A program made the translations under genes and the position numbers. A stretch of 33,503 nt of DNA, taken from a virus. Under the pieces are notes generated by a model. The model did not search any database. It was not told the DNA's origin and saw only the letters and a list, made by a program, of their open reading frames with translations. This document shows positions 1-33,503 of this stretch, one piece after another. Where the stretch lies: IMG/VR virus record IMGVR_UViG_3300022934_000085, positions 1 through 33,503 of that record. One strand, written 5' to 3'. How positions within the stretch are numbered: position 1 is the first letter of the stretch; each line of letters opens with the position of its first letter.

Positions 1-333
1 AACAAAGATAGCCGTCGAGCTTCTATGATATACCAAAGACCATCAATATGGGTGGAGTATGAAGAAGATGGTAAAAATGATTTTATATGTACTAATGCCG
101 TTACTTATTACATTCGCGATGATGAACTACACGCAGTCGTACAAATGCGTTCAAACGATGTCGTGTTCGGATACAAAAATGACTATGCTTGGCAGCTTCA
201 TGTTTTAGAAGAACTAGTACATGATTACAACAGTTGTAAAACTGATTCTTATGAAGAAATAAAACCTGGCGATATTATATGGCAAGTACAAAACTTGCAT
301 GTCTATGAAAGGCACTTTCATCTTGTCAAATAA
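1..333 (+). CDS. 42: dCMP hydroxymethylase (T4 gp42-like), 5'-truncated by window edge
   Basis: C-terminal 110 residues of a thymidylate-synthase-superfamily enzyme. The frame is open from base 1 and begins NKDSRRASMIYQRPS, so the gene starts upstream and the Met at 25 is internal. It matches T4 gp42 as I remember it: SRR phosphate-binding segment, catalytic Cys in FICTN (visible residue 30, equivalent to T4 Cys148), MRSNDVVFG, then KNDYAWQ. The Asp in NDYAWQ is equivalent to T4 Asp179, where thymidylate synthases have Asn; this residue favours dCMP over dUMP. The enzyme makes 5-hydroxymethyl-dCMP using methylene-tetrahydrofolate. The neighbouring dCMP deaminase and alpha-glucosyltransferase homologue fit a hydroxymethylcytosine pathway. 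It overlaps the next gene by 35 bases. Confidence 0.93.
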   Translation, partial: NKDSRRASMIYQRPSIWVEYEEDGKNDFICTNAVTYYIRDDELHAVVQMRSNDVVFGYKNDYAWQLHVLEELVHDYNSCKTDSYEEIKPGDIIWQVQNLHVYERHFHLVK

Positions 334-760
334 ATGGGATAAAAGATTTTTAGAAATGGCTCAACTTGTTTCGAGTTGGTCAAAAGATCCATCTCGAAAG
401 GTTGGAACTATTGCTGTCAGGAATAGAACAGTTATAGCTCAAGGTTACAATGGTTTTCCTCGAGGCATTAAAGATGATGAAAGATATAATGATAGAGAAA
501 CTAAATATAAATACGTCGTACATTCAGAAATGAATGCTATATATAATGCAGCACAAAATGGTGTATCTCTAGAAGGATCAACCATATACACTTATGGTTT
601 ACCAATATGTCATGATTGTGCAAAAGGGTTAATACAAGTAGGTGTGAAAAGAGTCGTATCACCTATACATGAAGTTCCTGAACATTGGAAGCTTTCATGC
701 CGTATGACTAAAGAAATGTTTGAGGAGGCGAATATATTATGGGATTGGATAAAGTTTTAG
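299..760 (+). CDS. cd: dCMP deaminase
   Basis: 153-residue zinc-dependent deoxycytidylate deaminase that converts dCMP to dUMP, the substrate for the ThyX encoded downstream. The zinc site is visible as HSE (His75, Glu77 as proton shuttle) and PICHDC (Cys104, Cys107). The N-terminal SRKVGTIAV and GYNGFPRG segments are typical of the family. Starts at 299 or 305 are both possible; either overlaps the end of gene 42, suggesting translational coupling. With dCMP hydroxymethylase next door, the two enzymes compete for the same dCMP pool, as in T4. Confidence 0.93.
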   Translation: MSMKGTFILSNKWDKRFLEMAQLVSSWSKDPSRKVGTIAVRNRTVIAQGYNGFPRGIKDDERYNDRETKYKYVVHSEMNAIYNAAQNGVSLEGSTIYTYGLPICHDCAKGLIQVGVKRVVSPIHEVPEHWKLSCRMTKEMFEEANILWDWIKF

Positions 761-1116
761 TTATTGGTCATAGTCCGGGTAAAACACCCATAAATAAACG
801 TAAGAATGGATCACCAACATTAAATAGATTAAACCGTTGGCTCGATGCATGTGAGGTAGATCTATACAGCTTCAGCAACATCTATGCACACCACAAGGAG
901 TTGTTGAAAATAACTGATATAGATGAAACATATGTTTATAAAATCACTAAAAATTATAATAAAATTATAACATTAGGCGGTTTTGTATCACAATATTTCA
1001 CTAAAAGAGGTATAAAGCACTTTCCTGCTCCACATCCCTCGCCACGTAATAGAAAGTTTAATGATAAATCGTATGAACCCATGGTTATAAATCAATTGAA
1101 GGAGTATTTGAAATGA
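739..1116 (+). CDS. uracil-DNA-glycosylase-superfamily-like protein
   Basis: 125 residues. The N-terminal VLVIGHSPGKTP resembles the uracil-DNA-glycosylase motif A loop (GxxPG). The C-terminal IITLGGFVSQYF followed by PAPHPSPRNR resembles the second conserved region with HPSP. It is shorter than bacterial family 4/5 enzymes (about 200 residues) and has no Fe-S cysteine set, so it could be a reduced glycosylase or a base or nucleotide recognition protein. The start at 739 has a strong Shine-Dalgarno (GAGGAGG) and overlaps the deaminase by 22 bases. Its place inside the DNA-modification block suggests a role in base surveillance, which is inference. Confidence 0.55.
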   Translation: MGLDKVLVIGHSPGKTPINKRKNGSPTLNRLNRWLDACEVDLYSFSNIYAHHKELLKITDIDETYVYKITKNYNKIITLGGFVSQYFTKRGIKHFPAPHPSPRNRKFNDKSYEPMVINQLKEYLK

Positions 1117-2393
1117 AGATAGGTGTATTATTAGGTAGAGGTGTAGAAGGTGTAGGCTTAACTAAAAACGTAGTTGAGTTTCAAAGGCTTTTCCCTGGCG
1201 TAGAAGTATATGCTACAATCGATAAATTGTGGCAAAGAATGAATTCAATGGATTTTAAAGTAAATTACTTTAGAGGTGCGGATTGGGATCAGATAAGTAA
1301 ACCAACAAAGAAATTTCCAGATTTATTAACATGTACACAGGTCATTGAAAGAATTAATCAACTTGATATGTGTATTGTTTGGAGTGTTCCATCTAAATCT
1401 CATCCAGAAGATTGCATTAGCAATTTTATAAAGATGATGGACGAAATTAAAGTACGTAAATCATTAGTTCAAGTTGATCATAAAATACATTCAATCAACA
1501 GGAATGCCGGACTAGTAGATATTTGTTCTAAGATGAATGTTCTTATGTGTCATTATATTGAAAATCCTTTTGGTAAATGGGTTAAAAAGAACAAGATTAA
1601 AACACCACTCACAAATATGGGTATAGGATTTAATTTTAATAAAGACTACTGGAAACCTATTGAACAACAAGATCCTTATCTTGTAAGATGGGTTGGTCGT
1701 ACAGCAATGTGGAAAGGTCCAGATGTTATGATTGATTTCCATAATGATCATCTTAAAGAACTTGGATTTAAAACTATATTAGAAGGTTTAGAAGCTTCAA
1801 TTAATTATCCTGCAGTTCTTTATAAAGATCCAAAACAAATGAAAGACAGAAGAGAAGTGATAAATTATTTCAGGCCTGAAAAAGGTATTGACAACACAGG
1901 TAAACATCCTGACTATGGTAGTGAAACTTCTGGACAAGGTGCATACTTATATGGAGCATACACTCATTCTGAAATGATGGAGCGTATGAGTGTCGGTGGA
2001 TTTGGCTCTGATCTCATGTATTTTAAAGATGATATATATGGCAACAATGTCGAATATTGTCACACTGATTGTTTTGCCGCCGGAGTTATTCCAGTTTTTC
2101 ATAAACACTTTTGTGATCACGTTATTCATAAAAAGCAAGGGAAGCCAATAAGTCAGTGCATAAATACTGGTACACTTGCAGTGGATGCAACTAATGCTGC
2201 AGAAGTTGCAAACAGTATGCTCTTATTAGCTAAAGATAATGTTAAAAGAGATGAATGGAGAAATATGATGTTTGAGTTTTGGAAAGAACACTGTGATGCT
2301 AAAGCTGTGTATGATGACATCATAGATAATACATTAAATTATAATGAAAAGTACAATGTTATTGAAACAAGTTTGGAGGAATTTTTCGTATGA
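1113..2393 (+). CDS. agt: DNA alpha-glucosyltransferase (T4 Agt-like)
   Basis: 426-residue GT-B glycosyltransferase colinear with T4 alpha-glucosyltransferase (about 400 residues) as I recall it. The N-terminus MKIGVLLGRGVEGVGLTK matches T4 MRICIFMARGLEGCGVTK. The central RWVGRTAMWKG and ILEGLEAS match RWIGRTTTWKG and VMEGLERS. The later HSEMMERMSVGGFG matches NSEMLERMSKSGFG. T4 Agt transfers glucose from UDP-glucose to 5-hydroxymethylcytosine in DNA and protects it from host restriction. Together with gp42 nearby, this says the phage DNA is probably glycosylated on hydroxymethylcytosine. The sugar actually transferred may not be glucose, because an SDR sugar-modifying enzyme is coupled directly downstream. 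It overlaps both neighbours by 4 bases. Confidence 0.92.
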   Translation: MKIGVLLGRGVEGVGLTKNVVEFQRLFPGVEVYATIDKLWQRMNSMDFKVNYFRGADWDQISKPTKKFPDLLTCTQVIERINQLDMCIVWSVPSKSHPEDCISNFIKMMDEIKVRKSLVQVDHKIHSINRNAGLVDICSKMNVLMCHYIENPFGKWVKKNKIKTPLTNMGIGFNFNKDYWKPIEQQDPYLVRWVGRTAMWKGPDVMIDFHNDHLKELGFKTILEGLEASINYPAVLYKDPKQMKDRREVINYFRPEKGIDNTGKHPDYGSETSGQGAYLYGAYTHSEMMERMSVGGFGSDLMYFKDDIYGNNVEYCHTDCFAAGVIPVFHKHFCDHVIHKKQGKPISQCINTGTLAVDATNAAEVANSMLLLAKDNVKRDEWRNMMFEFWKEHCDAKAVYDDIIDNTLNYNEKYNVIETSLEEFFV

Positions 2394-3145
2394 AAATAGC
2401 AATTACAGGATCAAGAGGTTTTATTGGAAGTCACCTCAAAACAAGACTTGAAAAAGATGGTCACGAAATAGTTGAATGGGATCTTAAAGAACTTTCGAAA
2501 TGTATAAAAGATTTTGAACCAGGTGATATTAATTATTGCATTCATCTTGCAGCTTATGCCGATGTGAGAGCGAGTTTAAAAGATCCACAAAAATATTGGG
2601 TCAACAATGTAGAAAATACTACAAGAATACAAAATATATGTCATCATAATAATATACCATTACTTTATGCATCATCTTCTTGTATTCATAATTGGTGGTT
2701 ATCGCCTTACGGTATTAGTAAGAAAGTAAATGAAGAAACTGCAAAGTTTGGTCAGGTAGGATTAAGATTTACTACTGTTTACGGTGATGGTGCAAGGGAT
2801 TCTATGTTAATTGGAAAATTAGTAAACGGCACTATTAAGTATCTTACCAGACATACTCGAGACTTTGTACATGTAAGTGATGTTGTAGATGCTATCGTTT
2901 TACTTATGAGCAAAGACATAAGATCGTTGAAGCCGGCCTATGATATAGGCACTGGAAAAGGTAACGTAGTTGAAGATCTCGGTGTATTAGCCGGATGGCA
3001 AGGCATTGAAGTTACTGATGGTGATACATGTGAAGCACAAAATAATACTGCTGATATATCTGCAATGAGAGAATTAGGTTGGGAACCAAAAGTAGACGTA
3101 CGAGATTACATCGTACAAAAAACAATTCAAATGGCAGGCCAATGA
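2390..3145 (+). CDS. NAD-dependent sugar-nucleotide epimerase/dehydratase (extended SDR)
   Basis: 251 residues. The Rossmann nucleotide-binding motif TGSRGFIGSH sits near residue 6, followed by HLAAYADVRAS, the ASSSCIHN strand with catalytic Ser/Thr region, and catalytic Tyr-x-x-x-Lys in SPYGISKK. The C-terminal half has the RDFVHVSDVVDAI segment typical of UDP-glucose 4-epimerases and related dehydratases. It is shorter than a standard epimerase (about 310-330 residues). Start codon ATG overlaps the agt stop (ATGA), so the two are coupled. It probably alters a nucleotide sugar; whether for DNA glycosylation or for the glycan island at 12606-20698 cannot be decided from sequence. Confidence 0.9.
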   Translation: MKIAITGSRGFIGSHLKTRLEKDGHEIVEWDLKELSKCIKDFEPGDINYCIHLAAYADVRASLKDPQKYWVNNVENTTRIQNICHHNNIPLLYASSSCIHNWWLSPYGISKKVNEETAKFGQVGLRFTTVYGDGARDSMLIGKLVNGTIKYLTRHTRDFVHVSDVVDAIVLLMSKDIRSLKPAYDIGTGKGNVVEDLGVLAGWQGIEVTDGDTCEAQNNTADISAMRELGWEPKVDVRDYIVQKTIQMAGQ

Positions 3146-4338
3146 ATTATGCAAGTATAGTTCCATTAATAGGCGGTGAAACCATCGCCATGGAACGCGT
3201 ATTTAAAAAAAGACCGGAGTATATATTAAGTTATGAAGATTTCAAAGCAAACGATACTCACTTGGTGGAGTATTACAAAAGAGAAGTTCCCTACTATCTT
3301 TTGGGAAACGATAGGAGTTATGACTTACCTTCTGTCGATGTTGTTAATACCGTGTGCCCTTGTGCTGGTTTGTCTAGTCTCAATACTTCAGCATCTTCTG
3401 ATGCTGCTGCTAACGATTGGATGCTTACCTCTGCTAATTATGTCTTGGGTACACTCAAACCTCAAGTATTCTGGGGTGAAAATGCACCAAGACTCGCTTC
3501 AAAAATGGGCGAACCAATTGTCGAAAATCTCAGAGCGATTGGAAGAGAGTTTGGATACACTTTCAGCTTATATAAAACGAAGTCTCTCCTACATGGACTC
3601 GGACAAGTAAGAGACAGATCATTTTATTTTTTCTGGAAAGGCGATAAAGTACCTCAGTTTGAATATATAAAAAGGGAACATGAAAAAATTGAGGATACGA
3701 TACGTTCCGTGAAACGCAGATCAGATGATCCGATGAATGTCCTTACTAACACCAATGTTCCTTCACGAGACCCATACTATCGATATGTCTTAGAAGAAAT
3801 GCATGGTGGTATAACGCATAAAGAGTTCCAAAACAAAATTGAAAAAAGTTATGATGTTTTACATTACATAGAAGATAACGAACATTCGTATGACCGTGTA
3901 ACAAATTGGATGTCGGCTCATGGTTATGAAAAACAAGCACAGCGTTGCAAAGTCATGCATGAAAAATTAGCATCTGGTGGAAACATTATGAGAAGAGGCG
4001 TATATGTACCAAAGAATTATATTGGTGCTTTTGTAGGCAGTGCACCTACAAAGCTTACACATCCAGATGAAGATAGATTTTTAACAATAAGAGAATGTTT
4101 AAGTATTATGGGATTACCTGAAGATTTTATTTTACAAGGTGGTCTTAAAAATTTAAATCATATATGTCAGAATGTACCAGTCACAACAGCAAGTGATATG
4201 GCGGAACACGTTTTAAAATTTTGTGATGGTAGATTGAATAACCAGTTATGGGATCAAGACTTTATGGTACAAGATAATCGAAAGCAGTCAATAGTTAGTG
4301 AAAATAAACCTTTACAATTAGATGCTTTTATGGTATAA
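3142..4338 (+). CDS. C5-cytosine DNA methyltransferase family protein
   Basis: 398 residues from the ATG at 3142, which overlaps the SDR stop (ATGA). The longer open frame from 3079 runs inside the SDR gene and is not used. Motifs in order: a glycine-rich SAM segment IVPLIGGETIA (motif I variant), catalytic CPCAGLSS with Cys74, WGENAP (motif VI, ENV variant), GQVRDRSFYFFW (motif VIII, QxRxR), a variable target-recognition region, then LTIRECLSIMGLPEDF and ICQNVPV (motifs IX-X). It should methylate cytosine C5 at a short site. This is odd in a phage that appears to fill C5 with hydroxymethyl groups; it may act on incoming unmodified DNA or use modified cytosine as substrate. Confidence 0.87.
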   Translation: MNYASIVPLIGGETIAMERVFKKRPEYILSYEDFKANDTHLVEYYKREVPYYLLGNDRSYDLPSVDVVNTVCPCAGLSSLNTSASSDAAANDWMLTSANYVLGTLKPQVFWGENAPRLASKMGEPIVENLRAIGREFGYTFSLYKTKSLLHGLGQVRDRSFYFFWKGDKVPQFEYIKREHEKIEDTIRSVKRRSDDPMNVLTNTNVPSRDPYYRYVLEEMHGGITHKEFQNKIEKSYDVLHYIEDNEHSYDRVTNWMSAHGYEKQAQRCKVMHEKLASGGNIMRRGVYVPKNYIGAFVGSAPTKLTHPDEDRFLTIRECLSIMGLPEDFILQGGLKNLNHICQNVPVTTASDMAEHVLKFCDGRLNNQLWDQDFMVQDNRKQSIVSENKPLQLDAFMV

Positions 4339-4339
4339 T
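4311..4339 (+). promoter_or_regulatory. sigma70-like promoter of uvsX operon
   Basis: TTTACA at 4311-4316, 17-bp spacer, TATAAT at 4334-4339, preceded by TGG (extended -10). It lies in the last codons of the methyltransferase gene and leads to a Shine-Dalgarno TAGGAG at 4354-4359 ahead of uvsX. The same architecture recurs at 10261, 27306 and 33381. Confidence 0.8.
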
Positions 4340-4365
4340 AATTATATTATTTGTAGGAGAAATAT

Positions 4366-5406
4366 ATGTCAATAATGGATAAATTAAAAAAGAATAGTAA
4401 AAGTGATTTTACTTCAATACTATCTGATTCCAAATTCTTTAACGAAAAAGATATGGTGTCAACAGATGTACCAATGATAAACGTAGCATTGTCTGGTTCA
4501 ATGGATGGTGGATTGGCGCCTGGACTTACAGTATTGGCTGGTCCTTCAAAACATTTTAAAACTTCATTTGCATTAATAATGGCAAGTGCTTATTTGAAAA
4601 AATATGAAGATGCTGTGTTATTGTTTTATGATTCAGAATTTGGTTCACCTCAATCTTATTTTGAAAACTTTGGCATTGATACTAATAGAGTATTACATAC
4701 TCCTATCACTAATGTTGAAGAACTTAAGTTTGATATCATATCACAACTCGAAGGTTTAGAAAGAGATGATAAGGTTATTATAGTAATTGATTCAGTTGGT
4801 AACCTTGCTTCTAAAAAAGAATTAGAAGATGCAATAAATGAAAAATCAGTGGCAGATATGTCTAGAGCAAAAGCACTAAAAGGTTTATTCAGAATGACAA
4901 CACCTTATCTGAATATGAAGAATATACCTTTGATTGCAGTTAACCATACTTACCAAGAGATTGGATTATTTCCAAAAGCTGTAGTTTCTGGTGGTACTGG
5001 CATTTACTATAGTGCTGATAACATCTGGATTCTTGGCCGTCAGCAAGACAAACAAGGAACAGAAATAAAAGGCTATCACTTTGTAATCAATGTGGAGAAA
5101 TCAAGATATGTTAAAGAAAAGTCTAAAATTCCTATTTCTGTTAGTTGGGACGGTGGTGTTGAGCATTGGTCTGGCATGCTCGATGTTGCTTTGTCTGGTA
5201 ATTATGTTAGTAAGCCCAGCGCTGGTTGGTACTGCCGAGTTGATAAATCAACTGGAGAATTGGTGGAACCAAAAGTTCGAGAAAAAGACACCTTGAATGA
5301 AAAGTTTTGGAAACCAATAATTGAAGAAACAGATTTCAAGCAATACTTAATTAACAAGTATTCGATACTAAACTCTGTTAATTTAGCTAAGCTGGACGAA
5401 CATTAA
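4366..5406 (+). CDS. uvsX: UvsX recombinase (RecA-like)
   Basis: 346-residue T4 UvsX homologue that catalyses ATP-driven strand exchange in recombination-dependent replication and repair. The Walker A is the phage variant GPSKHFKTS (Lys65), as in T4 GPSKSFKS. It is followed by LLFYDSEFG, the Walker B strand VIIVIDSVGNLASKKE, IPLIAVNHTYQE, GGTGIYYSAD and VEKSRYVKEKSK, all colinear with T4. The C-terminus is shorter than in T4. The gene has its own promoter and starts the replication operon, overlapping the next gene by one base. Confidence 0.96.
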   Translation: MSIMDKLKKNSKSDFTSILSDSKFFNEKDMVSTDVPMINVALSGSMDGGLAPGLTVLAGPSKHFKTSFALIMASAYLKKYEDAVLLFYDSEFGSPQSYFENFGIDTNRVLHTPITNVEELKFDIISQLEGLERDDKVIIVIDSVGNLASKKELEDAINEKSVADMSRAKALKGLFRMTTPYLNMKNIPLIAVNHTYQEIGLFPKAVVSGGTGIYYSADNIWILGRQQDKQGTEIKGYHFVINVEKSRYVKEKSKIPISVSWDGGVEHWSGMLDVALSGNYVSKPSAGWYCRVDKSTGELVEPKVREKDTLNEKFWKPIIEETDFKQYLINKYSILNSVNLAKLDEH

Positions 5407-5708
5407 TGGTCTTAAAAGAAAATGTTCATTATGAAATAATACCTGATAAAGGAGACGATCAAGCTTGGAACGTAAGGATCTTATCAGGTATGTTCACAGA
5501 AACAGTATTAAGATACGGTGTTGTAAAATTTAATGGTAAAGAAAAAAACATGTCATTTAATTTTGATATTGTATCCACACCAGATACAGAACTCAATGTA
5601 TCTAATTTAGAATTACAAGATTTTGCTGGAATGATGCTTGAACAAATTATGGCTCAAGGTATTCGTGATGGTGAAGTTATAACAAGAGAGGTAAAAGATG
5701 CAGATTAG
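5406..5708 (+). CDS. conserved phage protein of unknown function
   Basis: 100 residues, acidic, no membrane segment and no recognised motif. The N-terminal half (VHYEIIPDKGDDQAWNVRIL) reads as a small beta-rich domain and the C-terminal third as one helix. ATG overlaps the uvsX stop by one base, so it is translationally coupled. It sits between uvsX and the gp41 helicase. A replication or recombination accessory role is only suggested by position. Confidence 0.8.
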   Translation: MVLKENVHYEIIPDKGDDQAWNVRILSGMFTETVLRYGVVKFNGKEKNMSFNFDIVSTPDTELNVSNLELQDFAGMMLEQIMAQGIRDGEVITREVKDAD

Positions 5709-5880
5709 CCCAACACAAAGACTAATGTTGATCATGGATGAAATTGCAATTGCAAAAGGAAAATTAAGACCAGAAGATACCGGTCACATTCATACATCAA
5801 TAAGCTACTTAGAAAGTAGAGCAGAAGAAGTACAAAAAGAAATAGATGAAGGATTAAGAAAAGCTGCCTATGCCAACTAA
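5698..5880 (+). CDS. small helical hypothetical protein
   Basis: 60 residues, predicted mostly helical, with a charged amphipathic C-terminal half (ESRAEEVQKEIDEGLRKA). No family recognised. It overlaps its upstream neighbour by 11 bases and the helicase gene by 11 bases. The SD for its start is GAGAGG a few bases upstream, inside the preceding gene. Confidence 0.7.
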   Translation: MQISPTQRLMLIMDEIAIAKGKLRPEDTGHIHTSISYLESRAEEVQKEIDEGLRKAAYAN

Positions 5881-7237
5881 TTTAGAACAAACTATATTAC
5901 GTAATCTTTTAACCGATGAAGAATATATGCGTAAAGTATTACCTTTCATTAAACCAGATTACTTTGAAGGCATATATCGAATACTATTTCGTGAAGCTGG
6001 TAAGTTTGTAGCAAAATATAATAAGCTACCAAATGCTGAAGCTTTTAAGATAGAACTCGATAACGCCGATAAATTAAATGATGAACAATATAATTTGGCT
6101 ATGGATATTGTGCCGCAATTATTTGCTGGTGAAAAGGTAGATGATAAGTGGTTAATTGATACTACTGAAAAGTGGTGTCAAGATCGTGCAATATATCTTG
6201 CAATTATGGAATCAATATCAATTATTGACGGAAAGCACGAACAATTAACTAAAGGCGCTTTACCTGATTTATTAACTAAAGCATTAGGCGTTGGCTTTGA
6301 TTTAAAAGTAGGTCACGATTATGTAGAAAATGCTGAAGACAGATATGAATTTTATCACACAGAAGAAGATAGATTGCCTTTTGATTTAGAATACTTTAAC
6401 ACAATCACAAAAGGCGGTGTTCCACGTAAGACTCTTAATATTGCTCTTGCTGGTACAGGTGTTGGTAAATCTTTATTCATGTGTCATGTTGCCTCCTCTG
6501 CCTTAGTGCAAGGTTTCAATGTTTTATACATTACAATGGAAATGGCTGAAGAAAGAATTGCTGAAAGAATAGATGCTAATTTACTAAACGTTCCTATAGA
6601 TCAACTTGATAAGATGTCAAAAGACATGTTTACTACAAAGGTAAAAGATATTTCTCGTAAGACAACTGGTAAATTAATTATTAAAGAGTATCCAACTGGT
6701 TCAGCACATTCAGGTCATTTCAGAGCTTTACTTAATGAACTAAAACTTAAAAGACAATTTGAACCCGATTTAATATTCATAGATTATTTAAATATATGTG
6801 CAAGTTCAAGAATGAAAGGAATGGGCGGTGCAATCAATTCATACTCTTACATTAAAGCAATTGCTGAAGAATTACGTGGTCTTGCAGTCGAATTTGACTT
6901 ACCGATCTTCTCTGCAACGCAAACGACTCGTTCTGGTTATTCTAACTCGGATGTTGGGCTTGAAGATACAAGTGAATCTTTTGGATTACCCGCTACTGCG
7001 GACTTAATGTTTGCTCTTATATCAACTGAAGAACTTGAAAAGCAAGGTCAGTTTATGGTCAAACAATTAAAGAACAGATACAACGATCCAACACAACATA
7101 AAAGATTTGTAGTTGGTGTTGATCGTAGTAAAATGCGATTATATGATGTAGAAGAAAATCAACAAACATTAACAGACGATACACCAGTGTTTGATAAAAC
7201 TCCAACTGGTCAACGATTTAAGGATTTTAAATTATAA
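5870..7237 (+). CDS. 41: replicative DNA helicase (T4 gp41, DnaB-like)
   Basis: 455-residue hexameric 5'-3' helicase of the SF4/DnaB family. The N-terminal helical domain (about 1-145) begins EQTILRNLL, as in DnaB-type helicases. The RecA-like domain has Walker A ALAGTGVGKS (Lys200), LYITMEMAEERIAERID, Walker B DLIFIDYLNIC, the sensor ATQTTRSG and KNRYNDP near the end. It would unwind the fork with the phage primase. It lies four genes upstream of RNase H in one dense run of replication genes. Confidence 0.95.
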   Translation: MPTNLEQTILRNLLTDEEYMRKVLPFIKPDYFEGIYRILFREAGKFVAKYNKLPNAEAFKIELDNADKLNDEQYNLAMDIVPQLFAGEKVDDKWLIDTTEKWCQDRAIYLAIMESISIIDGKHEQLTKGALPDLLTKALGVGFDLKVGHDYVENAEDRYEFYHTEEDRLPFDLEYFNTITKGGVPRKTLNIALAGTGVGKSLFMCHVASSALVQGFNVLYITMEMAEERIAERIDANLLNVPIDQLDKMSKDMFTTKVKDISRKTTGKLIIKEYPTGSAHSGHFRALLNELKLKRQFEPDLIFIDYLNICASSRMKGMGGAINSYSYIKAIAEELRGLAVEFDLPIFSATQTTRSGYSNSDVGLEDTSESFGLPATADLMFALISTEELEKQGQFMVKQLKNRYNDPTQHKRFVVGVDRSKMRLYDVEENQQTLTDDTPVFDKTPTGQRFKDFKL

Positions 7238-7443
7238 TGTTTTATGATATAAAAAAATTAAATGAGTTAGAAAAAGAACTATCTGAAAACTTGATGCAAG
7301 CAGATGGTAAAACACACGAAAAAGAGTTTAGACAATTTTGGATAAATTATAGAAGTGATGTACCAAAATGTTTAATGGCAATAAGAGAATATATAAGTTT
7401 ATTAGAACAACTGGAGCGGCAAAATGATAGCAAAACTAGTTAG
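7237..7443 (+). CDS. small hypothetical protein
   Basis: 68 residues, charged and probably helical throughout, beginning MFYDIKKLNELEKELSENL. No recognised domain. ATG overlaps the helicase stop by one base and its tail overlaps thyX by 20 bases, indicating coupled expression. Confidence 0.75.
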   Translation: MFYDIKKLNELEKELSENLMQADGKTHEKEFRQFWINYRSDVPKCLMAIREYISLLEQLERQNDSKTS

Positions 7444-8104
7444 TTACAGCAAATCATCTGAATTTAAAAGTTATGATAGTAACGAATATGGACCACTTGA
7501 TGTGCAAGACTTAATTGCTTTTTGTGCAAGAGTTTCTAATCCATCAGGCCAACTAAATACTGAAACTAATGAAAAGCTTTTAAAATATCTTATTAAGCAT
7601 CAACATTGGTCTCCGTTTGAAATGGCAAGTGCTTGTATTGAAATTAATACTACTAGAGATATAGCCAGACAAATACTTAGACACCGTAGTTTTAGTTTTC
7701 AAGAGTTTAGTCAAAGATATGCAAACCCAGTAAAGGAGTTACAATTTGTTACAAGAGAAGCGAGAATGCAAGACGATAAGAATAGACAAAGTAGTATCGA
7801 AGTTGATGACGAAGCTTTCCAACTCGATTGGGAAAGAGAACAAAAAAGAGTCATATGGTTATGCAAACAAGTCTATGAAGCCGCAATCAAAAAAGGAATA
7901 GCCAAAGAAGTTGCAAGAGCAGTATTACCTGAAGGTTTAACTACATCAAGGATTTATATGAATGGAACAATAAGAAGCTGGATTCATTTTATTGAATTAA
8001 GATCAGGTAATGGTACTCAAAAAGAATGCAGTGAAGTTGCAAGAGCTTGTGCTGAAGCAATAGCAAAAATCTTTCCAATGGTGAAAGGGTTTGTGAATGA
8101 ATAA
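7424..8104 (+). CDS. thyX: flavin-dependent thymidylate synthase ThyX
   Basis: 226 residues. The ThyX signature RHRSFSFQEFSQRY is at residues 86-99 (family RHRxxSxNExSxRY), with the C-terminal RSWIHFIELRS segment also typical. It makes dTMP from dUMP with FAD and methylene-tetrahydrofolate, using dUMP supplied by the dCMP deaminase at 299. A ThyX here, alongside a ThyA-superfamily gp42, supports the view that the latter works on dCMP. SD GGAG lies in the previous gene. Confidence 0.95.
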   Translation: MIAKLVSYSKSSEFKSYDSNEYGPLDVQDLIAFCARVSNPSGQLNTETNEKLLKYLIKHQHWSPFEMASACIEINTTRDIARQILRHRSFSFQEFSQRYANPVKELQFVTREARMQDDKNRQSSIEVDDEAFQLDWEREQKRVIWLCKQVYEAAIKKGIAKEVARAVLPEGLTTSRIYMNGTIRSWIHFIELRSGNGTQKECSEVARACAEAIAKIFPMVKGFVNE

Positions 8105-8450
8105 AAATACACAAGATATGACAGGAACAGGTAGACATATCGAACTACCTGATCCTGAACCACAAAGATACTATGATTGGATGTTATGGAAGCTTAGACA
8201 AGAACCCGATTGGCAGGCCATGAAACAAAAAACAAGAGAACCATTTATAAGACAATTTTTAAAAATGGATAGTTTATTACTTGCTTTAATCTATACAGCT
8301 GGTCATATTATTATAGCCATGAATGTTGTATATTTTATGACAGGTGCCAGTTTATGGGAAGCTGGTACCGTAGCTCTTATAGAACCGATAATAAATGGCT
8401 GTTGGTTTTTTATATTACATATTTTATGGAAAAAAATACAAAAAAAGTGA
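8097..8450 (+). CDS. membrane protein, DUF2061-like
   Basis: 117 residues. The N-terminal 55 residues are soluble and charged, followed by two membrane segments (roughly LLLALIYTAGHIIIAMNVVYFM and VALIEPIINGCWFFILHILW). The pattern TG..., E..., then HxxW near the end resembles the DUF2061 membrane family, which I recall only in outline. It overlaps thyX by 8 bases. Function unknown. Confidence 0.7.
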   Translation: MNKNTQDMTGTGRHIELPDPEPQRYYDWMLWKLRQEPDWQAMKQKTREPFIRQFLKMDSLLLALIYTAGHIIIAMNVVYFMTGASLWEAGTVALIEPIINGCWFFILHILWKKIQKK

Positions 8451-8459
8451 AAATAACGG

Positions 8460-8488
8460 TGTACATTCCTTTAAAACTGGTGTATAAT
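8460..8488 (+). promoter_or_regulatory. sigma70-like promoter with conserved leader
   Basis: TGTACA at 8460-8465, 17-bp spacer, TATAAT at 8483-8488, then a leader ending in AAAGGGAGT. The stretch from the -10 through the Shine-Dalgarno is nearly identical to the one at 33403 and close to that at 20765, so this is a repeated promoter/leader cassette. Confidence 0.8.
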
Positions 8489-8518
8489 AATACTATATTA
8501 ATTTAAAGGGAGTTATAA

Positions 8519-8773
8519 ATGGGTATACATATAGGTCAACACAACAGATCTTCCTCATGGGTTGGAAGATTTGATCCAAAGAATCCACAAGACATGTTAG
8601 AATATGAAATGGTTAAATCCGTTGCAAGAGCATGTAATTCATCTAAAATAAAATTCAGAGTTGAAAAGAAAGGTAGAAAACCAACCAAAGGTTTTACTTG
8701 GTTTGGTGATCCTATAGGAGGCATTAAGAATGCTACACTCTGGGATGTCTACATTTATAGGAGGTATTCTTAA
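8519..8773 (+). CDS. small basic hypothetical protein
   Basis: 84 residues, basic, with a Lys/Arg-rich middle (KIKFRVEKKGRKPTKG) and a central GDPIGG. No family recognised. It has its own strong promoter and SD (AAAGGGAG), and overlaps the RNase H gene by one base. The high-strength promoter suggests an abundant early product. Confidence 0.8.
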   Translation: MGIHIGQHNRSSSWVGRFDPKNPQDMLEYEMVKSVARACNSSKIKFRVEKKGRKPTKGFTWFGDPIGGIKNATLWDVYIYRRYS

Positions 8774-9642
8774 TGATTATTGTTGATTACAGCGGTATCG
8801 CTTTAGCGAGTATTATAATTAATAAAACGTTTGATGAACGACTAATTCGTCATATGATTCTCAACTCCCTTAGAATGTATCGTACAAGATACAAAGATGA
8901 GTATGGCGAATTAGTCCTTGCTGTTGATGCGTCAAACAACTGGCGCAGAAAAGCTTTCCCTCAATACAAAGCTAATAGGAAAAAAGGTAGAGACGAATCC
9001 ACCTTTGATTGGAATGAAGCTTTTAGAATACTAAATATGGTAAGAGAAGAAATTGCAGAAAACTTTCCATATAAAGTAATTCGTATTGATGGTTGTGAAG
9101 CTGATGATGTTATCGGTACGATTGTGAGTATGAATCCAGATTCAAACAATGATTTTAATCCAGAAAAGATCATGATCGTATCCTCTGATAGAGACTTCCT
9201 ACAATTACAAAGATACAAAAATGTAAGACAGTTTTCACCACTTCTTAAGAAAGAATTGAAAGAAGAAAATCCTAGATTGTATCTTCAAACACATATCATT
9301 AAAGGTGATAAAGGTGATGGTGTACCAAACATCTTGTCTGATGATAATGTATTTGTTGAAGGCTTTAGACAAAAGCCGATGTCTCAAAAGAAAGTAGATA
9401 ATATTATACAAGACTTAGAAGAAGGTGAATTACTTTATGCAGCATCTTGGTATCGTAACTATTGTCGAAATAAAAAATTAATTGATCTCACTGAAACACC
9501 AGAAGATTTAAGAAAGCAGATTATAAATAACTTTATAGATCAAGATCCAGCTTCATTACATAGTAAGAAAGGTAAAGTCTTTCCTTACTTAGTAAAGAAT
9601 CGTTGTAATGAATTGATTAAAAGTGCACAGGAGTTTATTTAA
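8773..9642 (+). CDS. rnh: RNase H / 5'-3' FEN-family exonuclease
   Basis: 289-residue T4 RNase H homologue that removes RNA primers from lagging-strand fragments. Acidic metal ligands appear in order: IIVDYSG near the start, VLAVDASNNWRRKAFPQYKANR with the arch lysines, DGCEADDVIG, VSSDRDFLQLQ, then KGDKGDGVPNI (helix-hairpin-helix entry). Length and order match T4 (about 305 residues). SD GGAGG at 8761-8765. Confidence 0.94.
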   Translation: MIIVDYSGIALASIIINKTFDERLIRHMILNSLRMYRTRYKDEYGELVLAVDASNNWRRKAFPQYKANRKKGRDESTFDWNEAFRILNMVREEIAENFPYKVIRIDGCEADDVIGTIVSMNPDSNNDFNPEKIMIVSSDRDFLQLQRYKNVRQFSPLLKKELKEENPRLYLQTHIIKGDKGDGVPNILSDDNVFVEGFRQKPMSQKKVDNIIQDLEEGELLYAASWYRNYCRNKKLIDLTETPEDLRKQIINNFIDQDPASLHSKKGKVFPYLVKNRCNELIKSAQEFI

Positions 9643-10058
9643 TGAAACAGTATGTATTTGAAGTCTTAGAAGAAATGGCTAAGCAAAGAAGTAAAAATGA
9701 TAAAGTTCGTGTTCTCAAAGACAATGAAACATGGGCTTTAAAAGATATTATAAGGGGATCTATGGATACCACCGTAGCTTGGAATTTACCTGAAGGTGAA
9801 CCACCATACACTGCAGCTGCAGCTCATAATCACGCAAGTAACTTAACACAACAAAATGGAAAGTTTAAATACTTTGTAAAAGGTGGACCAGGCGATAAGA
9901 TGCCAAAATTCAAGAGAGAAAATATTTTTATTGAAATACTTGAAGGTGTGCATCCAGAAGATGCTAAGCTAGTTCTCAACATGATAAACAAAAAGAAAAT
10001 CCCAGGAATTTCTAGACCAGTTGTAGAGGAGGCCTTTCCAAAATTACTTCAGGACTAA
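9642..10058 (+). CDS. conserved phage protein (DUF6433-like)
   Basis: 138 residues. The pattern LKDIIRGSMDTTVAWNLPEGEPPY, then FVKGG, KRENIFIEILEGVHPEDAKLVLNM and KKIPGI...VVEEAFP matches a protein family I remember from T4-like cyanophages (DUF6433). Function unknown. ATG overlaps the rnh stop by one base, so it is likely co-expressed with replication genes. Confidence 0.85.
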   Translation: MKQYVFEVLEEMAKQRSKNDKVRVLKDNETWALKDIIRGSMDTTVAWNLPEGEPPYTAAAAHNHASNLTQQNGKFKYFVKGGPGDKMPKFKRENIFIEILEGVHPEDAKLVLNMINKKKIPGISRPVVEEAFPKLLQD

Positions 10059-10087
10059 TCTACAACCTTTTTACGAAAGGTATAAAG

Positions 10088-10249
10088 ATGTTACTACAAC
10101 AACTTGTAAAAGATTACGAACTTCACGGATTAAAAATTAAAAAAAGAGGAAGAATTAATCGAATGGCAAAAATATCTAGGAAAAGAGATTTTGTGAGAAA
10201 AAAAGTTAAGTTACTGAAAGTCTTGGAGAATAAATTTCAAATCAATTGA
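10088..10249 (+). CDS. small highly basic protein
   Basis: 53 residues, ATG at 10088, TGA at 10247-10249, with about a third Lys or Arg (GLKIKKRGRINRMAKISRKR). It may bind nucleic acid. The SD-like AAAGG sits in the 3' arm of a short hairpin (ACCTTT, loop, AAAGGT at about 10066-10082), so translation could be partly masked. No homologue recognised. Confidence 0.6.
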   Translation: MLLQQLVKDYELHGLKIKKRGRINRMAKISRKRDFVRKKVKLLKVLENKFQIN

Positions 10250-10260
10250 AAAAATAACTA

Positions 10261-10289
10261 TTTACAAACAGTCAAAAACATGGTATAAT
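10261..10289 (+). promoter_or_regulatory. sigma70-like promoter
   Basis: TTTACA at 10261-10266, 17-bp spacer, TGG then TATAAT at 10284-10289, just upstream of the gene starting at 10312. It shares the -35, spacing and extended -10 with the uvsX and tmRNA promoters. Confidence 0.8.
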
Positions 10290-10311
10290 ATATTATTTGA
10301 AAGGTGAAAAC

Positions 10312-10872
10312 ATGAATATTTTTATTTTGGACAAAGATCCCGAAAAAGCTGCAATGATGATGTGCGACAAGCATGTACCAAAAATGATTGTCGAATCTGC
10401 TCAGATGCTATGTACTGCACACCGCTTGCTTGACGGTAAACCAGAAAAACGTAAATCAAGATCCGGTAAAACTATTCAAACATATTATGCCTTCGGTGAT
10501 ATAAGAGATGATATTTACTATGCAGCTGTACACAAGCATCATCCATGTACTGTATGGACTATGGAAAGTAAAGATAACTACAATTGGCATTATCACCACT
10601 TTGTATCTCTTGCTAGAGAATTCGAATTTCGTAGAAATAAAAAACACGTTACATTCGAAAAGTTAGGTGTTGTACTCGCTGCACCACCTATAAATATACC
10701 AGAAGCTGGTCTTACTGAATTTGCTCAAGCAATGTCTGCTTATCCGGACTGTATAGTCGAAGGTGATGCAGTACAAGCGTACAGAAACTATTACCATAAA
10801 GCTAAACCATTTGCCAAATGGGATTGGGGCAGACCAGCACCAGAGTGGTGGGAAGGATATCAAGGTGCCTAA
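10312..10872 (+). CDS. conserved phage protein of unknown function
   Basis: 186 residues from the ATG at 10312, which follows an AAAGGTG Shine-Dalgarno; an upstream TTG at 10297 is unlikely because it overlaps that SD. The N-terminus NIFILDKDPEKAAMMMCDKHVPKMIVESAQ is a signature I recall in many marine phage hypothetical proteins (NIFxLDxDPxxAAxxxCDKHVxKM). It has many His, Trp and Tyr residues (HKHHPCTVW, YNWHYHH), which might coordinate metal. It has its own promoter. Confidence 0.85.
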   Translation: MNIFILDKDPEKAAMMMCDKHVPKMIVESAQMLCTAHRLLDGKPEKRKSRSGKTIQTYYAFGDIRDDIYYAAVHKHHPCTVWTMESKDNYNWHYHHFVSLAREFEFRRNKKHVTFEKLGVVLAAPPINIPEAGLTEFAQAMSAYPDCIVEGDAVQAYRNYYHKAKPFAKWDWGRPAPEWWEGYQGA

Positions 10873-11095
10873 GTATACAGTAAAGCCTTTAGAAGAAGGC
10901 GATGAATACGATATTGAATGTAGCTCAGAAGAGTTAGAAGTTTATCTTAAAGAACACAATTGTATAAAGGTTCTTAAATTTCCAGGCGTAATTTCAGGGC
11001 ATGGAAGCCTCCTATCAAAAACAGATAACGGATGGAAAGACAATCTTCGAAGAATTAAAGAAAATTCTGGAAGAGGTAATACCATCAAAGTGTAG
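10865..11095 (+). CDS. small conserved phage protein, GTG start
   Basis: 76 residues beginning VPKYTVKPLEEGDEYDIECSS. The GTG at 10865 is chosen because GGAAGG lies eight bases upstream and the frame starting at 10763 runs inside the previous gene. The layout (PxYxVK..., SSEELEVYLKEH, GHGSLLSKTDNGWKDNLRRIKE) resembles small T4-like cyanophage proteins related to FmdB-type regulators, but it has no CxxC zinc pairs. Function unknown. Confidence 0.75.
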   Translation: MPKYTVKPLEEGDEYDIECSSEELEVYLKEHNCIKVLKFPGVISGHGSLLSKTDNGWKDNLRRIKENSGRGNTIKV

Positions 11096-11104
11096 GAGGA
11101 AGAT

Positions 11105-11359
11105 ATGAACTTTTTTATAGTAATATCTTTTATAGTAATGAATACTGCATCACCAGACAGGCCAGTATACATATTTAAACATCCAAATTTTGATAATAAA
11201 CAAATTTGTGAAATGTATGTAAGAAAATATGAACAAGCTTTAGTTATGAAAGCTGGTGCAGCATATAACTTTGATTTAGAACCAGAAGCAATCTTTTGCA
11301 TTACTAAAGAACAGGTTCAAGATATATTCAAATATAATAATGGTAAGAAAAATATTTAA
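11105..11359 (+). CDS. small possibly exported protein
   Basis: 84 residues with a hydrophobic N-terminus (NFFIVISFIVMNTA) that could be a signal peptide or anchor, then a soluble part with two Cys residues (ICEMY, FCITK). SD AGGAGGA immediately upstream. It resembles in layout the minus-strand protein at 26188-26406. No function recognised. Confidence 0.7.
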   Translation: MNFFIVISFIVMNTASPDRPVYIFKHPNFDNKQICEMYVRKYEQALVMKAGAAYNFDLEPEAIFCITKEQVQDIFKYNNGKKNI

Positions 11360-11362
11360 AAT

Positions 11363-12040
11363 ATGATAAAGAGATTTAACCATGAAAAAATTGATATCGG
11401 TTATGAAGATCTTATCGCTACGACTACCGATACTGGGAGAACTTATAGTACTCCTGATGGCAAGTCTTATCCTAGTATCACAACAGTTTTAAGTATACTG
11501 TCTGAAGATGCTATAAGAGCATGGCGTGAAAGAGTTGGAGTCGAACAGGCTGATATAATCAGCGGAAAAGCATCGAGACGTGGAACAAAAGTCCATAGTA
11601 TTGTAGAGAAGTATTTAAGCAATGAAGACACAACACAAGAATTGCCACACATCAGGCAGAGTCTCGCAAATCTCAAACCTGTACTTGATAACAATATTGG
11701 AAAAATATATGGTCTCGAGGTGCCACTATTTAGTCATCACCTCAAACTCGCAGGACGGTGCGACTGCATCGCAGAGTATAATGGAGTACCCTCAATAATT
11801 GATTTTAAAACTTCTAAATACATTAAGAAGAAAGAAAGAATCACAAACTATTTCGCACAAGGTGCAGCATATGCAATCATGTGGGAAGAAAGAACGGGCA
11901 TGTCAATACCAAACATAGTTATTATTATGGACGTTGATCATGAAAAACCGTGTGTGTTCGTAGAACATAGAGATAACTGGACTAAATTATTAGAGGATAC
12001 AATTGATGAATATAGAAAACGAAAGCTTTTTGGACACTAA
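11363..12040 (+). CDS. PD-(D/E)XK exonuclease (RecB/Cas4-like nuclease domain)
   Basis: 225 residues. Motifs of a RecB/Cas4/MGME1-type nuclease are visible: RRGTKVHSIVEKYL (His78 of motif I), LEVPLF (Glu119), GRCDC (Asp134), IIDFKTSK (Asp147, Lys149), and a following YFAQGAAYAIMW helix with the family Gln and Tyr. A DNA exonuclease role in replication or host DNA breakdown is likely. It is a stand-alone nuclease with no helicase fused. Confidence 0.9.
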   Translation: MIKRFNHEKIDIGYEDLIATTTDTGRTYSTPDGKSYPSITTVLSILSEDAIRAWRERVGVEQADIISGKASRRGTKVHSIVEKYLSNEDTTQELPHIRQSLANLKPVLDNNIGKIYGLEVPLFSHHLKLAGRCDCIAEYNGVPSIIDFKTSKYIKKKERITNYFAQGAAYAIMWEERTGMSIPNIVIIMDVDHEKPCVFVEHRDNWTKLLEDTIDEYRKRKLFGH

Positions 12041-12287
12041 TATGCCTATAGGATTAACACGCATACTTCAATTAAGATTTGAATTCGAAGAGATCACTAG
12101 AGGTTACAATATGGAAGTATCTGGTTCTGATATAAATACTATAGAATGGTTTATTGAAAATGGCCACAGGTCAAATTCACTTCGTGATGGATTTAATGAT
12201 GCATTAAACATAGCGAAGAAAATAAAGGAGTTCTATAATGAGCGAAGAAGAATTGAAGCAAGCGGGCTTTCATCCCGCGGATACTAA
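12006..12287 (+). CDS. small hypothetical protein
   Basis: 93 residues from the ATG at 12006, supported by AGAGGA about eight bases upstream; a later ATG at 12042 has a weaker SD. Mostly helical and charged, no recognised motif. It overlaps the nuclease gene by 35 bases and the next gene by 50, so starts are tightly interlocked. Confidence 0.65.
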   Translation: MNIENESFLDTNMPIGLTRILQLRFEFEEITRGYNMEVSGSDINTIEWFIENGHRSNSLRDGFNDALNIAKKIKEFYNERRRIEASGLSSRGY

Positions 12288-12588
12288 TGGTGATGGCACT
12301 GTTTCTGAAGAAGAACAGGCGATGTATTTAGAATTTAAAAGGAAAGAAATGGAAGACGCAGACGCACAAAGAGATGCTATTAGAAAAATGGCATGGTTTG
12401 CTCTATTTGGATTGTTATTATATCCAATTGGTATTTTTATAACTTCTGCATTTGGACTGTCTGAAGCAGCAGGATTAATTGCTGATATTGCACCAACATA
12501 TTTTGCATCCATTGCTGTTTTAGTTTCAGCATTCTTTGGCGCTGATGCATTAAAAGGTAAAGCAAGTAAACCAGCACCAAAAAAATAA
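12238..12588 (+). CDS. EF-hand membrane protein
   Basis: 116 residues. A canonical EF-hand calcium loop DTNGDGTVSEEE lies at residues 15-26, with ligands at positions 1, 3, 5, 7, 9 and 12 (D, N, D, T, S, E). Then come a charged helix and two membrane segments (about 50-72 and 78-100), ending in a Lys-rich tail. The predicted topology would place the EF-hand at one face of the inner membrane. SD AGGAG at 12225-12229. The role is unknown; calcium sensing or membrane modification during infection is inference. Confidence 0.85.
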   Translation: MSEEELKQAGFHPADTNGDGTVSEEEQAMYLEFKRKEMEDADAQRDAIRKMAWFALFGLLLYPIGIFITSAFGLSEAAGLIADIAPTYFASIAVLVSAFFGADALKGKASKPAPKK

Positions 12589-12605
12589 AGTAAAAGGATT
12601 TTGTT

Positions 12606-13415
12606 ATGAAAAGGTTGATATATCAAGTTTACACTGGTAAAAAATCTAGGCTGTATGATTACTGTACAGCCTCTGTTAAATTATATGCTGAAGAAATTAA
12701 TAAAACTGAAAAACCTCAAAATCGTGTTGACTATATAGTCCAAACAATTCCAAAAATGATGATTAAACCAGACGTATTTGCTACAAATCGTAGTAAAGAG
12801 TCATATGAAAAATACGGTGGATTTCTACCAATATATGAAAAAGAAAATGCTTTTGATTACTGGGATAAATACGATCAAATTTGTATCATTGATGCAGATA
12901 TTTGGATAAGGCCAGGATCACCTAATATATTTGATGAACTAACTCCTGTATCTGATTTTGCTGGTGTTGTAGAAAGATCCGCTCCTATTTTGCCTTGGTA
13001 TAAACAAAAACTTTCTGGATACACAAGAATGCAATACAGTAATCTTAAAGATGTTGATTGGAAATGGAATGATGCTGGTGGTCATTTTTACAATATGGGT
13101 TTAATGTTATTAGATAGAAATATTAAAAAATATCTTAATGGCCAAACTGGAAAGCAATTTATTGAAAGACCTGAATTTAAGAAATTTGTAGATGGTTTAG
13201 GTGCATGGAAATGGAGTACTGATCAAACTCTTTTAAATTATTGGGTGAAGAAAGAAAACATGATTCAGAAAGAATTAAGCTGGAAATACAATGCATTATT
13301 TACTGCTATTCCTGATGACAAAATTAGAGAAGCATATTTTGTGCATTTCTTTCTTAAAGACAAATTACCAAATAGTGGTGAAAACGTTGAACAATTAATG
13401 GAGAAAGTGATATGA
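12606..13415 (+). CDS. GT-A-type glycosyltransferase (GT8-like)
   Basis: 269 residues. The DxD metal/nucleotide-sugar motif is DAD (Asp96-Ala-Asp98) in ICIIDADIWI, followed by GGHFYNMGLMLLD, the acceptor-loop NxG pattern of GT8 enzymes, STDQTLLNYW and WKYNALF. It should transfer a sugar from a nucleotide donor, with unknown acceptor. It is the first gene of the glycan island, preceded by SD AAAGGA, and overlaps the next gene by 4 bases. Confidence 0.8.
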   Translation: MKRLIYQVYTGKKSRLYDYCTASVKLYAEEINKTEKPQNRVDYIVQTIPKMMIKPDVFATNRSKESYEKYGGFLPIYEKENAFDYWDKYDQICIIDADIWIRPGSPNIFDELTPVSDFAGVVERSAPILPWYKQKLSGYTRMQYSNLKDVDWKWNDAGGHFYNMGLMLLDRNIKKYLNGQTGKQFIERPEFKKFVDGLGAWKWSTDQTLLNYWVKKENMIQKELSWKYNALFTAIPDDKIREAYFVHFFLKDKLPNSGENVEQLMEKVI

Positions 13416-13786
13416 GTTGGAAAGATCCTAATTTTGAACCTGCTAAATCTTTTACGATAGATATTAGTATCGCTGAATACATTGATAGATACTCTATATT
13501 ATTAATAAAAAAAGAAAAAGGCTTGGATGTAGATAGAGAATTAAATCAGTATGAAAGTCAGGATCTTACTCATGATGGATTCGATCATTACTTAGGAATT
13601 ATGAGAGCAATTAATGAAGAGCTTTGGGATTTAGAAGATCGTAAAAGAAAAGGCGTGGAAAGATATAGTAAAGAAGAAGCTGATACAGCTTTCCTAATTA
13701 CTCAAATTAATGATTTAAGACACGAAACAAAAAAACGTATTGATGTTTATTTTGGTAGTGCATTCACAGAAAAGAAAAGTCATTGA
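13412..13786 (+). CDS. DUF6165-like protein
   Basis: 124 residues. The order IDRYSILLIKKEKG, then ELNQYES, INEELWDLEDRKRKG, TQINDLRHETKKRID and a closing GSAFTEKKSH matches the DUF6165 pattern that I remember from bacterial surface-polysaccharide loci. Function unknown; helical. Its presence supports a glycan-synthesis reading of this island. ATGA overlap with the previous gene. Confidence 0.75.
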   Translation: MSWKDPNFEPAKSFTIDISIAEYIDRYSILLIKKEKGLDVDRELNQYESQDLTHDGFDHYLGIMRAINEELWDLEDRKRKGVERYSKEEADTAFLITQINDLRHETKKRIDVYFGSAFTEKKSH

Positions 13787-14553
13787 AACATATAGCATTA
13801 AGATCAAAAAGCGTAAGAAGTGGTGATAGACCTTACACTACACCTGGTCTAGGTGATAGAGTTCACAGTGCTATGATAGCATATCAATACGGAAAAGCAC
13901 ACAACTCTTCAGTTACAATTCATATCACTGATGATAAATGGAGTATTGCAGGTGGCGTACCTTCTGCTAAAAAGAAAAAATCTTGGATAGAAATATTAGC
14001 TTTATTTCCTAGTGATTCATTATATTTAGAACCACATCCAGTTGAAAATTTAACTGAAGTCGAATGGATTAAATATTTAAAATCTAAAGGACATAATGCA
14101 TACATATATCATTATGAAGATACAATTCATATGCATCCTAATGAAACACGTGTTGGTATTGAAATGTCTCAGTACATAAAACAGCTACCTGAATTAGAAC
14201 CAATAATTAACAATACGTGGTTACCTGACGAATACATCACTGTTCAATGGGATTCTACAGATCCTAAAAGAACACTATCGCAAGAAGCAAGAAAGAAAAT
14301 ACATGATAAGTATGGTGTTATTCCACTATATGTTGGCGGAGAAGGTAAAGGATTGTTAAAGACGTCATTACCTCATATTGGTTTTGCCATAAAAAACGCA
14401 AAATTTCATGTTGGAAGTGATTCAGGCATGATGCATGTAGCACAATTATATAAAAAGTATGAGGACATACATATATATGATACAGATGATTCATATAAAT
14501 CTCATCACTTAGTAAGAGCAATTAATAACGGAAGTAAATATTTTAAGGTATAA
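13783..14553 (+). CDS. GT9-like (heptosyltransferase-fold) glycosyltransferase
   Basis: 256 residues, TTG start overlapping the previous stop (TTGA). An early GLGDRVHSAMIAYQYGKAH resembles the GT9 N-terminal GDxL...L loop. The C-terminal part has PLYVGGEGKG and ...FAIKNAKFHVGSDSGMMHVAQLY, the characteristic DSGxMH segment of ADP-heptose:LPS heptosyltransferases. It is shorter than a full GT9 enzyme (about 330 residues). Donor and acceptor unknown. Confidence 0.75.
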   Translation: MKHIALRSKSVRSGDRPYTTPGLGDRVHSAMIAYQYGKAHNSSVTIHITDDKWSIAGGVPSAKKKKSWIEILALFPSDSLYLEPHPVENLTEVEWIKYLKSKGHNAYIYHYEDTIHMHPNETRVGIEMSQYIKQLPELEPIINNTWLPDEYITVQWDSTDPKRTLSQEARKKIHDKYGVIPLYVGGEGKGLLKTSLPHIGFAIKNAKFHVGSDSGMMHVAQLYKKYEDIHIYDTDDSYKSHHLVRAINNGSKYFKV

Positions 14554-14558
14554 CTATC

Positions 14559-15155
14559 ATGATGGCAACTCACACAAATAAAGATTCTCAAAATATAATG
14601 CATCTAATAAAGCCTGATACGGTTGGTGCAGAAATTGGAGTTTGGTTTGGTAACACTTCAGCACAATTCCAAAAAAAAGGTTTAAAAAAATTTTACATGG
14701 TAGATTCATATTCCGTAGAACCATACAAAGAAAATAGTGAGATGTCATTTCAAGAATACCTTGCTAAATATGCTAAAGTAACTGGAGAAATAGCACCAGC
14801 TGGTTTTGCAAAATATTATGATAGAGTGTATGCAGAAGTAAAATCCAGATTTAAAACATTTGAAGAAGTTGAAATATGTCGTATGTCTTCTGATGAATGG
14901 TTTGAAAAATATAGCGATGTAGAACTTGATTGGATATATGTCGATGGAGATCATTCATATGAAGGATGTCTTAAAGATTTAGAAAATGCTATAAAAGTTG
15001 TAAAACGAGGTGGATTAATACTTGGTGATGATTACGGTTGGCCTGATGCTAGATGGCAAAAACCTGGTGTCACAAAGGCAGTTAACGAGTTCATAAATAA
15101 ACATGAATTAAAAATATTCAAACACGGTCAAACACAATACGAGATAAGAATATGA
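14559..15155 (+). CDS. SAM-dependent methyltransferase (Methyltransf_24-like)
   Basis: 198 residues. The class I SAM motif GAEIGVWFGNTS (residues 23-34), acidic strand YMVDSY, DWIYVDGDHSYEG and VKRGGLILGDDYG are as in the Methyltransf_24 family, whose members often modify sugars in glycan loci. Start at 14559 or 14562 (tandem ATG). It overlaps the RuBisCO-like gene by 4 bases, so both are translated together. Confidence 0.85.
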   Translation: MMATHTNKDSQNIMHLIKPDTVGAEIGVWFGNTSAQFQKKGLKKFYMVDSYSVEPYKENSEMSFQEYLAKYAKVTGEIAPAGFAKYYDRVYAEVKSRFKTFEEVEICRMSSDEWFEKYSDVELDWIYVDGDHSYEGCLKDLENAIKVVKRGGLILGDDYGWPDARWQKPGVTKAVNEFINKHELKIFKHGQTQYEIRI

Positions 15156-16243
15156 AAAAATACACAGTCACTTACGAAGTAGATGGTCCCGATATTCCTA
15201 AGATAGCTCATGAGATAGCTATTGGCCAAAGTATCGGAAATCCTAATATTAGATCAGAAATTGAAAATGCATCTAATGTAAAAGAATATATTGCAGAAGT
15301 TAAGGACATTCAAGGAAAGATTGTTAGGATTGATTTTCCGATAAGAGCGTTTGATTGGCCAAATATAAATCAATTAATGTGTATTATTATGGGTGGCCAT
15401 ACTGATATTTTAGGTGTAGATAGATGTAGAGTAATAGACATAGATATACCTATTAAAACTTTAGAACCTGTTTTAGGTATGTCCGGTTGGAAAAAAAGGC
15501 TCGAAGCAGAAAATAGACCATTGTTTGGGGCAATTGTTAAACCAAAATCTGGTCTTAATAAAGAACAATTGTTGTCATTAGTAAAAGATATGATGTACGG
15601 TGGTGCTGATTTTATTAAAGAAGATGAAATCATGGCAAATAATTCATATCTACCTCTTGAAGAAAGAGTTGATGCTATTGAACATCTTAAGAGTATATCA
15701 GGATGGAAAGGTTTTTATGCTTATTGCATTAATGCAGATCCTTTTGAATTAGTTGACAATATTAAAACAGTATGGCACGATTCCAGTACAAGAGGAAACA
15801 TTGGTGGCGTACATATTAATTTTTGGTCTGGACTAGGTGCTTATACCTCTTCTAGAAAATACAGTTTAGCAACGCACTATCAAAGATCTGGAATAAGAAT
15901 ACTTACTGACCCTAGTAACAAATATTCTTTATCTTGGCCAGTTCTTGTAAAATTAGGTTGCATGGCAGGTATCGACAGTATGCATGTTGGTATGTTAGGT
16001 GGTTACTATCCTGAAGGAGAGAGTGAAGAAGAAACTCTTAAAGCAATAGAAATATGTAATGAATATGATGTTATACCATCATTAAGTTGTGGTATGAATC
16101 CAGTTCTTGCTAGAGAAATTAGAGAGCGTATCGGCAATAATTTCATGGCATCAGTTGGTGGTTGGTTACACACCGGCGATGGAACAGCCGGCAACACATT
16201 ATATCATAAAGTAAAAGAAATGAGTGAGGCAGTTGCAAAATGA
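15152..16243 (+). CDS. RuBisCO-like protein (form IV type)
   Basis: 363 residues. The RuBisCO large-subunit barrel is recognisable: FGAIVKPKSGL (Lys130, Lys132, equivalent to K175/K177), GGADFIKEDE (Lys156, Asp158, Glu159, equivalent to carbamylated K201 and metal ligands D203/E204), GGVHIN (His221), MHVGMLGG (His278), SLSCGM (Ser312) and SVGGW (Gly336-Gly337, phosphate site). The loop-6 lysine (K334 in spinach) is absent, since HVGMLGGYYPEGE has none, so carboxylation is unlikely. RuBisCO-like proteins enolise or isomerise sugar-phosphate-like substrates. Length is below the usual 400-plus. It sits coupled between a methyltransferase and a sugar nucleotidyltransferase, suggesting a role in making an unusual sugar. 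Confidence 0.88.
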   Translation: MKKYTVTYEVDGPDIPKIAHEIAIGQSIGNPNIRSEIENASNVKEYIAEVKDIQGKIVRIDFPIRAFDWPNINQLMCIIMGGHTDILGVDRCRVIDIDIPIKTLEPVLGMSGWKKRLEAENRPLFGAIVKPKSGLNKEQLLSLVKDMMYGGADFIKEDEIMANNSYLPLEERVDAIEHLKSISGWKGFYAYCINADPFELVDNIKTVWHDSSTRGNIGGVHINFWSGLGAYTSSRKYSLATHYQRSGIRILTDPSNKYSLSWPVLVKLGCMAGIDSMHVGMLGGYYPEGESEEETLKAIEICNEYDVIPSLSCGMNPVLAREIRERIGNNFMASVGGWLHTGDGTAGNTLYHKVKEMSEAVAK

Positions 16244-16971
16244 AATTAATATTACCTATGGCTGGAAACGGTCAAAGATTTTTTGATGCTGGATATGATT
16301 TACCAAAACCTTTAATTGATATTAAAGGCAAACCTATGTTTGCACGAGTTATTGAAAACTTATGGGTGAATAATGCAGAATTGACTTGTATAGTTAGACA
16401 AGACCATGTTAATGATTATGAAATTGATAAACGTATTCTAGAACATTATCCTGATGCTAATATTATAATCATACCGGGTACAACCGAAGGTGCAGCTTGT
16501 ACTGTAAGGCTAGCTACGAATGTATTAGGCGGTGAACCTATGATAGTTGCAAATTGTGATCAATTAATGCGATGGGATCCTAAAGAGTTTTATGAAAAAA
16601 TAGACACTAATTTATATCCAGGTGGTTTAATACCAGTGTTTACACCAAATCATAACGAACCAAAACACAGTTACTGTGAGGTCGATAAATATGGTAATTT
16701 ATTACAACTTAAAGAAAAAGAAATCATAAGCGATATTGCAACAGTTGGTGTTTATTACTTTGGTGATGAAAGTAAATGGATTAAAGCACATGAAAAACAA
16801 ATGGATGCAAATGATAGAACAAATAATGAATTTTATTTAGCACCTACATATAATTACTTAGAAGAAAATGTTGGAATACATCGTATAGATGAAATGATTG
16901 GTATGGGAACACCAGAAGAGTTAAACGAATTTAAAAATAGTATTTGGTGGGAACAGATTGAGAGTTTATAA
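16240..16971 (+). CDS. sugar-phosphate nucleotidyltransferase
   Basis: 243 residues. The N-terminal signature LILPMAGNGQRF with DLPKPLIDIKGKPM is the nucleotide-binding loop and Lys of glucose-1-phosphate thymidylyl/uridylyl-type transferases. It is followed by GTTEGAACTVRLA and the metal Asp in IVANCDQLM. It would charge a sugar phosphate with NTP to make the donor used by nearby glycosyltransferases. Coupled by a 4-base overlap to the RuBisCO-like gene, so its product may be the next pathway step (inference). Confidence 0.88.
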   Translation: MKLILPMAGNGQRFFDAGYDLPKPLIDIKGKPMFARVIENLWVNNAELTCIVRQDHVNDYEIDKRILEHYPDANIIIIPGTTEGAACTVRLATNVLGGEPMIVANCDQLMRWDPKEFYEKIDTNLYPGGLIPVFTPNHNEPKHSYCEVDKYGNLLQLKEKEIISDIATVGVYYFGDESKWIKAHEKQMDANDRTNNEFYLAPTYNYLEENVGIHRIDEMIGMGTPEELNEFKNSIWWEQIESL

Positions 16972-17702
16972 TGAAAATTGCTATTTGTGTATCAGGTCTT
17001 ATTAGAGACAAACATAAAAGAAATATTGGCTCGGTAAAAAAAGCATTTCCAGATGCAGATATTTTTTATTCAACGTGGGAAGCTTATGAAGATGATACGA
17101 CAAGAAGTTATAACTGCAAATATTATCCTGAGCCACAAATGCATTACAACCCATGGCATGAATGCGTAACAGACAATCCTCATCCAAAATATCATGCTTA
17201 CAAAAAAGATTTTGTAAATAAAACCGGTCAATCCAGACAAGGTAAACTTCTTAACGCCACAAAACAGATTATAGCTCATGCTTATCAGGTTGCCGATTTA
17301 CCTGAAGAGTATGACATGATTGTAAGAACTCGATATGATACTATTGTAAGTGATAAAGTAGATTTCAATAATTATTTAAATATGGCTAATGAAACGAGCT
17401 GTGCAGTTGGATTTTCAATACGTGGCGGTAGATGGATTTATTTAGATAAATTTCAAGATATTGAACATGTTTATATTACTGAAACAACAGATCAAGCTTG
17501 GAGTAGAGATTGGGCATGGTGGTTAAATGATAATTTAATTATACATCCAAGAAAAATATTTGATACTGAAAACGTTCATAAACTACATGAAGAAAAGAAA
17601 CTTTGGCCAGCAGAATACGGTTGGTACCAAGTGTTAAGTAAAGATGATAATCATCACTGTGTATATGGTGGTGCAGCTTTGGATAGATTTGTTCGTGCTT
17701 GA
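16971..17702 (+). CDS. putative glycosyltransferase-like protein
   Basis: 243 residues. N-terminal IAICVSGLIRD, then ADIFYSTWEAY, YDMIVRTRYDTIV and a C-terminal GWYQVLSKDDNHHCVYGG. This layout (SGxxR, D-x-F-x-S-T-W, R-x-R-x-D) is seen in a poorly characterised group of GT-A-like proteins from capsule and phage glycan loci. There is no classical DxD. One-base overlap with the nucleotidyltransferase. Confidence 0.65.
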   Translation: MKIAICVSGLIRDKHKRNIGSVKKAFPDADIFYSTWEAYEDDTTRSYNCKYYPEPQMHYNPWHECVTDNPHPKYHAYKKDFVNKTGQSRQGKLLNATKQIIAHAYQVADLPEEYDMIVRTRYDTIVSDKVDFNNYLNMANETSCAVGFSIRGGRWIYLDKFQDIEHVYITETTDQAWSRDWAWWLNDNLIIHPRKIFDTENVHKLHEEKKLWPAEYGWYQVLSKDDNHHCVYGGAALDRFVRA

Positions 17703-18120
17703 TATTTTATTTAAAAGATATAAATCAAATAGAGAACAGTACTCTAATTTTTACGAAAAAGAATTATTTCAGTATCGCCATAAACCAATAAATCTATTAC
17801 AAGTTGGAGTCGAGAGTAGCATACCAGTGTGGCATAAATTTTTAGAAAGATCAAACATATATTGTATCGATGAATTTGACAGAAGAGAACCAAATAAATA
17901 TGATTACCTAAAAGAGAAAAGAATATTTTGGTCTAGATGTGATACAAGTGACGAAAAAAGTATAAAAGAAATTATGAAAAATGTATGGAATAAACCAAGG
18001 TTTGATGTAATAATAGACAGCGTTAATAATTTTGCAAACTCTCGTTATGAATACTTAACAAGATACTGCATTGGAAAATATTATATAGAAGATGGTGACG
18101 AGGTAAGGATAGTCAAATGA
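17695..18120 (+). CDS. degenerate SAM-methyltransferase-like protein
   Basis: 141 residues from a GTG at 17695 that overlaps the upstream stop by 8 bases; an ATG at 17644 lies well inside the upstream gene. The body reads INLLQVGVESSIPVWHKFL, IYCIDEFD, RCDTSD and FDVIIDSVNN, the order of a Methyltransf_23/24 Rossmann fold. The glycine-rich SAM loop (normally E-x-G-x-x-x-G) is replaced by QVGVESS, so SAM binding may be lost. It could be a non-catalytic partner of the methyltransferase at 14559. Confidence 0.6.
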   Translation: MLDILFKRYKSNREQYSNFYEKELFQYRHKPINLLQVGVESSIPVWHKFLERSNIYCIDEFDRREPNKYDYLKEKRIFWSRCDTSDEKSIKEIMKNVWNKPRFDVIIDSVNNFANSRYEYLTRYCIGKYYIEDGDEVRIVK

Positions 18121-18815
18121 AAGCATTCGCAATAGTAGTACCAGGCAATAAGACATCAATGGCTGGATTTTCTGAACTCCAAGATAGCTATGATAAGTAC
18201 GGTCATAAAGATGGTTTAGAAATGCATGAAGCAATAGAACTTCATAAAGTAGAAGGATATTGCGGTGGAAATGGTTTAATATGGAAATATCCGTGGGAAG
18301 GTAAAGAAACAGATATAAAAAGTGGATTAATTAAATCTGCTTATCCTACTGCTGATAGAAGAAAACGTATGTCATGTTTTCTTAGCCATTGGTATCTTTG
18401 GCATAAATGTAAACATCTCAATGAAACAATATTAGTTTTAGAACATGATTCTAGACTTATAAAAAAATTACCAGCAGACAGTACTTTCGAAAGAGCACCG
18501 TATGATATCATTGGTATAAATGATCCATCAATGGCAACTCGAAAATCAAAACTATATCATGATATGATTTTAGAAAGAGAAGAGTTTTTTCAACCGGTGC
18601 CTAGAATAGATGAATTCAACGTGCCTCAAGGTTTAGCAGGAAACTCAGCATATGTTATTAAACCAGAAGGTGCTAAACAAATGATCGAGTTAACACAAGA
18701 ACATGGTATGTGGCCAAATGATGCTTTAATGTGTTATCAACTTGTGCCAAAACTCGGTGTAACGCGTAACTTCTATACGAGGATACAAGGATTGAGGTCA
18801 ACAACAACACTATGA
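18117..18815 (+). CDS. GT25-like glycosyltransferase
   Basis: 232 residues. The GT25 (LPS galactosyltransferase) order is visible: RMSCFLSHWYLWHKC, then TILVLEHDS in place of the usual LEDD metal motif, and GNSAYVIKPEGAKQMIE with WPNDALM near the end. GT25 enzymes add sugars to LPS core or collagen-type acceptors. ATGA overlaps on both sides. The next gene is a second member of the same family. Confidence 0.75.
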   Translation: MKAFAIVVPGNKTSMAGFSELQDSYDKYGHKDGLEMHEAIELHKVEGYCGGNGLIWKYPWEGKETDIKSGLIKSAYPTADRRKRMSCFLSHWYLWHKCKHLNETILVLEHDSRLIKKLPADSTFERAPYDIIGINDPSMATRKSKLYHDMILEREEFFQPVPRIDEFNVPQGLAGNSAYVIKPEGAKQMIELTQEHGMWPNDALMCYQLVPKLGVTRNFYTRIQGLRSTTTL

Positions 18816-19453
18816 AAATGTATGTAATAACAATAATGGATAATGAGAGATCAGTTCAAGTTGCTGATAGATGTATCAAAAGTGGAAAAGTTTTTGGTTA
18901 TAATATTAAAAAGCATAAAGCATACACTCCACGAAATTGTGATGTGTATGAAGAATTAAAAAAGCTTAAATACCCACAAAAATTATTTCATGAAAAATAC
19001 AGCAGGCCAGAAAATTGTATTGCAGGATTTTTAAGTCATCATAGTTTATGGCAAAAGTGTGTAAGATCGAAGGAACCGATAGTAATATTTGAGCACGACG
19101 CAGTGCTGGTTGGAGACATACCACAAATGATGATGTTTGATATATTAAACTTAGGTAAACCATCATACGGTAAGTTTAATACGCCATCATACATAGGTTA
19201 TGGATCATTAGTTTCAAAACCATATTTCCCTGGTGCACACGCATACAGATTAACACCAAAGGGTGCACAACAATTGATAGATGAATGCGCATTTAGTGCA
19301 GGTCCAACGGATATATACATACATTCAAGTAAGTTTACTTTAGGTGAATATTATCCTTGGCCAGTAGAGGCAAGAGATAGTTTTACTACAATACAACAAA
19401 AAGCAGGTTGCTACGCAAAACATAATTATGGTGAAACTTATGAAATCATATGA
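18812..19453 (+). CDS. second GT25-like glycosyltransferase
   Basis: 213 residues, same layout as its neighbour: CIAGFLSHHSLWQKC, PIVIFEHDAVLV, PGAHAYRLTPKGAQQLIDE, GPTDIYIH. The two are probably diverged tandem paralogues. Both carry EHD rather than EDD at the metal motif. Start ATG overlaps the preceding stop by 4 bases. Confidence 0.72.
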   Translation: MKMYVITIMDNERSVQVADRCIKSGKVFGYNIKKHKAYTPRNCDVYEELKKLKYPQKLFHEKYSRPENCIAGFLSHHSLWQKCVRSKEPIVIFEHDAVLVGDIPQMMMFDILNLGKPSYGKFNTPSYIGYGSLVSKPYFPGAHAYRLTPKGAQQLIDECAFSAGPTDIYIHSSKFTLGEYYPWPVEARDSFTTIQQKAGCYAKHNYGETYEII

Positions 19454-20081
19454 TGAAGCTTTCTTAACAGGGTGTAATAGTGGCCATGAATGGATGCTAC
19501 CTTGGTTTTTTAAGAACTTTAAAAAGCATTGTAAAAAACCATTAATATTTTCTGATTTTGGTTTAAGCGAATTAGGCCTTAAAATTGTACGTGAAAATTG
19601 TCATGCAGTTATGAACCTAGGCAATGTTGAAGAACGCGGTTGGTTTAGAAAACCATTATCAATGTGGAAGTCTCCTTCAAAGAAAACAGTATGGCTTGAC
19701 CTCGATTGCGAAGTGAAAGATAATATTGATGGTATATTTGATTTATTAGAGCCAGATAAGTTAGCAATGGTGGAAGATAAGCCTTGGTCTTTAAGAAGAG
19801 GTCATAAGTGGCATAACTCAGGCGTTGTAGGTTTTATAGATAAACCTATAATATTATCACTGTGGTGCGGTGCAGTTAGAAAGAATCATCAACAGGGTAT
19901 AGGTGATCAAGAAATATTAGATGAAATGTTGAGTCCTATCACAAAGATTAGCTATATAAAAGATCTACCAAATGAATATAATGTTATGAGATTACAATTA
20001 GAAGATGGTTATAAAGGTAACATAAAAATCATGCATTGGACAGGAGAAAAAGGCAAGTACATTATTAGGAGGCAAATGTGA
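19440..20081 (+). CDS. GT-A glycosyltransferase-like protein
   Basis: 213 residues from the ATG at 19440; a second ATG at 19428 would add four residues (MVKL). Features: FLTGCNSGHEWMLPWFFKNF, the DxD-like VWLDLDCEV, HNSGVVGF, GIGDQEILDEM and IMHWTGEKGK, an order typical of GT8-like enzymes. The donor sugar is unknown. It overlaps the preceding stop by 14 bases. Confidence 0.72.
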   Translation: MKSYDEAFLTGCNSGHEWMLPWFFKNFKKHCKKPLIFSDFGLSELGLKIVRENCHAVMNLGNVEERGWFRKPLSMWKSPSKKTVWLDLDCEVKDNIDGIFDLLEPDKLAMVEDKPWSLRRGHKWHNSGVVGFIDKPIILSLWCGAVRKNHQQGIGDQEILDEMLSPITKISYIKDLPNEYNVMRLQLEDGYKGNIKIMHWTGEKGKYIIRRQM

Positions 20082-20698
20082 GCAAAGTAGTACACATAGT
20101 TGGTAATGGCGATCAAGCCAGTTTATTTCATAAAGAAAAAAGAGTTGGAATGAAGCTTACTTGTAATATTCCACCTTGGCCAGTTAATGGTGTTTATGGA
20201 ACTATCATGGTTGATTTTAAAATGATGCGTGCACTGCATGAAGGTTCATTAAAAATTCCTGGTGATTGGATATTAGGTATGAGACCTAAGATTTGGATGG
20301 ATAAACAACCTACATTCTATGTTAAGCATGCACATCAAGTAAAAGAATTCTACACAGTTCTACCGAAGTACGTTGCAAACTATACAGATTTTAACTGTGG
20401 TCATATGGCAGTTCATTATGCAGCAAATAAAGTTAAAGCTGACGAAATTCATATGTATGGATTTGATTCTATATTTGATTTTAATCTTAGAAGTTGTTCT
20501 GATTTATATCTTAATTCAGATAGAGGTAATATGAACACAAATAGACTTGCAAATAATTGGCGACCAGTATGGGAAAATATGTTTAAAGAATTTCCTAATA
20601 CTAAATTTGTATTACATCACACACATGATGCCATCAAAGTAAGAGTTCAAAATAATGTAGATGTGATAACATATGATACGAAAGCTAAAATGGCTTAG
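20078..20698 (+). CDS. DUF115/Maf-like protein (conserved phage)
   Basis: 206 residues, GTG start with a strong SD (GGAGG). A Rossmann-like start VVHIVGNGDQAS, then NCGHMAVHYAANKVKADEIHMYGFDS, resembles the GxxAxxxAxxxG...I.L.G.D core of DUF115/MptE-like proteins, a group that includes flagellin-glycosylation Maf proteins. Related proteins are common in marine phages as I recall. Last gene of the glycan island. Confidence 0.65.
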   Translation: MSKVVHIVGNGDQASLFHKEKRVGMKLTCNIPPWPVNGVYGTIMVDFKMMRALHEGSLKIPGDWILGMRPKIWMDKQPTFYVKHAHQVKEFYTVLPKYVANYTDFNCGHMAVHYAANKVKADEIHMYGFDSIFDFNLRSCSDLYLNSDRGNMNTNRLANNWRPVWENMFKEFPNTKFVLHHTHDAIKVRVQNNVDVITYDTKAKMA

Positions 20699-20741
20699 TT
20701 AATATGTTAACTAAAAAAATACAAATAAGTGAAAAAAACGG

Positions 20742-20770
20742 TGTACATTCCCTAATTTTTAATGTATAAT
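20742..20770 (+). promoter_or_regulatory. sigma70-like promoter with conserved leader
   Basis: TGTACA at 20742-20747, 17-bp spacer, TATAAT at 20765-20770, then a leader ending AAAAGGGAGT. The upstream block AACGGTGTACATTCC is shared with the promoter at 8460. It restarts transcription after the glycan island. Confidence 0.8.
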
Positions 20771-20802
20771 AGTACTATAAAATTAAAAAGGGAGTTTAAA
20801 TT

Positions 20803-21009
20803 ATGGCTAAAATGAAAAATTACATGATGGATATCGAAGAGCAAGTTTTCGGTTTAGATCTCGAGCAAATCATCGGTCAGGCTGAAACTGTTCAATCTGC
20901 TGAAAAAACTGTTGTTGATCAGCTTGGATTCAAAAATTCATTTGACATCTCTATTGCAAAAGATACTGTTAGAAATTGCTGGAATGAGTATTGGAGTGAC
21001 TATGTTTAA
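20803..21009 (+). CDS. small acidic phage protein
   Basis: 68 residues, acidic, beginning MAKMKNYMMDIEEQVFGLDLE and ending NCWNEYWSDYV. No recognised domain; mostly helical. It is expressed from a strong promoter with SD AAAGGGAG and overlaps the SleB-like gene by 8 bases. Confidence 0.8.
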   Translation: MAKMKNYMMDIEEQVFGLDLEQIIGQAETVQSAEKTVVDQLGFKNSFDISIAKDTVRNCWNEYWSDYV

Positions 21010-21526
21010 GAAGTTCTTCATAACAATAGCAGCATTAGCTTATAGTGTATCAGCTCAAGCAGATATTTCAATAGCTGCTGAAGCAGAATGCATAGCAAAA
21101 AACATGTATTTTGAGGCACGTAATCAATCTCTTAAAGGTATGATTGCTGTTGGTCATGTCACAATGAATAGAGTTGGTGATGAAAGATTTCCAAATACAG
21201 CATGCAAAGTTGTGTACCAAGCACAGCATTCTAAATGGTGGTTAGAAACACACGGTAAATGGCATCCATTAAAAAACAGATGTCAGTTCAGTTGGTACTG
21301 TGACGGTAAGAGTGACAAAATACCGCCACAAGATGCTGAACTTTACCAACAAATACGTGGAATCGCTCAAAGAATATATTATCAATATGATTCTTTTTTA
21401 ACCTATGATTTTACAAAAGGTGCTACTCATTATCACGCTGATTACGTATATCCAGATTGGGCAGAAAGTAAAACACAAACTGTTACTATAGGTAAACATA
21501 TTTTTTATAGATGGGAAAAACAATGA
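21002..21526 (+). CDS. exported SleB-type cell-wall hydrolase
   Basis: 174 residues from the ATG at 21002; a longer frame from 20912 lies inside the previous gene. Signal peptide MFKKFFITIAALAYSVSAQA. The Hydrolase_2 (SleB) domain follows: ECIAKNMYFEARNQSLKGMIAVGHVTMNRV with catalytic Glu in YFEAR, then CQFSWYCDG. It would cleave peptidoglycan in the periplasm. Its own signal peptide means it can reach the wall by host secretion, so it could be a secreted endolysin or a wall-remodelling enzyme. Confidence 0.88.
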   Translation: MFKKFFITIAALAYSVSAQADISIAAEAECIAKNMYFEARNQSLKGMIAVGHVTMNRVGDERFPNTACKVVYQAQHSKWWLETHGKWHPLKNRCQFSWYCDGKSDKIPPQDAELYQQIRGIAQRIYYQYDSFLTYDFTKGATHYHADYVYPDWAESKTQTVTIGKHIFYRWEKQ

Positions 21527-21750
21527 CTGTGACTTATATGACAGACGGTTCGCCTAAATCATGGGATAAAAAGAAAAGAACTTACGAAATAACTTATCCA
21601 TTAGGTGAGAAAGTTATATGGAAAGATATAACAGCTCGAGAATGCCTAACTAAGTATGATGCTCATAACGCTATTAATGACTATAAATGCCAATTGAGAG
21701 AAATAGGCGGTAAAGAATTACAGATGATGAAAGTAATGGAGGATAAATGA
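21523..21750 (+). CDS. small hypothetical protein
   Basis: 75 residues from the ATG at 21523, whose ATGA overlaps the hydrolase stop; an in-frame ATG at 21511 is also possible. Basic N-terminal half, no recognised motif. Confidence 0.65.
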   Translation: MTVTYMTDGSPKSWDKKKRTYEITYPLGEKVIWKDITARECLTKYDAHNAINDYKCQLREIGGKELQMMKVMEDK

Positions 21751-21917
21751 GTAGTATAGAATATGGTGATAAAGATTTTGATGTCAATTTAATGCTGGCT
21801 CATTTTATTGTAAGTCACCACGGTCATAAAATAGAACCTGGACAAATACATGAAAATAATCAAACAGTTATAGACTGGATTAATAACGCTAAACAAAGGA
21901 TAAAGGAAAAGAAATGA
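21747..21917 (+). CDS. small hypothetical protein
   Basis: 56 residues, beginning MSSIEYGDKDFDVNLMLAHF and ending in a Lys-rich tail. ATGA overlaps at both ends and an SD GGAGG upstream support it as a real gene. It contains VSHHGHKIEPGQ but no recognised family. Confidence 0.65.
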   Translation: MSSIEYGDKDFDVNLMLAHFIVSHHGHKIEPGQIHENNQTVIDWINNAKQRIKEKK

Positions 21918-22258
21918 GAAAATTTATATTTGATTCTTGGAACAGCGTTATGAATTACAAAATGAATCCATTAAAAAATATTCCAGATTTACAAGTAAGA
22001 CATATGGTCATGCAAATATTAGCATGGATGTGGTGCATAGCGTTTTCAATGTATTTTGGTAGCATGTGGGTATTTGGATTTACAGCCATAGCACACTTGT
22101 TTATTATATCAGCAATTGTAGTTACAGTTGCTACATTTTCAACAGCAAGAGCTATGAACTGGACTTATCATACGCCAAGTAGAAGTAGAGGCCACATGTG
22201 GGTAAATGGTAAAAAAGTTATATTAGATAAAAATGATCCTGGAGGAGAACATGAGTGA
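21914..22258 (+). CDS. membrane protein of unknown function
   Basis: 114 residues. A soluble N-terminus is followed by two membrane segments (about 31-52 and 54-78, MQILAWMWCIAFSMYFGSMW and the following Ile/Val-rich stretch) and a basic tail with RSRGHMWVNGKKV. SD AAAGG upstream. No family recognised. Confidence 0.75.
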   Translation: MRKFIFDSWNSVMNYKMNPLKNIPDLQVRHMVMQILAWMWCIAFSMYFGSMWVFGFTAIAHLFIISAIVVTVATFSTARAMNWTYHTPSRSRGHMWVNGKKVILDKNDPGGEHE

Positions 22259-22604
22259 TATAAGCTATAAATTTAATGAAGACCTTTATGTAGACGAGAT
22301 TAAAGATTATATAGACAAAACGTATGATAGTCATTACTCTCGAGAACAATTTCAAGCTACAGAATTTATAGTTGATGGCGGTCACGGCACAGGTTTCTGT
22401 GTCGGTAACATTATGAAATACGCTCAAAGATATGGTAAAAAAGGTACGAGAGAAGATGCTCGTAAAGATTTACTTAAAGTATTACATTATGCAATTATGC
22501 AATTACATGTTCATGATATTGCTGAATTTGATAAAATAGCCGACATTGATACAAAAATCCCACCTAAAGATTCTGACGAAGAATACAAATACGACACAGA
22601 CTAG
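22251..22604 (+). CDS. DUF3310/SaV-like protein
   Basis: 117 residues from the ATG at 22251, which has an excellent SD (GGAGGAG). The core GFCVGNIMKYAQRYGKKGTREDARKDLLKVLHYA follows the DUF3310 pattern (FxxGNxxKYxxRxxxK...DLxKaxxY) seen in many phages. Function unknown. Last gene before a palindrome-rich gap. Confidence 0.78.
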   Translation: MSDISYKFNEDLYVDEIKDYIDKTYDSHYSREQFQATEFIVDGGHGTGFCVGNIMKYAQRYGKKGTREDARKDLLKVLHYAIMQLHVHDIAEFDKIADIDTKIPPKDSDEEYKYDTD

Positions 22605-22661
22605 TGTCAAAAACTTGACAGCATTACTGTGTCAAGTTATTGTAGTGTCAATTTTTTGACA
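22605..22661 (+). repeat. palindrome cluster (TGTCAA / TTGACA)
   Basis: Two near-identical inverted repeats, TGTCAA-AAAC-TTGACA at 22605-22620 and TGTCAA-TTTT-TTGACA at 22646-22661, with a third half-site TGTCAA at 22630-22635. They lie between the end of one operon and the late promoter at 22665. They could act as hairpins in RNA or as operator sites; no T-tract follows, so they are not classical terminators. Confidence 0.7.
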
Positions 22662-22664
22662 TCA

Positions 22665-22672
22665 TATAAATA
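22665..22672 (+). promoter_or_regulatory. T4-type late promoter
   Basis: TATAAATA, the T4 late-promoter consensus read by the gp55 sigma factor, in an intergenic gap and about 60 bases upstream of the first exported-protein gene. The same octamer heads the riboswitch unit and the minus-strand operon. Confidence 0.7.
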
Positions 22673-22734
22673 ATATTGTAAGCAGATACATCGTTAATAA
22701 ATATATAATTACATGTCCTATGAGGAGAAAATGT

Positions 22735-23280
22735 ATGATTAAAAAAATATTTATTTACGGCTTATCTGTGTTCTTAATTAGTATAGCTAACGCGGAAACT
22801 ATAGTAACTGAAAGCACAACGAACAGTAAAGTAATAACTGAAGGGAATATGAACACAACTGTAAAATCACCACCACCAAGTGCTATTAGTCCACAGTTTA
22901 ATAGTGGAAATAATAGTGACTTATGTACTATTGGTGTAGCTGGTGCGGTACAAACACAAATACTCGGTATAAGTGCCGGCACTACATTTACGGAAGAAAA
23001 CTGTATACGTCTAAAGAATGCAAAGACACTATACGATATGGGTATGAAAGTTGCTGCAGTCAGTGTAATGTGTCAAGACAAAAAAGTATTTGATGCAATG
23101 ATGATGGCAGGTACGCCTTGTCCTTATGAAGGTAAAATTGGAGAAGCGGCTAAGATTGGTTGGGAATCACATGAAGATAAAAAGAAACATGAAAAGAATG
23201 GTAAGGAAGAACAAGTAGATGTTAAAAAAGCTGCTACTTGGAGTATTGGTGGGATTTTATCCCTACTATTGTTACTCTGA
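22735..23280 (+). CDS. exported phage protein with C-terminal membrane segment
   Basis: 181 residues from the ATG at 22735 (SD GAGGAG; an upstream ATG at 22720 overlaps that SD). Signal peptide up to about IANA, a Ser/Thr/Asn-rich region, PPPSAISP, then DLCTIGVAGAVQTQILGISAGTT and spaced Cys residues (ENC, VMC, TPC) and a final hydrophobic GGILSLLLLL. This layout recurs in marine T4-like phages as I recall. Likely periplasmic or membrane-tethered; function unknown. Confidence 0.85.
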   Translation: MIKKIFIYGLSVFLISIANAETIVTESTTNSKVITEGNMNTTVKSPPPSAISPQFNSGNNSDLCTIGVAGAVQTQILGISAGTTFTEENCIRLKNAKTLYDMGMKVAAVSVMCQDKKVFDAMMMAGTPCPYEGKIGEAAKIGWESHEDKKKHEKNGKEEQVDVKKAATWSIGGILSLLLLL

Positions 23281-24109
23281 TAACATTGCACCTTATTATG
23301 GCACTACCGGCAATGCTGCTCAAGGCGGATATAGCTGGAGCATGAAAGACATATTACCTGCACCTCCAGGATTAGATATTAACGGTGTGTTTTATAGATA
23401 CACTGCAAATAAAAATCCAGAAGATGACATGAAAGTTCATGTGCAGAATAAAAATGCAAATGGAACTGGTTATATCTTTAGAGATACAGAAGATTGGTCA
23501 GCATCACCAGGCGGTATAGAAGTACGTAAAGTTATTGGAATAGGTGATATTCCTAGAGAAGCTTGGGGAGATGGTTCTATAGAAATAGAAGGTACAGGAA
23601 CTGTAGATAATGCGAGTGTTATTTACAGCTATAAAGTTGATCCTTGCTATGATCCACAATTTAGTCCTAGTTGTCCTGGCTATAAAGTACCAGTGCCAGT
23701 GATACCTGAAGTAAAATTAGAAATATATGACGCAACACAAGATGAATATGTAAATCTAAGTAATGAAGAAAAAGTGTCCATAGAAGAAAATGAAGAAAGA
23801 TTAAGTGAAAAGGAAGAGGAAGAGAAAGAAGCCGAAGAAGAAAAGAAGCGTAAGTATAGGTTAGAAAAGTTAATGTCTGTAGCAGATGCTGCAGCATTAT
23901 TTGCAGAAACTCAAGTAATAGAACAAATGAATAGTATTATGCAAAATCAAATTAATAATACATATCTTACTGCAACTATTCCAGGCGGACAGTATAAAGA
24001 AACAATTGTATTGGTAGACGCTAAACTACCAGAAAATAAAGCCGGATTAAGAAACGGTTTAGCTCAACAATTATTGCATGAGAAAATGGTTTCTCAACAA
24101 TACAAATAG
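23219..24109 (+). CDS. exported coiled-coil phage protein
   Basis: 296 residues with a signal peptide (LLLGVLVGFYPYYCYS). The beta-rich first half (NIAPYYGTTGNAAQGGYSW, DWSASPGGIEVRKVIGIGDIPREAWGDGSIEIEGTG) is followed by DPCYDPQFSPSCPGY with two Cys, then a strongly acidic/basic coiled coil (about residues 185-220), and a helical C-terminus. Its first 62 bases overlap the upstream gene in another frame. Late expressed, probably in the cell envelope. No family function known. Confidence 0.83.
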   Translation: MLKKLLLGVLVGFYPYYCYSDNIAPYYGTTGNAAQGGYSWSMKDILPAPPGLDINGVFYRYTANKNPEDDMKVHVQNKNANGTGYIFRDTEDWSASPGGIEVRKVIGIGDIPREAWGDGSIEIEGTGTVDNASVIYSYKVDPCYDPQFSPSCPGYKVPVPVIPEVKLEIYDATQDEYVNLSNEEKVSIEENEERLSEKEEEEKEAEEEKKRKYRLEKLMSVADAAALFAETQVIEQMNSIMQNQINNTYLTATIPGGQYKETIVLVDAKLPENKAGLRNGLAQQLLHEKMVSQQYK

Positions 24110-24118
24110 GAGAGAAAA

Positions 24119-24622
24119 ATGCTCAAGAAAGCAAGTATTATTATTGCTATGAGTTTATTCACATTATCAGCATATGCGGTTGATGTACCAATCAGTGGAA
24201 CTGTACAATCACGTTGTGTGATTACGACAGATACACCCGGTACGTACGGTAACCCAAATGCATACACACTTACAACTTCATCATCAGACGGTGGTGTACA
24301 ACCTATAGTGAGATATGATGTCACATTAGCTGATGCTTATTATGCACAAATTACTACACCAACATCATTTGATACAAGTCCTTCGCTTACTGATACAGTA
24401 ACTTGGACAGGATCGACTGAAGTAAGTAGTGTGAGTGATGCAACTAACATGGCAAGTTATGAAACAAATAAAACTACATTTGGCCAGACAACACAATATG
24501 ATTTAACTGCCACTGGCTCAACTTGGTTTAAATCTACTTCTGTTGCTACTAACGGTGGAAATAAAGCATTTCCAGGCGGTAACTATTCAGCGACAGTAGA
24601 AGCTGTATGCGTAGCAAAATAA
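24119..24622 (+). CDS. exported fimbrial-subunit-like protein
   Basis: 167 residues: signal peptide ending SAYA, then VDVPISGTVQSRCVIT and a C-terminal GGNYSATVEAVCVAK. The Cys near the start, the Cys near the end and the Thr/Ser-rich beta-strand composition match spore-coat-U/Csu-type pilin domains, in which the two Cys are disulfide-linked. SD AGGAG upstream. A phage-encoded fimbrial-like protein is unusual; it may be an envelope or virion surface protein. Confidence 0.72.
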   Translation: MLKKASIIIAMSLFTLSAYAVDVPISGTVQSRCVITTDTPGTYGNPNAYTLTTSSSDGGVQPIVRYDVTLADAYYAQITTPTSFDTSPSLTDTVTWTGSTEVSSVSDATNMASYETNKTTFGQTTQYDLTATGSTWFKSTSVATNGGNKAFPGGNYSATVEAVCVAK

Positions 24623-25006
24623 ATGTATAAATATTTCATATCACTTTTGTTGATTGTTTTTTCATGCAGCACTTTTGCACATGAAATGACACCAACTTAT
24701 CCTAAGTGGAAGTATGCCTATATGGATGACTTATTAGTTACCCGTATGGAAATTTTCAATAAGAGAAGTGATGTTGAATATTACGAGTTAGGGGTGTTCG
24801 ATAAAGACTGGAGGCCTATTCCATTTGTTTCGCAATATACAATTTTAAATATAAAATACCTAGAGCGTGTAGAAGTAGATGTTTATATTAGAGAGATTGA
24901 TAAATTTAATGCCGAATATATATGTAGTAGGTCAAAAATGAAAACAGAAGATCTAAGGTCATCTAGTATTTCATCAAAAATATGTTCTCGATTCAAACAT
25001 GAATAG
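24623..25006 (+). CDS. exported beta-domain protein, possibly chaperone-like
   Basis: 127 residues: signal peptide ending STFA, then a single beta-rich domain (TRMEIFNKRSDVEYYELGVFDKDWRPIPF, followed by a ERVEVDVYIRE strand) and two late Cys. The strand pattern recalls the N-terminal domain of periplasmic pilus chaperones, which would fit the fimbrial-like gene just upstream, but no diagnostic residues were identified. Starts directly after the preceding stop. Confidence 0.6.
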   Translation: MYKYFISLLLIVFSCSTFAHEMTPTYPKWKYAYMDDLLVTRMEIFNKRSDVEYYELGVFDKDWRPIPFVSQYTILNIKYLERVEVDVYIREIDKFNAEYICSRSKMKTEDLRSSSISSKICSRFKHE

Positions 25007-25008
25007 GC

Positions 25009-25449
25009 ATGAAAAAATTATTATTAATATTATCACTTTTATCCAGCACCGCATTCGCTAACAGCAATTCTTTAAATCTTCAATTACCTAATGGTCAAAA
25101 CAACTATTCTTCTGATAAGTTTAAAGCAGGAGATTTAGATTGTCAAAACGCTATTGGCGGTAGTACTAACTTAGAGTTTGGTGTAACTGGACTTATAGAT
25201 AATTATCAAAGTCCTTTTGATAACAATACCACTGTAGGTAATAGCACAAAGGATATTGGTGTGTATGCAAGAATTACGATACCACTTGACGGTCCAAAAG
25301 AACGTATTAATTGCAACACACTCTATCAATTAGAATTAAAGAAGAAAAGACTGGAAGTTTTAAAATTAGAACAAGAACTTAAGAAGTTAAGAGAATTACA
25401 ACTTAAAAATAAACTTAACAATAACGTTAAGATAGAAAAAACAAAATAA
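25009..25449 (+). CDS. exported protein with C-terminal coiled coil
   Basis: 146 residues: signal peptide ending TAFA, an Asn/Ser-rich mature start, LDCQNAIGGSTNLEFGVTG, KDIGVYARITIPLDGP, then a Lys/Leu-rich coiled coil (about 105-140). The segment GVYARITIPL resembles porin-like or tail-associated envelope strands seen in marine phages. Function unknown. Confidence 0.8.
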   Translation: MKKLLLILSLLSSTAFANSNSLNLQLPNGQNNYSSDKFKAGDLDCQNAIGGSTNLEFGVTGLIDNYQSPFDNNTTVGNSTKDIGVYARITIPLDGPKERINCNTLYQLELKKKRLEVLKLEQELKKLRELQLKNKLNNNVKIEKTK

Positions 25450-25461
25450 TCTGGAGAGGAC

Positions 25462-25995
25462 ATGGCTAAAAATTTAGGAGATGAACTTGAAAATATGGAA
25501 GAGGGTATAGAAAACCTTAAAAATAAAGAGTTTCGTATCCTTGGTTTTAAAGTAAGTTTTATGTCAATATCTGCTCTTCTTGCAGTTATTGGTAGTGTTC
25601 TTGGTGCATTGTATGGTGGTTTTCTAATGTATCAAAAAGTAGAACAGGCTATAGAATTTGTAGAACAACAAGAAGAATACGAAGCAAAAATCAATGCATA
25701 TGACAAACGTATGGAAATCATGGAATCCAAAATGGAAGACACTGTAGAATATACACGTGATATCAAAGGTGGATTACGTGATGACATACTGCGCATTGAA
25801 CAACAAGCAGATAGAACTGAAGACATGGTTCGTAAAAGTGTAGATGATGTACGTAATATGATAACTGATGCTGAGAGTAGATTCGAAACTAAGAGAGATA
25901 GTTTAAGAGAATCAGTAAGTCGTGACACTAAAGAGTTAGAAGATAGACTTATGAAAAAAATACAAAGAGCATTAGACAATCCATTAGCAAATTAG
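25462..25995 (+). CDS. membrane-anchored coiled-coil protein
   Basis: 177 residues. Acidic N-terminal helix, a membrane segment at about 33-56 (SISALLAVIGSVLGALYGGF), then more than 100 residues of charged coiled coil (ESKMEDTVEYTRDIKGGLRDD and RDTKELEDRLMKKIQ). It probably spans the inner membrane with the coil in the periplasm or cytoplasm. SD GGAGAGG. Spanin-like or envelope-binding roles are possible, but not shown. Confidence 0.8.
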   Translation: MAKNLGDELENMEEGIENLKNKEFRILGFKVSFMSISALLAVIGSVLGALYGGFLMYQKVEQAIEFVEQQEEYEAKINAYDKRMEIMESKMEDTVEYTRDIKGGLRDDILRIEQQADRTEDMVRKSVDDVRNMITDAESRFETKRDSLRESVSRDTKELEDRLMKKIQRALDNPLAN

Positions 25996-26003
25996 TATAA
26001 ATA
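25996..26003 (+). promoter_or_regulatory. T4-type late promoter before riboswitch
   Basis: TATAAATA immediately after the upstream stop codon. Transcription would start near 26009, a few bases before the P1 stem of the glutamine aptamer, so the riboswitch leader forms the first part of the late mRNA. Confidence 0.7.
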
Positions 26004-26013
26004 GTAATACATT

Positions 26014-26066
26014 AAACGTTCACCCGAAAGGGCGGAAGTAGGCAATCGCTGAAGGAACGCACCTAA
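26014..26066 (+). promoter_or_regulatory. glutamine riboswitch (glnA / Downstream-peptide RNA)
   Basis: The aptamer consensus is visible: CGTTC (26017-26021) pairs with GAACG (26055-26059) as P1. CCC-GAAA-GGG (26023-26032) forms P2. The conserved CGGAAGTAGG (26033-26042) and GAAGGAACGCACC (26051-26063) segments match glnA RNA as I know it. TAGG (26039-26042) can pair with CCTA (26062-26065) as a pseudoknot. TCACCC (26020-26025) can alternatively pair with GGGTGA (26081-26086), which includes part of the Shine-Dalgarno. Glutamine binding would then free the SD, giving an ON switch. Confidence 0.9.
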
Positions 26067-26089
26067 CCATTAACTAGGGAGGGTGACTA

Positions 26090-26191
26090 ATGACTTACAG
26101 ACCATTTTCGTGGAAGAGGTTTTGTAAAGCACGTGATCGTGCTAGAGTTCATAGAATTCTAAGCTATCGCTTGCTGCATAAAGCTGCTTAA
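26090..26191 (+). CDS. 33-residue basic peptide under glutamine riboswitch
   Basis: ATG at 26090 follows SD GGGAGGG (26077-26083); TAA at 26189-26191. Sequence starts MTYRPFSWKRFCKARDRARV. Of 33 residues, 10 are Lys or Arg and only one is acidic. In cyanobacteria the same riboswitch class controls small basic glutamine-synthetase inactivating factors (IF17), so this may be a phage-made inhibitor or modulator of host glutamine synthetase. That function is inferred from riboswitch context and charge only; no homology was established. Confidence 0.8.
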   Translation: MTYRPFSWKRFCKARDRARVHRILSYRLLHKAA

Positions 26192-26406
26192 TATATTTTA
26201 TTATTAGGCTTAACAACCTTCGGTGCACATACTGCGGTGTATGATAAGAACTTCGGTTCATCATCACCAACTCTGTTATTAGGCACTGGAGGTTGATTAT
26301 TGAGTCTTTCTGCAAAATATTTACAGTGATTGATATCATTAAAATACATATCTTGACTTACAATTTTTGTTCCTAGATAAACTATAAGTAAGAATGCATG
26401 TGTCAT
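26188..26406 (-). CDS. small possibly exported phage protein
   Basis: 72 residues. Hydrophobic N-terminus (THAFLLIVYLGTKIV) resembling a signal peptide or anchor, then MYFNDINHCKYFAERLNNQP and a later VCAP with Cys. The layout resembles a marine phage family I recall, with a short signal followed by FxxxxxCxYxAxxLN. Last gene of the minus-strand operon; its end overlaps the plus-strand riboswitch peptide by 4 bases (convergent). Confidence 0.7.
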   Translation of the reverse strand: MTHAFLLIVYLGTKIVSQDMYFNDINHCKYFAERLNNQPPVPNNRVGDDEPKFLSYTAVCAPKVVKPNNKIY

Positions 26407-26407
26407 T

Positions 26408-26626
26408 TTATTCTTTTTTTTCTATATCAGAAAATCTAGGCTTTTCTCTTAATTCCAATTGAGATTTAAATTTATGTTTAACTGGTTCTGAATTATTACA
26501 TGAACTAATTAGTATCTTGATAGCTTTGTACCCGTCTCCTACAAACATAAGATTATCTTTAAAATATAATTTAGCTTTGACGGCGTTATCTAAGTCTAAA
26601 ACAAAGTTTTCATGTTTGAATATCAT
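26408..26626 (-). CDS. small hypothetical protein
   Basis: 72 residues, mixed charge, with a hydrophobic strand (AIKILISSC) and a basic tail. No recognised motif. It lies between the Cys-rich small gene (17-base overlap) and the terminal gene of the minus-strand operon, so it is probably translated by coupling, as its own SD is weak. Confidence 0.6.
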   Translation of the reverse strand: MIFKHENFVLDLDNAVKAKLYFKDNLMFVGDGYKAIKILISSCNNSEPVKHKFKSQLELREKPRFSDIEKKE

Positions 26627-26759
26627 CTTCTATTTTATCACATTTACATTGTTGACACACATCGTTCATACACTCTTGACAACTACTATCATAGCAATGG
26701 CATCTGTGTCCGCAATATTTACAATATCTTTCTTCACCTACATTTGATTGTCCTAACAT
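26610..26759 (-). CDS. 49-residue Cys-rich (zinc-ribbon-like) protein
   Basis: Short gene with a strong SD (AAAGGAG) upstream. The sequence contains nine Cys in 49 residues: CKYC, CHC, CQEC and CQQCKC, spaced like treble zinc-binding knuckles. It would bind one or two zinc ions, possibly as a DNA- or protein-binding adaptor. It overlaps the next gene by 17 bases. No family assigned. Confidence 0.72.
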   Translation of the reverse strand: MLGQSNVGEERYCKYCGHRCHCYDSSCQECMNDVCQQCKCDKIEDDIQT

Positions 26760-26774
26760 GACAACTCCTTTCGT

Positions 26775-27266
26775 TTACCAAGTTCTTGGATGTCCAAACA
26801 TATCAATAACTATCATAAATCCACCAATCAACACACCAGCAGCAACACAAACTGCAAGAATAATTCCTATTGCATTCATTATTTCTTGTCTTCTTTGTTC
26901 TTGATCGTATATTGCTTTTTTTCTATCTTTACGAATTTGTGCTTGTAATGCTAGTATCTCGTTCCAACTGTTTGGTCCATGTGTAAAATTTACAAAGTTT
27001 TTTAACTCTTTTTCCATCTCTTCTGCTTTTTTCTTAGCAGCAAAGATGTCCATTGCTTCTTGTTCAATACTCGAACCATTGAATAGTTTCTTAAACAATG
27101 GTGGTTTCTTGTTCATCTTTTCGGCTTGATCAATGTCTGCAACGGCGCCCATCCAACGCCCCATGTCTCCATACATTGACTCTATATCTCTACCGACTTC
27201 AAACCCTTTCTTGATGGTATTGAACGCAGTAGTTGCCATAGCTATAGCACTAATTGGATCAATCAT
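26775..27266 (-). CDS. conserved T4-like phage protein with C-terminal membrane anchor
   Basis: 163 residues. N-terminal MIDPISAIAMATTAFNTIKKGFEVGRDIESMYGDMGRWMGA, a charged helical centre (AAKKKAEEMEKELKNFVNF, GPNSWNEILALQAQIRKDRK) and a C-terminal membrane segment (about 131-155). I recall close relatives in marine T4-like phages, all of unknown function. SD GGAGTT and a late promoter precede it, so it is a late product. Confidence 0.85.
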   Translation of the reverse strand: MIDPISAIAMATTAFNTIKKGFEVGRDIESMYGDMGRWMGAVADIDQAEKMNKKPPLFKKLFNGSSIEQEAMDIFAAKKKAEEMEKELKNFVNFTHGPNSWNEILALQAQIRKDRKKAIYDQEQRRQEIMNAIGIILAVCVAAGVLIGGFMIVIDMFGHPRTW

Positions 27267-27288
27267 AGTAACTCCTCTTCTTCAGTAC

Positions 27289-27296
27289 TATTTATA
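27289..27296 (-). promoter_or_regulatory. T4-type late promoter, minus strand
   Basis: TATAAATA on the minus strand (TATTTATA on plus), 23 bases from the start codon of the gene ending at 26775. It faces away from the tmRNA promoter, whose -35 begins 10 bases further on, making a compact divergent promoter pair. Confidence 0.7.
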
Positions 27297-27305
27297 AAAT
27301 AATCC

Positions 27306-27334
27306 TTTACAAACGGCAAATTATGTGGTATAAT
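27306..27334 (+). promoter_or_regulatory. sigma70-like promoter of tmRNA
   Basis: TTTACA at 27306-27311, 17-bp spacer, TGG then TATAAT at 27329-27334. The expected start is near 27341, upstream of the tmRNA acceptor piece. Confidence 0.82.
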
Positions 27335-27340
27335 ATATAC

Positions 27341-27606
27341 TATATAACGATGAAGCAAAGTGAAAAGTTCACTGGACTCGGGGGCGGTACCCGACAGCTC
27401 CACCAAAAACATTCGATTATCGCGAGTAGTTTTGATGGGGCTGAAATAGGATCGACAGGTACGTAATAGCGATGTGGAGTTATCCGGATGTAAGCTCGGT
27501 TAATGCGAACAAAACTATAAATGCAAACGATAATTTTGCACCTCAAGAGTTAGCGCAAGCCGCTTAATTCTTATGAGCCCGGAGGAGCTTGGAAACAGAA
27601 TCCTCC
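27341..27606 (+). ncRNA. ssrA: circularly permuted (two-piece) tmRNA
   Basis: The acceptor piece comes first: T-arm TCGGG/CCCGA (27378-27394, seven-base loop GGCGGTA), then CAGCTCC, A and encoded CCA ending at 27405. A 31-base internal segment (27406-27436) flanked by AAAAC/GTTTT leads to the coding piece, which starts GGGGCTGAAATAGGATCGACAGG at 27437. GGGGCTG pairs over all 7 bp (one G-T) with CAGCTCC. The tag frame from GCA at 27523 reads ANDNFAPQELAQAA, with stop TAA at 27565-27567. A hairpin GGAGGA/TCCTCC lies at 27581-27606. The order is that of alphaproteobacterial tmRNA. Mature ends and the P2 helix were not resolved. Confidence 0.93.
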
Positions 27607-27624
27607 ACCTTTAAGGAGAAACAC

Positions 27625-27846
27625 ATGGCGGAAGAAAAGAAAAACGGAATAGTGCAGAAAGAAGATCACAACGAGTTCGAACTCGCACTGCGATTCTTAG
27701 GAAATGAACTCATCGCGATCAAACTCGCGGCAACAAACTTCAACGGCAAGTTAATTGTGTACAGTATACTACTACTCTTTCTTACATTCATGATAATGGA
27801 AGTCTTCGGCCTCGCTGAACTCTTTGGTTATGGGATGCAAGAATAA
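27625..27846 (+). CDS. small membrane protein
   Basis: 73 residues from the ATG at 27625 (SD AAGGAG); a longer frame from 27589 runs into the tmRNA. Charged N-terminal half with ALRFLGNELIAIKLAATNFNG and a membrane segment at about 43-62 (LIVYSILLLFLTFMIMEVFG). It could be transcribed together with the tmRNA because no terminator is seen between them. GC is locally higher than in neighbouring genes. Confidence 0.8.
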   Translation: MAEEKKNGIVQKEDHNEFELALRFLGNELIAIKLAATNFNGKLIVYSILLLFLTFMIMEVFGLAELFGYGMQE

Positions 27847-28001
27847 TGTGGGGAAGAATAATTGAATGGACAGGTGGCGTAGGATATAAACCACCTAAAA
27901 AAAGGAGAAAGATCATGGCACCAAATCCACACTACATTAACATGTTAATTAATTTTAGCATACTTGGTACATTGATATATGTGGCAATACAAGTATCGTG
28001 A
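27846..28001 (+). CDS. small membrane peptide
   Basis: 51 residues from the ATG at 27846, which overlaps the previous stop by one base. It contains a basic KPPKKRRK stretch and a C-terminal hydrophobic helix (NMLINFSILGTLIYVAIQV). An in-frame ATG at 27915 has a much better SD (AAAGGAG) and would give a 28-residue peptide of just the helix, so both forms may be made. Confidence 0.6.
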   Translation: MWGRIIEWTGGVGYKPPKKRRKIMAPNPHYINMLINFSILGTLIYVAIQVS

Positions 28002-28537
28002 ACAGAGAAACTCTTAAACAATATGCTAAACTAAGAAAATTACCTAAGTTTATAAAGTTAGGTGAGATCTCTGAGGAGGTATGTAGAAACTTTATAGATG
28101 TAGCCGAACCTTTGACAATTACAAACGATAGAAATATAAAAATGAGAAAAGAGTTTGGATTAGTTTATGAAGATTCAAAAAGTCCTCTTGGTAAAGTATA
28201 CGATTCAAGACACATAGATGATTTGGACGTGTCTTCTATAAGATGCATAAATAATTTTAATGAAAAGTTCAACTGGAGATTTGGTAAATTAAAGCCACAC
28301 TCAGAAATACCTGAACATTTAGATCCTGCAAGTTCTTACAGATTTTTGATAATATTATCAGGCTATTGTTACTTTATTTCAGAAAACGATTCAATAGAGT
28401 TAGTCGCTGGTGACGTATATTATGTCAATTCTGCGTATAAACATAAAGTAATAAATGGCGAATATGAAAGATTAGCACTTTTAGGTGAGATGAAAATAAA
28501 TGACAAAAACACTGAATTATTACGAACAAGAACCTGA
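27998..28537 (+). CDS. double-stranded beta-helix oxygenase-like protein (Asp/Asn hydroxylase type)
   Basis: 179 residues, GTG start overlapping the previous stop by 4 bases. The core has LKPHSEIPEHLDPASSYRF (HxD), LAGDVYYV-type strand (LVAGDVYYVN), then YKHKVINGEYERLALLGE with the distal His and Arg. HxD...H plus Arg is the Fe(II)/2-oxoglutarate site of aspartyl/asparaginyl hydroxylase-type proteins. The substrate is unknown. It is followed by a radical SAM gene in a 38-base overlap. Confidence 0.75.
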   Translation: MNRETLKQYAKLRKLPKFIKLGEISEEVCRNFIDVAEPLTITNDRNIKMRKEFGLVYEDSKSPLGKVYDSRHIDDLDVSSIRCINNFNEKFNWRFGKLKPHSEIPEHLDPASSYRFLIILSGYCYFISENDSIELVAGDVYYVNSAYKHKVINGEYERLALLGEMKINDKNTELLRTRT

Positions 28538-29393
28538 AAATAACACATTCATTGAAGTTGTTGCAGATGTCACTCATAGATGTAATATGAGCTGCAAAAA
28601 CTGTTATATACCAAATAGAGATATTCCCGACATGGATATCGATAAACTCATTGATTGTGTAAGTAAATTTCCAAAAAGAACTATGATAAGAATTATAGGT
28701 GCTGAACCTACGATGAGAAATGACTTACCTGAAATTGTCACAAGAGTAAAAAATGCAGGGCATAAGGTATGTTTACTTACAAACGGATTAAGGCTCGCAA
28801 AACAACATTATTGTCAACAGTTAAAAGATGCCGGATTAAGACATGTATACATCAGTATGAATGGAGTAGATGTTGATGATTGGTATGAAGAGATTGATGA
28901 ATTAAGATGCGCAACTAAAAAAGTTGAAGCGCTTCAAAATGCTAAAAAAATGAATTGGGTAATTGACATTGGTTGCATATTAGTTAAAGGACTTAATGAT
29001 GATGCGCCAACACGTATGATTAATCTTCTTAAAGATAACAATATCGAAAATTGTGTTATAAGATTTAAAAACGTAGGTCAAATTGGTAGATATATTGACG
29101 GGCCAAATCATAATATGGAATCTCTTACACAATTAGTTGCAGATCAGTTTAATTTATCTCTCGATCATATTGAAAAAAAGCACATACCAATTGAAAAAGA
29201 AAGCATACTATTTCCGGTGGATCCAAATGCTAAATTAGTTTACAAAAGTGGAATATGGATTAAACTTACAAATTGGGATTCTAAAGGTAAATACTCTCCA
29301 CTTTTAGATAGTAAAAGAAGAGGACGAATCACTCAAGATTTTAAAGTTGCACCATTTTTCGAGCATGTAAAGTTAAATGAATTTCAGTACTAG
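28500..29393 (+). CDS. radical SAM enzyme
   Basis: 297 residues. The [4Fe-4S]/SAM motif CNMSCKNC (Cys28, Cys32, Cys35), IGAEPTMRNDL (the GGE-type SAM loop) and VCLLTNG, VYISMNG strands fit a radical SAM barrel. The C-terminal part (about 200-297) has no Cys cluster, so no SPASM or twitch domain is fused. It overlaps the oxygenase-like gene by 38 bases. It could modify a peptide, nucleotide or sugar; context does not say which. Confidence 0.9.
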   Translation: MTKTLNYYEQEPENNTFIEVVADVTHRCNMSCKNCYIPNRDIPDMDIDKLIDCVSKFPKRTMIRIIGAEPTMRNDLPEIVTRVKNAGHKVCLLTNGLRLAKQHYCQQLKDAGLRHVYISMNGVDVDDWYEEIDELRCATKKVEALQNAKKMNWVIDIGCILVKGLNDDAPTRMINLLKDNNIENCVIRFKNVGQIGRYIDGPNHNMESLTQLVADQFNLSLDHIEKKHIPIEKESILFPVDPNAKLVYKSGIWIKLTNWDSKGKYSPLLDSKRRGRITQDFKVAPFFEHVKLNEFQY

Positions 29394-29988
29394 ATTCTTA
29401 GAAAAAATATCTCAGACAAAGTGGTGGATTGGTGCATCGATAGTAGATATAATAGATGAACCTGCTGAGATGAAAAGACTTTTTGATCTAGCATCTTCTG
29501 ATACTCAACACAGAAACTATAAGAATTTTTTAAAATTAAAAGATCGTTATCAACATTATACGCATTTTCATGCTGTGTACAAAGATGATAAACCTTTAGC
29601 GTTTAGTGGTATGTTTACACATACAGCTTATAAAGATTTTATAAGAATATGTGACAGAACATATTACTTTCCGGAATACAGATCAAACTCATTACAAAGA
29701 CCAAAGATAGATGCTGCAAGTAGATTCTTTTTACCTATTCAACATAAAATAGCTTATGAAGAAAACTATAAACCTTTTACGTCAATACAAGAAAAGAATC
29801 GTAGACAATCACTAAAAGTAACGCTTGATCACGTAAATAAGTTAAATGGCTTAAATTTTGTGTTGCTTGATGAATTAAGATTTGTAGGTTTAGGTGATGT
29901 TAACGACAACGTTAAGTTATGGCACACTATTGCTTGTGATGAAAGAGACTCTCAAGAACTTTCTGAGTTGTTGCCTGTAATGAAGTAA
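29377..29988 (+). CDS. phage protein of unknown function (GNAT-like layout)
   Basis: 203 residues. A strand/helix order with FHAVYKDDKPLAFSGMFTHTAY in the middle (resembling the acceptor strand of GNAT acetyltransferases), RTYYFPEYR and ASRFFLPIQHKIAYE further on. No certain acetyl-CoA loop is visible. It overlaps the radical SAM gene by 17 bases and converges with the minus-strand oxygenase-like gene in a 37-base tail overlap. Confidence 0.6.
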   Translation: MNFSTRFLEKISQTKWWIGASIVDIIDEPAEMKRLFDLASSDTQHRNYKNFLKLKDRYQHYTHFHAVYKDDKPLAFSGMFTHTAYKDFIRICDRTYYFPEYRSNSLQRPKIDAASRFFLPIQHKIAYEENYKPFTSIQEKNRRQSLKVTLDHVNKLNGLNFVLLDELRFVGLGDVNDNVKLWHTIACDERDSQELSELLPVMK

Positions 29989-30551
29989 TTACTGTATTTT
30001 TTAAAGAATTGTTCATATGGTAACATACTTCCAAGTTGAAGATTATATCTATCTTTATTACTTCGAATATTAAACACTGCATGTGGAATTTTAGTGTTCC
30101 ATGCATATACTGCGGGTCTATCAACTGATGTAGTATACATTTGATTATGAGCATAGACTTCAAGAGGACTATACTCATCTCCATTAGGATAGATTGGTAT
30201 GTACACACTCGTTTTTCTTATTGGATCAATGTGAGTTAAAAGATTATTTTTTGCATCGATGCGCATTACTGAACGTGCATAAACATCATCATCAAATACA
30301 TTTAAAATTTTATTGATCTCATTGAAAATCTTATCTTTAGGAAAATTTGTAACTTTAAGTTCTCCAATTTGATTATAATCAAGGTGTGGAACTACATTTT
30401 GAATTTCAGATATTAAATGTTCTGATATTTGAAACTTAAGTTTACACATTACTGTCTTTTTAATATCATCACTACATTCGTCAACATTTAAACATCTCTG
30501 CCTTCGTGTCTTTGGAGCGTATTGTTTTTTCTGTTCTTCACTAAACTTCAT
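29952..30551 (-). CDS. double-stranded beta-helix oxygenase-like protein
   Basis: 199 residues. The core has LLTHIDPIRKTSVYIPIYP (HxD plus Arg), then PAVYAWNTKIPHAVFN and KDRYNLQLG with the distal His and Arg. This is the same HxD...H...R layout as the genes at 27998, 30541 and 31002. Basic, with a Cys/Lys-rich N-terminus. Last gene of a three-gene minus-strand run of such proteins; overlaps the preceding gene by 11 bases. Confidence 0.75.
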   Translation of the reverse strand: MKFSEEQKKQYAPKTRRQRCLNVDECSDDIKKTVMCKLKFQISEHLISEIQNVVPHLDYNQIGELKVTNFPKDKIFNEINKILNVFDDDVYARSVMRIDAKNNLLTHIDPIRKTSVYIPIYPNGDEYSPLEVYAHNQMYTTSVDRPAVYAWNTKIPHAVFNIRSNKDRYNLQLGSMLPYEQFFKKYSNYFITGNNSESS

Positions 30552-31008
30552 TTAAAATATCTCTTGCTTCATCATAACTCATATCAAATATAGATAACTT
30601 AAACAGATAACGATCTTCACGACTCGCTTTCACCATGTGTTCTTCTTGCACATTGATGAGAGCTTTTTGATATTGATAAGAGTAAGTGTTGTGATTTTTA
30701 CGAAAAACAATAGGATCCTTTGAAGTTGAGAGTACAAAATTAATACAACACTGTGTACCTCGGTCTTGATGAAAGGGTAATGTAAATCCTTTCTCTTGTA
30801 TATAGAACCTTGGTTTGACTTCAACATTGAGAATCTTTTGAAAGTGATCAGACACAACACGTGCGTATCCAGTTACATCCTTTTTAATCAACCATTTCTC
30901 TATTGTGATTCCAGTCTTTGGATCTACAAAGGGTGCATATCCATTCATATCTCTTGACTCTTTGCGAATCATGTTCATATCAATATCGTAATTAATTTCT
31001 GTTAACAT
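30541..31008 (-). CDS. double-stranded beta-helix oxygenase-like protein
   Basis: 155 residues from the ATG at 31008, which overlaps the upstream gene's stop; a GTG at 31050 would extend it by 14 residues. Motif: FTLPFHQDRGTQCCINFVLS (HxD), KALINVQEEHMVKASREDRYLFKLSI (distal His, Arg). It matches the layout of its neighbours although overall sequence differs, suggesting ancient duplication. Confidence 0.75.
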   Translation of the reverse strand: MLTEINYDIDMNMIRKESRDMNGYAPFVDPKTGITIEKWLIKKDVTGYARVVSDHFQKILNVEVKPRFYIQEKGFTLPFHQDRGTQCCINFVLSTSKDPIVFRKNHNTYSYQYQKALINVQEEHMVKASREDRYLFKLSIFDMSYDEARDILNEV

Positions 31009-31478
31009 ATCAATCCAAACTGATCCAGTCTTTCGACGACCTCTTCCCACTTATGTCTTAGACAAAATTTAAGTATTAATCTGTGATTTGTATCTGATTC
31101 AACACCATGCATACGACCACCAACATTAATCAGTGCACATTCGTATGGATATGGTTCATGATCGATATGTATGATTGGTGTAGTGTCAAGAAGGTTGATG
31201 TTAATTGATACGAGATTGTCTTCATCTCGATGGTGTGGTAATACTGTATTCGGAAACTGATAAGAAAATCGTGGAAAGTTATTCATTCCGTGTATGTTGA
31301 GATCACGCTCAACCGGTTCAATCAATGGTTTCATGTCGTGTCCATCAGGTATCATCAATTGATACCAGAACAATTCCTGTCGCTTCGGTACGGACCAATG
31401 CCATTGACCACGCTGTATATTACTATAGAAAATTTCTCGGTATTTCTTCTTATCGATCTCATAGTCTAAATGTATCAT
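31002..31478 (-). CDS. double-stranded beta-helix oxygenase-like protein
   Basis: 158 residues. LPHHRDEDNLVSININLLD carries HxD, and ALINVGGRMHGVESDTNHRLILKFCLRH carries the distal His and Arg. The pattern is a 2-oxoglutarate/Fe(II) oxygenase or related cupin site. It heads the three-gene minus-strand oxygenase-like run and is co-directional with the small genes upstream on that strand. Confidence 0.77.
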   Translation of the reverse strand: MIHLDYEIDKKKYREIFYSNIQRGQWHWSVPKRQELFWYQLMIPDGHDMKPLIEPVERDLNIHGMNNFPRFSYQFPNTVLPHHRDEDNLVSININLLDTTPIIHIDHEPYPYECALINVGGRMHGVESDTNHRLILKFCLRHKWEEVVERLDQFGLIC

Positions 31479-31502
31479 TATGCATTTCTCACATTTTACA
31501 TA

Positions 31503-31679
31503 TCAACCGTTTCTTCGCCATACCGCATAGACATCAAATAACTTCATGTGAAACCACGACAACAACAACGCATACACTGGACTGTAAGCTGCCATCTTAT
31601 AACATATAAACAACATACAAGCAGTCACTCCAACCATCATGTGATCACTCGGCCGTAACAACTTCCCACTCATAACCAT
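31503..31679 (-). CDS. small membrane protein
   Basis: 58 residues from the ATG at 31679 (SD GGAGAG just upstream); further ATGs at 31673 and 31640 are alternatives. Two hydrophobic stretches (MMVGVTACMLFICYKMAAY and PVYALLLSWFHMKLFDVY) and a basic end WRRNG. It overlaps the upstream gene by 35 bases. Function unknown. Confidence 0.6.
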   Translation of the reverse strand: MVMSGKLLRPSDHMMVGVTACMLFICYKMAAYSPVYALLLSWFHMKLFDVYAVWRRNG

Positions 31680-31833
31680 ACTTCTCTCTCCATATCTCAT
31701 AATCTCGCTCTTCATCATATCTCTTTTGGTCAGAATCTGTCCACAACCTTAACAACTTCCTATCTTTCCACACTTTCTGACCTAACCCGTTGTACCTCCA
31801 AGGCCTCTTCGCCGGATCTAACTCTATTACCAT
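31645..31833 (-). CDS. small charged protein
   Basis: 62 residues, starting MVIELDPAKRPWRYNGLGQK. Rich in Trp, Tyr, Arg and Glu (YDEERDYEIWREKYGYEW), helical in the second half. SD GAGAG upstream. It overlaps both neighbours in different frames (35 and 74 bases), typical of compressed phage small-gene runs. No family recognised. Confidence 0.6.
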   Translation of the reverse strand: MVIELDPAKRPWRYNGLGQKVWKDRKLLRLWTDSDQKRYDEERDYEIWREKYGYEWEVVTAE

Positions 31834-31921
31834 CTACTAATTCTCTCTCTGTCTTACCAAATTCTCTTCTATAAACAATCTTTCCCTTATCAGGACTCTC
31901 GTATATCCATACTTTTTCCAT
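31760..31921 (-). CDS. small hypothetical protein
   Basis: 53 residues, starting MEKVWIYESPDKGKIVYRRE; ATG at 31921 has SD GAGG seven bases upstream, and a tandem ATG lies at 31924. Its last 74 bases share DNA with the next gene in another frame, so the C-terminal half may be partly constrained by that. Plausible but unproven. Confidence 0.5.
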   Translation of the reverse strand: MEKVWIYESPDKGKIVYRREFGKTERELVDGNRVRSGEEALEVQRVRSESVER

Positions 31922-32045
31922 CATTCATCCTCATTAATCTATATAATCTCTGTCTTAATTCCTTTATCTTATCTCTATAATCATCCATATACTTCTTTAC
32001 AACTACACTTTGAGTCTTCATGTTACTAAAATCATACTTCTTCAT
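31890..32045 (-). CDS. small basic helical protein
   Basis: 51 residues from the ATG at 32045 (a longer start at 32072 has no SD). Strongly basic, helical (YMDDYRDKIKELRQRLYRLMRM). First gene of the minus-strand run leading to the oxygenase-like genes. It overlaps the next gene by 32 bases. Confidence 0.55.
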   Translation of the reverse strand: MKKYDFSNMKTQSVVVKKYMDDYRDKIKELRQRLYRLMRMNDGKSMDIRES

Positions 32046-32211
32046 CGGTTTCTCGTTAATATAATCATACACAATATACTATAATATAGTCTCATTAATA
32101 ATTCGTATGGAAGGGAGTCAACATATCGTAAGTATCTAGTTAATAGACTACTACAGATACTCATATAGGCATGTACCGTAATGATTGACTCATAATACTA
32201 TATATACTAGT
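32046..32211. other. divergent intergenic region
   Basis: AT-rich gap between the minus-strand small-gene run and the plus-strand Cys-rich/radical SAM pair. TATA-like stretches occur on both strands (around 32080-32092 and 32195-32206) and TTGACT at 32185-32190, but I see no pair of boxes as convincing as the other promoters. The plus-strand gene at 32212 has no evident Shine-Dalgarno. Confidence 0.5.
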
Positions 32212-32526
32212 ATGAAACTATACCCAAAGTGCCACCCGTATTGGGAAATTGACGGCGAAGTAATCGAAAATAAAAAAATTCAAGGTACTGCATACACAGC
32301 CGAAGGTTATCTTTTACCGTGCTGTTGGTGTGATATGCATGATCCGCGTGGAAAATCACAATTTGAAGTGTTTGGTTTCTATGAACCAGAGTTAAAAGTA
32401 TCAAATGTTGATGATATCGAGCAAGAAATACTGAGATCTCCGGAATGGTATCACTTTCACGAGACTCTTTTGCAAAATCCACATCTTGCACCAGATGCAT
32501 GTAAAAGAAAATGTGGTCAAAAATGA
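32212..32526 (+). CDS. stand-alone SPASM-like Cys-rich protein
   Basis: 104 residues from the ATG at 32212. EGYLLPCCWCD (Cys37, Cys38, Cys40), then EILRSPEWYHFHETLL, and APDACKRKCGQK (Cys97, Cys101) follow the order seen in auxiliary Fe-S (SPASM) domains: G-x-x-PCC..., a spacer, and C-x-x-x-C near the end. Here it is a separate protein, overlapping the next radical SAM gene by 4 bases, as if the core and auxiliary cluster were split into two subunits. Confidence 0.7.
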   Translation: MKLYPKCHPYWEIDGEVIENKKIQGTAYTAEGYLLPCCWCDMHDPRGKSQFEVFGFYEPELKVSNVDDIEQEILRSPEWYHFHETLLQNPHLAPDACKRKCGQK

Positions 32527-33239
32527 ATCAACTCTATAGAGACTATATACGTACACAAGTTCAGCTCAGTGTCAATACGGACTTCTCGAGTAAATGTCTA
32601 TTACAATGTGTATACTGCATGAGACAAGCATGGTCACAAGACAAAGGCGCAACTGGAAGAGATAAAGTCAAAATCTCAGGTGACATGCCGTTCGAAGACT
32701 TCAAAAAGATAGGAAAAACATTTCCACAGATGCACCTCTGTGGACAAATATCCGACCCAATATACCACCCTCACCTTCTACAATACCTTCAATACGCCTC
32801 AGATAACAATATTCATATACAAATACATACAAACGGTACAGGTAAGAGTAATCAATATTGGAAAGACATATACTCAATAAAGAAAAGAATGAGATTCGTA
32901 TTCGGTATAGATGGTATAGATCAAAAGACTGTAAATCTACACAGAGTAGGACAAAACTTTCATCAATCATTTAAGGCGATGCTCCTTGGATCTCAATCTC
33001 ACCATAAAATTACTTGGCAATTCATACCATTTCAACATAACGAACACCAAATAAAACGTGCAAAAGATATCGCAAGTAAGTATAATATACAATTTCTTAT
33101 ACTTAAATCTAATAGAACAGAAGATCGAAACATCTTTCTACATAATAAGAAGACTCGCTTAGACTGGATACAACTACCAAATGATCCAAATCTCTCTGTT
33201 AGTCGCGGTAATCCACTATCAATAAAAGAGTATATGTAA
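32523..33239 (+). CDS. radical SAM enzyme
   Basis: 238 residues from the ATG at 32523. CLLQCVYC (Cys25, Cys29, Cys32) is the SAM [4Fe-4S] motif, followed by HLCGQISDPIYHPHLLQYLQ (SAM-contact loop), IQIHTNGT and VFGIDGID strands. The barrel is short and has no C-terminal Cys cluster, which would be supplied by the coupled SPASM-like protein. Substrate unknown. Confidence 0.87.
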   Translation: MNQLYRDYIRTQVQLSVNTDFSSKCLLQCVYCMRQAWSQDKGATGRDKVKISGDMPFEDFKKIGKTFPQMHLCGQISDPIYHPHLLQYLQYASDNNIHIQIHTNGTGKSNQYWKDIYSIKKRMRFVFGIDGIDQKTVNLHRVGQNFHQSFKAMLLGSQSHHKITWQFIPFQHNEHQIKRAKDIASKYNIQFLILKSNRTEDRNIFLHNKKTRLDWIQLPNDPNLSVSRGNPLSIKEYM

Positions 33240-33304
33240 TCACTACAATATGCACCGAATTCATGTCATATCAGAAAACTACAGATTCTGTGGAGAGTAA
33301 CGGA

Positions 33305-33350
33305 TACCTTAGTGTCCTCAGCGGAGCGCCGAATTTTTCTCTCAAGTATA
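33305..33350 (+). terminator. possible terminator, GC-rich block
   Basis: A locally GC-rich stretch around 33317-33331 (AGCGGAGCGCCG) can form a very short hairpin (CGG-AGCG-CCG) followed by ATTTTTCTC. The stem is only three base pairs, so this is a weak call. It lies between the radical SAM gene and the next promoter. Confidence 0.3.
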
Positions 33351-33380
33351 AAAAAAAGTGCATATAATCGCATAAAGTCC

Positions 33381-33408
33381 TTTACATTCCTGCACGGTGT
33401 GGTATAAT
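33381..33408 (+). promoter_or_regulatory. sigma70-like promoter with conserved leader
   Basis: TTTACA at 33381-33386, 16-bp spacer, TGG then TATAAT at 33403-33408. The leader from the -10 to AAAGGGAGT is the same as that at 8483-8513, over about 31 bases. Confidence 0.8.
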
Positions 33409-33438
33409 AATACTATATTAATTTAAAGGGAGTCTAAT

Positions 33439-33503
33439 ATGTCTAAATTTTTTACAGTTGTTACCGCCGGAGATCAATCAATGGACGGTAAGTCATTCTA
33501 TTC
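33439..33503 (+). CDS. start of an unidentified gene, truncated by window edge
   Basis: Only 21 complete codons are visible: MSKFFTVVTAGDQSMDGKSF then Y. SD AAAGGGAG and a strong promoter precede it, so it is a real early-type gene. Product not identifiable from this fragment. Confidence 0.75.
   Translation, partial: MSKFFTVVTAGDQSMDGKSFY

Follow-up and report, generated by a model that had tools for sequence, protein, structure and literature searches.

The locus lies in the virus record IMGVR_UViG_3300022934_000085, in a 33.5 kb stretch of DNA (33,503 nucleotides, 33.7% G+C), the whole of which was analysed and is referred to here as the window. T4-type replication genes are present in the window, namely those for UvsX and a DnaB-type helicase. 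By these two proteins, the closest annotated record is Phage C48C1 (78% and 69% identity, respectively), which is classed in Kyanoviridae. On the + strand, the stop codon of an upstream open reading frame (ORF; 25993-25995) is followed by the element TATAAATA, a glutamine riboswitch aptamer, a Shine-Dalgarno (SD) sequence and a 33-codon ORF. The aptamer starts 11 nt past the late promoter element and ends 26 nt ahead of the 33-codon ORF. As the ORFs 3' of the peptide gene lie on the opposite strand, the peptide is the sole nearby candidate target of the switch in the window. The features of the locus were as follows:

25996-26003, + strand: T4-type late promoter element TATAAATA, identified by sequence; the motif recurs in relatives
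26015-26063, + strand: glutamine riboswitch aptamer, type 1 (glnA, RF01739), identified by cmscan and also by a search of the whole record
26017-26021, + strand: 5' strand of the P1 stem, CGUUC, pairing with 26055-26059 (RF01739 alignment)
26055-26059, + strand: 3' strand of the P1 stem, GAACG (RF01739 alignment)
26060-26064, + strand: anti-Shine-Dalgarno strand CACCU, the first two bases of which (C-A) are conserved aptamer positions (covariation, folding)
26077-26082, + strand: Shine-Dalgarno sequence GGGAGG of the peptide gene, 7 nt 5' of the ATG
26081-26085, + strand: sequestered strand GGGUG, overlapping the 3' end of the SD and pairing with 26060-26064
26090-26191 (ATG to stop), + strand: basic peptide of 33 aa, MTYRPFSWKRFCKARDRARVHRILSYRLLHKAA (homologues, pN/pS, AlphaFold2)

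The cmscan analysis against all 4227 Rfam families matched the aptamer to RF01739 with a score of 56.4 bits (gathering score 35; E 5e-10), and the match was full length, covering model positions 1-53 of 53. The conserved type 1 glutamine core, CGGAAGUA plus GAAGGAACGCA, is exact in the window. Judged by its sequence, 26015-26063 is a type 1 glutamine aptamer, as stated in the original prediction, which had described a complete glnA-type aptamer. The same prediction had named two covariance models for checking; glnA gave the match above, whereas Downstream-peptide (type 2, RF01704) gave no match in the window at the gathering threshold. Tandem glutamine aptamers ahead of a single short ORF were observed in the viral contigs L013, L017, L029, L049, L097, L099 and L102.

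The element TATAAATA starts straight after the upstream stop codon. It is read here as a late promoter on the pattern of T4-like phages in general, and the transcript presumably starts near 26009, as predicted from T4 late promoter geometry. Among the matches listed, TAAATA was present within 35 nt 5' of the aptamer in 76 of 119 viral units (shuffles: mean 6.1, maximum 12), and the full TATAAATA in 30 of 119 (shuffle mean 0.7). The spacing of the motif in relatives is mostly 6-10 nt ahead of the aptamer's GTTCA. TAAATA was found with 23 of 125 cellular aptamers. The claim of a late promoter directly 5' of the aptamer is supported by the enrichment of the motif in relatives, and from the promoter type the peptide is probably expressed late in infection.

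The peptide gene was analysed by scanning IMG/VR with the degenerate DNA of the first nine residues of the peptide as the query, with no aptamer required. This identified 42 peptide loci, all of which (42/42) carry the aptamer directly upstream, while the sequence 3' of the peptide gene varies among the 42 contigs. Across 29 distinct 81-nt coding sequences, pN was 0.128 and pS 0.383, giving a pN/pS of 0.33. An alignment of 32 proteins contains 11 invariant columns, with R4, R15 and R27 among the invariant residues. AlphaFold2, run with the homologue alignment, predicted a single helix at residues 9-32 with a mean pLDDT of 80.6. From this conservation, the 33-codon ORF is considered to be a real gene. 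Both the short Arg/Lys-rich peptide proposed after the aptamer and its conservation behind the same riboswitch in related viruses, which had been suggested as a check, were confirmed by these results. A search of annotated phage records with the 33-aa peptide (tblastn) or the locus (blastn) showed no relatives.

To describe the association in viral contigs generally, an ORF-independent sample was taken by scanning IMG/VR with the aptamer pattern alone, and the counts given are among the matches listed; later scans, with the SD and ATG in the pattern, were left out of the frequency statement. A short ORF lies behind the aptamer in all 111 of the proximal aptamers listed with at least 250 nt downstream. 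It has an SD and an ATG in 109 of these 111, and is 70 aa or shorter in 108 of those. The two exceptions (L043 and L107) have a GTG-start ORF, that of L107 being 78 aa in length and the start of L043 being related. All of the 103 distinct ATG peptides among the matches listed are net positive, with a median charge of +7. At random positions of the same contigs, 3.7% passed the ORF test, 66% were positive and the median was +2. With the later scans included, the viral peptides form more than 12 groups at the BLAST level, two of which (A3 and A4) are probably related (hhalign probability 94.7). DUF4278 (YRG) proteins, which also lie behind the switch in cyanobacteria, account for some of the viral peptides, and the majority have no Pfam family. 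The arrangement of a glutamine switch ahead of a short basic protein is near-exceptionless in the related viruses sampled.

The pairing between the leader and the SD was analysed with a swap test, in which the bases 3' of P1, from the C-A onwards, were compared with the 16 nt immediately 5' of the ATG and the partners were swapped between units. The sample comprised 114 aptamer-selected units with an ATG ORF, the window included, among the matches listed. A helix of 5 bp or more built on the C-A was present in 84 of the 114 listed units, compared with a mean of 48.5 and a maximum of 58 after swapping (0 of 2000 swaps as high), a comparison in which ancestry is partly corrected. When each crude peptide group was represented by a single unit, the helix was present in 37 of 54 listed units (swap mean 20.4, maximum 28). 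The co-changing pair classes were CACCT/GGGTG, CACTT/GAGTG, CACTTT/GAAGTG, CATCTTT/GGAGATG and CAATCTTT/GGAGATTG. The remaining 30 of the 114 listed units lack a C-A helix of at least 5 bp, and some of these (those with AAAGGAGC leaders) apparently rely on a different pairing.

The original prediction had instead paired TCACCC (26020-26025) with GGGTGA (26081-26086). These strands are present in the sequence, but their helix is not favoured in the ligand-free ensemble of the window leader (probability 0.25, versus 0.74 for the C-A helix), and as a conserved switch helix it was rejected, being found in 9 of the 114 listed units versus 7.0 by swapping. The window leader is also compatible with further folds. 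The C-A lies within the RF01739 consensus in the Rfam alignment, and in the crystal structure of the aptamer with glutamine bound it is reportedly engaged in pairing and stacking. The sharing of the C-A by both states implies glutamine-ON control. Thus, the ON control originally proposed was supported, but through CACCT (26060-26064) and GGGTG (26081-26085) rather than through the TCACCC helix. A translational ON arrangement in the phage leader is supported by these sequence comparisons, and the direction of switching, which we infer for the phage, would match that reported for gifB.

The switch was also observed in cellular genomes, although a 2018 review describes glutamine riboswitches as restricted to cyanobacteria (PMC6316151). 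In SAR86 (L180, L186, L190, L193, L218, L225, L232 and L237), a glutamine riboswitch with a GCATCT...GGAGATG leader lies ahead of a DUF4177-like protein of ~71 aa. This protein showed a sub-threshold match to NCBIfam Sp36 of 27.1 bits (cut-off 50; E 2.9e-6). In marine alphaproteobacteria (L141 and the order of G306), glutamine riboswitches were present in 49/100 genomes, with as many as 8 in a genome, often in tandem and ahead of amtB- and glnA-like genes in the loci that were read. Targets resembling gltB were observed in gammaproteobacteria, for example at L191 and L202.

The window also contains, at 27302-27609 on the + strand, a two-piece (permuted) tmRNA gene of alphaproteobacterial type, which was matched by cmscan and missed by ARAGORN. 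Compared with phage records, this tmRNA gave short partial matches only. When the host was sought by tmRNA similarity, the best match was partial (82% over ~113 nt) and in one genome, of the order of G313, at most a tentative lead. The order of the SAR11 MAG G001, searched through 297 genomes without a positive control, yielded no member of the peptide family. An RF01739-type aptamer was present in 2 of these 297 genomes versus the 49 of 100 in the order of G306, and the riboswitches of candidate hosts are therefore no guide to the host of this phage.

Elsewhere in the window, a RuBisCO-like protein of 363 aa is encoded at 15152-16243 on the + strand (Pfam RuBisCO_large, E 1.5e-22). Its best PDB match was the archaeal RuBisCO 3kdo, and by eye the catalytic motif GGADFIKEDE is retained. 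No match was found among 50,697 annotated phage records, and relatives were present in 165 IMG/VR stretches, several of which are contigs that also bear the riboswitch peptide. The gene is flanked by a long series of sugar- or glycosyltransferase-like ORFs, judged by eye (12606-20698, + strand), a run that suggests, from the kinds of ORFs it holds, modification of a surface polysaccharide. A radical-SAM protein is encoded at 28500-29393 on the + strand (Pfam E 7.7e-17), and a second radical-SAM-like ORF, judged by eye, at 32511-33239 on the + strand.

The aptamer was further analysed in two cultured phages. Melnitz infects OM43, and in Melnitz-2 (MZ577096.1, L278, 2574-2672) a basic ORF of 32 aa lies directly 3' of the aptamer. 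The order is the aptamer, GCACTTAACCTTAATGGGGAGAGTGTT and the ATG of MTLYQQWCYLKAQKEYRRRQKILMYFRIRLKG (translated by eye), and the ORF has its own SD. This ORF is unannotated; in its place the record shows an ORF on the minus strand, and the annotated tmRNA feature spans the aptamer. The Melnitz switch has been published as a control of tmRNA, and its authors speculated on the timing of lysis by glutamine (PMC9004378). In Mosig, which infects SAR11, the aptamer (92197-92250, minus strand) is followed by the annotated Mosig_00116, a 'hypothetical' protein of 51 aa (MDLLKEIRALKKEKQKEISAKAQLRKRSKESLARPRAKKNLFTDDPRMQGI) that, by eye, belongs to the family of L012, L098, L101 and L114.

Comparisons of the window peptide with Pfam, NCBIfam, PHROGs and PDB sequences showed no homology, the one PDB row having an E of 0.74 over nine residues. 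There was no match to PF14105 (DUF4278), nor any other Pfam match up to E 10. The original prediction had likened the peptide to the cyanobacterial factors that inactivate glutamine synthetase (GS). An IF7 profile was built from homologues in three cyanobacterial genomes, which matched the IF7 query with E values as low as 2e-22. The profile-profile score of 8.1 was equalled or beaten by 26 of 60 column shuffles; homology to IF7/IF17 was rejected, and membership of the peptide in these factors is not supported. Steering of host nitrogen metabolism by the phage through the switch, as proposed, thus remains an analogy. The peptide weakly resembles the WxxYC peptides (A4), scoring above 60 of 60 shuffles, with an hhalign probability of only 14%. 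Two MAG contigs (L142 and L184) contain members of A4; their aptamers are in tandem and the neighbouring ORFs look cellular by eye. One member of the NGNGTSGY family was found in a SAR11 MAG (L158).

Several other explanations of the locus were considered. The riboswitch could control the two-piece tmRNA (ssrA), with the small ORF being incidental; a tmRNA is indeed located near the aptamer in the window, Melnitz, L032, L265 and the close relatives of the latter two. In the window, however, the peptide and the tmRNA are ~1.1 kb apart, with ORFs of the opposite strand between them, and the Melnitz aptamer sits after the tmRNA sequence, directly ahead of the 32-aa ORF, as the Mosig aptamer is ahead of the annotated 51-aa ORF. 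Most peptide homologues have no adjoining tmRNA, and a platform covarying with the SD implies the translation of an ORF, which leaves control of the tmRNA hardly credible. A switch of the opposite sign, in which the ligand lowers translation, is also unlikely. In genomes of marine bacteria, the same aptamer lies ahead of amtB, glnA and gltB, and since these are nitrogen-assimilation genes, repression by glutamine would be expected there. Those leaders differ, however, in being longer and usually tandem, with GCATGCAAAGTTAT...GCATGA, whereas the phage anti-SD helix is built on the aptamer's C-A, which the ligand should break. The small-protein cases in cyanobacteria are also ON (PMC6316151).

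As for the product, the peptide could be a viral inactivating factor of host GS, made at high glutamine to turn GS off. The aptamer and ON logic are the same as those of gifB, and the inactivating factors are small, basic and arginine-dependent (PMC6316151), much as the phage peptide is basic with R4, R15 and R27 invariant. Yet the dissimilarity of the IF7 profiles described above, the many unrelated peptide families behind the switch, for which a single common target is not obvious, and the specificity of GS recognition by the inactivating factors even among cyanobacteria (PMC6316151) make this role doubtful. Alternatively, the peptide may serve the phage itself, by nucleic-acid binding, packaging or modulation of lysis or assembly, with glutamine as a timer of the cell state. 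Strongly basic helical peptides behind a late promoter would suit this role, as would families that differ between phages while charge and size stay constant, and lysis timing by glutamine is what the Melnitz authors speculated on (PMC9004378). Some of the phage peptide families, however, also lie behind the switch in cellular contigs (L142, L184 and L158), so that a purely viral role is insufficient, although some of these could be prophage-derived or mis-binned; this role is possible, on the less probable side. Given the parallels in A4, the NGNGTSGY family, SAR86/Sp36 and the sP36 of Methanosarcina mazei, the favoured idea for the peptide is a small regulator directed at nitrogen metabolism, by analogy and with modest probability, and a phage-serving basic peptide comes close behind.

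The aptamer, the promoter motif, the covarying anti-SD helix, the coding conservation and the exclusive association were computed directly. Jointly, they are best explained by a one-gene late unit with glutamine-ON translation of a basic peptide acting on a host nitrogen protein, an explanation that we consider somewhat probable. The late promoter would start the leader almost at the aptamer. When no glutamine is bound, CACCU (the C-A and the next three bases) would pair with GGGUG over the 3' part of the SD, resulting in poor translation. Glutamine binding would draw the C-A into the ligand-stabilised tertiary fold, the base of the helix would be lost and the ribosome binding site would be freed. 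The product would be a strongly basic, helical peptide of 33 aa, one of at least 12 short basic families behind the switch in marine phages. Like the small proteins under glutamine switches in cyanobacteria, it may act when glutamine is abundant by binding a host protein involved in nitrogen assimilation or signalling. More broadly, unrelated short basic proteins may have come repeatedly to lie behind one glutamine-ON late riboswitch in marine phages of several host groups, as metabolite-gated regulators whose binding to nitrogen proteins of the host (GS, PII or the ammonium transporter) is confined to glutamine-rich cells; this generalisation is tentative.

The aptamer, the ON logic, the short proteins behind the cyanobacterial switch and the presence of the switch in cyanophages, Mosig and Melnitz are already known. 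As far as the open-access literature was searched, the phage rule, the peptide families, the correction for Melnitz, the C-A platform that covaries in phage leaders and the link to the late promoter are new. The comparison answers what phage glutamine riboswitches control: in practically all cases sampled, a short basic protein. The controlled ORFs are often missed in annotation, including that of the cultured OM43 phage Melnitz. As Mosig (on HTCC1062) and Melnitz (on H5P1) are in culture, both the ligand control and the host target of the peptide are directly testable. Should nitrogen assimilation prove to be the target of the peptides, viruses of the ocean would read the nitrogen state of the host via RNA and answer with small protein effectors.

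Among known systems, glutamine binding to the type 1 aptamer of cyanobacteria increases production of IF17, a small inhibitor of GS (PMC6316151). The gifB/IF17 unit of Synechocystis resembles the window in its aptamer family and its small basic protein product. It differs in being controlled by NtcA rather than by a phage late promoter, in an ON direction that is reported (PMC6316151) where that of the window leader is inferred, and in IF7/IF17 being unrelated to the peptide. Marine picocyanobacteria have type 2 (RF01704) switches, and type 1 switches ahead of DUF4278 proteins (PMC2864571, PMC6316151). Like the phage units, these comprise short ORFs, mostly without assigned function, behind a glutamine-sensing leader, and DUF4278 (YRG) proteins are also present in some phage units; unlike them, the window has a type 1 aptamer only and a peptide with no DUF4278 match. 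In Methanosarcina mazei, sP36 is reported to inhibit AmtB1 on nitrogen upshift (PMC10714827). This system is archaeal and no sequence relation of sP36 to the peptide was found; the likeness is one of concept only, that of a small protein targeting nitrogen uptake (AmtB1, GlnK1) once the nitrogen supply becomes sufficient. The ORFs of Melnitz and Mosig, whose hosts are streamlined marine bacteria, belong to other peptide families than that of the window, but these phages share with it the same aptamer, a T4-like phage background, a two-piece tmRNA in the genome and a short basic ORF downstream.
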